Below are positions 1-64,000 of a stretch of 64,000 nt of DNA, piece after piece. Origin of the DNA: Erysipelothrix tonsillarum DSM 14972 (GTDB lineage: Bacteria; Bacillota_I; Bacilli_A; Erysipelotrichales; Erysipelotrichaceae); NCBI RefSeq assembly GCF_000373785.1, contig NZ_KB892380.1, forward strand, positions 114,860 through 178,859. The letters run 5' to 3'. The first letter of the stretch is position 1. The number at the start of each line of letters is the position of its first letter. Under the pieces are notes generated by a model. It ran no database searches. It saw only the letters and a list, made by a program, of their open reading frames with translations, and was not told where the DNA came from. The position numbers and the translations under genes were made by a program.

Positions 1-645
1 CAACGCATTAATTTTTCCGCGTTTAATATCAAACTCTATTGGTTTTTGATCACGCAATACTTCAACTTTAACAGGAGTACCTTCTTTCCCCATAATTAAT
101 TCTTGGATTTTATCACGTTCAACGGTTTTAATATCAACACCATCGACCTTAGAAAGTACGTCACCAGCTAGTAGACCGGCTCCCTCTGCTGGCGAACCTT
201 TAAAGACACGGGTGATAATATTTGCGCCATTTCCAGCATAGTATTGTACACCGATTCCATCAAAATTCATGTTGATGGATTCATTTAAAGTCTTCATTTC
301 TTCTTGAGTCATGTAGGAGGTATGTTGATCCCCATTTTTTTCAAGCATCCCCTTGATCGCATTATCAATCATCTCTGATTCTGGATGCTCCATATCTGGT
401 TTAAAGTACCAACTTCCAAGCAAATCACGATAGACACGTTCAAAACGTTCTACCCCTGCGTGTGCATCGGTTGGACCTGCCGCAATGTTAGAAATTTTAT
501 TAAATTGCGTACCAATTAAAAATGCTACAATCACTATAATGATTATTTTAAAAGCTTTTCGACGTTTCTGTTGATCTTTTGCTATTTCATCGGGCCAACG
601 ATGGCGTTCGAGTTTTATACTTACTTTTTGATCTTTATCTTTCAA
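1..645 (-). CDS. S41 C-terminal processing protease, N-terminal part (cut by window edge)
   Basis: Membrane-anchored serine protease of the CtpA/CtpB (S41) family, acting outside the membrane. The visible 215 residues have a basic cytoplasmic N-terminus, one membrane segment at about 32-48, the helical N-terminal region of S41 proteases, and a PDZ domain at about 125-205 with the groove-like stretch NFDGIGVQYY. The catalytic Ser/Lys region lies beyond base 1. I chose the TTG at 645 because it follows GAGGTGATTTCA, a good ribosome binding site, and no upstream ATG fits. In Firmicutes a ctpB-type gene commonly lies downstream of ftsEX and a CwlO-like hydrolase, as here, although a plus-strand gene now intervenes. 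Confidence 0.88.
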   Translation of the reverse strand, partial: MKDKDQKVSIKLERHRWPDEIAKDQQKRRKAFKIIIIVIVAFLIGTQFNKISNIAAGPTDAHAGVERFERVYRDLLGSWYFKPDMEHPESEMIDNAIKGMLEKNGDQHTSYMTQEEMKTLNESINMNFDGIGVQYYAGNGANIITRVFKGSPAEGAGLLAGDVLSKVDGVDIKTVERDKIQELIMGKEGTPVKVEVLRDQKPIEFDIKRGKINAL

Positions 646-803
646 TGAAATCACCTCAATATGGTTCTAGTTTATCATAGTCTAGGCAATGAGCGGTAAT
701 ATAGACCGTGATAAAAATATAATCTAATAATATCCTAGCACATGGACATGAGAATTCAATGTTATAATATTAATAATCACAAATTAATCACGGAGGATTA
801 TAT

Positions 804-1385
804 ATGAAACGGATAGCAGTATATTGCGGATCTAAGATGCCCGAACAAGAAATTTATCGAAGCGAAGCGATTGCCCTCGCGACCTATTTTGTCGAACATG
901 ACATTCAACTCATTTACGGTGGTGCACAAGTAGGTATAATGGGGGTTATTGCTGATACGATGCTTAATCTGGGTGGATATGTTATCGGTGTTATGCCGAA
1001 AGTGCTCGCAGATAAAGAAATCTTGCATCAGGGACTTTCAGAAAGTATTATTGTTAATGATATGCATGAGCGTAAAGCACTCATGATGGATTTAGCTGAT
1101 GGTTTTATTGCTTTTCCAGGTGGATGTGGAACGATGGAAGAAATTTTTGAGGTTATTACATGGAATCAAATTGGAATCCATCATAAACCCTACGGTTTCT
1201 TGAATCTTGATCACTATTACGATGGTATTCAATCTTATTTAAATCATGCCGCAGAAGTTGGGTTTTCCACAAAAGAACAAATTGATCGCATCATTTTCGA
1301 AACTACATTTGAAGGTTATATGAAGCGCATGAATCAACAGTTGGATATGCTTCTTTCTTTAACCAATCCAAACGACATCAATTAA
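804..1385 (+). CDS. LOG family protein (nucleoside 5'-monophosphate phosphoribohydrolase type)
   Basis: A 193-residue Rossmann-fold protein of the LOG (lysine decarboxylase-like, TIGR00730) family. Known members release the base from cytokinin-type nucleotides or other nucleoside monophosphates; they are not lysine decarboxylases. The signature PGGCGTMEE is at residues 105-113, preceded by ERKALM at 89-94 with the conserved Arg/Lys, and a glycine-rich YGGAQVGIMG near the N-terminus. The start at 804 follows CGGAGG with good spacing. It is a lone plus-strand gene between two minus-strand genes and is closed by a terminator just after its stop. The actual substrate cannot be read from the sequence. 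Confidence 0.9.
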   Translation: MKRIAVYCGSKMPEQEIYRSEAIALATYFVEHDIQLIYGGAQVGIMGVIADTMLNLGGYVIGVMPKVLADKEILHQGLSESIIVNDMHERKALMMDLADGFIAFPGGCGTMEEIFEVITWNQIGIHHKPYGFLNLDHYYDGIQSYLNHAAEVGFSTKEQIDRIIFETTFEGYMKRMNQQLDMLLSLTNPNDIN

Positions 1386-1392
1386 ATCTATA

Positions 1393-1429
1393 AAAAAAAC
1401 TGAATCTTTTCTAAGACTCAGTTTTTTTG
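1393..1429. terminator. Bidirectional rho-independent terminator between LOG gene and M23 gene
   Basis: A 10-bp hairpin (ACTGAATCTT pairing with AAGACTCAGT, one G-U) is flanked by A and T runs on both sides, so it can end both the plus-strand LOG gene and the minus-strand M23 gene that converge on it. Confidence 0.85.
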
Positions 1430-1434
1430 TCTAA

Positions 1435-2907
1435 TTAGTAAAGGCCTAATGTAGATTGTGGATGTAATCGGCACGGAACACCATATCCTTGGTCGCATCT
1501 ACGTCCACCACTACTTGCAGAACCGGTACCAAAGTTCATAGTACTATTCTCTGCCCACAGACTCCATGCATCATAAATTGTGCCTCCACCCATATTTATT
1601 GTTTCAATATGTAGGTGAGGTCCTGTCGAGGCACCCGTATTGCCTGTAAGCCCTAATACATCACCCGGATAGACAATTTGACCTGAACCGACATAAACCG
1701 TATTCAAATGGGCAAATAATATTCCGTAGTTTTGTCCGTTAACATGAACCAAGTATGATACGTAGTTTCCATAACCACCACCGCAACTCCAATCACCTTC
1801 GGAGCAACCAGAATTTGTAGCGACAACCATACCGGTTCCTACCGAACGGGCATTATTTCCATAATAAACTTCTAAATCAACACCCATGTGAGGTGATCCC
1901 CATTCATAGGCCCAAACGCTGTTTCCAACACGATAGACGCCTGCATCTAATGGTAAAGAAAAACCGCTTGTTGAACCACCACCATTGGAGCCCCCGTTCG
2001 AACCACCATTTGAACCACCGCCATCATTATTGGATTCTTCGCCCGATGATTCGCCGCCTGACGATTCGCCACCTGATGATTCATTTCCGGATTCTTCAGA
2101 ACCCGAATTATTATTTTGTTGAGAATTAGCTAATTCATTGGCCAATTTTTCGGCTAGTTCTTTAATTCTTCCCTCATGATCCGCATTAACATACTTAATT
2201 TCTTCGAGTTGATCTTGTAGTTCCGCTTCTTGTTTTTGAAGTTCTTTTACAATTTCTTCAACATGTTTTTCATAGACTTTAGCCGTCTGTTTTTGTAATT
2301 CGATATCTTCTTTATGTAATTTAATTTCTTCACGTTCGACTTCTTGAAGTTTTTTATCTGCTTCAAGTTCGAGTTTAATTTCATATATCGAGCGAACCAA
2401 TTCTTCGTTATAACGCTTGATTGAACTCAATACTTCAAAGCGTCTAACAATCTGTGAAAAATCTTCTCCAGTCATCATAAATTCAAAATAACCGTTCACC
2501 CGTGTAGCAGATTGTGCATTAAGCATATATGACTTAACCTTAACATCCGTCTCATCAATCTTTGCTTGGCGTTCATCAATTGACTTTTGTAATTGAACAA
2601 TTTGCGCTTCCGATACAAGAATTTCACCCTCGATTTCGGCAATTTTCGCATCCAACGTAGCGATTTGTTCTTTATAACCATCTAAATTTTTCATTTCTTC
2701 ACTTAGATTCGCCTTGATATCTTTTTGTGAACCTTCAAGTGCACTCAATTTTTTCTTATTTTCTTCAATTTCTGCTCGTCGTCGTTCTTGCTCTTTTGTT
2801 TCATCTGATGTTGCAAATACCGTTGTTCCAAGTGCTGGCGTTATTGCACCACCAAAGACAACCAATGCAAGAAAGATACACAGTCCATTTTTGATTATTT
2901 TTTTCAT
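1435..2907 (-). CDS. CwlO-like coiled-coil M23 murein endopeptidase (first of tandem pair)
   Basis: Secreted cell-wall hydrolase, 490 residues. The layout is a signal peptide (about 1-32, likely cut after VFA), a long charged coiled coil (about 35-262), a Ser/Gly/Glu-rich linker (265-315) and a C-terminal M23/LytM domain. Zinc and catalytic residues are visible as H340/D344 (HMGVD), H400, and H431/H433 (HLH), so the enzyme looks active. Two cysteine pairs stand out: C368/C375 inside the M23 domain and C471/C479 in a C-terminal tail that resembles the next gene. Upstream coiled coils of this type are the part that FtsEX activates in CwlO/PcsB/EnvC systems, and ftsX and ftsE lie just upstream. 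Start ATG follows AGGAGTGAT. Confidence 0.9.
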   Translation of the reverse strand: MKKIIKNGLCIFLALVVFGGAITPALGTTVFATSDETKEQERRRAEIEENKKKLSALEGSQKDIKANLSEEMKNLDGYKEQIATLDAKIAEIEGEILVSEAQIVQLQKSIDERQAKIDETDVKVKSYMLNAQSATRVNGYFEFMMTGEDFSQIVRRFEVLSSIKRYNEELVRSIYEIKLELEADKKLQEVEREEIKLHKEDIELQKQTAKVYEKHVEEIVKELQKQEAELQDQLEEIKYVNADHEGRIKELAEKLANELANSQQNNNSGSEESGNESSGGESSGGESSGEESNNDGGGSNGGSNGGSNGGGSTSGFSLPLDAGVYRVGNSVWAYEWGSPHMGVDLEVYYGNNARSVGTGMVVATNSGCSEGDWSCGGGYGNYVSYLVHVNGQNYGILFAHLNTVYVGSGQIVYPGDVLGLTGNTGASTGPHLHIETINMGGGTIYDAWSLWAENSTMNFGTGSASSGGRRCDQGYGVPCRLHPQSTLGLY

Positions 2908-3011
2908 ACAATCACTCCTATTTCGTAATAGTACAGAACTATGAAAGATTCATAGACGAGTAGGGTACAAGGCAAAGAAAGTACAAATTATTATTTGTAC
3001 TCTTTTTATTA

Positions 3012-4316
3012 TTAAATTCCCAATGTTTGACGTGGATACAAGCGACATGGTACACCATATCCTTGATCACAACGTCTCCCTCCATAGGAAGCAGGACCAG
3101 TCCCGAATTGTGGGTCTCCATTCCAACGATTCCAAGCATCTAAAATTGTTCCCGGTCCCATGTCAATCGTTTCAACATGTAAATGTGGTCCAGTTGAAGC
3201 TCCTGTATTTCCCGAATATCCGATTAATGCTCCCGCAGAAACCACTTGATTTCTCGACACGGATACACTTGATAAATGGGCCGAAACAATTCCATAGTTA
3301 TGTCCACCTACGTTTACAAGATAAGAGATGTAGTTTCCATAACCACCACCACAACTCCAATTTCCCTCATAACAGCCCGAGTTCGTTGATACTATTAGAC
3401 CGTTTCCAACCGCAAACACGGATGTACCACGATTAACACCTAAATCCACGCCAGCGTGAGCACTTCCACCGTACTCAGGGGGATATTGCCACACATCAGC
3501 GGTTACATCAAACGAGCCTGAAGGAAGCGGTAATGTAAATCCATTACCGCCTGTTCCAGGAGTAGATGGAATTTGCATTTGTTTAATCTTTTCTGCATCT
3601 GCTTTATTTTTATCGTTGATGGTTGCAATTTGCTCTTGCGCTTCCTTCTCTTTTTGATGAAGTTCCGTAATAACAATACGCACTCGCTCTTCGAGAAGTT
3701 TCGCTTCTTCTTTTTGAATTTCAGTTGCTTCTTTGCGCAAAACAATCGCTTGTTTTTCTTCTTCTTGTTTAGCTTTATCCGCTTCGAGTTCCGCTTTCAC
3801 TTCATTCATTTCACGGATAAGGTCTTCGTTATATCGTTTAATTGCACCCATACCTTCAAGGCGTCGAATCATCTCTGCAAAGTCTTCAGCACCCATAACA
3901 AACTCAAAATAACCATTTACACGAGAGGATGACTGGGCATTTACCATATAACCCTTTACTTTTTCTTCTGTTTCTGTAATTTTCTTTTCACGTTCTTCAA
4001 TGCTGACTTGAAGGCGTTTAATTTCTTCTTCTGAAGTTGCAATCGCAGTCTTCATTGAGGCAATTTCTGCTTCAAGATTTTTAATTTGTTCACGATACTC
4101 GTCCAACTTAGCGACTTCTTCAGAAAGTTGTTCTTTTATATTAGCTTGTTTTGATTGTTGCTCTTTAAGTTCTTTTTCTCTTTGTGCAATATTATTGTTG
4201 AGAGATTCGATATCTTCAGCATGGATTGGAACCGCAACAAAAACGGGTGCCAGTACTCCAGCAAGCATTAAGACAACTACTAATATAATAATTAAATTTC
4301 TGAAGAATTTTTTCAT
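3012..4316 (-). CDS. CwlO-like coiled-coil M23 murein endopeptidase (second of pair, coupled to ftsX)
   Basis: Paralogue of the following gene, 434 residues: signal peptide (about 1-33), coiled coil (about 34-245), a short proline/glycine linker and an M23 domain. Catalytic and zinc ligands are H287/D291, H347 and H378/H380; the cysteine pairs are C315/C322 and C416/C424. The start is taken at ATG 4316 because it overlaps the ftsX stop as ATGA and sits 6 bases after AAGGTGG; an upstream GTG at 4325 would lie inside that ribosome binding site. Tight coupling to ftsX strongly suggests it is the hydrolase that FtsEX controls at the septum or side wall. The linker is much shorter than in its paralogue. 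Confidence 0.92.
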   Translation of the reverse strand: MKKFFRNLIIILVVVLMLAGVLAPVFVAVPIHAEDIESLNNNIAQREKELKEQQSKQANIKEQLSEEVAKLDEYREQIKNLEAEIASMKTAIATSEEEIKRLQVSIEEREKKITETEEKVKGYMVNAQSSSRVNGYFEFVMGAEDFAEMIRRLEGMGAIKRYNEDLIREMNEVKAELEADKAKQEEEKQAIVLRKEATEIQKEEAKLLEERVRIVITELHQKEKEAQEQIATINDKNKADAEKIKQMQIPSTPGTGGNGFTLPLPSGSFDVTADVWQYPPEYGGSAHAGVDLGVNRGTSVFAVGNGLIVSTNSGCYEGNWSCGGGYGNYISYLVNVGGHNYGIVSAHLSSVSVSRNQVVSAGALIGYSGNTGASTGPHLHVETIDMGPGTILDAWNRWNGDPQFGTGPASYGGRRCDQGYGVPCRLYPRQTLGI

Positions 4317-5218
4317 CGTGACCACCTTAAGAATTTACCCACTGAGAACACACTTCCCAACGCTCCTACAACGATCCCTATAAGTGCTAGAATCCCTGAT
4401 ATTTGAAGTGATAATGGATAGACTGGCACCAATTTAAACATTTGTGATATTAAAACACCACCTGTTGCTTGATATAAATATTGATATCCAAATATCGATA
4501 TAATAATAGGAATGACTGAACCCAGTAATCCAATAACCATACCTTCGATAATAAACGGCCAACGGATATACCAATTGGTAGCTCCTACCGTTCTCATAAT
4601 ACTGATTTCTTTACGACGGGAATGGATGGATACGCGAATCGTATTTGAAATTAAGAACACCGCAATAACTGCAAGTGTGATGACAATAATGAAACCGACA
4701 TTACGTACTTGCTCTAACATTCCAAGGAAATCTGTTGTACCACTTCCACCATAACTTGTTTTATAAACACCTTCTATTTTAGCAATTTTATTCGATAAAT
4801 CTTTGATTTCATCACCCGACTTCGCATTGATTAAAAATGCATTTAACATCGGATTATTTTCACCGCGATAGCCTCCATAAAGACTTTCTGCGTCTTCGGA
4901 ATCATTAGCTCTAATAAAAGCATCAAGTTCATTTTCTTTAGAAGAGAACTTAACGTCTAAAACTTCAGGCAATTGTTCGATTTGTTTTTGTATTTCATTA
5001 ATTTGTGACTTTTCTTCAAAATCATTAGATATTTGCGCATGAATCTGCACACTTTGTTCCATTGATTTTGTAATCGTACTAATGTTAACACTTAAGAATA
5101 AGAATATAGACATTAATAAGAGCGTCACGGTTACTGATGAAATACTGGATAATGATAATGCAAAGTGTCGTGTAACACCTGTAAAACCATCTTTGATATG
5201 ACGCCAGACTCTACCCAT
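4313..5218 (-). CDS. ftsX: Cell division ABC transporter permease FtsX
   Basis: Membrane subunit of the FtsEX complex, 301 residues, the usual size. One membrane segment near residues 20-45 is followed by an extracellular domain of about 120 residues, then three more membrane segments carrying the typical EISIMRTVGATNWYIR stretch just after the second segment. FtsX passes ATP-driven movement from FtsE to a periplasmic or wall hydrolase rather than transporting a substrate. It overlaps ftsE by 8 bases at its 5' end and the M23 gene by 4 bases at its 3' end, so the three are translationally coupled. Confidence 0.95.
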   Translation of the reverse strand: MGRVWRHIKDGFTGVTRHFALSLSSISSVTVTLLLMSIFLFLSVNISTITKSMEQSVQIHAQISNDFEEKSQINEIQKQIEQLPEVLDVKFSSKENELDAFIRANDSEDAESLYGGYRGENNPMLNAFLINAKSGDEIKDLSNKIAKIEGVYKTSYGGSGTTDFLGMLEQVRNVGFIIVITLAVIAVFLISNTIRVSIHSRRKEISIMRTVGATNWYIRWPFIIEGMVIGLLGSVIPIIISIFGYQYLYQATGGVLISQMFKLVPVYPLSLQISGILALIGIVVGALGSVFSVGKFLRWSR

Positions 5219-5900
5219 GGTTGATATATCCTCCCGCAGTCAAATCCGCAACCAAATGACCTTCATCTAAGGCAATCGTCCGCTTTTTGTTTTTATTTAC
5301 AATTTCAACATCGTGTGTGACCATTACGACTGTTGTTGCTTCTTCTTGATTAATTCGTTCCAATAATTGGATAATTTCTGTCGATTTATCAGGATCAAGA
5401 TTTCCTGTAGGCTCATCACAAATTAAAACTTTAGGTCGATTCGCAATCGCGCGACCTATCGCAACACGTTGTTGTTGCCCACCCGACAATTCATTTGGAT
5501 ATGCATTTGCTTTTTCTGTTAAGTCTACAAGTCTTAACACTTCACGTACGCGTTTTCGAAGTTCAATACGAGGTGTATTAACAACTTCCAATGCAAACGC
5601 AATATTCTCAAATACTGTTTTACGTTCTAATAATTTAAAGTCCTGAAATACTACACCAATGTGACGTCTATAGAGCGGCACTTTTGAGTGCTTCAATTTA
5701 CCAACATTAAATTTCCCAACTTTTACAGTTCCTTTAGTAGGTATTTCTTCACCATTTAATAAGCGAATCATTGTTGATTTTCCTGAACCTGTCGGCCCAA
5801 TAATATAGACGAATTCGCCTTGTTCAATTCCAAGATTAATATTATAGAGCGCGTTAACACCGTTTTTATACTGTTTTGATACATTTTCGAAATATAGCAT
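5211..5900 (-). CDS. ftsE: Cell division ATP-binding protein FtsE
   Basis: ABC ATPase partner of FtsX, 229 residues. Walker A is GPTGSGKST (residues about 35-43), the Q-loop lies in VFQDFKLL, the signature motif is LSGGQQQRVAIGRA, and Walker B is VLICDEPTGNLD. It hydrolyses ATP in the cytoplasm to drive FtsX. It is the first gene of the ftsE-ftsX-M23-M23 cluster; start ATG follows AGGAGTGAGT upstream. The gene order prfB-yitT-like-ftsE-ftsX is close to that of other Firmicutes, with the yitT-like gene inserted. Confidence 0.96.
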   Translation of the reverse strand: MLYFENVSKQYKNGVNALYNINLGIEQGEFVYIIGPTGSGKSTMIRLLNGEEIPTKGTVKVGKFNVGKLKHSKVPLYRRHIGVVFQDFKLLERKTVFENIAFALEVVNTPRIELRKRVREVLRLVDLTEKANAYPNELSGGQQQRVAIGRAIANRPKVLICDEPTGNLDPDKSTEIIQLLERINQEEATTVVMVTHDVEIVNKNKKRTIALDEGHLVADLTAGGYINHG

Positions 5901-5975
5901 CGATCAACTCACTCCTTTTGTCATGTGTTATTATATCACACTGTTTATGACCGTAATGTGAAAAACTATGGTAGG

Positions 5976-6830
5976 CTATGTGATTGGAGCCTTCATAAAC
6001 CCTCTTCCATGCACTTCCGTAGCATCTGATACAATCAGGAAGGCATTGGGATCAACCTCTTTTACAAGGCGTTCTAATTCTACATATTGGTCTTTCATTA
6101 ATACCGTTAGAATAATCTCTCGTGATTCATTCGTGTACCCGCCAGTGGCCGGAATCCGAGTTGACCCGCGATCAATCATTGTATGAATACGATCTAATAC
6201 TTCATTAACTTCATTCGTAATGATAAATACTTGTTTTGCTTGTTCACCAGAAATCATTTGAACTTTATCGATCGCCACCGCTGAAGTAAAAATCGATAGG
6301 AAACCAATGAGTACATTATTCAGTCCATAACTCTTCAACCCTAAAAGCACTGTGACTGTGTCAATAAGGGCAATCCAAACTGAAACCTTAATTCCCGTAT
6401 ATTTCGAAAGAATTAATGGTGGTATATCCATACCCCCTGTACTTGCTCCAGTTCTAAATGTTAGACCTAAGCCAATTCCCATTAATGCGCCACCAAAGAT
6501 GGAGGCAAGAATCGGATCAATTTCTGGAGCATAGCCAATTGCCGAGAGAATATTTATCAGTAACGGCGATAATATTGTACTCGCTAGTGTTTTAATTGCA
6601 AATCTTTTTCCAAGGAAAAAAAGTCCTAGTAAAAATGATGTTCCATAAATTATATTTATCATCAATTCTTTTTCAATCCCTAAAAATGGGTAAAGCGCAA
6701 CGGATACACCCGATACGCCCCCAGAAAGAATATTGTTTGGTAGTATAAAAAATGTTACAGCTATTGCTAGTACGAAGTTCCCTAAAAGTAAAAATAGCAA
6801 ATCGCTTAAATGTTCTTTTATACGGTCCAT
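5976..6830 (-). CDS. YitT family membrane protein (DUF161/DUF2179)
   Basis: A 284-residue membrane protein of the YitT family. About five hydrophobic segments fill residues 10-190 (including FVLAIAVTFFILPNNILSGGVSGV, of which the NNILSGG turn is typical), followed by a soluble C-terminal domain of about 90 residues of the DUF2179 type. The family has no settled function; transport or ligand sensing has been suggested for relatives. It starts one base after the prfB stop region and precedes ftsE by about 75 bases, so it may be co-transcribed with prfB. Confidence 0.88.
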   Translation of the reverse strand: MDRIKEHLSDLLFLLLGNFVLAIAVTFFILPNNILSGGVSGVSVALYPFLGIEKELMINIIYGTSFLLGLFFLGKRFAIKTLASTILSPLLINILSAIGYAPEIDPILASIFGGALMGIGLGLTFRTGASTGGMDIPPLILSKYTGIKVSVWIALIDTVTVLLGLKSYGLNNVLIGFLSIFTSAVAIDKVQMISGEQAKQVFIITNEVNEVLDRIHTMIDRGSTRIPATGGYTNESREIILTVLMKDQYVELERLVKEVDPNAFLIVSDATEVHGRGFMKAPIT

Positions 6831-6831
6831 T

Positions 6832-7936
6832 TTATACTCCTACATTCATTTTTAGAAATGCTTCAATAAAATCATCAATGTCCCCATCTAAAACATCACC
6901 ATATTGGCTTGTTTCATGTTTGGTACGATGATCTTTAACCATTGTGTAAGGATGAGCAACATAAGAGCGTATTTGTGAACCCCACTCAATAAGTTTGTGT
7001 TCTCCTTTTATTGCAGCGAGCTGCGCTTGTTTTTCTTCAATCTCGCGTTGATACAATTTACTCTTTAACATCATGAGCGCTTCTTCTCTATTTTGAAGTT
7101 GGCTTCGACCTGCTTGACATGTAACCACAATGCCCGTTTTTTTATGTGTTATACGAACTGCAGAGTCGGTCTTATTGACGTGTTGACCTCCAGCGCCAGT
7201 GGCACGCATTGTGTCCACATCGATGTCCTCAGGTAGAATTGTTATTTCAATGCTGTCATCAAATTCTGGTGCTACATCCACAGAGGCAAATGACGTATGA
7301 CGACGCCCAGATGAATCAAATGGACTAATTCGTACAAGTCTATGAACCCCTTTTTCTGCTTTGAGATATCCATATGCAAACATACCTGATACAGAGAATG
7401 AAACAGACTTCAGTCCAGCCTCATCTCCGTCCAGATAGTTCAACACACTGATTTTATAACCATGATCTTGCGCCCATCGTGTATACATACGATAAAGCAT
7501 TTCCGCAAAATCTTGACTTTCTGTTCCTCCAGCGCCGGGATGAATCTCGACAATCGCATTTTTTTGATCATAATCGTGGCTTAAAAGCACAAGAACTGAA
7601 TACGATTCCATTTCTTTTTGAATATCTTTTACTTCAGATTCAAGAGATGCTTGAAATTCTTCATCTGACTCTTCTTTTAGCAGCATAATACTATCAGAAC
7701 ACGATTCTAATCTTTCTAGCAAATCATGATGAGTCTCAACGACTTTTTTTAATTGATTCAGCTTTTGAATATGTTGTGAACTGTGTCGATGGTCATCCCA
7801 AAAACCATCCACAACCATTTCGGCTTCTAGTTCTTTGATTTGAGCTTCTTTTTGAGCCAAGTCAAAGTGAATCACCAAGTGCTTTCAAATCAGTTGTTGT
7901 TGTATCAACAATCTGTGCTATTTCAAATAATTCCAT
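6832..7936 (-). CDS. prfB: Peptide chain release factor 2, with programmed +1 frameshift
   Basis: RF2 ends translation at UGA and UAA. The gene is read as 7936-7865 followed by 7863-6832, giving 367 residues, the usual RF2 length. Frame 0 starts at ATG 7936 after GGGTGAT and reads 24 codons to CTT, then an in-frame TGA (7864-7862) in the site CTTTGAC, identical to the E. coli slip site; a +1 shift gives Asp and continues. A GGTGAT Shine-Dalgarno-like stretch lies just before the slip site. The main part has SPF (ISPFDSSGRR), the stop-codon reading motif of RF2, and GAGGQHVNKTDSAVRITH with the GGQ that triggers peptide release. The autoregulation is standard for prfB: low RF2 favours the shift. 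Confidence 0.96.
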
Positions 7937-7956
7937 CGTATCACCCTATCTATTTT

Positions 7957-10299
7957 TTATTGTCTATATTCTATTTTCACATTTACACAGAACATCACAA
8001 TGTCTTGTGCAATTTGACCTAACATTTCTTCAAACATTTCGAAACCTTCATTTACATATGCTTGAAGTGGTTTATCTTGCGCATAAGAACGTAAATGGAT
8101 TCCTTCTCTTAATTTACTCATTGCATCAATATGATCAACCCATGAACGGTCAATCATGTTCAAGACAACTTCTTTTTCTACTCGTGTAAATTGATCCTTA
8201 ACATCCGCAATTTTTGTTTCGTACTTCGTCCACGCGGCATCAGTAATAATCGTTTGAATTTCTTCTTGTGATTTACCTTCAATCGAAGAAACTGTAAATG
8301 TATCGTCGACCAATCCCAATTTGTCCAACGCTTCAACTAAGCCCGCTTTATCAATTTCTAAATCACGAGATTCATGGTTTGTATAAGATGCAATTGTATC
8401 CGAAACAACACGTTTGTACATTTCACAAATAATTCCATGAACATCTTCATTTTCTAAGACATAGTTACGTTGATCATAAATAATCTCACGTTGTTGACGT
8501 AGAACATCATCATAGTCAAGTAGTGTTTTACGAATATCAAAGTTAACGCCTTCAACACGGCGTTGTGCTGCGCTAATTTGTTTCGTAATAACTTTATTTT
8601 CAATTGCAACATCTCCAAGTTGACTGTAGACATTTTCGAAACGCTCACTTCCATGACGTAACATCAAATCATCTTCAAATGATACAAAGAATCGTGACAT
8701 CCCAGGATCACCTTGTCGACCAGAACGTCCTCGTAATTGGTTATCAATACGACGTGACTCATGGCGTTCACTCCCTAATACAGCAAGTCCACCAAGTGAT
8801 CTTGATTCTTCATCAAGTTTGATATCCGTACCACGTCCAGCCATATTAGTCGCAATTGTGACAGAGCCCTTACGGCCTGCCTTTTCGATAATCTGAGCTT
8901 CTCGAGCATGGTTTTTAGCATTCAAGACTTCGTGCTTAATCTTTCGTTGTTTCATCATCATACTTAAGTATTCCGATGTTTCAACAGCAACAGTACCTAC
9001 AAGCACTGGTTGCCCTTTTTCATTTAATTCACGTACGGTTTCAATTAAAGCTTCAAATTTCGCTTTTTTTGTTCCATAAACCAAATCAGGCAAGTCTTCA
9101 CGAGCAATTGGGCGATTAGTTGGAACTTCTAAAACACGCATGTTATAAATTTCTAAGAATTCTTCTTCTTCAGTTTTTGCAGTACCCGTCATCCCGGATA
9201 GTTTATTGTAAAGGCGGAAAAAGTTTTGGTACGTTACTGTAGCAAGTGTTACCGTTTCTTGTTTAATTGTGACACCTTCTTTGGCACACAACGCTTGGTG
9301 AAGACCGTCAGAATACTCACGTCCTTCCATTAAGCGACCGGTAAATTGGTCAACAATAATTACTTCATTATTTTGTACAACATACTCAATGTCATTAAGC
9401 ATAATATAGTTTGCCTTTAAAGCATTATTAATATGATGCACAAGCGATGTATTCTCTAAATCATAAAGGTTATTAACCTTGAATGCGCGTTCTGCTTTTT
9501 CAACACCAGCTTCAGTGAGTTGAACTGTTTTTGATTTAACATCAATAACATAGTCAGCACCTTCCGCTAATTTTTTCGCAAATTTATCGCTGCTTTCATA
9601 AAGTTTTGCACCTTCACGAGCGCCACCTGAGATAATCAAAGGTGTACGAGATTCATCAATAAGAATTGAGTCAACCTCATCTACAAGAGCATAGTTTAAC
9701 GGACGTAAAACACGTTGTTCTATTTTCGTAACCATGTTATCTCGTAAGTAATCAAACCCAACTTCTGAGTTTGTTGTATATGTAATATCACATTCATATA
9801 CTTCGCGCTTACCTGAAGGTGATAATGCACGAACGTTTATACCGACTGTAAGACCTAAAAATCGATGGATTTCTCCCATCCATTCAGCATCACGCTGAGC
9901 AAGGTATTCGTTCACTGTAATAACGTGAACGCCTTTACCTTCAAGAGCGTTTAAGTAGGTAGGCATAATTGCAGTTAAAGTTTTACCTTCACCTGTTTTC
10001 ATTTCCGCAATATCACCGCGGTGCAGAATAATAGCCCCCATGAGCTGAACGACATATGGAAATTCACCAATAACTCGATATGCAGCCTCACGCGCAACAG
10101 CGTAAGCCTCTACAAGAAGATCATCTAAAGTCTCCCCTTGAGCAATACGGTTTTTAAATTCATTAGTTTTTTCTTTTAACGCTTCATCAGATAGAGCACG
10201 TGTCTCATCTGCCAACGCATCAATCTCGTGTGCGATCTTTTCAATTTCACTTAAAATTTTACGATCACCACTAAAAAGATTACTTAAAAATCCAGCCAT
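7957..10299 (-). CDS. secA: Preprotein translocase ATPase SecA
   Basis: Motor ATPase of the Sec pathway, 780 residues. It has the two DEAD-like nucleotide-binding domains: Walker A in MKTGEGKTLTAIMP (near residue 100), the DEVDSILIDESRTPLIISG stretch, and the second domain with NMAGRGTDIKL and LRGRSGRQGDPG. It pushes unfolded preproteins through SecYEG. The C-terminus ends at the helical wing (about VNVKIEYRQ) and lacks the cysteine-rich zinc tail present in many SecA proteins. It starts at the normal MAGFLSNLF. prfB follows 20 bases downstream, the usual Firmicute order. Confidence 0.97.
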   Translation of the reverse strand: MAGFLSNLFSGDRKILSEIEKIAHEIDALADETRALSDEALKEKTNEFKNRIAQGETLDDLLVEAYAVAREAAYRVIGEFPYVVQLMGAIILHRGDIAEMKTGEGKTLTAIMPTYLNALEGKGVHVITVNEYLAQRDAEWMGEIHRFLGLTVGINVRALSPSGKREVYECDITYTTNSEVGFDYLRDNMVTKIEQRVLRPLNYALVDEVDSILIDESRTPLIISGGAREGAKLYESSDKFAKKLAEGADYVIDVKSKTVQLTEAGVEKAERAFKVNNLYDLENTSLVHHINNALKANYIMLNDIEYVVQNNEVIIVDQFTGRLMEGREYSDGLHQALCAKEGVTIKQETVTLATVTYQNFFRLYNKLSGMTGTAKTEEEEFLEIYNMRVLEVPTNRPIAREDLPDLVYGTKKAKFEALIETVRELNEKGQPVLVGTVAVETSEYLSMMMKQRKIKHEVLNAKNHAREAQIIEKAGRKGSVTIATNMAGRGTDIKLDEESRSLGGLAVLGSERHESRRIDNQLRGRSGRQGDPGMSRFFVSFEDDLMLRHGSERFENVYSQLGDVAIENKVITKQISAAQRRVEGVNFDIRKTLLDYDDVLRQQREIIYDQRNYVLENEDVHGIICEMYKRVVSDTIASYTNHESRDLEIDKAGLVEALDKLGLVDDTFTVSSIEGKSQEEIQTIITDAAWTKYETKIADVKDQFTRVEKEVVLNMIDRSWVDHIDAMSKLREGIHLRSYAQDKPLQAYVNEGFEMFEEMLGQIAQDIVMFCVNVKIEYRQ

Positions 10300-10356
10300 A
10301 ATTCAAGCCTCCATTCCATTTTATTGTAACACATAACGATTTCAGAATACATAACT

Positions 10357-10383
10357 AAAAAAGTTGGCATCACCAACTTTTCG
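10357..10383 (-). terminator. Rho-independent terminator of cold-shock gene
   Basis: On the minus strand, AAAAGTTGG pairs with CCAACTTTT around a short loop and runs into a T tract. It lies between the cold-shock gene and secA and so separates their transcripts. Confidence 0.75.
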
Positions 10384-10386
10384 ACT

Positions 10387-10584
10387 CTAGATTCTCACAA
10401 TATTATGTGCTTGTAAACCACGATCAGATTCCACAAGTTCAAATTCTACTTCCGTACCCTCTTCGATTGTTTTAAACCCCTCCATTATGAGGTGAGTGTA
10501 GTGAAAGAATATGTCTTGTCCGTCCTCCGCCGTAATAAATCCAAACCCTTTATTTTTGTTAAATGTTTTTACTTTCCCCTTCAT
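10387..10584 (-). CDS. Cold-shock domain RNA-binding protein
   Basis: A 65-residue single cold-shock domain. The RNP1-like KGFGFIT and RNP2-like IFFHYTH motifs are both present, so it should bind single-stranded RNA or DNA as an RNA chaperone. It is followed by its own terminator, so it is probably a single-gene transcript. In many Firmicutes the gene between comFC and secA is the ribosome hibernation factor hpf; here this position holds the cold-shock gene instead. Confidence 0.93.
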   Translation of the reverse strand: MKGKVKTFNKNKGFGFITAEDGQDIFFHYTHLIMEGFKTIEEGTEVEFELVESDRGLQAHNIVRI

Positions 10585-10670
10585 TTTATTAACCCTTTCT
10601 AAGCGTATTCATGTGCTTTAATTTCAATAAAATTATACGATAGGGGTACTTAAAAGGCAAGTGAAATCGC

Positions 10671-11351
10671 TTACTTTAAGTTTGGACGTGATCCAGCTAG
10701 GCACAGCGCTTCAACATGGTTTGCATAAGGTCTTAGTTGGTTTGCGATTGCCTCCAAGGTATTTCCTGTTGTTACAATGTCGTCGATGATTAAAATTCGG
10801 TCGTAAACATTAGCCGGTATATTTCGAATCTTTATATGTTCTCGAATACGACTTCGATCCGCGGCGCTAAGATTCGCTTGCTTTTGGGGTGCCCAATTAT
10901 CAAATTCAATCGCACTTCGTTTCAATCCAATATTTCTCAACAAAAAATCAAGATGGTTTTCTTTACTACTATTAGTTGTACAAGCGTGTGATGGTGATAC
11001 AACAAACATAAATTTTCGGTAATAATATCGAATCCAATATCGGTGGTACGTGAATAAATATCGTTCAAGATAACGATCTCCATAAACTTTGTAACGCAAA
11101 ATTAATTGGCGTATAAATCCTTGGTAATCATAAAGAACACACGTCTGAATGGATAAGTCATGTCGATAAAATCGTTTTGGTTTTAAGCGTTTACTGCATA
11201 CGTCACACAATTGATTGTTTTTAGGATACACCATAGCGTCAATTAATGGTTTTGTTTCAATCTCTTCAAAACAGATATCGCATGATTGTTTGCCTCCATG
11301 ATGCATGTCATGCATTTGCTTAAAGATTTCGTACGCTCTCGAAAAAAACAT
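10671..11351 (-). CDS. comFC: ComFC-type phosphoribosyltransferase-like competence protein
   Basis: A 226-residue ComFC/GntX-type protein needed for DNA uptake in competent relatives. It has an N-terminal zinc-finger-like pair of CxxC motifs (CDIC near residue 24 and CDVC near residue 49) and a C-terminal type I phosphoribosyltransferase loop ILIIDDIVTTGNTLEAI. The ATG at 11351 has a strong AAAGGAG site 7 bases upstream but overlaps the end of comFA by 109 bases; shorter starts at 11315 or 11306 are possible. ComFC acts with the helicase ComFA encoded just upstream. Confidence 0.85.
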   Translation of the reverse strand: MFFSRAYEIFKQMHDMHHGGKQSCDICFEEIETKPLIDAMVYPKNNQLCDVCSKRLKPKRFYRHDLSIQTCVLYDYQGFIRQLILRYKVYGDRYLERYLFTYHRYWIRYYYRKFMFVVSPSHACTTNSSKENHLDFLLRNIGLKRSAIEFDNWAPQKQANLSAADRSRIREHIKIRNIPANVYDRILIIDDIVTTGNTLEAIANQLRPYANHVEALCLAGSRPNLK

Positions 11352-12358
11352 TTACAAACTCCTTTCTCCGGATTCATCCCACGTTCAACTCGACCTGCAA
11401 TTTGCACCAGTGTTGCTGTGGAGAATACAGGGTGATCTGCATAGAGTACATATACATTACACTTTTTAAATGTAACTCCCCGTTCTAAAATAGTTGTACA
11501 AACAAGCGTTCCACCATGATTTCGAAACCGTTCTAAGATCATGCATCGTTGCTCAGATTCCGAAGTAATAAAAGGACATCTTAAAAAATTCGCTAGAAAT
11601 TGAGCACACTTACGTGTTGGAACAAAAATCAAAAGGTAATCATAACGGGATTTATAGAAATCAAACAACATCCGTACTAATGGAAAAAATGTTTGAATGT
11701 AAATTGGTACAGGCAGCAATCGTCCACTGGGGCGTAACGATGCATAAAGATGCTTTACAAGATTTTGTTTTTGTAAAGATTCAAGATATGAATCGCGTGT
11801 AGCACTAAGGTAAATTCTACGTCCTTTAGCTGCCCACGAAACAAAACGCAAAAGTGATTCATTATTTGCAAAAGGAAAAGCGTCTGGTTCATCAAGTATT
11901 AGTAAATCAAATTGCTTTTCATATCGGTACAATTGGTGCGTCGTACAAACAATGAAGGGAGCAATTAAATCGTCTGTTTGCCCTCCACATACACAAGTTA
12001 TTTTAAAATTCGGGAAATAATTTTGAAATCGTTGGTGTAATTCCAATACAATCTCTCGACGTGGGACAGCCCAACACACACACTGTCCACATCGTAACGT
12101 CTGCTCTATAAGGGGAATACAAATTTCTGTCTTTCCAGCACCACAAACCGCTTCTAAAAAAATATCGTGTTCCTTCGCGAGCAAGCATAATGTTTTTGAA
12201 ACATCTTGTTGATACGTAGTCAAACGAAATGGTAATTTAGCTATCTCGCCCTTATCGACAACCGAGAGACCCTCTACTTCTGTTAAGAATTGACGATAAA
12301 ACAAACATTTTCGACAGACATTCTCTTTTAATGAAAAACCACATCGCTGACAAATCAT
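11243..12358 (-). CDS. comFA: ComFA-type DNA helicase/translocase
   Basis: SF2 helicase related to PriA that helps pull transforming DNA into the cell. An N-terminal four-cysteine zinc site (CQRCGFSLKENVCRKC) is followed by Walker A AVCGAGKTEIC, the Walker B box LLILDEPDAF (DEPD rather than DEAD), motif III LSATRDS, and motif VI QIAGRVERG. The start is taken at ATG 12358, 4 bases after GGGTGAT; ATGs further upstream have poorer sites. Its length (about 371) is somewhat short compared with the Bacillus protein. The C-terminal tail overlaps comFC in another frame. Whether the organism is naturally competent cannot be told from this window. Confidence 0.88.
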   Translation of the reverse strand: MICQRCGFSLKENVCRKCLFYRQFLTEVEGLSVVDKGEIAKLPFRLTTYQQDVSKTLCLLAKEHDIFLEAVCGAGKTEICIPLIEQTLRCGQCVCWAVPRREIVLELHQRFQNYFPNFKITCVCGGQTDDLIAPFIVCTTHQLYRYEKQFDLLILDEPDAFPFANNESLLRFVSWAAKGRRIYLSATRDSYLESLQKQNLVKHLYASLRPSGRLLPVPIYIQTFFPLVRMLFDFYKSRYDYLLIFVPTRKCAQFLANFLRCPFITSESEQRCMILERFRNHGGTLVCTTILERGVTFKKCNVYVLYADHPVFSTATLVQIAGRVERGMNPEKGVCKCFFRERTKSLSKCMTCIMEANNHAISVLKRLKQNH

Positions 12359-12403
12359 CGACATCACCCAATAATAACTAAACCGGCGCACCTGCATTCC
12401 CTA

Positions 12404-12432
12404 TAAAAAAAACCACTCACAGAGTGGTTATA
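12404..12432 (-). terminator. Rho-independent terminator of SPFH operon
   Basis: AACCACTC pairs with GAGTGGTT around ACA, and the minus strand then runs into a tract of about 8 T. It ends the transcript of the unknown gene, NfeD and SPFH genes. Confidence 0.85.
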
Positions 12433-12433
12433 A

Positions 12434-13324
12434 TTATTTTGAGATAATTTCTTTTCCCGAAGCAAGAACAGCTGCAAGATTTTGTAAGTCGGAAGGAACA
12501 ATAATCTTGGTTGCTTGACCATTAGCTGCTTTCTCAAATGCCTCAAAACTCTTCAGTTTTAGGTAAGCACTATCTGGATCAATAGTAGCTAGCAATTGAG
12601 CACCTTTCGATTGTGCATCAAATACACGTTCCATTGCTTGCGCTTCCCCTTCTGCTTCTGTAATCATCGCTTCCTTGTGCGCTTGAGCACGTAGCACTGT
12701 TGATTCTTTCTCCCCTTCGGCAATTAGAATTGCGGAGCGTTTTTCACCTTCAGCACGTAAAATTGATTCACGTCGTTCACGTTCAGCACGCATTTGTTTT
12801 TCCATCGCTTCCTGAATATCACGAGGTGGAATAATATTTTTAACTTCAACACGTTGAACACGAATACCCCAAGGATCTGTCGCTTCATCTAAAATGGCAC
12901 GCATTTTGGAATTAATAATATCACGGGATGTAAGCGTTTGGTCTAATTCCAAATCTCCAATGATATTACGTAATGTAGTAGCCGTTAGATTTTCAATTGC
13001 ATTAATTGGATTATGAATTCCATATGTATATAATACAGGATCTGTAATTTGGAAATATACTACTGTATCAATTTGCATTGTTACATTATCTTTGGTGATA
13101 ACGGGTTGTGGTGCGAAATCTTGAACACGTTCCTTTAATGAAACCTTATTCGCAACACGATCAACAAACGGAAGAATTAAATGCATTCCTTTGTCGAGTG
13201 TGTGACTGTAAGCACCCAAACGCTCAACCACATAAGCATTGGATTGTGGTATAACTCGAATACAGTATCCTACGATGATTAATACCAAAGCTAAAATTAC
13301 TAAAAATAAAATGATTCCTGGCAT
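12434..13324 (-). CDS. SPFH/Band 7 (stomatin-like, QmcA type) membrane protein
   Basis: A 296-residue scaffold protein of membrane microdomains. An N-terminal membrane segment (about 3-22) is followed by the SPFH domain starting at VVERLGAYSHTLDKGMHLILP, and then an alanine- and glutamate-rich coiled-coil region (about 190-245, with repeated RAEGEKRSAILIAEGEKES). The stretch resembles QmcA and stomatin-like proteins of bacteria, which often pair with an NfeD protein. The NfeD gene lies immediately upstream (1-base gap), giving the standard NfeD-SPFH pair thought to act in membrane quality control together with FtsH-type proteases. Confidence 0.92.
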   Translation of the reverse strand: MPGIILFLVILALVLIIVGYCIRVIPQSNAYVVERLGAYSHTLDKGMHLILPFVDRVANKVSLKERVQDFAPQPVITKDNVTMQIDTVVYFQITDPVLYTYGIHNPINAIENLTATTLRNIIGDLELDQTLTSRDIINSKMRAILDEATDPWGIRVQRVEVKNIIPPRDIQEAMEKQMRAERERRESILRAEGEKRSAILIAEGEKESTVLRAQAHKEAMITEAEGEAQAMERVFDAQSKGAQLLATIDPDSAYLKLKSFEAFEKAANGQATKIIVPSDLQNLAAVLASGKEIISK

Positions 13325-13325
13325 A

Positions 13326-13769
13326 TTAAGCCTCCTCTACACTTTTCACAATTAATTTTACACCTTCAATGGCAATAACTTCAACACGTGTTTGTGCTGG
13401 AATTGATGATTGATCAGCTGTAGTTGCCGACCATTCCTCGCCATGGACTTTAATTTTTCCCCATGAATCTTGATTAATTGATTCATTTAAAATAAACTGA
13501 CGGCCAATTAAACGATCTGCGTTGGTCGAAACAACATTTCCACGCAACAGATTTTTAGTCATTGGTCGTATCATAATTAATGCTGCAACACTTACGATCG
13601 CGAAGACCGCTAATTGTACCGCCACACTATCTGTTAAAAATGTTGTACCAAGTGCAGCGAGCGCACCAAATGAAAACCAAAGTGAAACTAAATTTCCAAC
13701 TGTGATTACTTCAAGCACCAACATCCCTAAACAAACAATAAGCCATACCCAATCCATAGTTAATGTCAT
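13326..13769 (-). CDS. NfeD-like membrane protein
   Basis: A 147-residue NfeD1b-type protein. Hydrophobic segments fill residues 5-75 and the C-terminal part (about 85-145) is an OB-fold domain, with the typical LIGRQFILNE and GKIKVHGEEWSA stretches. NfeD proteins bind SPFH partners and place them in the membrane. It overlaps the preceding gene by 4 bases (ATGA) and is followed at once by the SPFH gene, so all three are translationally linked. Confidence 0.88.
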   Translation of the reverse strand: MTLTMDWVWLIVCLGMLVLEVITVGNLVSLWFSFGALAALGTTFLTDSVAVQLAVFAIVSVAALIMIRPMTKNLLRGNVVSTNADRLIGRQFILNESINQDSWGKIKVHGEEWSATTADQSSIPAQTRVEVIAIEGVKLIVKSVEEA

Positions 13770-14146
13770 AGTATCACTCCCTCTTCATTTAGTGACGACA
13801 AGTCAAATGTTAAAACATGTTCCTTTTTGTCATAATTCGCAATTACCTTCTGACCATTTAAGTTTTTACCAACTTTCGCAGAAATTAAATCACACAACGC
13901 CTTATTATTAACTTTTGCATATCCTTTACCAATTGAAATTTTATGTAGATTTTCAACTGGATATACATTTAATTCAAGATCGCGTTTTGTAACTGGCTTA
14001 ATTCCTACATGCCCTTCCTTTGAAAAACCAACCAAAACATACTGGCTGTCTTTAAAGTGAGCAGATGCATTTTGATTTAATGTTAAACTTTTTTCAGTTA
14101 ACGTCACAACTTGAAGTTGTGCATTTCCTGTTACCCATTCAAACAT
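13766..14146 (-). CDS. Uncharacterised 126-residue protein coupled to NfeD and SPFH
   Basis: I do not recognise this protein. It is soluble, without signal peptide or membrane segment, and has alternating beta-like strands (QLQVVTLTEKSLTLNQNASAHF, then YVLVGFSKEGHVGIKPV) that recall a small DNA- or ligand-binding beta fold, followed by a mixed second half. It has no cysteine pair or obvious catalytic motif. It is the first gene of the cluster, has a GGAGGTCGCT ribosome binding site, and its stop overlaps the NfeD start by 4 bases. The coupling suggests a regulatory or partner role for the membrane pair; that is inference from position only. Confidence 0.8.
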   Translation of the reverse strand: MFEWVTGNAQLQVVTLTEKSLTLNQNASAHFKDSQYVLVGFSKEGHVGIKPVTKRDLELNVYPVENLHKISIGKGYAKVNNKALCDLISAKVGKNLNGQKVIANYDKKEHVLTFDLSSLNEEGVIL

Positions 14147-14227
14147 AGCGACCTCCTTTACTTTTCAAATTATACCACTTATTTCACTTTTTTCAATATT
14201 TTCACGATTTATTTTTTATAAAAGTAA

Positions 14228-14266
14228 AAAAATGATTAACCTCCGGACGAAGTTAATCAGTTTTTG
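14228..14266 (-). terminator. Rho-independent terminator of HAD/exonuclease operon
   Basis: TGATTAAC pairs with GTTAATCA around CTCCGGACGA+A, and the minus strand continues into a T tract. It follows the HAD gene stop by a few bases. Confidence 0.8.
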
Positions 14267-14272
14267 TTTTAT

Positions 14273-14824
14273 TTACCATGGTGTTCGACTATCCCCATCT
14301 ACTAAATAAGCCCGTTCAGCAAATTGAGCAAGCGGATCATCGGAATAAGAGTCAGAATAAAATTCTTCCATTAGTCCTAAATCATAATACTCTTCCATAC
14401 GAACGACCTTCTCAGCTCCCCAACAATTGTGTTTGAGATTCTGTCCTGTATGAGGATCAACGACTGATCCAATTAATTGAATTCCTAACTCATCACAAAT
14501 CGGTGCTAACATAAATTCTGGTGAAGCCGAAATAATAAGGTCATCATCACGTTTTTGTTGGAGGTACCAAGGTTTTATTTTGCTTTTATGTTCCTTCCAA
14601 AAAGCTGAAACACGTTCCTGCATATCTGGGATTGCTGTAAAGTATTCATAAAAAACAGTCTTCATTTCTGTTTTATCAATTCTACCACGCTTATAATCCA
14701 GCGCTGCTTTAATTTGCCGTGGCCAAAATTTGATCAAACTTTTATCTTTTTTAAGATTAAACTTATAAAAATCCATCGAGCTATCCCCGTCATAGATTGT
14801 TTTGTCAAAATCATATACATTCAT
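14273..14824 (-). CDS. HAD superfamily (subfamily IB) phosphatase
   Basis: A 183-residue HAD hydrolase of the phosphoserine-phosphatase-like IB group. Motif I is YDFDKT (residues 4-9) with the nucleophile and general-acid aspartates, motif II is LIISAS, and motif IV is SDSYSDDP. It should remove a phosphate from a small molecule or lipid head group in the cytoplasm; the substrate is not evident. It abuts the exonuclease gene (stop TAG directly before its ATG), so the two are one operon ended by the terminator at 14228-14266. Length is a little short for the family, but all motifs are present. Confidence 0.85.
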   Translation of the reverse strand: MNVYDFDKTIYDGDSSMDFYKFNLKKDKSLIKFWPRQIKAALDYKRGRIDKTEMKTVFYEYFTAIPDMQERVSAFWKEHKSKIKPWYLQQKRDDDLIISASPEFMLAPICDELGIQLIGSVVDPHTGQNLKHNCWGAEKVVRMEEYYDLGLMEEFYSDSYSDDPLAQFAERAYLVDGDSRTPW

Positions 14825-15427
14825 CTACTCCCCTCCCTTCTCCACCGGGTACACCTTAGGCGGTTTTTCTTGATGTTGTTGTTTTAAAGCCTTATATTTA
14901 TCTTTCATCTTAATGTAAACCTGTGCGGTTTGTATACAGTCTTCTGAACCGCGATGTCCAACTAATCGTTCAACATTAAAATATTTACACAAAGTTTCGA
15001 GTTTATGATTTTTCGAGTCTTTATTCAAGAGTCTTGAAACACGAAGGGTGTCGACATAATCGTTGTGCATACGAAGTCCGGTTGTTGCAAAATAAGCATC
15101 ATAAACGAGACCAAAGTCAAACATAACATTGTGTCCTAAAATGATATCCGAATCGATAAACTGGACGAACGCTTCAATCACATCTTCTATCTTAGGTGCA
15201 TCAGCAACCATTTCTTCCGTAATTCCTGTTAGCTCCACAACAAATGGAAGAATTGAATTATTCGGCTTTACTAAGGTTGAAAATGCATCGACTTGTTTAT
15301 AGTTTCGATACTTGATAGCACTCAATTCAGTTACATCCTCAAATTTATTACTACGTCCTGTTGTTTCTAAATCAATCACGGTAAAATTAGGAACAAACTT
15401 CAGTAGATTTTCTCCTACACTTCGCAT
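14825..15427 (-). CDS. DEDDh 3'-5' exonuclease (DNA polymerase III epsilon type)
   Basis: A 200-residue DnaQ-like exonuclease that removes nucleotides from 3' ends of DNA or RNA. ExoI is VIDLETTG (Asp and Glu), ExoII is HNVMFDFGL, and ExoIII is HRGSED with the His and Asp of the DEDDh class. The start is taken at ATG 15427, six bases after AGAGGG; an ATG 36 bases further upstream has no ribosome binding site. It is not fused to a polymerase, so it may serve repair or RNA turnover. It is followed directly by the HAD phosphatase gene. Confidence 0.9.
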   Translation of the reverse strand: MRSVGENLLKFVPNFTVIDLETTGRSNKFEDVTELSAIKYRNYKQVDAFSTLVKPNNSILPFVVELTGITEEMVADAPKIEDVIEAFVQFIDSDIILGHNVMFDFGLVYDAYFATTGLRMHNDYVDTLRVSRLLNKDSKNHKLETLCKYFNVERLVGHRGSEDCIQTAQVYIKMKDKYKALKQQHQEKPPKVYPVEKGGE

Positions 15428-15508
15428 TACAAACCCTCTTTTTCTAAATCTATTGTAGCACAAACGAGTCTAAACCTCCGAATTTTTATTATGAAGGTTC
15501 TTAAGAAC

Positions 15509-15545
15509 ATAAGACCCCTACACAATCGGGGTAGGGGTCTTATAT
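15509..15545 (-). terminator. Strong rho-independent terminator of htpG
   Basis: A 13-bp perfect stem (ATAAGACCCCTAC with GTAGGGGTCTTAT) lies directly after the htpG stop on the minus strand. The T tract after the stem is weak (the A side of the stem supplies most of it). Confidence 0.75.
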
Positions 15546-17402
15546 TTATTTAGCAGAAGCTACCATCAGATCAGCAACTCGTTTCGAGAATGTTACTGGA
15601 TCTTTAATTGGAAGTCCCTCAATCAAACAAGCTTGATCATAAAGAATTGTTGCGAAACTTGCAAGTTCTTCTGGTTTGTTTTGATACACTGTCCCCAATG
15701 CTTCTAACAATGCATGATCCGGATTGATTTCAAGGATACGTTTTGCCTTAACCGACTCCCCTTGATCAGGGATTGCATTCAAGACTTTCTCCATTTCAAA
15801 TGAAACGCCATCTTCGCTGACAAGACATACGGGATGGTTTACCAAACGTGTTGATAATGTAACGTCATCGACTTCATCTTTGAGCGCTTCTTTAATTGCT
15901 TCAATTAAATCCTTATTGGCTTCTTTTTTTGCTTCAATGGCTTGTTTTGTTTCATCATCAACCAAATCTAAATCACCTTGGTTAATTGACTTAAAGGCTT
16001 TGCCATCATATTCACGAAGCATTTGAATTGCGAACTCATCAATCTCATCCGTAAAGTAGAGCACTTCAAAACCTTTTGAAACGACAAATTCCGTTTGTGG
16101 AAGATGTGCACATTTTGTTTCATTTTCTCCAGAAACATAGTAGATTTCTTCTTGATCTTCTTTCATACGCTCACAATATTCTTTGAATGAAACAAGGTCA
16201 TCCCCATGAGAACTTCTAAAAAGAATAAGATCTTTTAATGTATCACTCTTAGCGCCGTAGGAAGTGTAAATACCATACTTAAGCGACAGACCAAAATTCG
16301 ACCAGAATGTTTCATAGTTCTCACGCTCATTACGCATCATAAGTTCCAATTCACTCTTTATTTTACGTTCGATACGTTTTGATATTGCAGCAAGTTGACG
16401 ATCATGTTGCAAGATTTCACGCGAGATATTCAAACTTAAATCTGGTGAGTCTACAAGTCCACGAACAAAGCGGAATTCCTCAGGAATAAGCGCTTTATTA
16501 TGGTCCATAATAAATACCCCACGACTGTAAAGTTGTAATCCCGGTTCAAAGGATTGAGAATAGAAATCCATTGGAACATGTTTTGGAATGAAAAGTAATG
16601 CATCAAACGAAGGATTTCCTTCAACTTTCATTTGGATTGTTTTAAATGGATCATCGTAATCATGGAATTTATCTTTATAGAACTGATTGAGTTCTTCTTC
16701 CGTTACATCATTCTTTGATCGTTTCCAAAGTGGAATCATTGAGTTCAAGACTTCAACATTGTCTTCAACTTTCATTTCTATTGGATAACGAATATAATCG
16801 GAATAAGTTTTTATGAGATTCTTAATTGTGTACTCATCAATAAAACGTTCATAAAATTCATCATCTGTATTTTCTTTGATTTTACAAATAATTGTGGAAC
16901 CATGTTTCTCGCGTTCTGCTTCCTCAATTTTAAATCCGTCTAAACCATCCGAACTAAATTTGTAAGCTTGGTCTGATCCGTATGCCTTTGAAATCACATC
17001 TACGTGATCACTTACCATAAATGCGGAATAGAAACCAACACCAAATTGTCCAATAACATCAACCGCTTCATTACCTTCTTCTAAAGCTTGCTTAAAGGCA
17101 TGTGAATCACTTTTTGCGATAGTTCCCAAATAAGTCTCTAACTCTTTTTCTGTCATACCGATTCCATAGTCATGAATCGTCAGTGTACGGTTTTCTTCGT
17201 CCAATTCAATCTCAATTTTTAAATCATCTTTATTGATTTCGATTGAAGTATCTTGTAGTGATTTGTAATATAGTTTATCTTCCGCATCACTCGCATTCGA
17301 AATCAATTCCCGTAAGAATATTTCTTTATTTGTATAAATCGAATTAATCATTAAATCCAAAAGCCTTTTTGATTCAGCTTTAAATTGTTTTGTTCGAGCC
17401 AT
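15546..17402 (-). CDS. htpG: Molecular chaperone HtpG (Hsp90)
   Basis: ATP-dependent Hsp90-type chaperone, 618 residues. The N-terminal GHKL ATPase domain shows ELISNASDAEDKLYYK (with the catalytic Glu and the ATP-binding Asn), DYGIGMT, and GQFGVGFYSAFMV; middle and C-terminal domains follow to the end. The start is ATG 17402 seven bases after AAGGAGG, giving MARTKQF; an upstream ATG at 17420 would fall within the CIRCE operator. A near-perfect CIRCE element covers 17414-17440, so HrcA is the likely repressor and heat the likely signal. The gene is monocistronic, with a terminator directly behind it. Confidence 0.96.
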   Translation of the reverse strand: MARTKQFKAESKRLLDLMINSIYTNKEIFLRELISNASDAEDKLYYKSLQDTSIEINKDDLKIEIELDEENRTLTIHDYGIGMTEKELETYLGTIAKSDSHAFKQALEEGNEAVDVIGQFGVGFYSAFMVSDHVDVISKAYGSDQAYKFSSDGLDGFKIEEAEREKHGSTIICKIKENTDDEFYERFIDEYTIKNLIKTYSDYIRYPIEMKVEDNVEVLNSMIPLWKRSKNDVTEEELNQFYKDKFHDYDDPFKTIQMKVEGNPSFDALLFIPKHVPMDFYSQSFEPGLQLYSRGVFIMDHNKALIPEEFRFVRGLVDSPDLSLNISREILQHDRQLAAISKRIERKIKSELELMMRNERENYETFWSNFGLSLKYGIYTSYGAKSDTLKDLILFRSSHGDDLVSFKEYCERMKEDQEEIYYVSGENETKCAHLPQTEFVVSKGFEVLYFTDEIDEFAIQMLREYDGKAFKSINQGDLDLVDDETKQAIEAKKEANKDLIEAIKEALKDEVDDVTLSTRLVNHPVCLVSEDGVSFEMEKVLNAIPDQGESVKAKRILEINPDHALLEALGTVYQNKPEELASFATILYDQACLIEGLPIKDPVTFSKRVADLMVASAK

Positions 17403-17413
17403 TATATTCCTCC

Positions 17414-17440
17414 TTAGCACTCTAAATCTTCAAGTGCTAA
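17414..17440 (-). promoter_or_regulatory. CIRCE operator (HrcA site) upstream of htpG
   Basis: TTAGCACTC, nine spacer bases, AAGTGCTAA. This matches the CIRCE consensus (TTAGCACTC-N9-GAGTGCTAA) at 17 of 18 positions. Its gene-proximal arm overlaps the end of the htpG ribosome binding site, so bound HrcA would cover the start of the transcript. Confidence 0.93.
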
Positions 17441-17517
17441 TATCATATCGCATTCTTGTTTTTTGTCAACGGGTTTTCTATAAATTTATATTTAAAAATT
17501 CCATAATTAATCAACAT

Positions 17518-17552
17518 AAAAAGAAGTCAGACCCGAAAGCTGACTTCTTTTT
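17518..17552 (-). terminator. Rho-independent terminator of ClC channel gene
   Basis: A 13-bp stem (AAAAAGAAGTCAG with CTGACTTCTTTTT) around ACCCGAAAG, ending in T residues on the minus strand and touching the stop of the ClC gene. Confidence 0.85.
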
Positions 17553-19098
17553 ATAAAACATGTTTTATCAAATCTTCTCGAACTGCTGCACTTGACTGCA
17601 TATCCGTTAAGATATTTAATGTATCCCCCGCAAGCATGACAGAATCACCATGCGGGATAAATTCATGATCTCCGCGACTAATACTTGTAAGTAAGCAGGA
17701 ATGCGGCCATCGTACATCACGTACCATACAACCATCAAGATGACTCTCTACATGAACACATATTTCAATAACTTCTTTTTCTCCAGAGATATTAGGAGCC
17801 CGTTCCCCTACTAAACGTTCAAGCATTGCCTCATATACCGGCTCTCCGCCGCAAACATCCGCTACAACGTATGCAACCAACGACACGACTGCTATTGGCA
17901 TGAGATGATTGAAATTCCCAACCATTTCTGTAATCAGTACAATTGCCGTCAAGGGTGCCTTACCAATCGCTGTGAAATAGCCCGCCATAGCTATTACGAT
18001 GAATGATTTCATAAGAGCAGGATTTAAATCAAACAGTGAAATAACTACCCCTCCATAAATCGCTCCCAACAATGCACCTAATGAAAGAATCGGTAAAAAG
18101 ATTCCTCCAGGTAACCCTGATCCGTAAGATATCATTGAAAAAATAAATCGCAATATAAAAATAACAATCAAAACTGTCACTGGAAAAGGATTATCCACCA
18201 GGATATGTATGATATCACTTCCACCACCAATAAGATGGGGATAAAATATACCGATTGGAATCACCATTAAAAATGGAATGACACCGTAAAAATATGGTGG
18301 GATTTTAGTGATTTTCGCATAGATTGTTGGAATCCAAAGGACAACCTTTTGATATATAAAACCTGCAACGCCTAAAACAAGACCCAAACCAACAATCAGT
18401 CCATAGTGCTTTAACTCAAAATACTCAAGCAGTCCAAATGATAATATGGGCTGTTGACCAAAGAAAAATAGCGAAACAAAATTTGCTGTCGTCGTTGCAG
18501 CGAGCGTTGTAAGGAGCACAATTGGCGAAAAATTATGGTGAACCTCTTCCAGTACAAACAACAACCCCGCCACAGGCGCGTTAAACGCTGCTGCAAGACC
18601 CGCACCGGCTCCACTTGACACCAATACTTTCTCCGACATCTTATTACCCTTAAAACCTTGATTAACGCCTTGTCCGATTGCAGCCCCTAATTGGATTGAA
18701 GGTCCTTCTCGACCAAGAAAGAGTCCCGACCCAATCGCTAATACGCCCGCTATTCCTTTACGAATCAAAACCGAAAGCCAATTCATTTCCATCATGCCAA
18801 GTAATTGGCCTTCAATTTGCGGTATTCCACTCCCTTTTATCATTGGATCTTTTTTTATAATCAATCCAATAATTATTGCAATCACGATTGAACCAGCCAC
18901 CCATAAGCCCAACCACTCAGGATTTTGCCTTAGCGCAACATAACCTAATTTCACAAATCCTAAAAGTTCTTCGATAAGATATCGAAATAAACTAACAAGC
19001 AACCCTGCACCAATTCCAACTAAAATACCTTTCCCAATAAATACTAAACGTGTTTGATCAAAACAATTTATGGCACATTGTTTTTCCTTTGTCTTCAA
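17551..19098 (-). CDS. ClC-type chloride channel/transporter with RCK_C domain
   Basis: A 515-residue ClC family membrane protein. The anion-pathway motifs are all visible: GSGIPQ (near residue 91), GREGPSIQLG with the gating glutamate, and GSGLPGGIFLPIL. After about ten membrane helices there is a soluble C-terminal RCK_C (TrkA-C) domain of about 75 residues ending GDSVMLAGDTLNILTD, which in relatives binds a regulatory ligand. Presence of the gating glutamate suggests a Cl-/H+ exchanger rather than a plain channel. GREGP and the Ser of GSGIP argue for chloride; it lacks the features of fluoride-specific CLC-F proteins as far as I can judge. Start is TTG at 19098 after AAGGAGT. Confidence 0.93.
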   Translation of the reverse strand: MKTKEKQCAINCFDQTRLVFIGKGILVGIGAGLLVSLFRYLIEELLGFVKLGYVALRQNPEWLGLWVAGSIVIAIIIGLIIKKDPMIKGSGIPQIEGQLLGMMEMNWLSVLIRKGIAGVLAIGSGLFLGREGPSIQLGAAIGQGVNQGFKGNKMSEKVLVSSGAGAGLAAAFNAPVAGLLFVLEEVHHNFSPIVLLTTLAATTTANFVSLFFFGQQPILSFGLLEYFELKHYGLIVGLGLVLGVAGFIYQKVVLWIPTIYAKITKIPPYFYGVIPFLMVIPIGIFYPHLIGGGSDIIHILVDNPFPVTVLIVIFILRFIFSMISYGSGLPGGIFLPILSLGALLGAIYGGVVISLFDLNPALMKSFIVIAMAGYFTAIGKAPLTAIVLITEMVGNFNHLMPIAVVSLVAYVVADVCGGEPVYEAMLERLVGERAPNISGEKEVIEICVHVESHLDGCMVRDVRWPHSCLLTSISRGDHEFIPHGDSVMLAGDTLNILTDMQSSAAVREDLIKHVL

Positions 19099-19160
19099 TA
19101 TTACGTCAACTCCTTACTTTTTCCTTTATAATCATACGCTTATGTTGTTTTACAGACAAG

Positions 19161-19197
19161 AAAAAACAAAAAAAACAGACGCCCAAAGGCATCTATT
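19161..19197 (-). terminator. Rho-independent terminator of lipoprotein gene
   Basis: AGACGCC pairs with GGCATCT (one G-U) around CAAA, and on the minus strand it is followed by long T tracts. Confidence 0.75.
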
Positions 19198-19208
19198 TCT
19201 CAATCTAA

Positions 19209-19787
19209 CTATTGCGCTAATTTTCGGTAATTTGTAATTTCGATAAACTCCATGCGATCTGAATTAATATCGAATTTGAATACGCTTGTTGCTTTTTTAT
19301 TATGTTCAAACGTCAAATTCTTAAATCGTGCATTTTCTGCTTCCGTGTAAGATCCCAATTGCTCAATGATCTGAGCCTTTGGCGTATCAAACGAAATATC
19401 CCCATGTACTTTAATATCTACAGGATCATCGTAATACGATTCTCGATTTTCTGCGCTGATAGACGCAATGAGCGTATCTTCTAAATATTTCGCTTCGTCT
19501 GAATCATTGAAAAAAGAAATCCAGATAATGTTGCGGTCCTTACGCAATGCGTAGCCATCGGTATAACTATTCGCAGCAAGTTCCTCTTCAATATCCGTAG
19601 TCGGTTCCCAACCATCTGCTAACAACGTTTTATACGCTACCGGGAGGCTATAATCCTTCCCACCAAGGGTAAATGCAATCATCTCATAAGGATTTACAGG
19701 AGGTTGATTGACTTCCGGTTTATCTGGCGCTGTCGTACAGCCCGATAACATAAAACATAAAACTAATACAATACCAATACGTTTCAT
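19209..19787 (-). CDS. Small lipoprotein of unknown function
   Basis: A 192-residue secreted protein with a lipoprotein signal: positive KR, a hydrophobic stretch, and the lipobox LSGC (Cys at residue 17) followed by a Thr/Pro-rich linker. The mature part starts with a region (about 38-70) about adjusting a pre-set shape, LGGKDYSLPVAYKTLLADGW, that resembles N-terminal halves of other extracellular proteins of Firmicutes; I cannot name the family. It should be anchored to the outer face of the membrane by diacylglycerol. A terminator follows. Nothing in the neighbours reveals its task. Confidence 0.83.
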   Translation of the reverse strand: MKRIGIVLVLCFMLSGCTTAPDKPEVNQPPVNPYEMIAFTLGGKDYSLPVAYKTLLADGWEPTTDIEEELAANSYTDGYALRKDRNIIWISFFNDSDEAKYLEDTLIASISAENRESYYDDPVDIKVHGDISFDTPKAQIIEQLGSYTEAENARFKNLTFEHNKKATSVFKFDINSDRMEFIEITNYRKLAQ

Positions 19788-19831
19788 ATTCTCACCTCGT
19801 TAGAATTATCGTATCATAATCATAATTAAAC

Positions 19832-20854
19832 TTACATTACTTCTTTATCTTGATTTAAAACTTTTTGATAAATGGCTTTAAGTTTTTCACCAATCGCACC
19901 AATACTCCGTTTTTCAGCGACATGATACCCCGCATCCGTTGTGCTCGGAATTGTTTTATCTAAACATCCACGAATAATACGAATAAATGCTTGATTCGAA
20001 TCGCCTTTATAACAGTTTTCCCCATCAATAAGCCAAGGATCATAAACACCAATATCACGAACGAGCGTCTGACATCGTGCTGCAAGTGCTTCAAGGACAA
20101 CAATTCCCTCAGTTTCTTCATAAGATGGAAAGAAGAACATATCCGCACTCATATATGCCCCTTCAATAATATCACCAGCAATATAACCGGGTAATATTAC
20201 GTTGGATGGTTTATTTTTTATTGCATCTCTAACTTTAGCAGTAACACTTGCAAGTGGTGTGTGTCCAAACCAAATAAAGGTAACATCTGGCATGGCACGT
20301 GCTACTTCCATAAAATCCGGAAGTCCTTTACGTTCAAAATAAAGACCCACCGAAACAACAACACGTTGACCCTCTTGAATTTTAAAATAATCACGATAGG
20401 CTGCTACTTTTTTCTCGTCATAGTCAAAACGACTCAAATCAATACCGTTTGAAATATCTTCAATTGGAATCGTAATGCCGTAGTCTTCGAGAATCCGCTT
20501 TGAATACGGTGTTGGTGTTAGAATAAAGTCTCCAAGTTTATAACTTGATACAATATGCTTCTTAAATAGAGGGGCGATTTGATTCGAAAATACAAACGAA
20601 TTTCGAAAATCTTCTTCTGTAGAATGAGCATGGTAAACTACTTTTTTTCCATTACGACGTGCTTTTCGCGCAAATGCACGGGCAGCCAGGTCAACCGTAT
20701 TAATATGAACCAAGTCATACGGTTCGTGGATATCAGTCGTAAAGTCTACATTAGCTTCTGTTAAAGCCCGAATTTGATGCTTCATAGCGCGACCAATTCC
20801 CGATTTACTAAATGCCTTTTCGCCTTTTTGATATAGTAATATTTTCATGTTCAT
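19832..20854 (-). CDS. Glycosyltransferase family 4, glycolipid-type
   Basis: A 340-residue GT4 glycosyltransferase with two Rossmann domains and the GT-B pattern. N-terminal: SGIGRAMKHQIRALT; middle: HINTVDL, HAHSTEEDFRNSF; C-terminal donor site: FFFPSYEETEGIVVLEALAA containing the EETEGIVVLE pattern (E-x7-E) that binds the sugar nucleotide. The N-terminal SGIGRAMKHQ and HSTEEDFRNSF stretches resemble, from memory, the CpoA-like galactosyl-glucosyl-diacylglycerol synthases of streptococci, so it may build glycolipid anchors. That substrate is inference. It is divergent from niaR; the start at 20854 is MNMKILLY, with ATG 20848 (MKILLY) as an alternative. Confidence 0.85.
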   Translation of the reverse strand: MNMKILLYQKGEKAFSKSGIGRAMKHQIRALTEANVDFTTDIHEPYDLVHINTVDLAARAFARKARRNGKKVVYHAHSTEEDFRNSFVFSNQIAPLFKKHIVSSYKLGDFILTPTPYSKRILEDYGITIPIEDISNGIDLSRFDYDEKKVAAYRDYFKIQEGQRVVVSVGLYFERKGLPDFMEVARAMPDVTFIWFGHTPLASVTAKVRDAIKNKPSNVILPGYIAGDIIEGAYMSADMFFFPSYEETEGIVVLEALAARCQTLVRDIGVYDPWLIDGENCYKGDSNQAFIRIIRGCLDKTIPSTTDAGYHVAEKRSIGAIGEKLKAIYQKVLNQDKEVM

Positions 20855-20982
20855 CCGCCTTTATCATTAATACTATTAGACTATCATTGTGCTGAGAACC
20901 TGTCAATGAATCACGGGTCTAATACTTTCTCTTTCAATTTATAATATGTTTCGTTACAATAAGTTATAAGAGGTGATTACAT

Positions 20983-21489
20983 ATGCACGGAGATAAACGA
21001 CGTACATTAATTATTACGGAACTATGCAACTCTCATCAGGCGATCAGCGCTAACCAGTTTGCTCGGAAATTTGGTGTTTCCCGACAAATCATTGTAGGAG
21101 ATATCGCATTATGTAGAGCTCAAGGACACGATATCATCGCCACAGGCAAAGGTTATATTATCAACCAAGTGGACGAACATTCCAAAATTTATACCCTTGC
21201 TATGCAACACAAGCACCAAGACACACGAAAAGAATTAGAACTTTTTATTAAGCATCATGCGCAAGTCTTGGATGTGACCGTAGAACATCCTATTTATGGC
21301 CAGCTCACCGGGCAACTTAACATCCAATCGCACGAAGATATTGATCAATTCATGGATAAAAAACCCGAACTCCTTGCCTCCCTTACCAATGGCATTCATC
21401 TTCATCGCATTGCTGTCTCCGACGAAGATGACTACAACGCTCTTATCGAAGACTTAAAACAACATCATTTTCTCTATCAAAGTAACTAA
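20983..21489 (+). CDS. niaR: Niacin-responsive transcriptional repressor NiaR (YrxA)
   Basis: A 168-residue regulator of NAD precursor uptake. Residues about 5-57 form an HTH_11-type winged helix (FARKFGVSRQIIVGDIALCRAQGHDI). The rest is a 3H domain, named after three conserved histidines; candidates are H95 and the H150/H152 pair of GIHLHRI, which in relatives bind metal and nicotinic acid. NiaR represses niacin transport genes when nicotinic acid is plentiful. The next gene is the niacin transporter niaX, and the gap holds two copies of a palindrome that fits a NiaR operator. Start ATG follows AGAGGTGATT. Confidence 0.93.
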   Translation: MHGDKRRTLIITELCNSHQAISANQFARKFGVSRQIIVGDIALCRAQGHDIIATGKGYIINQVDEHSKIYTLAMQHKHQDTRKELELFIKHHAQVLDVTVEHPIYGQLTGQLNIQSHEDIDQFMDKKPELLASLTNGIHLHRIAVSDEDDYNALIEDLKQHHFLYQSN

Positions 21490-21505
21490 GGTGTCTTGAC
21501 ACCTT
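21488..21505 (+). promoter_or_regulatory. NiaR-type operator 1, overlapping a terminator-like hairpin
   Basis: AAGGTGTC TT GACACCTT, a perfect 8+2+8 palindrome starting inside the niaR stop codon. Read as RNA it folds into a 7-bp stem with a CUUG loop followed by a T-rich tract (TTTTTCTTTT), so it can also end the niaR transcript. The GTGTC-TT-GACAC core is duplicated 43 bases downstream. Confidence 0.75.
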
Positions 21506-21530
21506 TTTCTTTTACCTCTACAATGTCTCT

Positions 21531-21546
21531 AGGTGTCAAGACACCT
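21531..21546 (+). promoter_or_regulatory. NiaR-type operator 2 before niaX
   Basis: AGGTGTC AA GACACCT, a perfect 7+2+7 palindrome 13 bases before the niaX start, overlapping the region just upstream of its ribosome binding site. It repeats the core of operator 1. Confidence 0.78.
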
Positions 21547-21559
21547 TCGGAGGAGAAAT

Positions 21560-22072
21560 ATGAAATCTGTTCGTAATTTAAGTATCGCTGCATTACTCAT
21601 TGCCATGGGCATTACAATTCCCATGTTTATGCCTAAAATCATTATCCCACCCGCTTCCTATACATTAGCTAGCCATGTTCCCGTCTTTATTTCGATGTTT
21701 ATATCGCCACCCATTGCTCTAGCGGTTGCTCTAGGTACGGGTGTCGGTTTTTTATTATCAACACCTTTAATTGTTGCGGTTCGTGCTTTTTCCCACTGTA
21801 TTTTCGCATTGGTTGGTGCATTCTATATTCATAAACACCCCCAAATTATCGATAATACAAAATCGCTTGTCGCATTTAATCTTTTGATTGGGTTACTTCA
21901 CGCAAGTATTGAATGTCTTTCTGTGACACCTTTTTTTCTTACTAATGTCACGCATACTGGCACTTATTTTACCGTCGTATTCTTAGCTGTTGGCATAGGT
22001 GGTTTTTTTCATAGCCTTGTCGATTTCACGATTGCGACAACTATTTTAAAACGCGTTCCTTTAAAACGATAA
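21560..22072 (+). CDS. niaX: Niacin transporter NiaX (ECF S-component-like)
   Basis: A 170-residue membrane protein with about six hydrophobic segments, of the NiaX family that imports nicotinic acid as the substrate-binding part of an ECF-type transporter. Typical pieces are MKSVRNLSIAALLIAMGITIPMFMP at the N-terminus and the FKMP..IIIPPASYTLASHVPVFISMF stretch. Start is ATG 21560 six bases after GGAGGAG; an earlier in-frame ATG at 21533 lies in the operator. It follows niaR and is preceded by two operator palindromes, so it is the probable NiaR target. No energising ECF ATPase genes are in this window. Confidence 0.9.
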   Translation: MKSVRNLSIAALLIAMGITIPMFMPKIIIPPASYTLASHVPVFISMFISPPIALAVALGTGVGFLLSTPLIVAVRAFSHCIFALVGAFYIHKHPQIIDNTKSLVAFNLLIGLLHASIECLSVTPFFLTNVTHTGTYFTVVFLAVGIGGFFHSLVDFTIATTILKRVPLKR

Positions 22073-22091
22073 TATGTTATCATTAACATAT
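22072..22091 (+). promoter_or_regulatory. AT-rich palindrome upstream of ArsC/Spx-like gene
   Basis: ATATGTTA TCAT TAACATAT, a perfect 8+4+8 inverted repeat between the niaX stop and the ribosome binding site of the next gene. It lacks a T tract, so it could be an operator rather than a terminator; its regulator is unknown. Confidence 0.4.
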
Positions 22092-22109
22092 ATTTAAAGG
22101 GAGGTTCTT

Positions 22110-22463
22110 ATGAAACCATTATTTATCTATTATCCGAAATGCTCAACTTGTAAACGTGCACTCAAGTATCTCGAAGAGAACAACATTGACGTAGAATACC
22201 GAGACATGATGTTAGAAAATCCGACTAAAGAAGAATTGAAAACATGGCTTCAAGTCAGTGGATTACCCATTAAACGTTTTTTCAATACATCCGGTATTGT
22301 TTATCGCGAAATGAAATTAAAAGATAAACTTTCTGAAATGAGTGATGATGAAGCTCTTGAACTACTTTCCACAACCGGTCGCTTAGTCCGCAGACCTCTA
22401 TTGATTGGTGATCATGGGGTTTTTGTTGGCTTTCACGAAGAGATGTATGAGACTTTAAAATAA
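22110..22463 (+). CDS. ArsC/Spx-like thioredoxin-fold protein
   Basis: A 117-residue member of the ArsC/Spx/YffB thioredoxin-fold group. The active-site CSTC motif is at residues 11-14 (YYPKCSTCKRALKYLEE), and the C-terminal GRLVRRPLLIGDHGVFVGF carries the conserved Arg-Pro turn. It is closer to the plain ArsC-related reductase-like proteins than to true Spx because I do not see the Spx polymerase-binding features clearly. It probably acts in thiol or arsenate metabolism in the cytoplasm. The yaaA gene starts on its stop codon (TAATG), so they are one operon, both of redox type. Confidence 0.86.
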   Translation: MKPLFIYYPKCSTCKRALKYLEENNIDVEYRDMMLENPTKEELKTWLQVSGLPIKRFFNTSGIVYREMKLKDKLSEMSDDEALELLSTTGRLVRRPLLIGDHGVFVGFHEEMYETLK

Positions 22464-23185
22464 TGCTCATTCTTGTTTCACCCACAAAAACGCAAAAAGA
22501 GAATCCCAGTGGTCAATGCGCGGATTCTCTTTTTCCAACTATTAAAACATCAATCATTACCAAACTGCAGCAGTATAGCCAACAAGACATTAAAAATAAA
22601 ATGAAGGTATCTGATAAAATTGCGGAATATGTTTATAACAATTACCAAAATTTTAATGAGACAACACCCGCTCTTTTATCTTATCAAGGTTCTTCGTTTA
22701 AAAATATGAATATTGACCAGTGGTCGAAACGTGATTTTCAAGAAGCTAACGAACGTTTATACATCCTTTCCGCATTGTACGGTCTATCACGATGTCATTC
22801 AGCGGTAGGACAATATCGTTTGGATTTTCTGATGAAAGTAGATTTAGACTTATACCGTATATGGAAAGATCCCATTACCAATTATTTAAACGAATTAAAA
22901 CAGCCCATTCTAAATCTTGCTTCAAGTGAGTACAGTGCCATGATCGATATTAAAAAGCTTACTGTTCCTATGATTACAATCGATTTTAAAGAACAAATCG
23001 GTGATAACTACAAGACGAAATCTACCTATGCTAAGATTGCTCGGGGAAAAATGGTTTCTATTCTAATTCAAAAACAGATTCGATCTTTTGATGAAATCAA
23101 AAAGATTTGCTTTGATCAGTATGAATTTAATTCCGACTTGTCGGATGAAACAACATTCGTATTCTCACGTAAAGAAAGTCTATGA
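22463..23185 (+). CDS. yaaA: Peroxide stress protein YaaA (DUF328)
   Basis: A 240-residue YaaA protein, which in E. coli lowers free iron and protects against hydrogen peroxide. Typical stretches are ILVSPTKTQ at the N-terminus, KMKVSDKIAEYVYNNYQNF, LSALYGLSRCHSAVGQYRLDF in the middle, and NLASSEYSAMI. It overlaps the ArsC/Spx-like gene by one base. Its stop codon lies inside the loop and 3' arm of a terminator hairpin (23171-23193), so the last codons double as the terminator stem. Confidence 0.9.
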   Translation: MLILVSPTKTQKENPSGQCADSLFPTIKTSIITKLQQYSQQDIKNKMKVSDKIAEYVYNNYQNFNETTPALLSYQGSSFKNMNIDQWSKRDFQEANERLYILSALYGLSRCHSAVGQYRLDFLMKVDLDLYRIWKDPITNYLNELKQPILNLASSEYSAMIDIKKLTVPMITIDFKEQIGDNYKTKSTYAKIARGKMVSILIQKQIRSFDEIKKICFDQYEFNSDLSDETTFVFSRKESL

Positions 23186-23196
23186 CTTTCTTTTTT
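23171..23196 (+). terminator. Rho-independent terminator overlapping yaaA stop
   Basis: AAAGAAAGTC, a TAT loop, GACTTTCTTT, then T residues. The yaaA TGA stop is within the hairpin. Confidence 0.8.
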
Positions 23197-23281
23197 ATAA
23201 CCCAATATTCCACTTTCATACCAATTTTTCAAACAATTCACGTTGGGGTGATACACTGTAAGGGAAAGCGAGGTATCGTAA

Positions 23282-24247
23282 ATGAAAAAAATATTTGTAC
23301 TTGGTGGAACCGGATTTCTTGGTTTCCACACTGTCAATGAACTGCTAAAGCGAGATTATAAAGTTAAGACTTTATCTTTACCGCCTATGCCAGCTGATAA
23401 TATTTTCCCCGATGAAGTTGAGAATCAACTTGGTGATATTAATCAAATGAGCGATGCAGAAATTGTAGACATGCTTTTTGATGTAGATGGATTTATTTAT
23501 GCAATTGGGGCCGATGAACGTTGGTTACCGGATGCACCTGCCTATCGTTCATTCTATCAAGCAAACGTTCTTCCAACACAACGTATTGCACGACTTGCTG
23601 TACAAGCTGGCGTCAAAAGTTTTGTTGTATTTGGTTCATACTTTTCAGAATTTGCTGAACGACTTCCTCAATACAATTTAAAAAACCAAGGTTATCCTGG
23701 TACACGACTCCTTCAAGAACAAGTGGCATTTGCTGAAGGTGAAGGGGCTATGCGCGTTACAAGCTTGCGTCTCCCTTATATTTTCGGGAATATGCCAGGT
23801 CGTACACCCCTTTGGAAGATGTTTGTAGATATGGTACGTGATCAACCTGTTTACCCAGTTCTTAAAGGTGGTACGGCAATGGTCACAGCATCACAGGTAG
23901 CAGAAGCTGCTGTTGGCGCCCTAGAAAATGGAACCCATCGAACAACTTATGCTATTTGCGATACAAACATGAAATATAAAGAATTTTTTGAAATGATTGT
24001 TGAAGCATTAGGACAAGAAACCGAAATTCAAGTTGTACCTTACGAAGCAATGGCTGAAAATTTCATTGCCGCCGATAAACATGCGGCATCTGAAGGTAAA
24101 GAACACGGTATTCATATTGAAATATCTCAAAAAATGCAAGAAGAAGATCTTTATCTTGATCCAAAAGATACCATGGACGTTTTGGGTATTACACCTGAAA
24201 AAGATATGAAAGCAGTAATTCGTGAAACACTCAAACACTGCGTGTAA
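23282..24247 (+). CDS. NAD(P)-dependent extended SDR (epimerase-like) protein
   Basis: A 321-residue protein of the extended short-chain dehydrogenase/NAD-dependent epimerase group. The nucleotide motif GGTGFLGFHT (residues 8-17) is clear. The usual YxxxK is replaced by YPGTR (residues 139-143), so the typical catalytic lysine is missing and it may be an atypical SDR that binds a cofactor for another purpose. It ends just before the IS3 remnant, whose 3' edge lies about 6 bases after this stop. Expression should start after GCGAGGT. No clear substrate. Confidence 0.83.
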   Translation: MKKIFVLGGTGFLGFHTVNELLKRDYKVKTLSLPPMPADNIFPDEVENQLGDINQMSDAEIVDMLFDVDGFIYAIGADERWLPDAPAYRSFYQANVLPTQRIARLAVQAGVKSFVVFGSYFSEFAERLPQYNLKNQGYPGTRLLQEQVAFAEGEGAMRVTSLRLPYIFGNMPGRTPLWKMFVDMVRDQPVYPVLKGGTAMVTASQVAEAAVGALENGTHRTTYAICDTNMKYKEFFEMIVEALGQETEIQVVPYEAMAENFIAADKHAASEGKEHGIHIEISQKMQEEDLYLDPKDTMDVLGITPEKDMKAVIRETLKHCV

Positions 24248-24252
24248 AAAAT

Positions 24253-24780
24253 AGATTTATAATCGTTAGAACTTAAGTATCCTAGGTCTTTTTGAATACG
24301 TTCGGTGTCATACCACTGAACGTATTTTTTTATTTTCTTTATTGATGATGTTTTGTAGTTATTCCTTATCCAATTCAAATACATTCTTCCTTTAATTGCG
24401 AAAACCAATTTTCTATTGGACTCTTTTGCCATATCAAGCCCTCTTCTTTCTAGCTTGAGTCTTTATATTTAACCTGTTTTGTATCTTTGAATCATTTTAT
24501 GGTTTAACACTAAACCTAACTTTCGCTCTATGTAGTACTTAAAACGGATTGTTCCATAAAAACCAGATCGTTTATTGTGCTCTGCTAATATCATTTCAGC
24601 GATAGTGTCACTAAAAATTATTCATAATAACTTTGTCTCACAATATTCAACACATGATAAATCCTAGAAGCGAGATACTCATTTCTAGTTTATCTTTATA
24701 TGTACGTTGATTCGTTTAGACATAAAAAACACCTCTAAAGTTTTGACTAAATTTTAAAACATAGGTGTTTTTTATTTAGT
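24253..24780 (-). mobile_element. Decayed IS3-family insertion element (deleted transposase remnant)
   Basis: On the minus strand, the 5' side reads MSKRIN, then after a shift TYKDKLEMSISLL, as in IS3-type OrfA. After a large deletion it reads ILAEHNKRSGFYGTIRFKYY and LGLVLNHKMIQRY, as in OrfB, and finally KYVQWYDTERIQKDLGYLSS, the end of an IS3/IS150-group transposase. Several stop codons interrupt it (for example after RYKTG), and the whole is about 0.53 kb versus 1.2-1.5 kb for an intact element. The 572-base stretch without a live gene between the SDR and Nudix genes is explained by it. Confidence 0.8.
24724..24773 (-). terminator. Long-loop inverted repeat, possible terminator of Nudix gene
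   Basis: AAAAAACACCT and AGGTGTTTTTT form a perfect 11-bp inverted repeat with a 28-base loop, at the upstream edge of the IS remnant. On the minus strand it could end transcription of the Nudix gene (stop at 24820), or it may be the IS terminal region. Confidence 0.45.
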
Positions 24781-24819
24781 ATCAACTTTAAAGGTATTAT
24801 AATCATACTCTGGTTCTAT

Positions 24820-25620
24820 TTATAAATTCAATAACATTTCTTTAACTTCAGTCATTTCCATCTCGAATTGACTCAATTTATCTTCCGCAATCCATTGATT
24901 TGTTTCATGATTCGATTCAGGATATTCTGACATATCGACCACAACTTCGAACACAATATTTATGAAGTGAACGGTTTTATCATATTTTTTGAGTTCAATA
25001 ATATCTTCCGCGATACCTACAAACTCCGAATCAAGCACAAGATAGGACGTTTCTTCTTTTACTTCCCGTTCCAATGCTTGGTAAATGGTTTCGTTTAATT
25101 TTTGACGACCACCAATTAAATGATGATTTTGGTCGAAAAGAATGCCTTTCTCAGACTGAATAATTGCATTAATTCTGATCTCGAATTCATGATTATCCTG
25201 AACGTGATAACAAATGTCCTTTGCTTCAAACTCCGAAGGTTCAACTGTTCGTTGTTCATAGAAATCAAATGCATCCGCTTCAATCATTGGCAGCCATTCA
25301 GCTGGACAAGCCTCTTGTTCCAGAATGTGATAATTATCCGACTCATTAAAAGAATTTAATTCAGCGATTAGAATGAAATTATGCGTATGGCAAGAACCTG
25401 TTTCAAATGTTTCACCTAAGCCAACAAACTCTAACACTTCAATTGTTTTATTAAATTCTGTAAAAACAAGTCTTTGTGCCCAGGTCTCAATTCGTTCTTG
25501 ATATTGTAAGATTCCTTGTACTGGTTTTAAATCCTTTAAGAAGATATATTTATGATTATATCGTATAAGAACTGTGACATAAACACAGTATTCATGATTA
25601 AAATTTAAATCCATAGTCAC
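24820..25620 (-). CDS. Nudix hydrolase, probably two Nudix-like domains
   Basis: A 266-residue protein whose C-terminal half (from about 135) is a Nudix domain: GGRQKLNETIYQALEREVKEE matches GX5EX7REUXEEXGU except that the glycine after EE-x is Ser (ETS). The N-terminal half has a similar strand order (HEYCVYVTVLIRYNHKYIFL, then WAQRLVFTEFNKTIEVLEF) but no Nudix box, so it may be a degenerate repeat of the same fold. Nudix enzymes hydrolyse nucleoside diphosphates linked to other groups. It stands alone, divergent from none and ahead of the IS remnant; the specific substrate is unknown. Confidence 0.8.
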   Translation of the reverse strand: MTMDLNFNHEYCVYVTVLIRYNHKYIFLKDLKPVQGILQYQERIETWAQRLVFTEFNKTIEVLEFVGLGETFETGSCHTHNFILIAELNSFNESDNYHILEQEACPAEWLPMIEADAFDFYEQRTVEPSEFEAKDICYHVQDNHEFEIRINAIIQSEKGILFDQNHHLIGGRQKLNETIYQALEREVKEETSYLVLDSEFVGIAEDIIELKKYDKTVHFINIVFEVVVDMSEYPESNHETNQWIAEDKLSQFEMEMTEVKEMLLNL

Positions 25621-25631
25621 TCCTTGATATA

Positions 25632-25656
25632 GAAAAACCGGCCAGAGACCGGTTTG
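25632..25656 (-). terminator. Rho-independent terminator of rplKA
   Basis: AAACCGG pairs with CCGGTTT around a 7-base loop. On the minus strand it ends in a T run a few bases after the rplA stop. Confidence 0.8.
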
Positions 25657-25672
25657 TTTAATTTAACATTAA

Positions 25673-26356
25673 TTAGTCGATTGAAACTTTGATTCCAGGA
25701 CCCATTGATGTTGAGATTGTAAGGTTTTTAATAAAAGCACCCTTAACAGCAGCTGGACGTGATTTGAGAATTACGTCATGTAATGCGTTAAAGTTTTCTT
25801 CTAATGCTTCATCTGTAAATGATGATTTACCGATAATTGTGTTAACGTTTGATTCTTTATCAACACGGTATTCGATTTTACCTTTTTTGATTTCTTCAAC
25901 AGCTTTAGTAATGTCCATTGTTACTGTTCCAGTTTTAGGGTTTGGCATTAAACCTTTAGGTCCTAATACACGACCAAGTTTACCAAGCTCACCCATCATA
26001 TCTGGTGTAGCAACGATGATGTCGAAATCGAACCATCCTTTTTGGATATCTTCAAGAATTTCTTTACCACCAACAAAATCTGCTCCTGCATCTTTTGCTT
26101 CTTGTTCCTTAGCGCCTTGAGTTACAACCAATACCTTTTGCGAACGTCCTGTTCCATTAGGTAATACCATAGCACCACGGATTTGTTGATCAGCATGACG
26201 AGGATCAACATTTAAACGGTATGAAACTTCTACTGTTTCATCGAATTTTGCGAAACTTGCTTCTTTTGCTAATTTGATTGCTTCAGAAATTGAGTAAACT
26301 TTTGAGCGATCCACTAATTCATTAGCTTTAACGACGTTTTTTGATTTTTTAGCCAT
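25673..26356 (-). CDS. rplA: Ribosomal protein L1
   Basis: L1 of the large subunit stalk base, 227 residues. Recognised by the N-terminal [42 protein letters not shown] pattern (quoted only in part: [20 protein letters not shown]) and [17 protein letters not shown] in the middle. In bacteria L1 often represses its own rplK-rplA mRNA. It follows rplK by six bases. Confidence 0.97.
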
Positions 26357-26362
26357 TATACT

Positions 26363-26785
26363 CTAGTCCTCCATTCCTTCAATAGCAATACCCATATTAC
26401 GTGCTGTACCAGCAACGATGTTCATAGCACCTTCGATGCTATTAGCATTTAAATCGGGCATTTTATATTCAGCGATTTCACGTAATTGATCCGCTGAGAT
26501 TGTAGCAACAATGTTTGAATTTGGTGTTGCTGATCCACTCTTAACTCCAGCAGCTCTCTTTAATAAGATGGCAGCAGGTGTTGTTTTTAAGACAAAATCA
26601 AATGATTTGTCATCAAATACTGTAATTTCTACAGGCACAACGTCTCCTGCACGTTCTCTACTTTGATCATTGAACGCAGTACAGAATTGAGGCATGTTAA
26701 TACCAACACCAGCTAATGCAGGTCCTGGTTTAGCGCCACCGGCAGGGAATTGTAGTTTAACTACTCTTGCAACTTTTTTACTCAC
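26363..26785 (-). CDS. rplK: Ribosomal protein L11
   Basis: L11 of the large subunit GTPase-associated region, 140 residues. Start is taken at a GTG near 26785 giving VSKKVARVVKLQFPAGGAKP, the usual L11 start, eight bases after AGGAGG; an upstream in-frame ATG (26854) would add 23 non-homologous residues. The characteristic PAGGAKPGPALAGVGINMPQF follows, of which PGPALAGVG is typical. It is cotranscribed with rplA and, unusually for a minimal view, nusG and secE are not next to it in this window. Confidence 0.96.
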   Translation of the reverse strand: MSKKVARVVKLQFPAGGAKPGPALAGVGINMPQFCTAFNDQSRERAGDVVPVEITVFDDKSFDFVLKTTPAAILLKRAAGVKSGSATPNSNIVATISADQLREIAEYKMPDLNANSIEGAMNIVAGTARNMGIAIEGMED

Positions 26786-26929
26786 GAGACATTCCTCCTT
26801 ATATGTGTTTGTCTGTGCTGTGGTTAAATGAATGGTTGCATCACTCTCCCACATAACAAAAGCCTTTTTACAGGCTTATATATTTTACATCTTTCAAACT
26901 TCTAAGTCAAGCATCAGTAACATCACTGT

Positions 26930-27361
26930 TTAGAGTTTTTCCGGCCAAACCATTGTGTGTTCTAAATGACCTGTTTCTTCATTATTTGCACTTTCCACAG
27001 TCGTAAATCCTTCACGTTTATAAAATGATTGTGCTTTTGGATTTTGATCAAATACATCCAACGTTAATTCATCGTAACGTGTTTTTAAATAATCAAGTAA
27101 TTGTTTTCCTATCCCTTTGCTTCGCATTGACTTATCAACAAAAATCCCCGCAAGGTAGTAACCTTCCATTACCCCCGCAAATCCTTGAATAATACCATCT
27201 TCCTCACAAACGTAGATATTAGCATTTTCCATCATTTCTTTCACAAGATCATAGTTATCCGTCCAATAAGATGGATCCACAAATGAATGGGCATCTAAAT
27301 TACTTTGTAACCAAATCTCCATAACTCGATTAATCTCAGGTATTTCCATATAACGTATCAT
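26930..27361 (-). CDS. GNAT family N-acetyltransferase
   Basis: A 143-residue acetyl-CoA-dependent acyltransferase of the GNAT fold. The acetyl-CoA loop is RSKGIGKQLL (near residue 84), with the preceding strand YYLAGIFVDKSM and the C-terminal FYKREGFTTVES. The substrate is unknown; the overall layout resembles YjaB-type proteins. It lies alone with a terminator-free upstream gap before rplK on the other side; start ATG at 27361 follows AAGGAGGTAAGG. Confidence 0.87.
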   Translation of the reverse strand: MIRYMEIPEINRVMEIWLQSNLDAHSFVDPSYWTDNYDLVKEMMENANIYVCEEDGIIQGFAGVMEGYYLAGIFVDKSMRSKGIGKQLLDYLKTRYDELTLDVFDQNPKAQSFYKREGFTTVESANNEETGHLEHTMVWPEKL

Positions 27362-27441
27362 TAATCCTTACCTCCTTTGGTATTGCTTTAACTAAGGCTA
27401 TTATACCTTTTTCTTTAACGCATCTCTACCGTGCTTCTCCA

Positions 27442-27480
27442 TAAAAAAGATGTGGATAATTACCCACATCTTTATTTTTA
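27442..27480 (-). terminator. Rho-independent terminator of transketolase gene
   Basis: AAAGATGTGG pairs with CCACATCTTT around a short loop; the minus strand then runs into T residues, a few bases after the tkt stop. Confidence 0.85.
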
Positions 27481-27483
27481 AAA

Positions 27484-29463
27484 TTATTTAATAATTGATT
27501 TTACCGTTTCCGCAACGTTATCAACTGTAAATCCAAATGCTTCAAAGAGTTTTGGAGCGGGTGCTGATCCACCAAAGTGGTCTAAAGTTACATAAGCACC
27601 ATCAAGACCTACAAGTTTTCCCCAGCTTAGTGATGAAGCAGCCTCAACAGCAACGCGAGCGCGTACTGACGAAGGAAGAACCGATTCTTGATATTCTTTA
27701 CTTTGTTCTTCAAAGAGCTCAACACAAGGCATAGAAACAACGCGTACACCGATGTTTTCTTTGGCTAAAGCTTCTGCTGCATCAACAGCAAGTGATACTT
27801 CAGATCCAGTTGCCATAATTATTGCATCAATCTTATCGGCATCTTTCACAACATAACCACCTTTAAGTGCACCAGCACCTGATAAATCAAGTTGTGGTAA
27901 GTTTTGACGTGACAAGATCAAACCAACTGGTGTTGTTTTTGATGTAAGTGCCAATACCCATCCGTATGCTGTTTCCGTCGCATCAGCCGGACGGAATGTA
28001 TAGAAATTAGGTAATGAACGCAACATAGTAAGTTGCTCAACAGGTTCATGAGTTGGTCCATCTTCCCCAACACCAATACTATCATGTGTAAGAACATACG
28101 TTAAAGGTATATTCATCAATGAACTGAGACGCGCCATTGGTTTTAAGAAATCTGAGAATACAAAGAATGTTGCAACATAGGCTTTAAGTCCACCGTAGAG
28201 CACAATACCATTTCCCATCGCTGCCATTGCGTGTTCACGAATACCAAAATGAATATTGCGTCCCGCAAAGTTTTGTGACGAGAATGATTCTTCATCATTC
28301 ATATTTGTCATATTTGACGGCGCTAAGTCAGCTGACCCACCAAAAATGTTCGTGTATTTGTCTTTAAGGCGATTAATCATCATACCTGAAACATTACGAG
28401 TAGCCATTGGTTTGTTTTCAAATTCAAAAAGGGATGCATCTTCAGTTAATGATTCAACCGTAATGTCTTTAAAATCATTTTCCAATTGTTGCGCAAGTTC
28501 TGGATATGCATTTTTATATGCATCCATCATTGCATTCCATGATTCTTGTGCTTTTGCACCTTCTGATGCAATTGCTTTAAAATGTTCATATACTTCTTCA
28601 GGAACAAAGAATGGTTCAAGGCTTGGATAATTTACAAGTTCTTTAAACTCTTTGATCCCTTCTTCACCAATTGGTGCTCCGTGCGATGCAGCAGAACCTT
28701 CTTTTGGTGTACCAAATCCAATTTTTGTACGGATTTCAATAAATGAAGGTTTATCGAGGTTTAATTTTGCTTCTGTAATTGCAGCATTAATTGCTTCAAT
28801 ATCATTACCATCTTCTACGACGAAAGTATCAAAACCATATGCTTCATAACGAGCACATACGTCTTCATGGAATGATAAATCCGTGCTACCTTCGATTGTG
28901 ATGTTGTTTGAATCATAGAGCACAATTAAACGACCCAAATTCATCGCTCCAGCAAATGAAGATGCTTCACTGGTAATTCCTTCCATCATACAGCCGTCAC
29001 CTGAAATAACATAAGTAAAGTTATTAAATACTTCAAAACCATCTTTGTTATATTTTGCAGCAAGATGTTCTTGAGCCATCGCCATACCCACAGCAGTGGA
29101 TAAACCTGCTCCTAAAGGACCTGTTGTTGCTTCAACCCCATCAGTATGACCATACTCTGGATGTCCTGGTGTTAAAGAATTAAATTGACGGAAGTTTTGT
29201 AAATCTTCCTTTGAAACATTATATCCAAATACATGGAGTAATGAGTATAGAAGTGCCGATCCATGTCCTGCTGACAAGACAAAACGATCTCTGTTAATCC
29301 ATTTAGGATCTGCAGGGTTAAAGTTCATATGGTTTGCCCATACAGTATATGCCATGGGCGCAGCGCCTAAAGGCATTCCTGGGTGACCTGAATTTGCTTT
29401 TTGAACTGCATCTACAGATAATACACGAAGTGCATTAACTGCTAAGTTTTCGATATTATTCAT
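27484..29463 (-). CDS. tkt: Transketolase
   Basis: Thiamine diphosphate enzyme of the pentose phosphate pathway, 659 residues, that moves two-carbon units between sugar phosphates. N-terminal LSAGHGSALLYSLLHVFGY, TPP motif GDGCMMEGITSEASSFAG ending in NN, the middle HDSIGVGEDGPTHEPVEQL and ATGSEVSLAVDAAEAL match the family throughout. It should use NADPH-linked oxidative sugars or ribose made by rpiB-type enzymes. Start is MNNIENLAVNALRVLSVDAVQ with good ribosome binding (GGAGCACAT). It is a single-gene unit closed by a terminator. Confidence 0.97.
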   Translation of the reverse strand: MNNIENLAVNALRVLSVDAVQKANSGHPGMPLGAAPMAYTVWANHMNFNPADPKWINRDRFVLSAGHGSALLYSLLHVFGYNVSKEDLQNFRQFNSLTPGHPEYGHTDGVEATTGPLGAGLSTAVGMAMAQEHLAAKYNKDGFEVFNNFTYVISGDGCMMEGITSEASSFAGAMNLGRLIVLYDSNNITIEGSTDLSFHEDVCARYEAYGFDTFVVEDGNDIEAINAAITEAKLNLDKPSFIEIRTKIGFGTPKEGSAASHGAPIGEEGIKEFKELVNYPSLEPFFVPEEVYEHFKAIASEGAKAQESWNAMMDAYKNAYPELAQQLENDFKDITVESLTEDASLFEFENKPMATRNVSGMMINRLKDKYTNIFGGSADLAPSNMTNMNDEESFSSQNFAGRNIHFGIREHAMAAMGNGIVLYGGLKAYVATFFVFSDFLKPMARLSSLMNIPLTYVLTHDSIGVGEDGPTHEPVEQLTMLRSLPNFYTFRPADATETAYGWVLALTSKTTPVGLILSRQNLPQLDLSGAGALKGGYVVKDADKIDAIIMATGSEVSLAVDAAEALAKENIGVRVVSMPCVELFEEQSKEYQESVLPSSVRARVAVEAASSLSWGKLVGLDGAYVTLDHFGGSAPAPKLFEAFGFTVDNVAETVKSIIK

Positions 29464-29564
29464 AATTTATATGTGCTCCTTCTTTTTCATATATAAGATA
29501 CATGATTTTAGATAATTTATCAATGTACCGCTTGTACCCTTAAAAGACGTAGCACGTGATGTTT

Positions 29565-31232
29565 TTAATCAAGTTGTGCTATTTTATTGATATCTTCTTG
29601 GAGTGCTTCAAATTTCGCGAGTGAAGCTTCTATCGTTTTACCGACAACACAGTAATAGAACTTACATTTTGGTTCGGTTCCGGATGGACGAATCGCAATC
29701 CATGAGCCATCTTCAAGACTGTATTTAATTACATTTGATTTCGGTAATGTTAGAGTTTCCCCCGTAGAACGCATCGATGTCAGATAATCATCTCGATATA
29801 GCACTTGAATGCCTGCGAAAGATGTAATTTCTGACTCTCTAAATGTTGTAAGAATTTCTTGAATGCGATTCAAGCCATCTTGACCTGATAATGTAATCGC
29901 AACTTGTGTTTCATGATATGCTCCATGGCGATCATAAAGACCATTGAGTACATCAACTAATGTTAATCCTTTATTTTTATAATAGTTTGCTGCTTCCGCA
30001 ACCATCATACATGCTTGTAAAGCATCTTTATCACGAACAAAGTCGGCTATTAAATAACCATAGCTTTCTTCATAACCAAATACAAAATTAAAATCGCCCA
30101 CTTTGTTATGGTTTTCAATGCTATCACCAATGTATTTGAAACCAGTAAGTGTTTTTTCCACATTAACACCATATGCCGCCGCAATTTTTTCTCCTAAATC
30201 AGAAGTCACGACTGTATTAAACATAATTGGGTTTTCAGGCATGGTTTCCTTTTCAATATGCGTCGCATAAATATACTCTTGCAAAATTGAACCGCCTTGA
30301 TTCCCTGTGAGATAAACATATTCTCCATGATGTTTAACCACAATACCCATACGATCTGCATCAGGATCACAACTTAAAACAAGATCCGCATCGTGTTTAA
30401 CCGCATATTCTACAGCGAGGTCATACGACGCATGCTCTTCAGGATTCGGTGTTTTTGTATTACTAAAATTTGGATCATATTCACTTTGTTCAATCACGGG
30501 AATGACATTATATCCTGTTTCCGACAAAATATCAGGAACTAGGGGATAAGACGTTCCGTGCTGCGATGTGAATACAACAGACAAGGATTTTACTTCTTCC
30601 GATCGAAGTTGTATTGATTTGATGGCTTCCTTATATTTTTCATCAAAATCTGAATCCATATAAGAAATCATGGATCGATTACCTTGTGTAATATTAATTT
30701 TTGTTTCATCGGGTTCTTCATCAATCAATGCAATCACACGCGCAATTTTGTGATCAACCAATTGACATCCATTTTCGTCATAAACCTTATAACCATTGTA
30801 TTCTTTTGGATTGTGGCTTGCAGTAATTACAATACCACCCACACAATTTAAGGTTCTAACGGCAAAAGATAATTCTGGTGTTGGACGTGGTTGTGAAAAG
30901 ATGTAACTTTCAATTCCATATGTTGATAACACCATTGCACTCACGTCCGCAAATTCTTTCGACATATGACGGTTATCATACGCAATCGCTATTTTTAATT
31001 CTTTATTTTTAAATGTTTCAACTAAGTATTTCGCAAATCCCACACTTGCTTTAGCTACCGTATAAACATTCATGCGGTTAGGTCCGATTCCTAATAATCC
31101 GCGCATTCCTGCAGTACCAAATTCTAATGACTTATAAAAAGCGTCATGTTTTGTGCTTTCATCCATGTTTTGAAGTTCTTTTTCAATCCATGAATCATTG
31201 CGAGCCAACTCATTCCATCTATCTAATGACAT
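29565..31232 (-). CDS. Phosphoglucomutase/phosphomannomutase (PgcA type)
   Basis: An alpha-D-phosphohexomutase, about 555 residues, that interconverts hexose 1- and 6-phosphates for wall and capsule sugar supply. The active-site serine loop is TASHNPKEYNGYKVY, the metal loop is DPDADRMGIV, and the phosphate-binding RPSGTEPKCKFY lies near the C-terminus. The start is ATG 31232 after AGGAGGG; an upstream ATG at 31247 lies in the terminator of ptsH. Glucose-type use is likely because this longer family includes PgcA of Bacillus, needed for glucolipid and wall teichoic acid anchor synthesis. Confidence 0.92.
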   Translation of the reverse strand: MSLDRWNELARNDSWIEKELQNMDESTKHDAFYKSLEFGTAGMRGLLGIGPNRMNVYTVAKASVGFAKYLVETFKNKELKIAIAYDNRHMSKEFADVSAMVLSTYGIESYIFSQPRPTPELSFAVRTLNCVGGIVITASHNPKEYNGYKVYDENGCQLVDHKIARVIALIDEEPDETKINITQGNRSMISYMDSDFDEKYKEAIKSIQLRSEEVKSLSVVFTSQHGTSYPLVPDILSETGYNVIPVIEQSEYDPNFSNTKTPNPEEHASYDLAVEYAVKHDADLVLSCDPDADRMGIVVKHHGEYVYLTGNQGGSILQEYIYATHIEKETMPENPIMFNTVVTSDLGEKIAAAYGVNVEKTLTGFKYIGDSIENHNKVGDFNFVFGYEESYGYLIADFVRDKDALQACMMVAEAANYYKNKGLTLVDVLNGLYDRHGAYHETQVAITLSGQDGLNRIQEILTTFRESEITSFAGIQVLYRDDYLTSMRSTGETLTLPKSNVIKYSLEDGSWIAIRPSGTEPKCKFYYCVVGKTIEASLAKFEALQEDINKIAQLD

Positions 31233-31246
31233 AATTCCCTCCTGCA

Positions 31247-31280
31247 TAAAAAAAATAGAAGATTCTCATCTTCTATTTTA
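31247..31280 (-). terminator. Rho-independent terminator of ptsH
   Basis: AAAATAGAAGAT pairs with ATCTTCTATTTT around TCTC; the minus-strand T run follows. It sits between ptsH and the phosphohexomutase ribosome binding site. Confidence 0.85.
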
Positions 31281-31294
31281 TTCTAATTATAAAA

Positions 31295-31561
31295 TTAAGC
31301 AATTACTTTTTGTGCTTTTAGTACTTCTTCAATTGTAGCGATTGCATCATCTTGATCTTCACCTTCAGCTGAAATAACGATTTCTGACTGAGTTGGGATT
31401 CCTAATGACATAACGCCCATGATTGATTTCATGTTTACAGCTTTACCTTTGTAGCTGATTTTGATCTCGCTCTTGAATTTACTTGCTGCATTTACTGCTA
31501 CGGTTGCAGGACGTGCGTGCAATCCAACGGGATCAATAACTGTTACTGTAATCTCTTTCAT
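31295..31561 (-). CDS. ptsH: Phosphocarrier protein HPr
   Basis: HPr of the phosphotransferase system, 88 residues. His15 in GLHARPAT is phosphorylated by enzyme I and passes the phosphate to sugar-specific EII proteins. Ser46 in [12 protein letters not shown] is the regulatory site that HPr kinase/phosphatase modifies in Firmicutes, which links it to CcpA control. It is transcribed alone; ptsI is not adjacent here, unlike in many Firmicutes. Confidence 0.97.
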
Positions 31562-31631
31562 AAGTATAACCTCCTACTTTTCATTTCAATTTTATACTAT
31601 TTTAAAGATTAATACAATGATTAGTCTTTTT

Positions 31632-32087
31632 TTACTTGTGATAAGGATGATTTTTTGAAATCATAAAGAATCGATACACTTGTTCGTATAGCATAAGACG
31701 CACCATTTGATGGGGAAAAGTAAGGTTAGAAATCTTCCAACGATAGTCGGAACGTTCTCTCATAAGTTGGTTAACTCCATGTGAACCACCGATAATAAAC
31801 GTAATTGTTTTTCCTAAATCAATGAGTTCCATAATTTTCCCACTCATTGAAACCGAATCAAGATCTTTTCCTTTTAAATCCATCAAAATAACGTAATCAC
31901 GTGCATCAATTTTATCCAACATTCGTTGACACTCGTCATCAATAATACTATTTATATCTGTTTTATTTGAATTTCCTAGCTCGATCATCTCAATATTATG
32001 AATCGGCTTCAAACGTTTTTCAAACTCTTGAATCAGCGCTTGCATTGGTTTTTCTTTAATCTTTCCAATCGCAATTATTTTTATCAC
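31632..32087 (-). CDS. rlmH: 23S rRNA (pseudouridine-1915-N3)-methyltransferase RlmH
   Basis: A 151-residue SPOUT-class methyltransferase that modifies helix 69 of 23S rRNA. The knot region is IIGGSHGVNQL, and the C-terminal LMLYEQVYRFFMISKNHPYHK fits the conserved RlmH end (YEQ-Y-N-PYHK). It overlaps htrA by 4 bases, as in Bacillus where the order is walJ-htrC-rlmH. Confidence 0.95.
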   Translation of the reverse strand: MIKIIAIGKIKEKPMQALIQEFEKRLKPIHNIEMIELGNSNKTDINSIIDDECQRMLDKIDARDYVILMDLKGKDLDSVSMSGKIMELIDLGKTITFIIGGSHGVNQLMRERSDYRWKISNLTFPHQMVRLMLYEQVYRFFMISKNHPYHK

Positions 32088-33187
32088 TGTAATGCTACCT
32101 CTACTTCATGCACTTCCCCATAACGATTTATGGTGAGCTTGACGGTATCGCCAACTTTATGTGCATAAAGTTCACGTCTAAAATCACGATAACTGGAAAT
32201 CGGTTTGCCGTTAATGTGGGTTAAAATATCGCCCTCTTTAATATCCGCTTTTCGCGCAGGACCGTTTTGCGTTAGTTCTGCGATAAATACTCCGGCATTA
32301 ACATCCTCAGGAACTTTATAGTAGTTTTTAAGGAAAGGATTCATTTCCGAAACCGAAACACCTGATATCCCAATAACTGGATATTGAACTTTTCCAGTTT
32401 CTTCAATTTGTTTAATAATTGGCACTACTTCATTGACTGGTATGGAGAATCCCATACCTTCAACTTGTGCTGAAGAAAGTTTCATTGAGTTAATTCCAAT
32501 TAATTCCCCATTCATGTTGACCAATGCGCCACCACTATTTCCCGGGTTAATTGCAGCATCTGTTTGCATAACGACCATATCCCAATCAGGATTACGATCA
32601 CCATTCAAGTCTACAGGTACTTTTCGATCTTTTCCTGAGATTACCCCGAAGGTAACTGAGTTTGCGAATTCCAAGTCAACTGGGCTACCAATTGCAAGAA
32701 CAAATTCCCCAACTTTCACTACGGATGAATCACCAAGCTTCATCGGTTGAATATCTGTATCCGTCTCCACTTGAAGCAACGCAAGATCAGTAAAAGGATC
32801 TGCACCGAGAAGTTTTGCCTCTACTTTTTCTCCATTAGAGAATTGTACATAGAATTGGTCACCTTTTTCAGTAACATGATTGTTTGTAATAATGTGGATT
32901 TTTCCACCTTCGTTTTTGTAAACAACCCCGGAACCACTACCGGCGAGTTGTCCACCTTGTACATTCAGTACACTTACAACTTGATCTTTTACATTTTCTA
33001 CAACTTTTGTAGGATCTGAATCAAATTCAGTAACTACTTTTTCTACCGTTTTCCCATCTTCTGTTTTCTCAGTTACGGTTGGTCGATTGTTTAGTTCATA
33101 AACTTGATACGTTAAAAATCCATTCCATGCGAGTAAAATTACTAGAATTCCAATAAATGTACGTTTAAATGCTTGGTCTTTTTTCAT
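32084..33187 (-). CDS. HtrA/DegP-type serine protease
   Basis: A 367-residue membrane-anchored chaperone-protease that degrades misfolded proteins outside the membrane. A short cytoplasmic end and a membrane segment (about 8-28) are followed by the trypsin-like domain with H104 (NNHVTE), D134 (TDLALLQ) and S218 (NPGNSGGAL), then one PDZ domain (about 270-360, ending in HINGKPISSYRDFRR). It overlaps both walJ and rlmH by 4 bases, matching htrC (yycK) position in the wal operon of Bacillus. Confidence 0.94.
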   Translation of the reverse strand: MKKDQAFKRTFIGILVILLAWNGFLTYQVYELNNRPTVTEKTEDGKTVEKVVTEFDSDPTKVVENVKDQVVSVLNVQGGQLAGSGSGVVYKNEGGKIHIITNNHVTEKGDQFYVQFSNGEKVEAKLLGADPFTDLALLQVETDTDIQPMKLGDSSVVKVGEFVLAIGSPVDLEFANSVTFGVISGKDRKVPVDLNGDRNPDWDMVVMQTDAAINPGNSGGALVNMNGELIGINSMKLSSAQVEGMGFSIPVNEVVPIIKQIEETGKVQYPVIGISGVSVSEMNPFLKNYYKVPEDVNAGVFIAELTQNGPARKADIKEGDILTHINGKPISSYRDFRRELYAHKVGDTVKLTINRYGEVHEVEVALQ

Positions 33188-33912
33188 ATTTGATATCCTC
33201 CAATTACAATTTCAAATTGTTTTGCGACATTGAATTCAATCCCCTCGCTATCAACGAGCTCGCGCACAGTTGATAGGGCCAAATGTTCATCATTAGCTTC
33301 CGAACTAAGATGGGCTAGTAGAATTTCCTTTGTTTTTTCCGATACGACTTTGGATAGTAGGACACCTGCTTCTTCATTAGACAAGTGACCGGTATCCGAT
33401 AAAATGCGACGCTTAATAGCATACGGTCGTTTCGTTTGCATAAGCATTTCAGGATCATGATTACTTTCCAAGATGTAATAATCTGCATCTCGAATTAATT
33501 CAAAGTCTTGTTCTCGAATATATCCAGTATCTGTGATATAGACAAGTTTTCGATTACCCGCTTCAACAATATACCCTACAGAATCCTCTGCATCATGGGA
33601 CGTCTTTATGGCCGTAATCTGGAAAGGTCCGACTTGAAAGGAAACATAAGGCTCCACTCTCGTGTGTTCAAAACGAATTTCTGAAGGACAGTAAATTTGA
33701 TGATGTGCAAAATGTTTAAGCTGACTGGTATGATCACTGTGATCATGGGTAATCAACACACAGTCTACATCATCAAAAGTCAGCGCTAAGGCTTCAAAAC
33801 TTTCTTTGAGATAACGTTTGGTTGTTCCGCAATCAATCATAATGCGAATCCCTTGCGACTCAACCAGACAACAGTTCCCTTTAGAACCACTAGCAAGCAT
33901 CGTATATTTCAT
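33184..33912 (-). CDS. walJ: WalJ (YycJ)-type metallo-beta-lactamase fold protein
   Basis: A 242-residue MBL-fold protein of the WalJ/YycJ family, which in Bacillus links cell division or DNA mismatch repair with the WalRK wall-stress system. The metal motif THDHSDH is near residues 55-61, with the following histidine and aspartate positions of the fold (GTT..DCG and SNHDPEML). Start is ATG 33912, because an ATG at 33918 is only about two bases from the ribosome binding site AAAGGAAG. In Bacillus walR, walK, walH and walI lie upstream; here two M23 hydrolase genes take that place. Confidence 0.9.
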   Translation of the reverse strand: MKYTMLASGSKGNCCLVESQGIRIMIDCGTTKRYLKESFEALALTFDDVDCVLITHDHSDHTSQLKHFAHHQIYCPSEIRFEHTRVEPYVSFQVGPFQITAIKTSHDAEDSVGYIVEAGNRKLVYITDTGYIREQDFELIRDADYYILESNHDPEMLMQTKRPYAIKRRILSDTGHLSNEEAGVLLSKVVSEKTKEILLAHLSSEANDEHLALSTVRELVDSEGIEFNVAKQFEIVIGGYQI

Positions 33913-33931
33913 AAGCATCTTCCTTTTATCA

Positions 33932-35467
33932 TCAACATCCCATTACAGAACATGGATCAACGCGAACACCGTAGTAACGGAATTCGAGATGAACGTGAGG
34001 CCCATAGGTAGTTCCCGTCATTCCCATATAACCAATGTTATCACCACGTTTCACGAGGTCACCAACATTGAAATAAGGGCCGGTTGCCATATGAGCATAA
34101 AGGGTCGTATAGCCATTACCATGGTCAATGACGATATGGTTACCCCATCCACTTCCACATCCATAATTTCCTTCGAAGCAACCACTGACTGTTTCTGAAA
34201 CAACTCCGCGGTCAACTGCATAAATCGGTCCGAAGCCGCCACCATTTAAAACAAAGTCCGTACCATTGTGGTTATAGTAACAAGAGTTACCGTAAACACA
34301 GGAGATGTTTGCATTATCCAGTGGCCAACGATAGTTTCCTGAACCAATTCGCGGTTCGATTTTTGTACCGTAGCGTACTTTCCCTCGAATCGGTTCCTTC
34401 GTTATCTGAGAACTGACTTCTTCCGAAGAATTCGGAGCACCATTCACAATAATATCTTCGTAAACAACATCCCGTTTACCATTTTGTTCAACAACATCAA
34501 CGACTTCTTTTCCTTCTGACAGTTCAGGGTCCGACTCATAAATGGTTGATTCCGGGTAAACAACTTCGGATGTCATACGTTCCCGGGTGATTTTTACTGT
34601 AAAGGGTGAATTAAACTTACTTACTCGAAGTTTTGATCCAACTTCAAGTACTTGGTTTACATCTTTTATTATATCACTATTTATATATTTTATTTGATTT
34701 GCATCCATACCATTGTGCCAAGCAATTCCGGCAATCGTGTCATAGGGTTGCACTTCATACATTTCAACTTTTGGATTATAGCCATAACTTAAGAATTTCA
34801 AAACATCGCTCTCATTCATCAAGATATTTTCTTTTGAAGTTAATCCCTTCCGAATCTGCACAGATTCTTCGACTTCCACATTTACATCACGGGTTCCATA
34901 GTCTGTTATTTTTTCAATTTTCCGATTGTTCTTCATTGCCTCAAACGTTTTATCATCCGTGAAATTCCGAATGAATGTATCCCGGGCTTTGTTAAAATCA
35001 TCGATATTTTTCACATAGATAATTGCACCATTAGAAAACTTTACTTGATTAACCTCGATGGCAAAAAGTCTTTCATCATAGAGATATTGAAAAATTTCAT
35101 CATCACGATCTTCATAGTGATTGAAACTTAATTCTTTAACAAGAATTAAATCATCAATAAAACCAAGCTTGGAATCAGGAAACTCCGTTTTGTATTCTTC
35201 TTCATAGACTTTATCAAACATATTTGTAAGTTTAGTTCCATCGTTAATAATCCCAACTAACTTATCATCACGATAAAGCTTTGTTACCTCTACGGGTTTA
35301 TCTGATTTTCCCTGTGCTGACTGTGGGAATATTGCTGTAGAGGTATCGGTCAGCTTGTATAAATCCACAACACTGTTATTTGCACTCACAGTTTCAATTG
35401 CATATGCAAGGATTACCGCAATCGCAAAAGTGATGAGTATCAATTTGAATTCTTTATGTTGTTTCAT
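33932..35467 (-). CDS. Membrane-anchored LysM-G5-M23 murein endopeptidase (first of tandem pair)
   Basis: A 511-residue wall hydrolase held by an N-terminal membrane segment (about 8-25). A large unassigned region (about 30-225) is followed by a LysM-like peptidoglycan-binding part (232-285, with QPYDTIAGIAWHNGMDANQI), a G5 domain (about 287-366), and an M23 domain with H400/D404 (HNGTD), H459 and H491/H493 (HVH). Cysteines C390/C396, C430/C437 and C506/C511 could form disulfides outside the cell. The start is ATG 35467 eight bases after AAAGGAG. It sits directly upstream of walJ. Confidence 0.9.
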   Translation of the reverse strand: MKQHKEFKLILITFAIAVILAYAIETVSANNSVVDLYKLTDTSTAIFPQSAQGKSDKPVEVTKLYRDDKLVGIINDGTKLTNMFDKVYEEEYKTEFPDSKLGFIDDLILVKELSFNHYEDRDDEIFQYLYDERLFAIEVNQVKFSNGAIIYVKNIDDFNKARDTFIRNFTDDKTFEAMKNNRKIEKITDYGTRDVNVEVEESVQIRKGLTSKENILMNESDVLKFLSYGYNPKVEMYEVQPYDTIAGIAWHNGMDANQIKYINSDIIKDVNQVLEVGSKLRVSKFNSPFTVKITRERMTSEVVYPESTIYESDPELSEGKEVVDVVEQNGKRDVVYEDIIVNGAPNSSEEVSSQITKEPIRGKVRYGTKIEPRIGSGNYRWPLDNANISCVYGNSCYYNHNGTDFVLNGGGFGPIYAVDRGVVSETVSGCFEGNYGCGSGWGNHIVIDHGNGYTTLYAHMATGPYFNVGDLVKRGDNIGYMGMTGTTYGPHVHLEFRYYGVRVDPCSVMGC

Positions 35468-35539
35468 TGATCTAACTCCTTTTGGAAAGCACAAACGAGA
35501 AATTAATCTCGTCTATACTTCGATAAATTTTGTAAATTT

Positions 35540-37048
35540 TTAACAGCCGATTACACCACATGCGTCAACACGCGTTCCGCCACCTACAATAATTTCAAGG
35601 TGAACGTGAGGGTAACTCGTTCGTCCTGTCATACCAACATAACCGATGTTTTCACCCTTCGCAACAGTTTGACCGGCTTGGAAATATCCTGGACTGGCCA
35701 TATGTGCATAAAGTGATCGGTAGCCATTACCGTGATCAATCACGATATAGTTACCCCAACCACCTGGGTCATAGGAGTTTGTCGTCACGACACCACGGTC
35801 AATAGCATAGATTGGACCATAACCACTACCATGTACAGAGAAGTCCGTTCCCGAGTGATTAGGATAACATCCATAACCACAAAGCACATAAGCATTATCC
35901 AATGGCCAACGCCATGCCCCGCTCCCCACTTTAGGTTCGACTTTTGTACCGTAACGAATCACTCCACGAACTGGCTTTTTAGTTTCTTTGCTCGAAATTT
36001 CTTTCGTTGATATAGAAGCACCATTTTCGTAGACATCTTCATAGATAACATCACGTGCTCCATTTTGTTCTACAACATCAATCACTTCTTTACCTTCTGC
36101 AAGTTCTGGATCTGATTGATAGACCGTTTTCTCCGGATATACCGGTTCTGTTGTCATACGTTGCTTCGTAACCGTAACGGTGAAAGGAGAATCAAACTTA
36201 CTTACGCGAAGTTCTGATCCAACTTCAAGCACTTGATTAACATCCTTTATTTTATCCGCATTGATGGATTGGATTTGGTTAACGTTCATTCCACTGTGAT
36301 AAGCAATCCCTTCCAAGGTATCAAACGCTTTAATTTTATAGGTTTCTACTTTCGGATTATACCCATAACTTAAGAACGTCAAAATTTCGGTTTCATCTTT
36401 TAAAATCTTGTCTTTAGTTGCAAGACCCCGCGTTACTTTAACGGTTTCTTTTACTTTAACATCAATATCTTTAGTACCATAATCAGTAATTGCTGGTATT
36501 TTCTTATTATTTTTAATCGCATCAAAGGTGCTTTCACTCGTAAAGTTTTGAATAAACTTATCTCTCGCTGAATCAAAATCTTCTGAGTTCTTAACATAGA
36601 TAATTGCTCCATTTGAGAAGGTTACCTTATTCGCTTCAATCGCAAAAAGATTTTCTTTATAAAGATAATCAAAGATATCGTTATCCCGATCTTCGTATAC
36701 ATTAAAGCTCATTTCTTCAACTTGAATCAAATCATCGATAAAGCCCAGTTTCGAGTCCGGAAATTCGTCTTTATATTCGTTCTCATAAACTTCGTCAAAC
36801 ATCTTTTGTAAGCGACTGGAGTCTTTAATAACTCCCACAAGTTTTTGTTCACGATAAAGTTTGGTAATCACAACTGGATTATCGTTTACCGTTACAACCT
36901 CTTGGGGAAAAATTGCAGATGAAGAATCAATAGCTTCATATGCAGTTTTAATTTCTGAAGCAGAAGTCGGCGTTTTATACAAATAACCGAGTCCAACTGC
37001 AAAAAGGAATGCTACACAAATAATAATGAGGTTTTTATGTTTTTTCAT
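35540..37048 (-). CDS. Membrane-anchored LysM-G5-M23 murein endopeptidase (second of tandem pair)
   Basis: Paralogue of the following gene, 502 residues, with the same order: membrane segment (about 7-24), unassigned region, LysM (232-285), G5 (287-366) and M23 with H398/D402 (HSGTD), H449 and H481/H483 (HVH). The two share more than half their residues in register up to residue 380. The M23 domain here lacks the C-x6-C loop found in the other three M23 proteins of this window (a SYDPGG turn replaces it) but keeps C390/C394 and C497/C502. Start ATG 37048 is one base after the dnaB stop, so it is coupled to dnaB. Confidence 0.9.
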   Translation of the reverse strand: MKKHKNLIIICVAFLFAVGLGYLYKTPTSASEIKTAYEAIDSSSAIFPQEVVTVNDNPVVITKLYREQKLVGVIKDSSRLQKMFDEVYENEYKDEFPDSKLGFIDDLIQVEEMSFNVYEDRDNDIFDYLYKENLFAIEANKVTFSNGAIIYVKNSEDFDSARDKFIQNFTSESTFDAIKNNKKIPAITDYGTKDIDVKVKETVKVTRGLATKDKILKDETEILTFLSYGYNPKVETYKIKAFDTLEGIAYHSGMNVNQIQSINADKIKDVNQVLEVGSELRVSKFDSPFTVTVTKQRMTTEPVYPEKTVYQSDPELAEGKEVIDVVEQNGARDVIYEDVYENGASISTKEISSKETKKPVRGVIRYGTKVEPKVGSGAWRWPLDNAYVLCGYGCYPNHSGTDFSVHGSGYGPIYAIDRGVVTTNSYDPGGWGNYIVIDHGNGYRSLYAHMASPGYFQAGQTVAKGENIGYVGMTGRTSYPHVHLEIIVGGGTRVDACGVIGC

Positions 37049-37049
37049 T

Positions 37050-38420
37050 CTACATCCTACCTCCATCTCCGGCCACACCATAGAACTTACTAATGGAAGC
37101 ATTAAACATTAGTGTAATATCAGCCAAGGCTCCATTACGGTGTTTGGCCATTTTTAGTAATACTTCTTGTTGTTCAGGTTTTGGCATTTGAGGCGCATCA
37201 TCCTCTTCACCTTCACGATCTTTATAGTAATCTTCACGATATAAGAACATAACAATATCCGCATCTTGCTCAATCGAACCCGATTCACGCAAGTCACTTA
37301 ATTGTGGAATTTTACTATCTCGACGTTCAACCAAACGAGACAATTGGGAAAGGGCAATCACGGGACAATCCATTTCACGGGCCAATTGTTTCAGTCCACG
37401 AGAAATCTCAGATACTTCTTGTTGTCGTGATTCTGTTTTACCGCGTCCAGTGATTAACTGAATATAGTCAATCACAATCATATCTAAGTTTCCTTCAGAT
37501 TTTAGCTTGCGACATTTGGAAAAAATTTCTGGTACCGTAATCGTTGAACTATCATCAATGAAAATATTCAACTTCGACAATACATTTGCTCCAGCATAAA
37601 CATTATTAAGTTGTTCATCATTTAAATTCCCCGTCCGTAAGTACTCACTTTTTACTGAAGATTGTGCACTTAACATCCGTGAAATTAAATGGGTTGCAGG
37701 CATTTCAAGTGAGAATATCGCCATAGCGGCTTGTTCTTCCTTATTGTGACGCGCTGCATTTAATGCAAGATTTAAAGCAAATGCTGTTTTCCCAACCGAT
37801 GGACGCGCAGCGAGTATAATTAAATCCCCACGTTGCAGTCCATTTGTTACATTATCTAAATGACTGTAATTCGTTTTTAATCCCGTTATTCGATCGTGAT
37901 TATCTCGAATACGATTTAAGTTTGTAATAACTTCCTTAACTACGTCGCGACTTCGCTGCATTTCCGTTGTTCTTCGAACTCGGGTTACTTCTAGAATACG
38001 CTGCTCCGCTTCATCTAATAACGCAGTCAATTCCGTAGTAGAATCGAATCCTTTTTCGGCGATTGATTGCCCTACATCAATAAGTCGACGCATTTGAGCT
38101 TTTTCTTGCACAACCTCAATATAATGCTTAACACTTGCAGGGGTTGCACTGTTTTCAGTGAGTGCAAACAAGTATTCTACACCACCCACACTATCAATTT
38201 CATTTTGATCTTTTAATCGGGTTATTAATGTCGTTGCATCTAAAACACGACCACGCTCAATGATATCTAACATATGCGAAAATATCTTTTGGTGCTCGGT
38301 ATTATAAAAATCATCGACTTGCATGTCATATTCTTCAACAACTGCTACAGACTCTGGGAACACCAATAAGGTTCCCAAAAGTGCCATTTCAGCGTCTTGA
38401 CTATAAGGCAATTTACGCAT
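37050..38420 (-). CDS. dnaB: Replicative DNA helicase DnaB
   Basis: Hexameric replicative helicase (dnaC in Bacillus), 456 residues. The N-terminal helical domain is followed by the RecA-like domain with Walker A ARPSVGKTAFALNLA (residues about 200-214), Walker B LDMIVIDYIQLI and the DnaB-specific SRxxExRxxxxPQLSDLRESG. It follows rplI by 12 bases, as in Bacillus (rplI-dnaC). The 456-residue length is normal for a helicase without an intein. Confidence 0.97.
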   Translation of the reverse strand: MRKLPYSQDAEMALLGTLLVFPESVAVVEEYDMQVDDFYNTEHQKIFSHMLDIIERGRVLDATTLITRLKDQNEIDSVGGVEYLFALTENSATPASVKHYIEVVQEKAQMRRLIDVGQSIAEKGFDSTTELTALLDEAEQRILEVTRVRRTTEMQRSRDVVKEVITNLNRIRDNHDRITGLKTNYSHLDNVTNGLQRGDLIILAARPSVGKTAFALNLALNAARHNKEEQAAMAIFSLEMPATHLISRMLSAQSSVKSEYLRTGNLNDEQLNNVYAGANVLSKLNIFIDDSSTITVPEIFSKCRKLKSEGNLDMIVIDYIQLITGRGKTESRQQEVSEISRGLKQLAREMDCPVIALSQLSRLVERRDSKIPQLSDLRESGSIEQDADIVMFLYREDYYKDREGEEDDAPQMPKPEQQEVLLKMAKHRNGALADITLMFNASISKFYGVAGDGGRM

Positions 38421-38431
38421 AGATCCTCCTC

Positions 38432-38878
38432 TTATTCAGCAATTAATTTAACGTGGATTTCTCCGGTTACATCTCCATATAGTGTTGCTTGGATACGGTT
38501 TGATCCAAGATGAGTAATCGGACCACTTGGTTTAAATTTACGTTTATCTACTTTAATTTTATGGTTTTTCTTCAACGCATCCTCTACTTGTTTTGTAGAA
38601 ACTGATCCGAAGACACGGCCACCTTCACCAACTTTAACTTTGAACTCTAAAGTGATTTTCTCAAGTTCAAGCGCTAAGCGTTTGGCTTTCTCAATCTCAG
38701 CCTCAACCTCAGCAGCGTGTTCTTGTTTTTGATGATCTAAAATTTCGCGACTTTGGTCACTTGCCATAACGGCAAGTTTATTAGGAATTAAGAAGTTACG
38801 TGCATAACCATCCGCAACCTCCACAATGTCGTTCTTTTTCCCTACTTTTTTAACGTCTTTTAATAAGATTAATTTCAT
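38432..38878 (-). CDS. rplI: Ribosomal protein L9
   Basis: L9 of the large subunit, 148 residues, with the typical start MKLILLKDVKKVGKKNDIVEVADGYARNFL (quoted in part: VADGYARNFLIPNKLA) and the long connecting helix rich in Glu/Lys. Start is ATG 38878, one base after the gdpP stop; an upstream ATG at 38902 is inside gdpP. It lies between gdpP and dnaB, the standard Firmicute order. Confidence 0.97.
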   Translation of the reverse strand: MKLILLKDVKKVGKKNDIVEVADGYARNFLIPNKLAVMASDQSREILDHQKQEHAAEVEAEIEKAKRLALELEKITLEFKVKVGEGGRVFGSVSTKQVEDALKKNHKIKVDKRKFKPSGPITHLGSNRIQATLYGDVTGEIHVKLIAE

Positions 38879-38879
38879 A

Positions 38880-40835
38880 TTATTCACTTTCCTCTCTAAC
38901 ACTCTCTATAGCCTTTTTCAAAGACTCTACCACTTCATTAATTGACTGCCCTTTAATTTGTGCCGCAGCTCCGGTAAAGTGACCGCCGCCACCCAATCGT
39001 TCCATGACAACCTGAACATTTAATTCACCCTTTGATCGGGATGATATGGCGACAATATCTTCACCAACATAAGCCACGACAAACGATGCTTCAACCTCTT
39101 TAACCGTTAATATTTCATCTGCTGCTTGTGACATTAACGGACGCGGCAAGGCTTCATCTTTATAAGCTGCGATGACATAATAATCATCGTAAAACTCACA
39201 CTTACTCAATACTTTATTTTTCATTTCAAAACTTTCATATTCATCTCGAAGCATGTTTTCCACTTCCATTAAGTCCGCTCCATATTTCCGTAATTCCGCA
39301 GCAGCTTGGAATGTTCTACTACCACTTCGATTTCTAAAACGATTGGTATCAATCAACATTCCAGTGTACATAAATGTTGCTTCTAATTTTGAAATAACAA
39401 CATTTCGGCGATGGTACGGGAATAACTCGACAATTAATTCACTTGCCGATGACGCTGATGATTCGATATAGGTAAGTTCTGGTTTGAATTTAAACTCACC
39501 CGTACGGCGATGGTGATCAATTACCACGATATGGTCTGATTTATCCACTAAATCCGGGAATTGACATTGTTGTAATGAATGGTGATCTACCATAATGAGT
39601 AACGTTTTAGGACCAATTAAGCCACGTGCTTCTTCATGGGAAATCAAACTGTGGTCTTTCTCAAATTCATCACGATGTTTTCGAATACCAGCAGCTAGGT
39701 TCACTTCCGTATCATCCAAATCAAGAACAATCGCTGCATCTTTATTGTAAACAGAAACAATTGAGGAAACGCCTAATGCACTCCCAAAGCAGTCAAAATC
39801 CATCATTCGGTGTCCAACGATAATGACATTGCTCGACTCCAATATATGCTCACCAAGATTTTGTGCCATAACACGCACACGAACCTTACTTCGCTTTTCA
39901 ACCGCTTCTGTATTTCCACCAAAGTAACGCATAACTTCATTTTTAGTATTAATCGCAACTTGATCACCACCGCGGCTTTGCGCCATTTCAAGTGCTTTAT
40001 TTGACATATCTTCTAAGTCTTTAAAGTTATCACTGTGTCGTGCAAATGCCAGAGACAAGGTAATACTTGCATCAATTTTTGTTGCTTGTTTTCGAATTTC
40101 ATTAACGATTGAAAAACGTTCGCTCTCTAAACGTTGAAATACTTGCTCGTTGAGCACAAGGAGATAGCGATCTGGACGAATGCGTCGAACAAACATTTCA
40201 TGATTATCTGCCCATCGTACAACAGCTTGTCGAATATTAGAATCAATAAAAGCAATCGTTTGTTCTTCTTCATACTGCGTCGTTTCTTCATAATTATCAA
40301 GATGCGCAATTCCAAGAACAACTTGATTATTTCTATTAATAATTTCAAGTTCGTTCAACTCCGTAATATCTTTAAAGAATAGAATGTTCTTTTGACCCAT
40401 TGTGGATGCTTCAAATACATACTGATCAAAGCGAATTGTCATACTTTCTTCATTGCCTTTAATCATTTTAGTAATGGTAGGAAAAACATCACTTACGTGT
40501 TCTCCCGTACCCAGAATGTTTAACTCATCAAAAAGTTCACTCATCCACGTTATATTATTATCATCATCCAGCGTAATAATCCCCATATTTGCATAATCAA
40601 ACGCATAACTTGCTTCACGTCCCAAGACTTCCGCAACAGAAATTACGCGCTCCTTACGACTTGTGATTGCGGATGCGAAGATATAGAAAATAACACCTAG
40701 ATCAATCACTAAGAATATATACTGAACAACATACAAATACTTATTAATAAATACATGGAAAAAGAAGAGGACCACCAATTGGACCAAGGTTAAAATCATT
40801 AAACGTGTTTTTAGTGTCTCAAATCGATTTGACAT
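38880..40835 (-). CDS. gdpP: Cyclic di-AMP phosphodiesterase GdpP (YybT)
   Basis: Membrane-bound phosphodiesterase that degrades cyclic di-AMP, 651 residues. Two membrane segments (about 11-31 and 33-53), a PAS domain (about 75-155), a degenerate GGDEF domain (about 165-300; GGDEF motif not intact), and the DHH-DHHA1 phosphodiesterase (about 335-645) with GHRMMDFD, VDHHS and GGGGHFTGAAAQ. c-di-AMP governs potassium, wall strength and beta-lactam tolerance in Firmicutes. It follows a YybS-like gene and precedes rplI, matching the Bacillus order. Confidence 0.95.
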   Translation of the reverse strand: MSNRFETLKTRLMILTLVQLVVLFFFHVFINKYLYVVQYIFLVIDLGVIFYIFASAITSRKERVISVAEVLGREASYAFDYANMGIITLDDDNNITWMSELFDELNILGTGEHVSDVFPTITKMIKGNEESMTIRFDQYVFEASTMGQKNILFFKDITELNELEIINRNNQVVLGIAHLDNYEETTQYEEEQTIAFIDSNIRQAVVRWADNHEMFVRRIRPDRYLLVLNEQVFQRLESERFSIVNEIRKQATKIDASITLSLAFARHSDNFKDLEDMSNKALEMAQSRGGDQVAINTKNEVMRYFGGNTEAVEKRSKVRVRVMAQNLGEHILESSNVIIVGHRMMDFDCFGSALGVSSIVSVYNKDAAIVLDLDDTEVNLAAGIRKHRDEFEKDHSLISHEEARGLIGPKTLLIMVDHHSLQQCQFPDLVDKSDHIVVIDHHRRTGEFKFKPELTYIESSASSASELIVELFPYHRRNVVISKLEATFMYTGMLIDTNRFRNRSGSRTFQAAAELRKYGADLMEVENMLRDEYESFEMKNKVLSKCEFYDDYYVIAAYKDEALPRPLMSQAADEILTVKEVEASFVVAYVGEDIVAISSRSKGELNVQVVMERLGGGGHFTGAAAQIKGQSINEVVESLKKAIESVREESE

Positions 40836-40881
40836 AATAAACCCCCTAGGTTTTCACCCTAAATTTTATCACAAACCGCTC

Positions 40882-41421
40882 CTATTTTCTATTACGATGT
40901 AACATCACTAAAACGATATCCGCACTCGTTTTAATAATAAAGAGCTCCATGACCATCGTTAAAAGCACCATTCCAATTGAAATCACATTGATTAAGATTG
41001 GATTGTGAACATTTAAGACCGCTTTCACAGACTGTAACATTTCTTGGAAGTCCATACCGAAGGCAGGACCAAAAAAACGAATCATAATGAAATAAAATAA
41101 GGCAATAACCACTCCCATAACAAGATAACTTCGTAAAGGCTTATCATTTCGCTTCATGCTGTAGATATAAGCAAGGCCAACAGCGCCATATCCTGCCATC
41201 ATTAAAACCGTCGAAAAAAGACCCGACATGATTACCGCCATCAAAACACATGATATATACACGACAAAAGCGTCCGATAAATCACAATAGGATCCATAAA
41301 CAATAAGTGGCAGCGCAAGAAAAGTCATAAAAAAGCCTGCAGTTATGCGGTCAAAAAATAGGATAATACCTGTTAAAGCAACAGTCATTGCACCATAAGT
41401 TAAACTAAGCGTTTTCTTCAT
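40882..41421 (-). CDS. YybS-like polytopic membrane protein (DUF2232 type)
   Basis: A 179-residue membrane protein of the YybS/DUF2232 type with about six hydrophobic segments; shorter than the Bacillus protein (about 310). Start ATG 41421 follows GGAGGAC. Position immediately upstream of gdpP fits YybS, whose function is not firmly known. Family assignment rests mostly on context and the hydrophobic pattern, so it is less sure than the neighbours. Confidence 0.75.
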   Translation of the reverse strand: MKKTLSLTYGAMTVALTGIILFFDRITAGFFMTFLALPLIVYGSYCDLSDAFVVYISCVLMAVIMSGLFSTVLMMAGYGAVGLAYIYSMKRNDKPLRSYLVMGVVIALFYFIMIRFFGPAFGMDFQEMLQSVKAVLNVHNPILINVISIGMVLLTMVMELFIIKTSADIVLVMLHRNRK

Positions 41422-41444
41422 AATAACGTCGTCCTCCATAAAGT

Positions 41445-41470
41445 AAAAACCTCTCGCGAGAGAGGCTTTT
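41445..41470 (-). terminator. Rho-independent terminator of rpsF-ssb-rpsR
   Basis: CCTCTC pairs with GAGAGG around GCGA, next to a T tract on the minus strand, a few bases after the rpsR stop. Confidence 0.8.
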
Positions 41471-41477
41471 GAATATC

Positions 41478-41711
41478 TTAGTTATCTGATACGTATGGTA
41501 ATAAAGCCATTTGACGAGCACGTTTAATAGCTGTTGCTAATGGACGTTGGTATTTAGCTTTTGTACCTGTTACACGTCTAGGAATAATTTTACCATTTGC
41601 TGAGATAAAGCGTTTTAGTAATTCCACATCTTTGTAATCGATTGTTTTTACGTTATTTTTTGTAAAATAGCAAACTTTACGACGTGGTCCACGGAATTTT
41701 CTGAATGACAT
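41478..41711 (-). CDS. rpsR: Ribosomal protein S18
   Basis: S18 of the small subunit, 77 residues, with [30 protein letters not shown] (typical [28 protein letters not shown]). It pairs with S6 on the ribosome. It is the last gene of rpsF-ssb-rpsR. Confidence 0.97.
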
Positions 41712-41728
41712 AACAAATCTCCTTTCGA

Positions 41729-42202
41729 TTAGAATGGAAGATCGTCACTAGTAATATCAAGAACAGGTTCTTCATCCATTGAGAATGATGGTTCCGGATC
41801 AGGTTGGTAAGAAGGTGTATAACTTGATCCACCTTGATTACTTGCTTGATTCTGATATTGACCTTGGCTTGCGCCTTGTTCTTGACGTTGTGCACGTGAT
41901 TCGAGTGATTGAAGTGTATCCACAACAACCTCTTGAACATAAACACGTTTACCGGTAGCGTCTTCGTATGATCTCGATTGAATTCGACCTTCAAGTCCTA
42001 CTAAAGCACCCTTTAGTAAGTAATTCGCCATAAAATCAGCTGTCTGATTCCATGCTACACAATTAATGAAATCTGTTTCGTCTTGTTGACCAAAGCGGCG
42101 ATTGCACGCTACAGTAAACGATACGACTGATTTTCCTGTTTGTGTTTTACGAAGTTCTGGATCTCGAGTTAAGCGACCCACTAATATAGTGCGATTAATC
42201 AT
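41729..42202 (-). CDS. ssb: Single-stranded DNA-binding protein
   Basis: A 157-residue SSB that coats single-stranded DNA in replication and repair. OB-fold in residues 1-105 ([35 protein letters not shown]), a Gln/Ser-rich flexible linker, and the acidic C-terminal tip DITSDDLPF that binds partner proteins. Position between rpsF and rpsR is the standard one in Firmicutes. Confidence 0.97.
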
Positions 42203-42227
42203 AAATAATCACCCCTTGTGTTTTTGA

Positions 42228-42518
42228 TTAGATTTCGTCTTGACGTACGATCATGTGACGGATTACATCGTTATTGATACGTGTTAAACGGTTAAATTCA
42301 TTAACTGCTTCATCACCTGATGTAAATTGAGTTACTACATAGTAACCTTTTTTGAAGTCTTCAATTTCGTATGCTAGTTCGCGTAAACCCCATTCATTAA
42401 CATCATCAATTGTTGCTCCGTTATCTGTTAAGATAGCGTGTAATTTAGCAATAACTGCTGTACGAGCTTCCTCGTCTAATGTAGGTTTCACGATGTACAT
42501 TACTTCATATTTGCGCAT
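42228..42518 (-). CDS. rpsF: Ribosomal protein S6
   Basis: S6 of the small subunit, 96 residues, opening MRKYEVMYIVKPTLDEEA and having the NEWGLRELAYEIEDFKKGYY stretch. It starts the rpsF-ssb-rpsR operon. Start ATG follows AAGGAGGTG. A leader of about 140 bases separates it from the IspD-like gene; relatives carry an S6:S18-binding leader RNA, which I could not make out with confidence. Confidence 0.97.
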   Translation of the reverse strand: MRKYEVMYIVKPTLDEEARTAVIAKLHAILTDNGATIDDVNEWGLRELAYEIEDFKKGYYVVTQFTSGDEAVNEFNRLTRINNDVIRHMIVRQDEI

Positions 42519-42659
42519 TTGTACACCTCCTTCTGGTCTATGGCTCTCTCGAGCAAGGATATTTTTTTGTATATTTTATCCGTTCTTTATTATAGCAAAC
42601 TAAAGGGTCTATGTAAACCTATTCCGTCACTACTCAATAAGTTTCACAGACCCAATGTC

Positions 42660-43298
42660 CTAATCTTTGTTTTTCAAAATAAATCTTCGGTTTCGGAAGT
42701 CACCTTCTTCAACCGCTATCTTCACATCCGAAAATGCGGAAACAACTTCTGAATCATCCATATAGATGTCACCTGAGCGATTAGCTTTTGCATAACAACT
42801 CAGAATAAATGATGTGTGATATGCCTGAGGTGTTTGTGTTTGAATGAATGAATCTGTATTAATTGTTGATTCAATATATCCATCCACGACACGGCACATT
42901 CGACTTGTAGGGGGAAGTCCAAGCACACACGCTTTTTCTTTCTCCATACGCACAAGCAGTTTATCAATCAAGCCTTGGCGCAACCATGGTCGTACACCAT
43001 CATGAATCAGTACAACATCTTCTGAAACTGCTGTCAGACCGATTAAAATGCTCTCCTGGCGTGTTTTTCCACCTTTAACGTATACAATCTTCCCGCTGCC
43101 GTTAGACTTCACAACGCGCGTCATATCGGCTGAGCTGGCTACAATTACTACTTGTTTACACTGTTCATCGTGCATAAAAACAGAAATTGTTTGACCTAAA
43201 ACACTTTTCGAATCATTAAATGAGGCAAGTGCTTTTGCATAGCTTGCACCTTCTGCTGCTTTTTTTCCAGCGGCAACAATCAATACTGAATAATCCAT
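42660..43298 (-). CDS. IspD/TarI-like cytidylyltransferase with altered nucleotide loop
   Basis: A 212-residue protein of the IspD/TarI nucleotidyltransferase family. Conserved middle parts are clear: KTRQESILIGL (Arg-Gln-Glu-Ser), DVVLIHDGVRPWL, and IQTQTPQAY near residue 155. The N-terminal nucleotide loop is odd: VAAGKKAAEGASYAKAL instead of AAG-x-G-x-R-M-x6-P-K, so the Arg and the PK pair are not seen in place. It may therefore be a divergent or inactive enzyme, or have another nucleotide-sugar use; MEP pathway versus TarI role cannot be told from sequence. It stands between rpsF and the LysR gene. Confidence 0.75.
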   Translation of the reverse strand: MDYSVLIVAAGKKAAEGASYAKALASFNDSKSVLGQTISVFMHDEQCKQVVIVASSADMTRVVKSNGSGKIVYVKGGKTRQESILIGLTAVSEDVVLIHDGVRPWLRQGLIDKLLVRMEKEKACVLGLPPTSRMCRVVDGYIESTINTDSFIQTQTPQAYHTSFILSCYAKANRSGDIYMDDSEVVSAFSDVKIAVEEGDFRNRRFILKNKD

Positions 43299-43359
43299 AA
43301 GTCACCTCTTCTTTTGTAGTATTCTAACATATCAAGCGATAGGATTAAAGGAATTATTA

Positions 43360-44211
43360 TTATTTACGAAACGCTGTTTGGATGATAGCAACTAAATCCG
43401 TTAAGGGTTTCTCCAAAACTTGATTTTTCCGATAGCAAAGAGTAATTGGTGTATGAACCATCGGTGTTATGTTTTCATAGATGTGAAAACGGTCATCAAT
43501 CAAAACGCTCGGGAGAAATCCTACGCCCAAATCTTCGGAAACAGCATAAATGATTGCTTCCGAATTAACCGCTTGCCAAACTGGTTGATATTTCAGATCA
43601 TGCTTTGCCAACAATACATCAAACGCATCACGTATTGAACTACCTGGTTCCCGCAATAAAATCCGATGTTCTAACAAATCCTCTAAGGTATTTATTGAAC
43701 GTTGTGTTTTAGAGAAGAAGCTTAGTTCATACGAGCCTAAATCAATAGTATGAAACGCATCGTCATGCATGTACCCTTCGATGATCCCAACATCCACTTT
43801 ATCCGCAACGAGCAGATCGATAATTTCCTGTGCATTCGCAACAGTTACATTTGTCTGATATTTCGGCATCAACGATTCGTAGTCCATCAAGATTTCTGGA
43901 AGTAAGGTTTTCGCAACCGTAATGCTCGAACCAATCCGAATACGGTTGGTTTGATTTAACTTAAAAACATCCGCCTCAAATTGATGATAGCTTTTTAAAA
44001 AATGAATTACTTGCGTATAAAATTGCGTCCCAAAAGAAGTTGGTTCGATGCCTCCCGATTTACGAATAAAGAGATTACGATTCAAAACACTTTCCAACTC
44101 CTGAATCGCTTGCGAAACAGCCGGTTGAGATATATACAATGCCTCAGTGGCCTTCGTAATTGATTGGTGTTCATACACTTCTTTAAATATTTTCAAAAGG
44201 CGAATATTCAT
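43360..44211 (-). CDS. LysR-type transcriptional regulator
   Basis: A 283-residue LysR protein. The N-terminal HTH is clear (HQSITKATEALYISQPAVSQ, then LESVLNRNLFIR), followed by the substrate-binding-like effector domain. It is divergent from the two-gene chromate-type transporter and so is the probable regulator of it, by the usual LysR rule. Start ATG 44211 follows GGAGG; a longer frame starts at 44292 but adds non-homologous residues and lies in the intergenic region. A 19-base palindrome at 44237-44255 fits a LysR site. The effector is unknown. Confidence 0.9.
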   Translation of the reverse strand: MNIRLLKIFKEVYEHQSITKATEALYISQPAVSQAIQELESVLNRNLFIRKSGGIEPTSFGTQFYTQVIHFLKSYHQFEADVFKLNQTNRIRIGSSITVAKTLLPEILMDYESLMPKYQTNVTVANAQEIIDLLVADKVDVGIIEGYMHDDAFHTIDLGSYELSFFSKTQRSINTLEDLLEHRILLREPGSSIRDAFDVLLAKHDLKYQPVWQAVNSEAIIYAVSEDLGVGFLPSVLIDDRFHIYENITPMVHTPITLCYRKNQVLEKPLTDLVAIIQTAFRK

Positions 44212-44236
44212 CACGGACCTCCATAAGTATTTAGTT

Positions 44237-44255
44237 ATAGAATTATTAATTCTAT
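44237..44255. promoter_or_regulatory. Candidate LysR operator between regulator and transporter genes
   Basis: ATAGAAT TATTA ATTCTAT, a perfect 7+5+7 inverted repeat in the middle of the divergent promoter gap. It contains a T-N11-A arrangement as LysR sites do. Confidence 0.6.
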
Positions 44256-44304
44256 CTATTATAATTATCACGCAAGATTTCATATAATACAAGCGGAGGT
44301 TTCT

Positions 44305-44868
44305 ATGAATCAGATATCAAATTTAAAACTTTTTTATACATCATTCTTCTTGTCCGCCGTATCTTTTGGAGGGGGATATATTACCATCCCTATTTTACGC
44401 ACAAAATACGTCGAGGAACAAAAGCTTTTAACCGAATCCGAATTGCAAGATCTCGCTGCAATCGCACAGTCATCACCAGGTGCTATATCCGTCAACCTCG
44501 CCACCGGGGTAGGTTATAAAATTAATGGTTGGCAAGGAGGTCTCGCTTCTTTCGTCGGAACCATCATGCCACCACTTTTTATCATTTCAATTATTACTTA
44601 TTTTTATGATGTCTTTATGAGCCAACCCATCATCCAAGCAATTTTTAAAGGCATGGAGGTTGGGGTTGCGGTTATTATGGTTTTATTAGTAATCGATATG
44701 GTCAAGGAACTTTATCAACGAGATCATCGTTTCGCAATTGGAGCTTATCTTGTTTGTCTTGTTTTAGCCCTTGGTTTTAAACTCCACATTATTGTTGTAT
44801 TGCTTTTTAATCTCGTGGCTGTCTTCATTTTAAACGTATGGGAGCAAAATCATGATGCAACTCATTAA
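44305..44868 (+). CDS. Chromate transporter family protein, first half of a split pair
   Basis: A 187-residue CHR-family membrane protein. N-terminal FLSAVSFGGGYITIPILRTKYVEE holds the family FGGG-x-IP pattern; AIAQSSPGAISVNLATGVGYKINGWQGG holds the second PG motif. It is a short-chain CHR subunit that probably works with the next gene as a heterodimer. Real substrates of short-chain CHR pairs are often unknown and chromate is not certain. A LysR gene is divergent to it. Start ATG 44305 follows GCGGAGG. Confidence 0.86.
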   Translation: MNQISNLKLFYTSFFLSAVSFGGGYITIPILRTKYVEEQKLLTESELQDLAAIAQSSPGAISVNLATGVGYKINGWQGGLASFVGTIMPPLFIISIITYFYDVFMSQPIIQAIFKGMEVGVAVIMVLLVIDMVKELYQRDHRFAIGAYLVCLVLALGFKLHIIVVLLFNLVAVFILNVWEQNHDATH

Positions 44869-45391
44869 ATTGTTTTTAGAGTTTTTGTATGTTGGGCTAT
44901 TTAGTTTAGGCGGTGGCTATGCAACCATTCCCCTCATTGAAAATCGTATTATCAACATTCACGGGTGGATAACTACCCAAGATTTTATAAATATGATTAC
45001 GATTTCGCAAATGACACCCGGTCCCCTTACGGTAAACATATCCACCTTTGTCGGCTTGAATATCGCAGGTATTCCTGGTGCAATCGTCGCAACACTCGGC
45101 TGTGTTCTCATTGGTGTCCTCTTAACCCTGGGTGTCTACGCTTCTTACAATCGCGCAAAAAATAAAGATTATTGGAACTTAGTACTCAAATCTTTGCGTA
45201 TTAGCTCAACAGCTTTAATTACACTCGCAACCGTTACGATTTTTTCAATGTTGATTTTAAAAGAACATCAAGTGAGTTATCGATCTGGAATCGTCTTTGT
45301 TGCCTTGCTAGGTTTAAGTCATTATTATAAATTAAAAACAACACACATTCTCATTTTATCTGCAGTTTGTGGATTACTATGGTTAATCTAA
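44852..45391 (+). CDS. Chromate transporter family protein, second half of a split pair
   Basis: A 179-residue CHR-family membrane protein similar in layout to the preceding gene: GLFSLGGGYATIPLIENRI, then ISQMTPGPLTVNISTFVGLNIAGI. It overlaps that gene by 17 bases; ATG 44852 and 44855 are both possible. Because the two halves are encoded separately and adjacent, they likely form one transporter. A bidirectional terminator follows. Confidence 0.86.
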   Translation: MMQLIKLFLEFLYVGLFSLGGGYATIPLIENRIINIHGWITTQDFINMITISQMTPGPLTVNISTFVGLNIAGIPGAIVATLGCVLIGVLLTLGVYASYNRAKNKDYWNLVLKSLRISSTALITLATVTIFSMLILKEHQVSYRSGIVFVALLGLSHYYKLKTTHILILSAVCGLLWLI

Positions 45392-45393
45392 AA

Positions 45394-45426
45394 GAAAAGG
45401 TTCCCGAGTTGGGAACCTTTATTTTT

Positions 45427-45428
<2 letters not shown>
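45394..45428. terminator. Bidirectional terminator between chromate transporter pair and lysS
   Basis: AAAGGTTCCC pairs with GGGAACCTTT around GAGTT; runs of A before and T after mean it can end both the plus-strand transporter genes and the minus-strand lysS gene. Confidence 0.85.
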
Positions 45429-46944
<1,516 letters not shown>

Positions 46945-47146
46945 CTATCTTATCAAATTCTGTTAATGAATTCATCTAATTTATCGAAACAGCCGTCAAA
47001 ATCACCGATAACAGCAATTTATTAAAATTAATAAATGCATTTCCAAACTAGAATTATAAAGAAATCATATCGTTTCGTCACGTATCATAACATAATTTGA
47101 TCTTTCTGTGTATTGAAACCTCAATTTTACCGGGCATTAAACGGTC

Positions 47147-48019
47147 TTAATTTTTTTGTCGTTCGGAAATTATTTCTCTTAAAGCAGCCTCATCAAAAGT
47201 ATATTTTGAATGGCAATAATGACATTCCAAAACAGCTCCCTGATCCTCAGCAATAAGTTCTTTCAGTTCATCCGTACTTAGAGTACGTAAAACATCGGTC
47301 ATTTGTTCTTTATTACAACCACAGTAATATTGAGTATCCGTAGTTTCAAGAATCAACACATCATTAAACAAATTCGCACATACTTCAACTGCTTCTTGAT
47401 CAATCATAAGATTTGAAACCGGCGGCAATTGTGCGAGTGTTTTTTCGATTTCACTTATATCTTCTTCCGTTGCAGAAGGCAGTACTTGTATCAAAATTGC
47501 CCCGGCTGATTTGATCGATAAATCCTCGTTTACAAGTACCCCCACAGAAACAGCCGAAGGAATCTGTTCACTTTGTGCGTAGTAATATGCAAAATCGTCC
47601 CCAATTTCGCCTGATTGAAGTTCTACTTGCGAGCTGAAGGCCATACCATCCAGAACATCATGAGTAACACGAAGCGTCCCATGACCAATAGAACCACCTA
47701 CATCCAATTTACCAATACTGTTAACTTTATGAACATACGGATTGGAGACAAGACCACGAACAAACCCTTTATTATCTGCATTCACAAGAATTTGTCCAAG
47801 TTCACCATCACCACGAATTTCAATCACAAGTTTTTCGTCATCATTTTTTAAGGTAGTTCCCATTATAGCCCCAATACTCAAGGTACGTCCCAATGCCGCG
47901 GAAGCAGCAGGATAAGTACCATGGAGTTCATGTGCTCTTTGTACAAGATTTGTTGTTTTCGCAACAAAAATTCGAACATTTCCATTGAGCGCCATCGCGC
48001 GTACTATTTTATCACTCAT
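47147..48019 (-). CDS. hslO: Redox-regulated chaperone Hsp33
   Basis: Hsp33, 290 residues, a holdase that becomes active on oxidation. The C-terminal zinc site with the redox cysteines is seen as CGCNKE (CxC) and CHYCHSKY (CxxC), and the N-terminal region has the DGELGQILVNADNKGFVRG stretch. It lies directly downstream of ftsH, as in other Firmicutes. Start ATG follows AGGAGATA. Confidence 0.95.
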   Translation of the reverse strand: MSDKIVRAMALNGNVRIFVAKTTNLVQRAHELHGTYPAASAALGRTLSIGAIMGTTLKNDDEKLVIEIRGDGELGQILVNADNKGFVRGLVSNPYVHKVNSIGKLDVGGSIGHGTLRVTHDVLDGMAFSSQVELQSGEIGDDFAYYYAQSEQIPSAVSVGVLVNEDLSIKSAGAILIQVLPSATEEDISEIEKTLAQLPPVSNLMIDQEAVEVCANLFNDVLILETTDTQYYCGCNKEQMTDVLRTLSTDELKELIAEDQGAVLECHYCHSKYTFDEAALREIISERQKN

Positions 48020-48041
48020 AACTATCTCCTCTTTTTTTCTT

Positions 48042-48068
48042 AAAAAAGCCCCAACGAATTGGGGCTCC
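48042..48068 (-). terminator. Rho-independent terminator of ftsH
   Basis: AGCCCCAA pairs with TTGGGGCT around CGAA; a T tract follows on the minus strand. It separates ftsH from hslO. Confidence 0.85.
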
Positions 48069-48076
48069 CTCTAAGC

Positions 48077-49972
48077 TTAAATTTCTTTTTCAATTGATGT
48101 GTTAGATTCTTGAACTGTTTCGCTTACTACTTCAGCTGCAATTACACCATTATCATTGGCTTCACGGCCTTCAACAATGTTTTGAATTTGCTCTGCTGTA
48201 ATCGTTTCATATTCAAGAAGCGCTTCAACAATGCGATCAAGAAGGTCACGATTTTCTTCAATAAGTTTACGTGCATCTTCTTTACATTGGTCAATAATAT
48301 GACGTACTTCTTTATCAATTTCAAATGCAATTTGTCCGGAATAGTTTTGAGGTTGAGAAATATCTCTTCCTAAGAACACATTCCCATCATTACTATCGTA
48401 TTGAATTGGACCTAAATCACTCATACCATATTGAGTAACCATTGCACGTGCAATTTTGGTAGCGGATTGGATATCTGAGTATGCACCAGTTGAAATTTCA
48501 TCAAAGACAATTTCTTCCGCAACACGACCACCAAGGTACCCTGTGATTTTACCCATTAAATCAGAACGACTTTGAGTAAATGTTTCTTCACGTGGCGTCA
48601 TCAAGTTATATCCACCTGCTTGTCCACGTGGAATAATTGTAACTTTTTGTACTTTATCTGCACTCTTTAATTTAATACCAACAATTGCATGTCCAGTTTC
48701 ATGAACTGCAACCATATAGCGTTCTTTTTCACTGTATTTTTTAGATTTTTTAGCAGGTCCCATAATTACACGGTCAATTGCTTCATCAATAATATCAGTG
48801 CTAATTTCTGTTTTATTTTCACGAACTGTAAGAATTGCAGCTTCGTTTAATACGTTTTCCAAATCAGCCCCTGAGAATCCAGGTGTGCGTCGTGCAATAT
48901 GTTTGAGCACAACGTCATCAGCAATTTTTTTATTGCGAGCATGAACTTGTAAGATTTCTGTACGGCCTTTTACATCAGGTAATCCAACCGTAATCGTACG
49001 GTCGAAACGTCCTGGTCGTAACAAGGCAGGGTCCAATACGTCATCACGGTTTGTTGCCGCTAAGACGAGAACACCTGAATTTTCTTCAATTCCATCCATT
49101 TCAACAAGTAATTGGTTAAGTGTTTGTTCACGTTCATCGTGTCCACCACCCATACCTGCACCACGTTGGCGACCAACTGCATCAATCTCATCAATGAAAA
49201 TGATACATGGTGCTGTTGCTTTGGCTTTCTTAAACATATCACGAACACGGCTCGCTCCAACTCCGACAAACATTTCTACGAAATCAGAACCAGAAATAGC
49301 GTAAAATGGAACATCCGCTTCTCCGGCTGCTGCTTTAGCAAGCAATGTTTTCCCAGTACCTGGAGGACCTACAAGAAGCATTCCTTTTGGAATACGAGCA
49401 CCCATTGCTTCAAAGCGTTTTGGATGTCTTAAGTATTCAATCAATTCTTGCATTTCTTCTTTTTCTTCTTCAGCACCTGCTACGTCTTTAAAGCGTACTT
49501 TAATATCGCCTTGGACTTTTGCACGTGATTTACTGAATTCAAATGCTTTATTATTACCGCCATTTCCCATTTTTGAGAATAGGAAGAACATAAAACCACC
49601 TAATAAGATGTAAGGAATGATTACAAGCAAGAAATCCACAAAGAAATTACTTTCATTAGGATCCGCTGTAAGCATTGCTGCATCTTTTTCAGCAAGTAAC
49701 TTTGTAACAGCATTTAATTGTTCAGGTGTATTTGGTAAACGTGTTGAGAATCCAATTTTACGGTCATTTTCAACATAAACACCTGTAATATCAATGACAT
49801 TATTATTTGGTTTAATAACGGTGTTTTCAACTTTTTTTGTTTCCACAACGTTATAGAATTCTTTAACAGGTAATACCTTCTGTGTTTGATGTGCAGCTAA
49901 CTGCATGATTACTAACGCCATCATCACAGTCATTACCATCAAAATAATATTATTTTTTTTATTGTTTTTCAA
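48077..49972 (-). CDS. ftsH: ATP-dependent zinc metalloprotease FtsH
   Basis: Membrane AAA protease, 631 residues, that removes damaged membrane and regulatory proteins. Two N-terminal membrane segments (about 9-27 and 110-130), Walker [14 protein letters not shown], Walker [12 protein letters not shown], the second region of homology [15 protein letters not shown], and the protease site HETGHAIVG (HExxH). The start is TTG at 49972 after AAGGAGTGAA. It follows hpt, and hpt follows tilS, the standard tilS-hpt-ftsH order. Confidence 0.97.
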
Positions 49973-49985
49973 CGGGATTCACTCC

Positions 49986-50525
49986 TTACTTATAGATTGT
50001 ATCTTTTAAGATTCCAATGTATGGCAATTGTCTATATTTTTCATAATAGTCCATACCGAAACCGATAACAAATAGGTTTTCGATTTCAAAACCAATAAAG
50101 TCAGCATAAACATCTACTTCACGACGTGATGGTTTATCCAACAAAGTGATAACCTTTACATCGCGTGCCCCTTTATTCTGTAACAGTTTAATAACTGCCT
50201 TTAATGTATTTCCTGTATCCACAATATCCTCTACAAGTAAGATATTCGTGCCTTTAATTGAACGATCCAAATCCTTTAAAATTCGAATATCGCGTGATGA
50301 TTCTGTACCTTCATAACTTGAAACGTCCATGAAGTCAAATTCGATATCAAGGTCAATGTACTTAATGAGGCGCGCAAGGAATGGTACGGATCCTTTTAAA
50401 AGCGCTACAAGTACGAGTGGACCTTCAACATTTTTATAATGTTCTGTGATTACTTGTCCAAGTTCTTCACATCTTTTTTCTATTTCTTCTTCACTTATCA
50501 AAATACTCTCTACATCTTGGTGCAT
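49986..50525 (-). CDS. hpt: Hypoxanthine phosphoribosyltransferase
   Basis: Purine salvage enzyme, 179 residues, making IMP or GMP from the base and PRPP. The PRPP loop is VEDIVDTGNTLKAV. The stop is 14 bases from the ftsH start and the ribosome binding site AGGAGG is 12 bases before the ATG, a slightly long spacing. Order tilS-hpt-ftsH is conserved. Confidence 0.95.
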   Translation of the reverse strand: MHQDVESILISEEEIEKRCEELGQVITEHYKNVEGPLVLVALLKGSVPFLARLIKYIDLDIEFDFMDVSSYEGTESSRDIRILKDLDRSIKGTNILLVEDIVDTGNTLKAVIKLLQNKGARDVKVITLLDKPSRREVDVYADFIGFEIENLFVIGFGMDYYEKYRQLPYIGILKDTIYK

Positions 50526-50550
50526 ACTATAAATAATCCTCCTGCGATAA

Positions 50551-51753
50551 CTATAATTCTAACATAAAAAGATTGGGATTGTTAGAGTAATGATGTTCAT
50601 CACAACCCATTCCCACAACAAACACAATTTGTTGCGATGAATTCACAATAACCGGCCATAATTCACGGTCATGACGAGGTATTTTGCGATCTATAAAGAA
50701 TCGATTCAAGGGTTTTGTTCCAAATCTCATTTGAATTGCGTCACCCTCACGAGCATTTCGAATTGTGATTGGAAAATCGTTATCTTTTAGCGTTACACCT
50801 TCAATGGTTTTACCCGAGTTACTGAGAATAAAATGATCGGTTTTTTCATATATAATTTCATCATATCGATATTCAAACGCATCATTTTCCATAACCGTAA
50901 GTTCACCATAACTTGAACTCAGTCGTTTATTACCAAATTGTAGAAACGCCTTTTCTTGTAAAATAAGCTTATCCAACTCTTTGAGATAACTACCGCTCAT
51001 GTCATACGTCATGATACCATTTTGTGCTAACCATGATCGAAGGACGAGAGGTCTTAAACCATCTTGAATGAGTGCATACATATCAAGAGCCACGTTTGAA
51101 CTCAGTTGCTCTGAGATACTCTTCACTATTCTACTCCTTTTTGCTCCGCTTTGCTTTGCCTCATCCATTTCTTTTACCAAACTTTCATATGAATTTGTAT
51201 CCATATTACGAATATCGTTACGAATTCGATTTCGTGTGTAGTCCAAGGTTAAATTTGACTCATCAATTCCATATTGAATTTCCTTTGCGTCACAGTATTC
51301 TACAAGCTCCTTTTTTGTCTCATGCAGCAGCGGTCTCCACACTGTGACACCCATGATTTCCACATAACTCGCAAGACCCACATGTTCACTTAACATCTTG
51401 CGTTGTTTCTGAAAGACATACGTTTCAAGATCATCATCAAAATGGTGGGCAATCGCTACCCCTTCCGCCTGATACTTTGAAACGAGATTTTTAAAAAATG
51501 CATACCTGAATTCGCGCGCCTGATGTTGAAAGTTATGATTTACCCCATTATCTTGGTAATTAATACATTCAAAAGGGATACCATAAGTCGTACAGAAAGT
51601 CTTGACAATATCCTCATCCCGTTTACTTGTGGCGCGTTTTCCATAGTTTACGTGTGCAGCGAGGCACTGCACGCCATTACTGTGTAATTTATCCAAGAGT
51701 GCCATCGAATCAGGACCCCCTGAAACGCCTACAATCCAGCATTTATTTTCCAT
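50551..51753 (-). CDS. tilS: tRNA(Ile)-lysidine synthetase TilS
   Basis: A 400-residue enzyme that converts C34 of the AUA-reading tRNA-Ile to lysidine, essential for AUA decoding. The PP-loop SGGPDSMALLDKL is at residues about 10-22, a middle region follows, and the TilS C-terminal domain ends with RFGTKPLNRFFIDRKIPRHDR. It is upstream of hpt. The start, MENKCWIVG, is a little shorter than some relatives but complete. Confidence 0.95.
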   Translation of the reverse strand: MENKCWIVGVSGGPDSMALLDKLHSNGVQCLAAHVNYGKRATSKRDEDIVKTFCTTYGIPFECINYQDNGVNHNFQHQAREFRYAFFKNLVSKYQAEGVAIAHHFDDDLETYVFQKQRKMLSEHVGLASYVEIMGVTVWRPLLHETKKELVEYCDAKEIQYGIDESNLTLDYTRNRIRNDIRNMDTNSYESLVKEMDEAKQSGAKRSRIVKSISEQLSSNVALDMYALIQDGLRPLVLRSWLAQNGIMTYDMSGSYLKELDKLILQEKAFLQFGNKRLSSSYGELTVMENDAFEYRYDEIIYEKTDHFILSNSGKTIEGVTLKDNDFPITIRNAREGDAIQMRFGTKPLNRFFIDRKIPRHDRELWPVIVNSSQQIVFVVGMGCDEHHYSNNPNLFMLEL

Positions 51754-51763
51754 CTGTTATCTC

Positions 51764-52318
51764 CTAATCATTTATTCCAAAGGTTTCTTCTATAATCAAC
51801 TTCCGAATTTCTGCAAACATCGAACTACCCGGTTCAATATGACCATTAATTGAGATCACACGTGCAGAATTAACATATTTACAATCATTAAGAAAAAGTA
51901 CCGATGCTTTATTCAAGCCATTAATCTTCCCAATATAGTAAAGATGTTTTTTCCCTTTAACACTTACATTCCGAGCTTGTTGAACGAGTTCATAGTTAGA
52001 AGTCATTGGAACTACGAAAACCTTGTGATTGAATATTCCCATAACCAACCCAAAATGTTGATACCCGGCTTCATTGATAAACGCTTGGCCAAATTCCATA
52101 TAGCAAATATCCCCAACACGTACATTTATATTTAGCGATTCACACGACCAAAATTTTTGCCGGTACATGCGGTTCAACCCACTAATGCATTCTTTCCGCA
52201 TATAATACGATGGTAACAAACGAATATATTCCTGGTACGTCTCTAAATAATCTTTAACCGTTCGTTCTGCCGAATGAATTTCGCAATTTCGTAGCCATCC
52301 AGGCTCAAGTTTCATCAT
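51764..52318 (-). CDS. PemK/MazF-fold protein with N-terminal helical extension
   Basis: A 184-residue protein. From about residue 66 it looks like the PemK/MazF (toxin-type RNA endoribonuclease) fold: VRVGDICYMEFGQAFINEAG, FGLVMGIFNHKVFVVPMTSN, KASVLFLNDCKYVNSARVIS; these match the usual strand pattern GDI..., LVI..., PLTS... and the later SVVLLDQ-x-RxIxxxR block. Residues 1-65 are an extra helical region that ordinary MazF lacks. No small antitoxin gene lies next to it; it sits between mreB (after a terminator) and tilS, 10 bases from tilS. It may be a housekeeping RNase-like or RNA-binding protein. The family assignment is from pattern and not proven. Confidence 0.7.
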   Translation of the reverse strand: MMKLEPGWLRNCEIHSAERTVKDYLETYQEYIRLLPSYYMRKECISGLNRMYRQKFWSCESLNINVRVGDICYMEFGQAFINEAGYQHFGLVMGIFNHKVFVVPMTSNYELVQQARNVSVKGKKHLYYIGKINGLNKASVLFLNDCKYVNSARVISINGHIEPGSSMFAEIRKLIIEETFGIND

Positions 52319-52367
52319 AACAACCCCTCCTCAACTAGATAATCGATTAAGAGTTACTATCCTAAAT

Positions 52368-52392
52368 AAAAAGAGCCAATGGCTCTTTTTAA
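52368..52392 (-). terminator. Rho-independent terminator of mreB-like gene
   Basis: AAAAAGAGCC pairs with GGCTCTTTTT around AAT, directly after the mreB-like stop on the minus strand. Confidence 0.85.
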
Positions 52393-52407
52393 ATACTTGA
52401 GTTGTTA

Positions 52408-53406
52408 TTATCGAACTAAATCTAAATTTTCTAACATGATTCCAGTACCTTCAGCAACACATGTTAATGCGTTTTCTGCAACATACACAGGAATACTTAG
52501 TTCATGTGAGATTAATTCATCAAGACCGTGTAATAACGCTCCTCCACCTGTTAGCACAATACCGCGTCCTACAATATCAGCTGATAATTCTGGAGGTGTT
52601 TGTTCAAGAACCGTACGGCAAGCACGCACAATGTCCTGTAGACTTTCGTGCATAGCATTTGCTGTTTCTTCTGCTTTTAAAGTAATTGTATTTGGAAGAC
52701 CTGTTACTAAGTCACGACCACTTACTGCAATCGTTGTTTGTTCCATTTCTTTTACACTATCGATACGTGCAGTACCAATATGCGTTTTAATTTCTTCAGC
52801 AGTACGATCTCCGATTAGAAGTTTATAAGTATCTTTAACATATTTAATGATATCGTGATCTAAACGGTCTCCAGCTACTTTAAGTGATGTACTTGTAACG
52901 ATTTCACCAAGTGATAAAATCGCAACATCCGTTGTACCACCACCTATGTCCAATACCATTGAACCTGCTGGTTTTGAAATATCAAGATTTGCACCTACTG
53001 CAGCAACTTTAGGTTCTTCTTCGATATATACACGTTTAGCACCGGCACGATACGCTGCATCACTGATTGCTTTTCGTTCAACAGATGTAATGTTTGATGG
53101 ACAGCAAATTAAAATCGTTGGGCGTGAAAACATCCCTTTTAAATTTAATTTTCTGACAAAATATTGAAGCATCATTTCTGTTACTTCAAAATCTGCAATA
53201 ACCCCATCTTTTAATGGACGAATGGCTAACACACGTCCTGGAGTACGTCCTAACATATCTTTTGCTGATTGTCCTACAGCGAGGCATTTTTTTGTTTCAG
53301 CATCAATGGATACTACTGAAGGTTCGTCTAAAACGACGCCTTCGCCTTTTACATAAATTAAAATATTTGCGGTACCTAAGTCAATTCCGACTGCTTTTGA
53401 AAACAT
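52408..53406 (-). CDS. MreB/Mbl-type rod-shape actin homologue
   Basis: Bacterial actin homologue, 332 residues, that directs side-wall synthesis along the membrane. The nucleotide-binding motifs are GIDLGTANILIYVKG (phosphate 1), VLDIGGGTTDVAIL (phosphate 2) and GIVLTGGGALLHGLDEL (adenosine), and the N-terminal MFSKAVG is close to Mbl and MreB. Gram-positives often carry two or three such proteins (MreB, Mbl, MreBH), and I cannot say which one this is. A YwzB-like membrane gene follows upstream. Confidence 0.93.
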   Translation of the reverse strand: MFSKAVGIDLGTANILIYVKGEGVVLDEPSVVSIDAETKKCLAVGQSAKDMLGRTPGRVLAIRPLKDGVIADFEVTEMMLQYFVRKLNLKGMFSRPTILICCPSNITSVERKAISDAAYRAGAKRVYIEEEPKVAAVGANLDISKPAGSMVLDIGGGTTDVAILSLGEIVTSTSLKVAGDRLDHDIIKYVKDTYKLLIGDRTAEEIKTHIGTARIDSVKEMEQTTIAVSGRDLVTGLPNTITLKAEETANAMHESLQDIVRACRTVLEQTPPELSADIVGRGIVLTGGGALLHGLDELISHELSIPVYVAENALTCVAEGTGIMLENLDLVR

Positions 53407-53434
53407 TCTTTGTCCTCCAATTCTCTCGTCTTTT

Positions 53435-53635
53435 CTACATGAAATAAGCGAATGATAATCCCATTAAAAACTGCGCTACAACATAACCTAATCCAAGAGA
53501 TAAGAATATGTAGAGTAATTGAATACGCGTTTCACTACCTTTTCGCATCACTTTATGAAAATCGATCCCACTTAACGCATATGCGCTTGCAAGAAAACAT
53601 ACGAAATATAAAACAATTCTTTGGATATCATGCAT
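53435..53635 (-). CDS. DUF1146 (YwzB-like) small membrane protein
   Basis: A 66-residue protein with two membrane segments (about 7-24 and 42-62) joined by a charged loop SGIDFHKVMRKGSETRIQLL, the layout of the YwzB family. In Bacillus ywzB lies beside the mbl-related genes. Function is unknown. It is just upstream of the mreB-like gene with a gap of about 28 bases, so one transcript is likely. Confidence 0.8.
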   Translation of the reverse strand: MHDIQRIVLYFVCFLASAYALSGIDFHKVMRKGSETRIQLLYIFLSLGLGYVVAQFLMGLSFAYFM

Positions 53636-53709
53636 AATTATTCACCTATATTACTATATCAAATAACACACTGAAATTCCATTGATAATATCAAATAACA
53701 AAATTTGCG

Positions 53710-54879
53710 TTAATCTATTTTTTTAGCACTTTCCAATAGGATCGGCGCTGCAAGATTCATACCGATTGCGCCAATCGGTGTTGTTAATAGTATTGCTAAG
53801 ACCGAAAGTGCGAGAATGACTTCACCATGGGGCACCCCCAAAGCTAGTGGCACCCCTCCCATAGCAGCTTGTACTGTAGCTTTAGGGATATAGGAAATTA
53901 CAACAAATATTCGTTCTTTTAAGTTCAAATTTGTACCTACTAGCGACAACATCACTCCCAACGACCGCATAAAAAGCGCAACTACAATCACAACGAGACC
54001 AATTGCTCCCGATGAGCTTATCGCATTTAAATTCACTTGGGCTCCAACCAAAACAAAAAGAAAAATTTCAGCAACAATCCAAATTTTATCCATAGCCTCG
54101 GATAAATATCGTCCTAAATCAGGTTTTTGTTCTTGAATGATGGCGGCACTCGTCATCACGCCTAAAAGGGATGCAATTGGAATCTTGGATTCTAATTGGT
54201 ACAGGCATATGGATAACGCAACTAACACAAACACAGACTCTGGTTGTTTCTTAGCAACCTTGCTGAACGTTAACCCTATGATCCCCCCAAGGAACACCCC
54301 TAAAATAAGCATTATCGGTAATTTCATGAGCATAATCCCCCATGATGAATAGCCTTGAGTATGTATTCCTAAAAAAATCGAAAAGAATGTGATTGCAACT
54401 GTGTCATCAAGTGATGCCGCAGCTAAAATCATTGTAGGTATGTTTTTATTCGTTCCCAATTCTTCCTTTTCAAGATGAATCATCATCGGAACAACAACCG
54501 CTGGCGAAACTGCTGCAAGAATAAATCCAAGCATCCCTGCTTGCGCTATATTAAATTCAAAAAAATAAATGCTTAAAACCATAGCGGTAATCCCTTCAAC
54601 CATCCCTGGAATAAAACTCAACAAAATCGATGGACGACCAACCTGGACTAATTTTTCTCGTTTTAAACCAAAACCTGCTCGAAGCAGAATTACAATCAGG
54701 GCCATTGAACGTAAATCTGGTCCAAGTTCTAAGAATGTTGGGGCCAACCTATTAAACCCAAACGGTCCCAAAACAATTCCTAAGATGATAAGAAAAAGCA
54801 AGCTAGGAACGTTCAAACATCTCCCAATTTTTTTTAAAACAAGACCCAATAGAATGATAATTGCGATTGTATATGCCAT
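53710..54879 (-). CDS. Cation/proton antiporter (CPA family), riboswitch-controlled
   Basis: A 389-residue antiporter with about 12 membrane segments. ASLDDTVAI (residues about 153-161) carries the two aspartates of the ion site in CPA2-type antiporters, and the N-terminal LLFLIILGIVLGPFGFNRLAP is the usual first-helices stretch. It exchanges a cation such as Na+ or K+ for H+. Its leader is a fluoride-type riboswitch with an overlapping terminator, so it should rise with fluoride and may relieve acid or ion stress linked with fluoride. Start ATG follows GGAGGAAAT right after the terminator. Confidence 0.88.
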   Translation of the reverse strand: MAYTIAIIILLGLVLKKIGRCLNVPSLLFLIILGIVLGPFGFNRLAPTFLELGPDLRSMALIVILLRAGFGLKREKLVQVGRPSILLSFIPGMVEGITAMVLSIYFFEFNIAQAGMLGFILAAVSPAVVVPMMIHLEKEELGTNKNIPTMILAAASLDDTVAITFFSIFLGIHTQGYSSWGIMLMKLPIMLILGVFLGGIIGLTFSKVAKKQPESVFVLVALSICLYQLESKIPIASLLGVMTSAAIIQEQKPDLGRYLSEAMDKIWIVAEIFLFVLVGAQVNLNAISSSGAIGLVVIVVALFMRSLGVMLSLVGTNLNLKERIFVVISYIPKATVQAAMGGVPLALGVPHGEVILALSVLAILLTTPIGAIGMNLAAPILLESAKKID

Positions 54880-54888
54880 ATTTCCTCC

Positions 54889-54932
54889 AAAAAAAACTCC
54901 TGCAAAAAGACCCTTCGGTCTCTTGCAGGAGT
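54889..54932 (-). terminator. Riboswitch expression-platform terminator
   Basis: A 10-bp stem (ACTCCTGCAA with TTGCAGGAGT, 54896-54905 and 54923-54932) holds a nested 5-bp hairpin (AGACC with GGTCT) and is followed by a tract of 7-8 T on the minus strand. Its 5' arm is the ACTCC that the aptamer uses for its pseudoknot, so aptamer folding and termination exclude each other. Confidence 0.88.
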
Positions 54933-54971
54933 CATCAGCTGTCGCGGTTAGGGGCGAACTCCATCGCCTAT
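54923..54971 (-). ncRNA. Fluoride riboswitch (crcB motif) aptamer
   Basis: The minus-strand leader reads AGGCGATGGAGTTCGCC, then AACCGCGACAGCTGATGACTCC. This matches the crcB-motif core: GGCGAUGG-UUCGCC stem with GGAGU in the loop and, after a small hairpin, UGAUGACUCC, whose ACUCC pairs back with the loop GGAGU as the pseudoknot. The motif is known to bind fluoride and to turn genes on. The start of the RNA falls just after an extended -10 box at 54979-54984. Confidence 0.88.
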
Positions 54972-54978
54972 TTGTATA

Positions 54979-54987
54979 ATTATATCA
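54979..54987 (-). promoter_or_regulatory. Extended -10 promoter of riboswitch RNA
   Basis: On the minus strand TGATATAAT reads as an extended -10 box. It lies just downstream of the cutC stop and about 7 bases before the aptamer, so the RNA starts almost at the aptamer. A -35 box is weak, as is usual with an extended -10. Confidence 0.65.
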
Positions 54988-54990
54988 CAC

Positions 54991-55728
54991 TTATTCGCTG
55001 CATTTTATTTTTTCAATAAACGCTTTTAATTTTTCGAACCCAACGCCTTCATAATCACCATAGTCGCTATAACGATACGAGACACCATCACTATGTGTTG
55101 TTGGATCATGATGCCATACCTTAAAGGAACTATGTAGCTGGCAAATCCCCGTCTCGCCGATTATTTTTAATGCATTATCTTGGTTAACCCCCGCCCCGAC
55201 ACATAATTCAATATCCTCACCATAATGCTCTTGTAAATGTTTAAGGAGCTTGATGCCGTTTTCTGCACTCGCTTCTAAACCACTTGTTAAAACACGATCA
55301 ACACCACAATCCACTAAATCATCCATCGCCTGGACGGGATCTTTAACCCGATCAAAGGCACGATGAAAAATCGCTTCAATACCCTTATCTTTACACAGAT
55401 TAACAAAAAAACGTGTCAATTCTTTATCCACAGTACTATCTTCATTCAAGAAGCCAAAAACGAGACCATCTGTGCCATGTTCAATGAGTAGGCGCGCATC
55501 GCAAATCATCGTTTCGACTTCGAGTTCACTATAACAAAAACCGCCACCACGAGGACGAACCATCGTGATAATGGGAATTGTGGTCCGTTTTTTGGCCTCA
55601 ATAAGCATCCCAACACTTGGCGTTAATCCACCTAAAAACAAACCGCTATTCAGTTCGATTCGCGAAGCCCCACAAGCCTCTGCAACAACACAGTCTTCGA
55701 CGCTTCCAGCACACACTTCAACAATCAT
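54991..55728 (-). CDS. cutC: CutC family protein
   Basis: A 245-residue TIM-barrel protein of the CutC family, named for copper homeostasis in E. coli, though its role as a copper protein is disputed. IELNSGLFLGGLTPSVG, ITMVRPRGGGFCYSE and FHRAFDRVKDP are the family stretches. Start MIVEVCAGSVEDC follows AAAAGGAGTTGT. It is upstream of the riboswitch promoter and appears to be its own unit downstream of the upp terminator. Confidence 0.92.
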   Translation of the reverse strand: MIVEVCAGSVEDCVVAEACGASRIELNSGLFLGGLTPSVGMLIEAKKRTTIPIITMVRPRGGGFCYSELEVETMICDARLLIEHGTDGLVFGFLNEDSTVDKELTRFFVNLCKDKGIEAIFHRAFDRVKDPVQAMDDLVDCGVDRVLTSGLEASAENGIKLLKHLQEHYGEDIELCVGAGVNQDNALKIIGETGICQLHSSFKVWHHDPTTHSDGVSYRYSDYGDYEGVGFEKLKAFIEKIKCSE

Positions 55729-55781
55729 TGTGACAACTCCTTTTCATTAGTTTAATTATAGCTTGGGTTGCAAGCAAAAAC

Positions 55782-55811
55782 AAAAAAAGTCGCAGTGAAA
55801 CTGCGACTTGG
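55782..55811 (-). terminator. Rho-independent terminator of upp
   Basis: AAGTCGCAGT pairs with ACTGCGACTT around GAA; on the minus strand the T tract follows. It ends the tdk-to-upp operon. Confidence 0.9.
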
Positions 55812-55813
55812 AA

Positions 55814-56434
55814 TTATTTAGTACCAAAGATACGATCGCCCGCGTCACCAAGACCTGGAACAATATATCCATCTTCATTAAGTTTTTCATCTAATGCCGC
55901 TAAGAAAATATCAACATCTGGATGTGTTTTTTTAATCAATTCAACACCTTCTGGTGCCCCAACAAGACAAACAAGTTTAATTGTTTTAGCGCCATGTCGT
56001 TTAACAATTTCAATCGCTGCATCAGCGCTACCGCCGGTTGCAAGCATTGGGTCTAAAACTAAAACTTCAGATTCCGCTAAGTTTTCAGGGAATTTTGCGA
56101 AGTATTCGTGAGGCATCAATGTTTCTTCATCACGATACACACCAACATGTCCTACTTTTGCTGTTGGAATGAGATTTTGAATCCCATCGACCATTCCTAA
56201 TCCAGCACGTAAGATTGGAACTAATACAACATCGCGTTTCATCTCAAATGTTTCGTATTCACCGCAAGGTGTGTGAATAGTAACAGGGTCTAATTTAAGG
56301 TCACGTGTAATTTCGTAAGCCATAAGACCTGCTATTTCATCTAAATTTTGACGGAAGTCCTTCGTTTTTGTGGACTCCATTCTCATTTGTGTTAACTTAT
56401 GAGTAATTAATGGGTGGTTTAATACTGTAATCAT
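55814..56434 (-). CDS. upp: Uracil phosphoribosyltransferase
   Basis: A 206-residue pyrimidine salvage enzyme making UMP from uracil and PRPP. The PRPP loop [15 protein letters not shown] and C-terminal [18 protein letters not shown] are diagnostic. It overlaps glyA by 4 bases and ends the cluster with a terminator. Order glyA-upp with rpiB and tsaC upstream is common in Firmicutes. Confidence 0.97.
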
Positions 56435-57663
56435 ACTCGTTCTCCTCTCACCGGGTATTGGCGTGTAAGCGCCTTTACCTCATTACCAATTTTGGTCAAG
56501 ATTTCATCGTTTTCATAATGCGTAAGCGCCTCATGAATCCAGTGAGCAATCTTTATAAACTCATCTTCTTTAAATCCTCGACTTGTCATAGCCGGTGACC
56601 CAAGACGGATTCCACTTGTAACTGCTGGTCTCTCAGCATCAAATGGAATTGCATTTTTATTAATCGTAATGCCTACTTTATCTAGAATTTTTTCTGCATG
56701 TGCGCCAGTCATTCCAATACTGTTTTTCACATCTACTAAAATCAAGTGGTTATCTGTTCCACCACTGACAAGACGATAGCCCAAGTTAGAAAATGTTTCG
56801 GCGAGCACATTCGCATTTTTAATAACTTGTTGTTGATACTCAATAAAACTTGGTTGTAATGCTTCATAAAAACATACAGCTTTACCGGCAATGACGTGCA
56901 TCAATGGCCCGCCTTGCATCCCAGGAAAGACCGAACGATCTAATTTCCGCGCGAATTTTTCTTTGCAAAGAATCGCACCGCCACGTGGTCCACGCAATGT
57001 TTTATGTGTGGTTGTTGTCACAAAATCAGCATAAGGAACGGGACTTTGATGGAGGCCTGTCGCAACAAGACCGGCAATATGAGCCATATCAACCATGAGA
57101 TATGCACCCACTTCATCCGCAATTTCCTTAAAACGTTTGAAATCAATTTCCCGGGAATAAGCACTGGCACCGGCAACAATTAACTTCGGTTGAACTTCTA
57201 AAGCGCGTTTTAAAACAAAATCATAATCAATCATTTCAGTGTGTTTATCAACACCATAACCAAAGAATGTATAATTGATTCCAGAAAAGTTTAACTGATG
57301 ACCATGTGTTAAATGTCCTCCGGAATTTAAATCCATCCCTAAAACAACATCACCATGTTCCAAGACAGTCATATACACAGCCATGTTTGCTTGAGAACCA
57401 CTGTGTGGTTGCACATTCGCATGCTCTGCGCCATAGATTTCTTTTAAACGATCAATGGCTAAATTTTCAATGACATCAACATTCTCACAGCCGCCATAAT
57501 AGCGTTTTCCGGGATAACCTTCAGCATACTTATTCGTTAGAATGCTTCCAGTTACTTCCAATACTTGATCTGAAACATAATTTTCGGATGCAATTAACTC
57601 AATATGATCAAGTTGTCGTTGTTCTTCTAATTCAATTGCGTCAAATACGAGTGTATCTCTCAT
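56431..57663 (-). CDS. glyA: Serine hydroxymethyltransferase
   Basis: PLP enzyme, 410 residues, that makes glycine and 5,10-methylene-THF from serine. The PLP lysine lies in [13 protein letters not shown] (residues about 220-232), N-terminal [14 protein letters not shown] and [18 protein letters not shown] are typical. It overlaps both rpiB and upp by 4 bases. Confidence 0.97.
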
Positions 57664-58115
57664 TCACGGCCCTCCTTGGTCTCAATGTCAGAAATCTTAC
57701 AAATTCTACGACCATGGCGTGCATCTTCACTGTATGGTGTATTAATCCATGTTTTAAGGATTTCCACATTCGTTTCATATGGTGTTGTTCGCCCACCAAG
57801 CGCTAACATATTTGAATCATTATGTTCTCGTGTTAATTGTGCTACTTCGGTGCTTGTAACTAAAGCACAGCGAATGCCGCGAACTTTATTCGCAACAATT
57901 GAAACACCAACACCGGTTCCACATACAACAACACCCCGATCAAACTCACCATCCGCTACCGCTTTTGCGGCAGGATATGCGAAATCGGGATAATCGATTG
58001 ATTCTTCAGAATATACCCCAAAATCTTTAACTTCATGACCCATTTCTTCTAAGACTACGCGAAGCCCTTCTTTCGTTGTATAACCTCCGTGGTCAGCTGC
58101 AATTGCGATTTTCAT
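57660..58115 (-). CDS. rpiB: Ribose-5-phosphate isomerase B
   Basis: A 151-residue RpiB/LacAB-type sugar phosphate isomerase. Active-site cysteine in [13 protein letters not shown] (residue about 66), N-terminal [14 protein letters not shown], and the [10 protein letters not shown] stretch. It feeds the non-oxidative pentose phosphate route used by transketolase elsewhere in the window. It overlaps tsaC and glyA by 4 bases each. Confidence 0.94.
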
Positions 58116-58720
58116 AAATTCGCCTCCTTATTTATCTCTTCTAATGTAATAACACCTTGTCGTAAGCACTTAATTACGTCACCTGTAATATCAAACACAC
58201 TCGACGAAATCCCTCCGACACATTCCCCTAAAACAACGCCTTCAATACGACCATCCAATTGTTCTATGACCATATCGGATGATGTTGCTGTATCAAACCC
58301 TGAACGGTTTGCAGAGGGAAGCCATATCGGATGGCCAACTTTATTAATAATATCTTGAACCCATTTATCATCGGCCATACGAATTCCAATCGTTCGTTGG
58401 TCCCCTAAGAACGGGAAGACACCATCTTTAATATTAAAAATAAAGGTTACTGCCCCGGGCATAAATGTATTCATTAAATGACGATCTCGGTCTGTTAACT
58501 CCGCTACACTTTCAATTTGGTCAAGCGATCCCACCATCAGTGGAAACGGTTTGTTTTCTGGACGCTCTTTGGCATCTTTTAGCTTTTGATACAACGATCC
58601 TTCTGCACTGTTTGCAGCTAAACCGTATACAGTATCTGTCATAATTGCGACAAGCCCACCCTCTTGAATCATTTTCGCAATGTCATCACTTTGATTTTTA
58701 TTAAATCGTTTTGTATCCAT
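58112..58720 (-). CDS. Threonylcarbamoyl-AMP synthase (TsaC/YwlC type)
   Basis: A 202-residue YrdC-domain protein that makes the activated intermediate for t6A modification of tRNAs. GLVAIMTDTVYGLAANS and KPFPLMVGSLDQ, with SANRSGF later, match the family. It is a single YrdC domain without the Sua5 extension. It starts a run of four genes (tsaC-rpiB-glyA-upp) coupled by 4-base overlaps. Confidence 0.93.
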   Translation of the reverse strand: MDTKRFNKNQSDDIAKMIQEGGLVAIMTDTVYGLAANSAEGSLYQKLKDAKERPENKPFPLMVGSLDQIESVAELTDRDRHLMNTFMPGAVTFIFNIKDGVFPFLGDQRTIGIRMADDKWVQDIINKVGHPIWLPSANRSGFDTATSSDMVIEQLDGRIEGVVLGECVGGISSSVFDITGDVIKCLRQGVITLEEINKEANL

Positions 58721-58777
58721 ATTGTTCCCTCAACTCTCTATTTCTATTTTATCACACACATCCCCAAAAAAAAGATA

Positions 58778-59629
58778 CTAATCTTCGAGATTAATACCTT
58801 TGTAGACAAAGACCATACGATCAAGGCCATTGATGTCTTGGCGAAGCACTACCTCAGCGTCACTAAAAAATTCTTGTGCTAATGAGACAACAGCTTCTCC
58901 AATATCAAAACCAATTTCAAAAGCCATCACTGCTTTGTCATTTAAAACAAGATGTGCCTTCTCAAATACTTTGCGGTAGAAAAACAAACCATCCTCACCA
59001 CCAAATAAGGCGACGTGAGGCTCGTTGTTTAAAACCGAAGTTTGAATATGTTCTGTATTTTTAATATAAGGGGGATTGCAAGCGAGAATATCCAGTTTAA
59101 TATTCTCCGCGATAAGCGGTTCAAGCATATCACCTTGCATAAATACTACATCTGCCTCGTTGTAATCTGCATTACGACGAGCCACTTCCAATGCTTCTTC
59201 ACTAATATCTGAAGCATAAACTTTTAACCCTAATTCTTTTGCTAAAGCAATACCAATGGCACCACTTCCGCAAGCCACATCCGCAACAACGGGTGCATCA
59301 AAATAAGTATCAATATCGGATAAGAGATGACCGACGAGTTCTTCTGTTTCAGCTCGCGGAATCAGAACACCCTCATTCACAAAGAGTTTATATCCATAGA
59401 ACCATTCATAGCCCAATACATAACCAAGCGGTTCATCTGTTGTTAATTGCTCAATTTTATTTCGATATTCGTCAATGAAAGAAGCTTCAACATCTTCATT
59501 ATAAATCACAAACATATCTAAATCTTTTTCTCTTAAGAGTTCAAGCATTAAAACACGAGCGAAGCCCGTATAGATATTTGCTTTGTCGAGAATCTCTGTT
59601 CCCTCATTAACTAAATCTTTATAAGTCAT
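58778..59629 (-). CDS. prmC: Release factor glutamine methyltransferase PrmC
   Basis: A 283-residue SAM-dependent methyltransferase that modifies the Gln of the GGQ motif in RF1 and RF2. The SAM motif is VADVACGSGAIGIAL and the NPPY motif is ACNPPYIK. It overlaps prfA by one base, the standard pairing; both RF substrates are encoded in this window (prfA here, prfB at 6.8-7.9 kb). Confidence 0.96.
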   Translation of the reverse strand: MTYKDLVNEGTEILDKANIYTGFARVLMLELLREKDLDMFVIYNEDVEASFIDEYRNKIEQLTTDEPLGYVLGYEWFYGYKLFVNEGVLIPRAETEELVGHLLSDIDTYFDAPVVADVACGSGAIGIALAKELGLKVYASDISEEALEVARRNADYNEADVVFMQGDMLEPLIAENIKLDILACNPPYIKNTEHIQTSVLNNEPHVALFGGEDGLFFYRKVFEKAHLVLNDKAVMAFEIGFDIGEAVVSLAQEFFSDAEVVLRQDINGLDRMVFVYKGINLED

Positions 59630-60708
59630 TAAGCACCTTGTTCAAGGATTTCTTTTTGTTCTTGCTCAAGCAGAGCATTCACAATTTCATCCAGCTTACC
59701 TTCCATAATAATATCTAATTTTTGTAATGTTAATCCAATACGGTGATCACTCACACGGTTTTGTGGATAGTTATAAGTACGAATTTTTTCAGAACGGTCT
59801 CCGGTACCAACTTTTGATTGTCGTTCCCCATGACGTTCTGCTTGAATACGGCGTTGATGTTCTTCATAAACACGAGCACGAATTAAACGCATCGCTTTGT
59901 CTTTATTATCATGTTGTGAACGTCCATCTTGACACTTCACCGCAATCCCTGTAGGTTTGTGAACAATACGAACCGCTGAGTCCGTTTTATTAACATGTTG
60001 TCCACCCGCACCCGAAGAACGCATTGTATCGATTTCCAAATCGTTAGGATCAATATCAATTTCCTCTTCCTCAACATCCGCAAGTACAAGTACCGTTGCG
60101 GTTGAAGTATGAATACGACCTTGTGTTTCAGTCTTTGGTACACGTTGTACTCGATGGGCACCCGATTCAAATTTAAAATGGCGGTAAGGTTCAGCACCTT
60201 TAACCACGAAAGAAATCAGCGAATAACCCCCAGCTTCAGCATCCATTGCTTCGATGACTTCATATTTATAGCCAAGACTTTCTGCGTAACGAGTATACAT
60301 ACGGTATAAATCCCCCGCAAAAATATTTCCCTCGTCGCCCCCTGCAGCACCACGAATTTCCACAATCGCATCAAACGAATCTGATGGATCTTTCGGTACA
60401 AGCAGTACTTCAAGTTCTTTAATTATTTGTTCCATTTTTTCAGAATATTCTGCTGATTCCATGGTTGCAAGTTCTTGCAACTCAGGCTCATCAACAGCAA
60501 GCATTTCTTGTGCTTGCGTAAAAAAATCTTCTGCTTCTAAAAATTGTCGATATGCATGCAGTACCTGTTGCATAGCGGATTGTTCTTTTCCAAGTTTTGC
60601 CATCATTTTACGATCCGATAATACATCCGTCGACATCATCATTTCTGTGATTTCTTCGTCACGGGCTTGGATCTTTTCAAGACGGTCTCTCATTGTCTTT
60701 TCCATCAT
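59629..60708 (-). CDS. prfA: Peptide chain release factor 1
   Basis: RF1, 359 residues, reads UAA and UAG. The stop-recognising P-x-T motif is PKT in VQRVPKTETQGRIHTST, and GGQ is in SSGAGGQHVNKTDSAVRIVH. No frameshift is present. It starts on the last base of the tdk stop (overlap of 1 base); ATG 60705 is an alternative start. Confidence 0.97.
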   Translation of the reverse strand: MMEKTMRDRLEKIQARDEEITEMMMSTDVLSDRKMMAKLGKEQSAMQQVLHAYRQFLEAEDFFTQAQEMLAVDEPELQELATMESAEYSEKMEQIIKELEVLLVPKDPSDSFDAIVEIRGAAGGDEGNIFAGDLYRMYTRYAESLGYKYEVIEAMDAEAGGYSLISFVVKGAEPYRHFKFESGAHRVQRVPKTETQGRIHTSTATVLVLADVEEEEIDIDPNDLEIDTMRSSGAGGQHVNKTDSAVRIVHKPTGIAVKCQDGRSQHDNKDKAMRLIRARVYEEHQRRIQAERHGERQSKVGTGDRSEKIRTYNYPQNRVSDHRIGLTLQKLDIIMEGKLDEIVNALLEQEQKEILEQGA

Positions 60709-61322
60709 TATTTATCACCTTTGCTATATCCATTAATTTGAGGTTTATCCAAAACAATATGGTCATGTCGGCATCGTGCTTCATAGGACTCACTCGCTCC
60801 AATCATGACAACGGGATCATTATATGACGCCGGTTTTCCATTGACTAAACGTTGTGTCCGTGTCGCAGGTGCGCCACATTCTGTACAAACTGCCGTCAGT
60901 TTTGTAACAAACTCTGCAGTAGTCATTAATTTAGGAATTACGCCAAAGGGTTCTCCACGAAAGTCCATATCAAGACCTGCTACCATTACACGTTTGCCTT
61001 TTAAAGCAAGATGGTCACAAACCTTTACGATTTCATCATCAAAGAATTGAACTTCATCAATTGCAACAACATCCGTTTCATTTGTAACGTATTTTAAAAT
61101 GTCTGTTGCTTTATCAATTACAACACTTTGCACGCTTGTTCCCGCATGCGAAACGACCTTACTATCACTGTAGCGATTATCTACAGCTGGCTTAAAAACG
61201 ATTATGTTTTTGTGTGCAAATTTTAAAACATTAATACGACGGATTAATTCTTCAGTCTTACCAGCAAACATGCATCCAGTAATGACTTCGATATAACCCT
61301 CTTGATATTGATGATACATCAT
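60708..61322 (-). CDS. tdk: Thymidine kinase (type II)
   Basis: A 204-residue thymidine salvage kinase. Walker A is [15 protein letters not shown] (residues about 15-29), the DEVQFFD stretch carries the catalytic Glu, and zinc cysteines lie in [13 protein letters not shown] and near CRHDH. It heads the tdk-prfA-prmC group. Confidence 0.97.
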
Positions 61323-61423
61323 ATTCTTTCACCTCATCATTATTATTCTATCGTATTTTAACAAAATTAATACACAAAGTCCTAAAAATAACACTATATT
61401 TTTATATTTCATAATTTACTCAT

Positions 61424-61454
61424 AAAAAAGAGCGCTGTCGCCAACACTCTTTTT
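61424..61454 (-). terminator. Rho-independent terminator of rpmE
   Basis: AAAAAGAG pairs with CTCTTTTT with inner GCGCTG/CAACA pairs interrupted by two mismatches, around TCGC. T tract on the minus strand follows the rpmE stop. Confidence 0.75.
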
Positions 61455-61475
61455 CATTGTTTATAAGGTTGAACC

Positions 61476-61679
61476 TTATTTTATACCATATTTCTTGTTA
61501 AACTTGTCGATACGTCCAGCTGCGTTAGCAAAACGTTGTTTACCTGTATAGAAAGGATGGCAGTTTGAGCAAGTATCTACACGTAGATCTGTTGCTGTTG
61601 AACCAACTTCAATTTCAGTATTACAAGATGAACAAACAATTTTAGTTTGATGGTATTCTGGATGAATTCCTTTTTTCAT
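61476..61679 (-). CDS. rpmE: Ribosomal protein L31 (zinc-binding form)
   Basis: A 67-residue L31 with two CxxC pairs (CSSC and CSNC), so it is the zinc-containing form rather than the zinc-free paralogue. [19 protein letters not shown] is the typical start. Start ATG follows AAGGAGACATGT. Confidence 0.96.
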
Positions 61680-61994
61680 ATGTACATGTCTCCTTCCGCC
61701 TAAAGTTTTTTCACTTTAGATAAGTGCTAAGTAATAATATCATATCCAATAGTAAAGCGCAATAATTATTCCTTATACGTTTGCATAAAATAAATAGGCT
61801 TATCTGAAGGACTTTATTACACTTTTAAAAAAATCGTATTGTAAAACAAACATTCCATTTCAAACTCACACACAACTCTATCCACTGAACCCTTTTACAC
61901 TACAAATAATTTTCTAATTATGCGTGCTTTTTTCCGTCAAATGTATTGTAATTGAACGTGAGCGTTCTGCATCCGCGAACTTAAAAGCCATACC
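61680..61994. other. 315-base intergenic stretch, no clear gene
   Basis: Upstream of rpmE and downstream of the small membrane ORF. I see no convincing gene. A 25-codon reading frame (MAFKFADAERSRSITIHLTE...) follows the membrane ORF by a few bases on the minus strand, but it has no ribosome binding site of note. A CACTT-TAGAT-AAGTG hairpin and the palindrome GAACGTGAGCGTTC are present; neither matches a known operator well. Confidence 0.5.
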
Positions 61995-62174
61995 TTACAC
62001 ATCATCCTTTGATACAAAGCCTTCAATAATAATGCCAGCAAGAAGTCCAAAACCTGGCCCTACCGTAAGCGTATAGACAAGGGGGATGTTAAAGATTAGA
62101 TTGAGTAAAATCGCCAAAGTGGTTCCAAACATGAGCCCGAAAGGCACTCCATATCCTGTTTTTTTATGTTTCAT
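61995..62174 (-). CDS. Small two-segment membrane protein (59 residues)
   Basis: A 59-residue reading frame that is short enough to be missed by length filters. It reads MKHKKTGYGVPFGLMFG at the start, then two hydrophobic stretches (about 8-28 and 33-52) rich in Gly, and ends with charged FVSKDDV. The ribosome binding site AAGGAGAAATA is strong and well spaced. It is 9 bases after the GNAT gene on the same strand, so they are probably co-transcribed. I do not recognise a family. The glycine-rich turns between the two segments hint at a small two-helix membrane protein. Confidence 0.7.
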   Translation of the reverse strand: MKHKKTGYGVPFGLMFGTTLAILLNLIFNIPLVYTLTVGPGFGLLAGIIIEGFVSKDDV

Positions 62175-62183
62175 TATTTCTCC

Positions 62184-62591
62184 TTATTGGTAATATATAA
62201 AGCATTTCCCCTGTGCATCTTCAATTAGTTTCATCGGAATACTCTTATAAAATGCTATGGTTTTAGGGCTATTATCCGTAATTAAGACTGTTTGGCGAAC
62301 ATGTTTGTACAACGACATAAGGGTTAATAACAACGTTTTCCCAATACCTTCACGCTGTCTTGCGCTAAGAACCAAAATATCTTGAATGTAAAGAATACTC
62401 GCATCATCGCCAACCGCACGGATTAATCCAATTAATTGATCACCCTCCCATGCCGTTATCGTACATAAAGAGTTTTTTACTGCGCTCATGAGTCTCTCAG
62501 GATCATTTGTATAGGCATACCATCCAGCATCACTGTAAAGCTTCAAGACATCATTTAATTCAAGTTCAATATCCCGTTTATATGTAATCAT
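62184..62591 (-). CDS. GNAT family N-acetyltransferase
   Basis: A 135-residue GNAT acyltransferase. Acetyl-CoA loop RQREGIGKTLLLTLMS (near residue 79), preceding strand ILYIQDILVLS, and C-terminal FYKSIPMKLIED. Start ATG 62591 follows GGAGGTGCG; ATG 62606 lies upstream of that site. It is divergent from the YheO-type regulator and followed by the small membrane ORF. Confidence 0.85.
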   Translation of the reverse strand: MITYKRDIELELNDVLKLYSDAGWYAYTNDPERLMSAVKNSLCTITAWEGDQLIGLIRAVGDDASILYIQDILVLSARQREGIGKTLLLTLMSLYKHVRQTVLITDNSPKTIAFYKSIPMKLIEDAQGKCFIYYQ

Positions 62592-62771
62592 GCTTCGCAC
62601 CTCCAATTCTTAGTTCTATTGTATGCTTTAAGTCTCTTTTACACAACTTTAATCGCGCGCCCTTTAAAGAGCTTTATTCTTTTACTGAATTATTGTTTAG
62701 TCTTTGAATATTATTTCATTTACGATACGCTCATGCTATTATATTTGTATCAAGTCATTGTGGAGGGTCCC

Positions 62772-63434
62772 ATGAATCAAAACGAATTAGCAAATCAAGT
62801 TCTTATTAATGAGATTAAAACGTTACTCACTGCTTTGAGTCAATATCTCGGCGAAAGTTGTGAAATTGTCTTACACAGTCTTCAAGATTATACCAACTCT
62901 GTGATTTTTATTGCGAATGGACATCATACCGGTCGTAAAGTTGGTGCTCCAATTACTGATTATGCATTAGATATCCTTAAACAAATCGAATCTGAGGAAG
63001 ATGACAATCCCAACAGCCGCAGTAAGCAATATTTTACACGTAATACAAACCAACAATGTTTAAAATCAAGTACTACCGTCATCAAAGGCATCGAAGGAGA
63101 GCCCATTGCTCTTGTATGCTTCAATTGGAATTTAAATGATCCTTTTCATAAAGTTATGGCATCGTTTATTCCTGAATCATTTGGTGAAACAGATGCAACC
63201 GAAACTTTTGCGGAGACGGTTGATGATTTAATGGTTAATGTGACTCAAAAAGTCATTCAAGAAGTGGATGCCGATGAAACGATTAGTTTCAATCAGCGTA
63301 ATAAAACAATTATCCAACGTTTGTATGAACGCGGTATTTTTGAACTCAAAGATGCTCCAATTCGTGTTGCGGAATCTTTAAAAATTTCACGTAATACGGT
63401 TTATTTGCATTTGCGGAATCTAGAAGAAAAATAA
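62772..63434 (+). CDS. YheO-type PAS/HTH transcriptional regulator
   Basis: A 220-residue regulator. The N-terminal YheO-type PAS domain (LGESCEIVLHSL and the GRKVGAPITD region, about 12-120) is followed by a C-terminal HTH (RLYERGIFELKDAPIRVAESLKISRNTVYLHLRNL), as in the YheO family. Start is ATG 62772 after GTGGAGGG; a longer frame upstream lies in the promoter region. YheO-type regulators are often close to ridA-type and amino acid catabolism genes, and a ridA gene starts downstream in the window. The signal is unknown. Confidence 0.85.
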   Translation: MNQNELANQVLINEIKTLLTALSQYLGESCEIVLHSLQDYTNSVIFIANGHHTGRKVGAPITDYALDILKQIESEEDDNPNSRSKQYFTRNTNQQCLKSSTTVIKGIEGEPIALVCFNWNLNDPFHKVMASFIPESFGETDATETFAETVDDLMVNVTQKVIQEVDADETISFNQRNKTIIQRLYERGIFELKDAPIRVAESLKISRNTVYLHLRNLEEK

Positions 63435-63464
63435 AAAACAATCCATTCTCACGGATTGTTTTTT
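63433..63464. terminator. Bidirectional terminator between YheO-type gene and membrane protein
   Basis: AAAAAACAATCC pairs with GGATTGTTTTTT around an 8-base loop, with T tracts on both strands; it can end both converging genes. Confidence 0.85.
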
Positions 63465-63844
63465 ATTTTTCGTTTTCGGATAACTTCCTGATACTTCAGT
63501 ATAAGATCCACAGATCCTACCCCCACAAGCAACAACAGTGCTACACAGTATGCCAATTCTAACTTGTGTGTAACCCATAGCAACACGGTCCCTAATAAAA
63601 GAAACATAAGAAAAACAAATAAGAACCGTATTTCTTTCTCAAGATCACGCAGTTCTAAGTCCGCTAATTTATGTTTATCATACTTAACGATCCCAAAACC
63701 TGCCATGATAATTGCAATATACAAAAGATATGTGGTGATAAAGTAAAAGTCGCCTTTCACCGAAACCAATAACCATCCAATGCCGATTGCGATAATTATA
63801 AAAATCGGAGCATATAATCGTAAAGCTTCTTTGATTTTTTTCAT
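63449..63844 (-). CDS. Uncharacterised membrane protein, about four membrane segments
   Basis: A 131-residue protein with four likely membrane segments (about 11-31, 36-55, 73-91 and 97-115) and a charged loop rich in KHKLADLELRDLEKEI between the second and third. I do not recognise the family. Start ATG 63844 follows AGGTGGGTGAT; a GTG at 63856 is an alternative. It lies between the ridA gene and the convergent YheO-type gene. Confidence 0.75.
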   Translation of the reverse strand: MKKIKEALRLYAPIFIIIAIGIGWLLVSVKGDFYFITTYLLYIAIIMAGFGIVKYDKHKLADLELRDLEKEIRFLFVFLMFLLLGTVLLWVTHKLELAYCVALLLLVGVGSVDLILKYQEVIRKRKIKNNP

Positions 63845-63883
63845 CAAATCACCCACCTAGTAATTATATACTACCATATTTTC

Positions 63884-64000
63884 TTATCGAATATGTGCGA
63901 TAACTTCGATTTCAATCTCAGCATCCATCGGTAATTTCCCTACTTGAAAGGCACTCCGTGCCGGAAGTACTTCATTAAAATAGCGTGCATAGATTTCATT
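63884..64000 (-). CDS. RidA (YjgF/UK114) family protein, C-terminal part
   Basis: The last 39 codons of a RidA protein, cut by the window edge. [20 protein letters not shown] and [16 protein letters not shown] match the family end, including the conserved PARSAFQV with the catalytic Arg and the VEIEVIA finish. RidA hydrolyses reactive enamine or imine intermediates made by PLP enzymes such as serine/threonine dehydratase. Confidence 0.9.

Follow-up and report, generated by a model that had tools for sequence, protein, structure and literature searches.

A fluoride riboswitch ahead of an NHA2-like cation/proton antiporter in Erysipelothrix tonsillarum

The fluoride riboswitch of B. cereus uses one overlapping tract of RNA in two ways, as part of a pseudoknot when ligand is bound and as the base of a terminator when it is not (PMC11077080). 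Among the targets of fluoride riboswitches, Na+/H+ antiporters rank as the second most common class, and their published role is pH homeostasis within a response that includes export (PMC11139923). The original prediction for the present locus also counted antiporters among crcB-motif targets. At CD0656-0657 of C. difficile, a fluoride riboswitch stands ahead of a CLC and NhaP-type antiporter pair (PMC11477304). Among animal exchangers, NHA2 is electroneutral and carries Na+ and Li+, with no K+ or Cl- transport seen, and it has a Glu-Arg salt bridge that has been called NHA2-specific (PMC8850199).

The window analyzed here is a 64 kb stretch of the Erysipelothrix tonsillarum DSM 14972 genome. 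A cmscan search with all of Rfam gives one gathering-level match in it, a fluoride riboswitch aptamer (crcB motif, RF01734) at 54977-54919 on the minus strand. The match covers the full-length model (positions 1-64) and scores 57.1 bits (E 3.5e-13), 23 bits above the gathering cut-off of 34 bits, so the locus passes the covariance search that had been proposed as a check. Every motif named in the original prediction is also present on the minus strand, from the crcB-motif core to the GGAGU/ACUCC pseudoknot. The P1 stem pairs GGCG (54968-54965) with CGCC (54956-54953), and UGAUGACUCC ends at 54928 on the same strand. The 5' arm of the pseudoknot, GGAGU, lies in the P1 loop (54958-54962, minus strand) and pairs with the 3' arm, ACUCC (54928-54932, minus strand), which sequence, fold and covariation place within the 5' arm of the terminator as well. 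These loop and tail arms covary among relatives, appearing as GGAGU/ACUCC, GAAGU/ACUUC, GGUGU/ACGCC and GAUGU/ACGUC. Judged by its sequence, the element has the loop-to-tail pseudoknot of the RF01734 class and is a genuine fluoride riboswitch of textbook type, with a predicted response to the ligand. No other RF01734 copy occurs in the assembly (1.93 Mb, 97% complete).

Downstream of the aptamer lies an intrinsic terminator (54889-54933, minus strand) with a stem of about 17 pairs and one bulge, formed by a 5' arm at 54933-54917, a GAAG loop at 54916-54913 and a 3' arm at 54912-54895. The fold of 54933-54895 has a minimum free energy of -26.8 kcal/mol (z -7.5), and none of 200 shuffles is as stable. 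A tract of 8 T (54896-54889) follows the stem, and after it comes the ribosome binding site GGAGG (54884-54888, minus strand), 4 nt before the ATG at 54879. The terminator, T residues and ribosome binding site are therefore present as first described, but the 10-bp stem assigned then is too short, because an inner AGACC/GGUCU pairing extends it. The terminator contains ACUCC itself, which makes the expression platform, as read from these letters, mutually exclusive with the aptamer. This arrangement is conserved: of 71 related riboswitches that could be scored, 66 have the pseudoknot 3' arm base-paired within a downstream hairpin that carries a T tract, against a mean of 25 and a maximum of 31 when the downstream part is dinucleotide-shuffled.

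Direct reading upstream of the aptamer identifies TGATATAAT (54979-54987, minus strand) as a predicted promoter element that is a perfect extended -10. No good -35 element accompanies it, and a consensus promoter scan, which needs a -35, leaves it unreported. From the position of TGATATAAT, the transcript likely starts about 4 nt upstream of P1. Immediately upstream is a CutC-family gene (54991-55728, minus strand; PF03932, E 3.7e-57), which shares the strand and is probably a neighbor, not part of the riboswitch-antiporter unit. The order is the same in a one-contig relative from the same genus (G130, locus L244), where a cutC homologue stands ahead of the riboswitch. In that relative (G130:C1:437000-438700) the orthologous antiporter is divided into two overlapping frames, 327-509 and 455-1477, with the riboswitch intact; this is a frameshift, which may reflect either a pseudogene or an assembly error.

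In the established mechanism of the class, carried over to this locus, Mg2+-F- binding would lock the pseudoknot, the terminator could then not form, and the antiporter would be made. The ON switch first proposed for this leader agrees with the mechanism of the B. cereus element (PMC11077080), and its architecture is conserved with covarying arms. A transcriptional fluoride ON switch that works here and controls a cation/proton antiporter is accordingly rated as very likely. In one in vitro transcription assay, the functional share of 1901 fluoride riboswitch sequences was only 17% (PMC13273304), which speaks for a degenerate, non-functional relic or a chance match. Such a reading is extremely improbable for this locus, whose aptamer core is intact and well above the gathering cut-off, whose terminator is far more stable than its shuffles, and whose riboswitch is conserved within the genus and beyond.

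The gene behind the switch (53710-54879, minus strand) encodes a 389-aa NHA/SLC9B-like cation/proton antiporter, identified by its similarity to NHA2/SLC9B2 and by a PF00999 match (E 2.7e-45; 155.3 bits against a curated cut-off of 26.2). It is the only PF00999 exchanger in the genome. Across the family to which the window belongs, RF01734 is found in 60 of 146 genomes, and by coordinates 57 of these 60 riboswitches have an orthologue of the antiporter immediately downstream, mostly 35-92 nt away. The three exceptions are a switch at a contig end (G111), a switch that precedes a CLC gene (G054) and a weak match (G004). Viewed from the protein side, a riboswitch lies upstream in 57 of 68 members of the antiporter clade (> 90 bits). 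The 12 scored paralogues of weak similarity all lack one, a count that leaves out a thirteenth low-scoring match, the fragment of the split G130 orthologue.

The association extends beyond the family. RF01734 is found upstream of 43 of 80 named, more distant antiporter relatives from species genomes, including those of Clostridium, Tissierella, Sedimentibacter, Acetivibrio, Ruminococcus, Gemmiger, a Fusobacterium MAG, spirochaete MAGs and others, so that records with the riboswitch-antiporter pair among the 80 come from Bacillota, Fusobacteria and Spirochaetes. Within the same 80, it is absent upstream of the Kiritimatiellales, Planctomycetes, Cytophagales and Alkalibacterium relatives. The Alkalibacterium loci (L061, L064, L066 and L067) carry a T-box leader right after the antiporter gene. 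The conservation of the pair, both in the family and among distant relatives, supports the earlier suggestion that the antiporter serves fluoride tolerance, a role that stays putative. From the genome sequence, the antiporter looks like the main fluoride-induced gene in this organism.

Comparison with solved structures places the protein more closely. A profile of 36 relatives matches mammalian NHA2 (SLC9B2) with 255 bits (E 1e-74), an NhaP-type antiporter with 79.5 bits and NapA with 31 bits. Searched on its own, the window protein likewise ranks NHA2 above NhaP, with NHA2/SLC9B2 chains as its best solved relatives (E 7.8e-37). For a paralogue from the same family, NapA is the top match and NHA2 gives none. 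By these scores, the antiporter is assigned to the NHA (SLC9B) branch over the NapA, NhaP and NhaA structures, and similarity to solved NHA2 settles its predicted fold. The ion-binding DD motif (D158, D159) and K333 in PKATVQAA are invariant in all 36 sequences, as are E95 and R305, whose aligned positions in NHA2 form the Glu-Arg salt bridge. These intact residues favor cation/proton exchange, and by analogy the protein is probably a Na+ (or K+)/H+ exchanger.

The known fluoride exporters are scarce in these genomes. No Fluc (PF02537) is found in the genome of the window, and the same search is positive in 10 of 14 control genomes. The single CLC of the genome, at 17857-18879 (minus strand) in the window, has the chloride-type signature GSGIP and GREGP, and no fluoride riboswitch is present at this gene. 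The genome check for crcB/fluc and CLC-F that accompanied the original prediction thus yields neither a Fluc nor a CLC of the CLC-F type. In the family, Fluc exceeds the cut-off in only 8 genomes, none of which has the riboswitch. Family CLCs divide into a chloride type and a group that lacks the serine of GSGIP and reads GMxLVF or GTNLVI, together with GREG[AV]; this group is provisionally called CLC-F-like, a class given by motif only, except for three proteins classed by length and score. A cross-count of the good-quality family genomes that carry the riboswitch-antiporter unit finds neither Fluc nor a CLC-F-like protein in about 32 of 41. Of the genomes of the 43 named relatives with the riboswitch, one has Fluc at or above the cut-off and five or six have CLC-F-like proteins, leaving about 36 genomes, some of them incomplete, with neither. 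In the 80 named loci, a blastp search with four CLC queries and the ORFs from two Fluc loci detects neither CLC-F nor Fluc up to about 3 kb from the antiporter.

A strong mutual exclusion of the antiporter and the known exporters is not claimed, as CLC-F-like proteins occur in about a quarter of the antiporter genomes and known exporters have a similar share in genomes without the antiporter. One family genome (G108, L172; G108:C5:51000-54300) has the riboswitch, then the antiporter, then a gene of the CLC-F-like group (GMTLVF, GREGV) on one strand, in an apparent fluoride operon. Together with the CLC partnership in C. difficile, it indicates that antiporters of this kind can act alongside an exporter, too.

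How a cation/proton exchanger might protect against fluoride can be framed in terms of the pH gradient. HF would enter the cell as a weak acid and be trapped as F- by the inside-alkaline gradient. Exchange of incoming H+ for outgoing cations would lower this gradient and with it the trapping of F-, and would counter the ion imbalance; this would be the weaker step of the scheme. In this genome, the antiporter would act without any recognizable F- exporter. Lowering of the pH gradient as the protective route is put forward tentatively, at somewhat short of an even chance. Against it, pH homeostasis is usually seen as support for an exporter, whereas neither Fluc nor CLC-F was found here, and H+ entry driven by the exchanger would acidify the cytoplasm, at a cost. 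The broader proposal, that an NHA/SLC9B-type exchanger is a stand-alone fluoride defense with no dedicated exporter in much of the family and in related clostridia, is possible but doubtful.

Two other readings keep fluoride export in the picture. The antiporter-fold protein might export fluoride itself, by F-/H+ or cation-coupled transport, and so replace Fluc and CLC-F. In its favor, this is the sole gene under riboswitch control, most unit-bearing genomes lack both Fluc and CLC-F-like proteins, and no riboswitch-bearing family genome has Fluc above the cut-off. Direct fluoride transport is nevertheless very unlikely, because the NHA2/NapA-type cation site is fully kept, with the DD motif, E95, R305 and K333 invariant. 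The substrates of NHA2, Na+ and Li+ with neither K+ nor Cl- (PMC8850199), also speak against it, no anion site is evident, and clade members without a riboswitch have identical key residues. It is unlikely, too, that the antiporter is accessory to another fluoride exporter of this genome, one that is unrecognized or non-homologous. The gene order in G108 and the riboswitch ahead of the CLC and NhaP-type pair in C. difficile (PMC11477304) are what such a partnership would look like. Here, however, PF02537 is lacking, the single CLC is of the chloride type and has no riboswitch, the fluoride riboswitch is unique in the genome, and the named loci show no CLC-F or Fluc close to the antiporter.

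While the riboswitch itself is textbook, its target belongs to a conserved clade of bacterial proteins that resemble animal NHA2, and in many genomes this NHA2-like antiporter is the only recognizable fluoride-induced gene. What remains of interest is that this and many related genomes seem to lack a recognized fluoride exporter, which raises the testable idea that fluoride is survived by management of pH and cation gradients instead of F- export. The clade would also provide models in bacteria for a branch of exchangers about which most knowledge comes from animals.

Set against the described systems, the pairing of an ON switch with a Na+/H+ antiporter target is ordinary and of a kind already known. 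The locus resembles the B. cereus crcB switch in its aptamer core, its pseudoknot and a terminator that overlaps the 3' pseudoknot strand (PMC11077080), but it has a short second aptamer stem, a trait of many clostridial copies (a 59-nt match to the 64-position model), and its target is the antiporter, not crcB. With C. difficile CD0656-0657 it shares a fluoride riboswitch that controls a cation/H+ antiporter, a likeness by annotation since the protein there is annotated as NhaP (PMC11477304). In that operon a CLC is included, whereas here the antiporter follows the switch directly and no CLC-F-like gene is found in the genome. Mammalian NHA2 has an extra N-terminal helix and, unlike the riboswitch-controlled bacterial antiporter, no link to fluoride was found for it; the DD motif, PKATVQAA and the Glu-Arg pair of NHA2/SLC9B2 are all kept in the bacterial protein.
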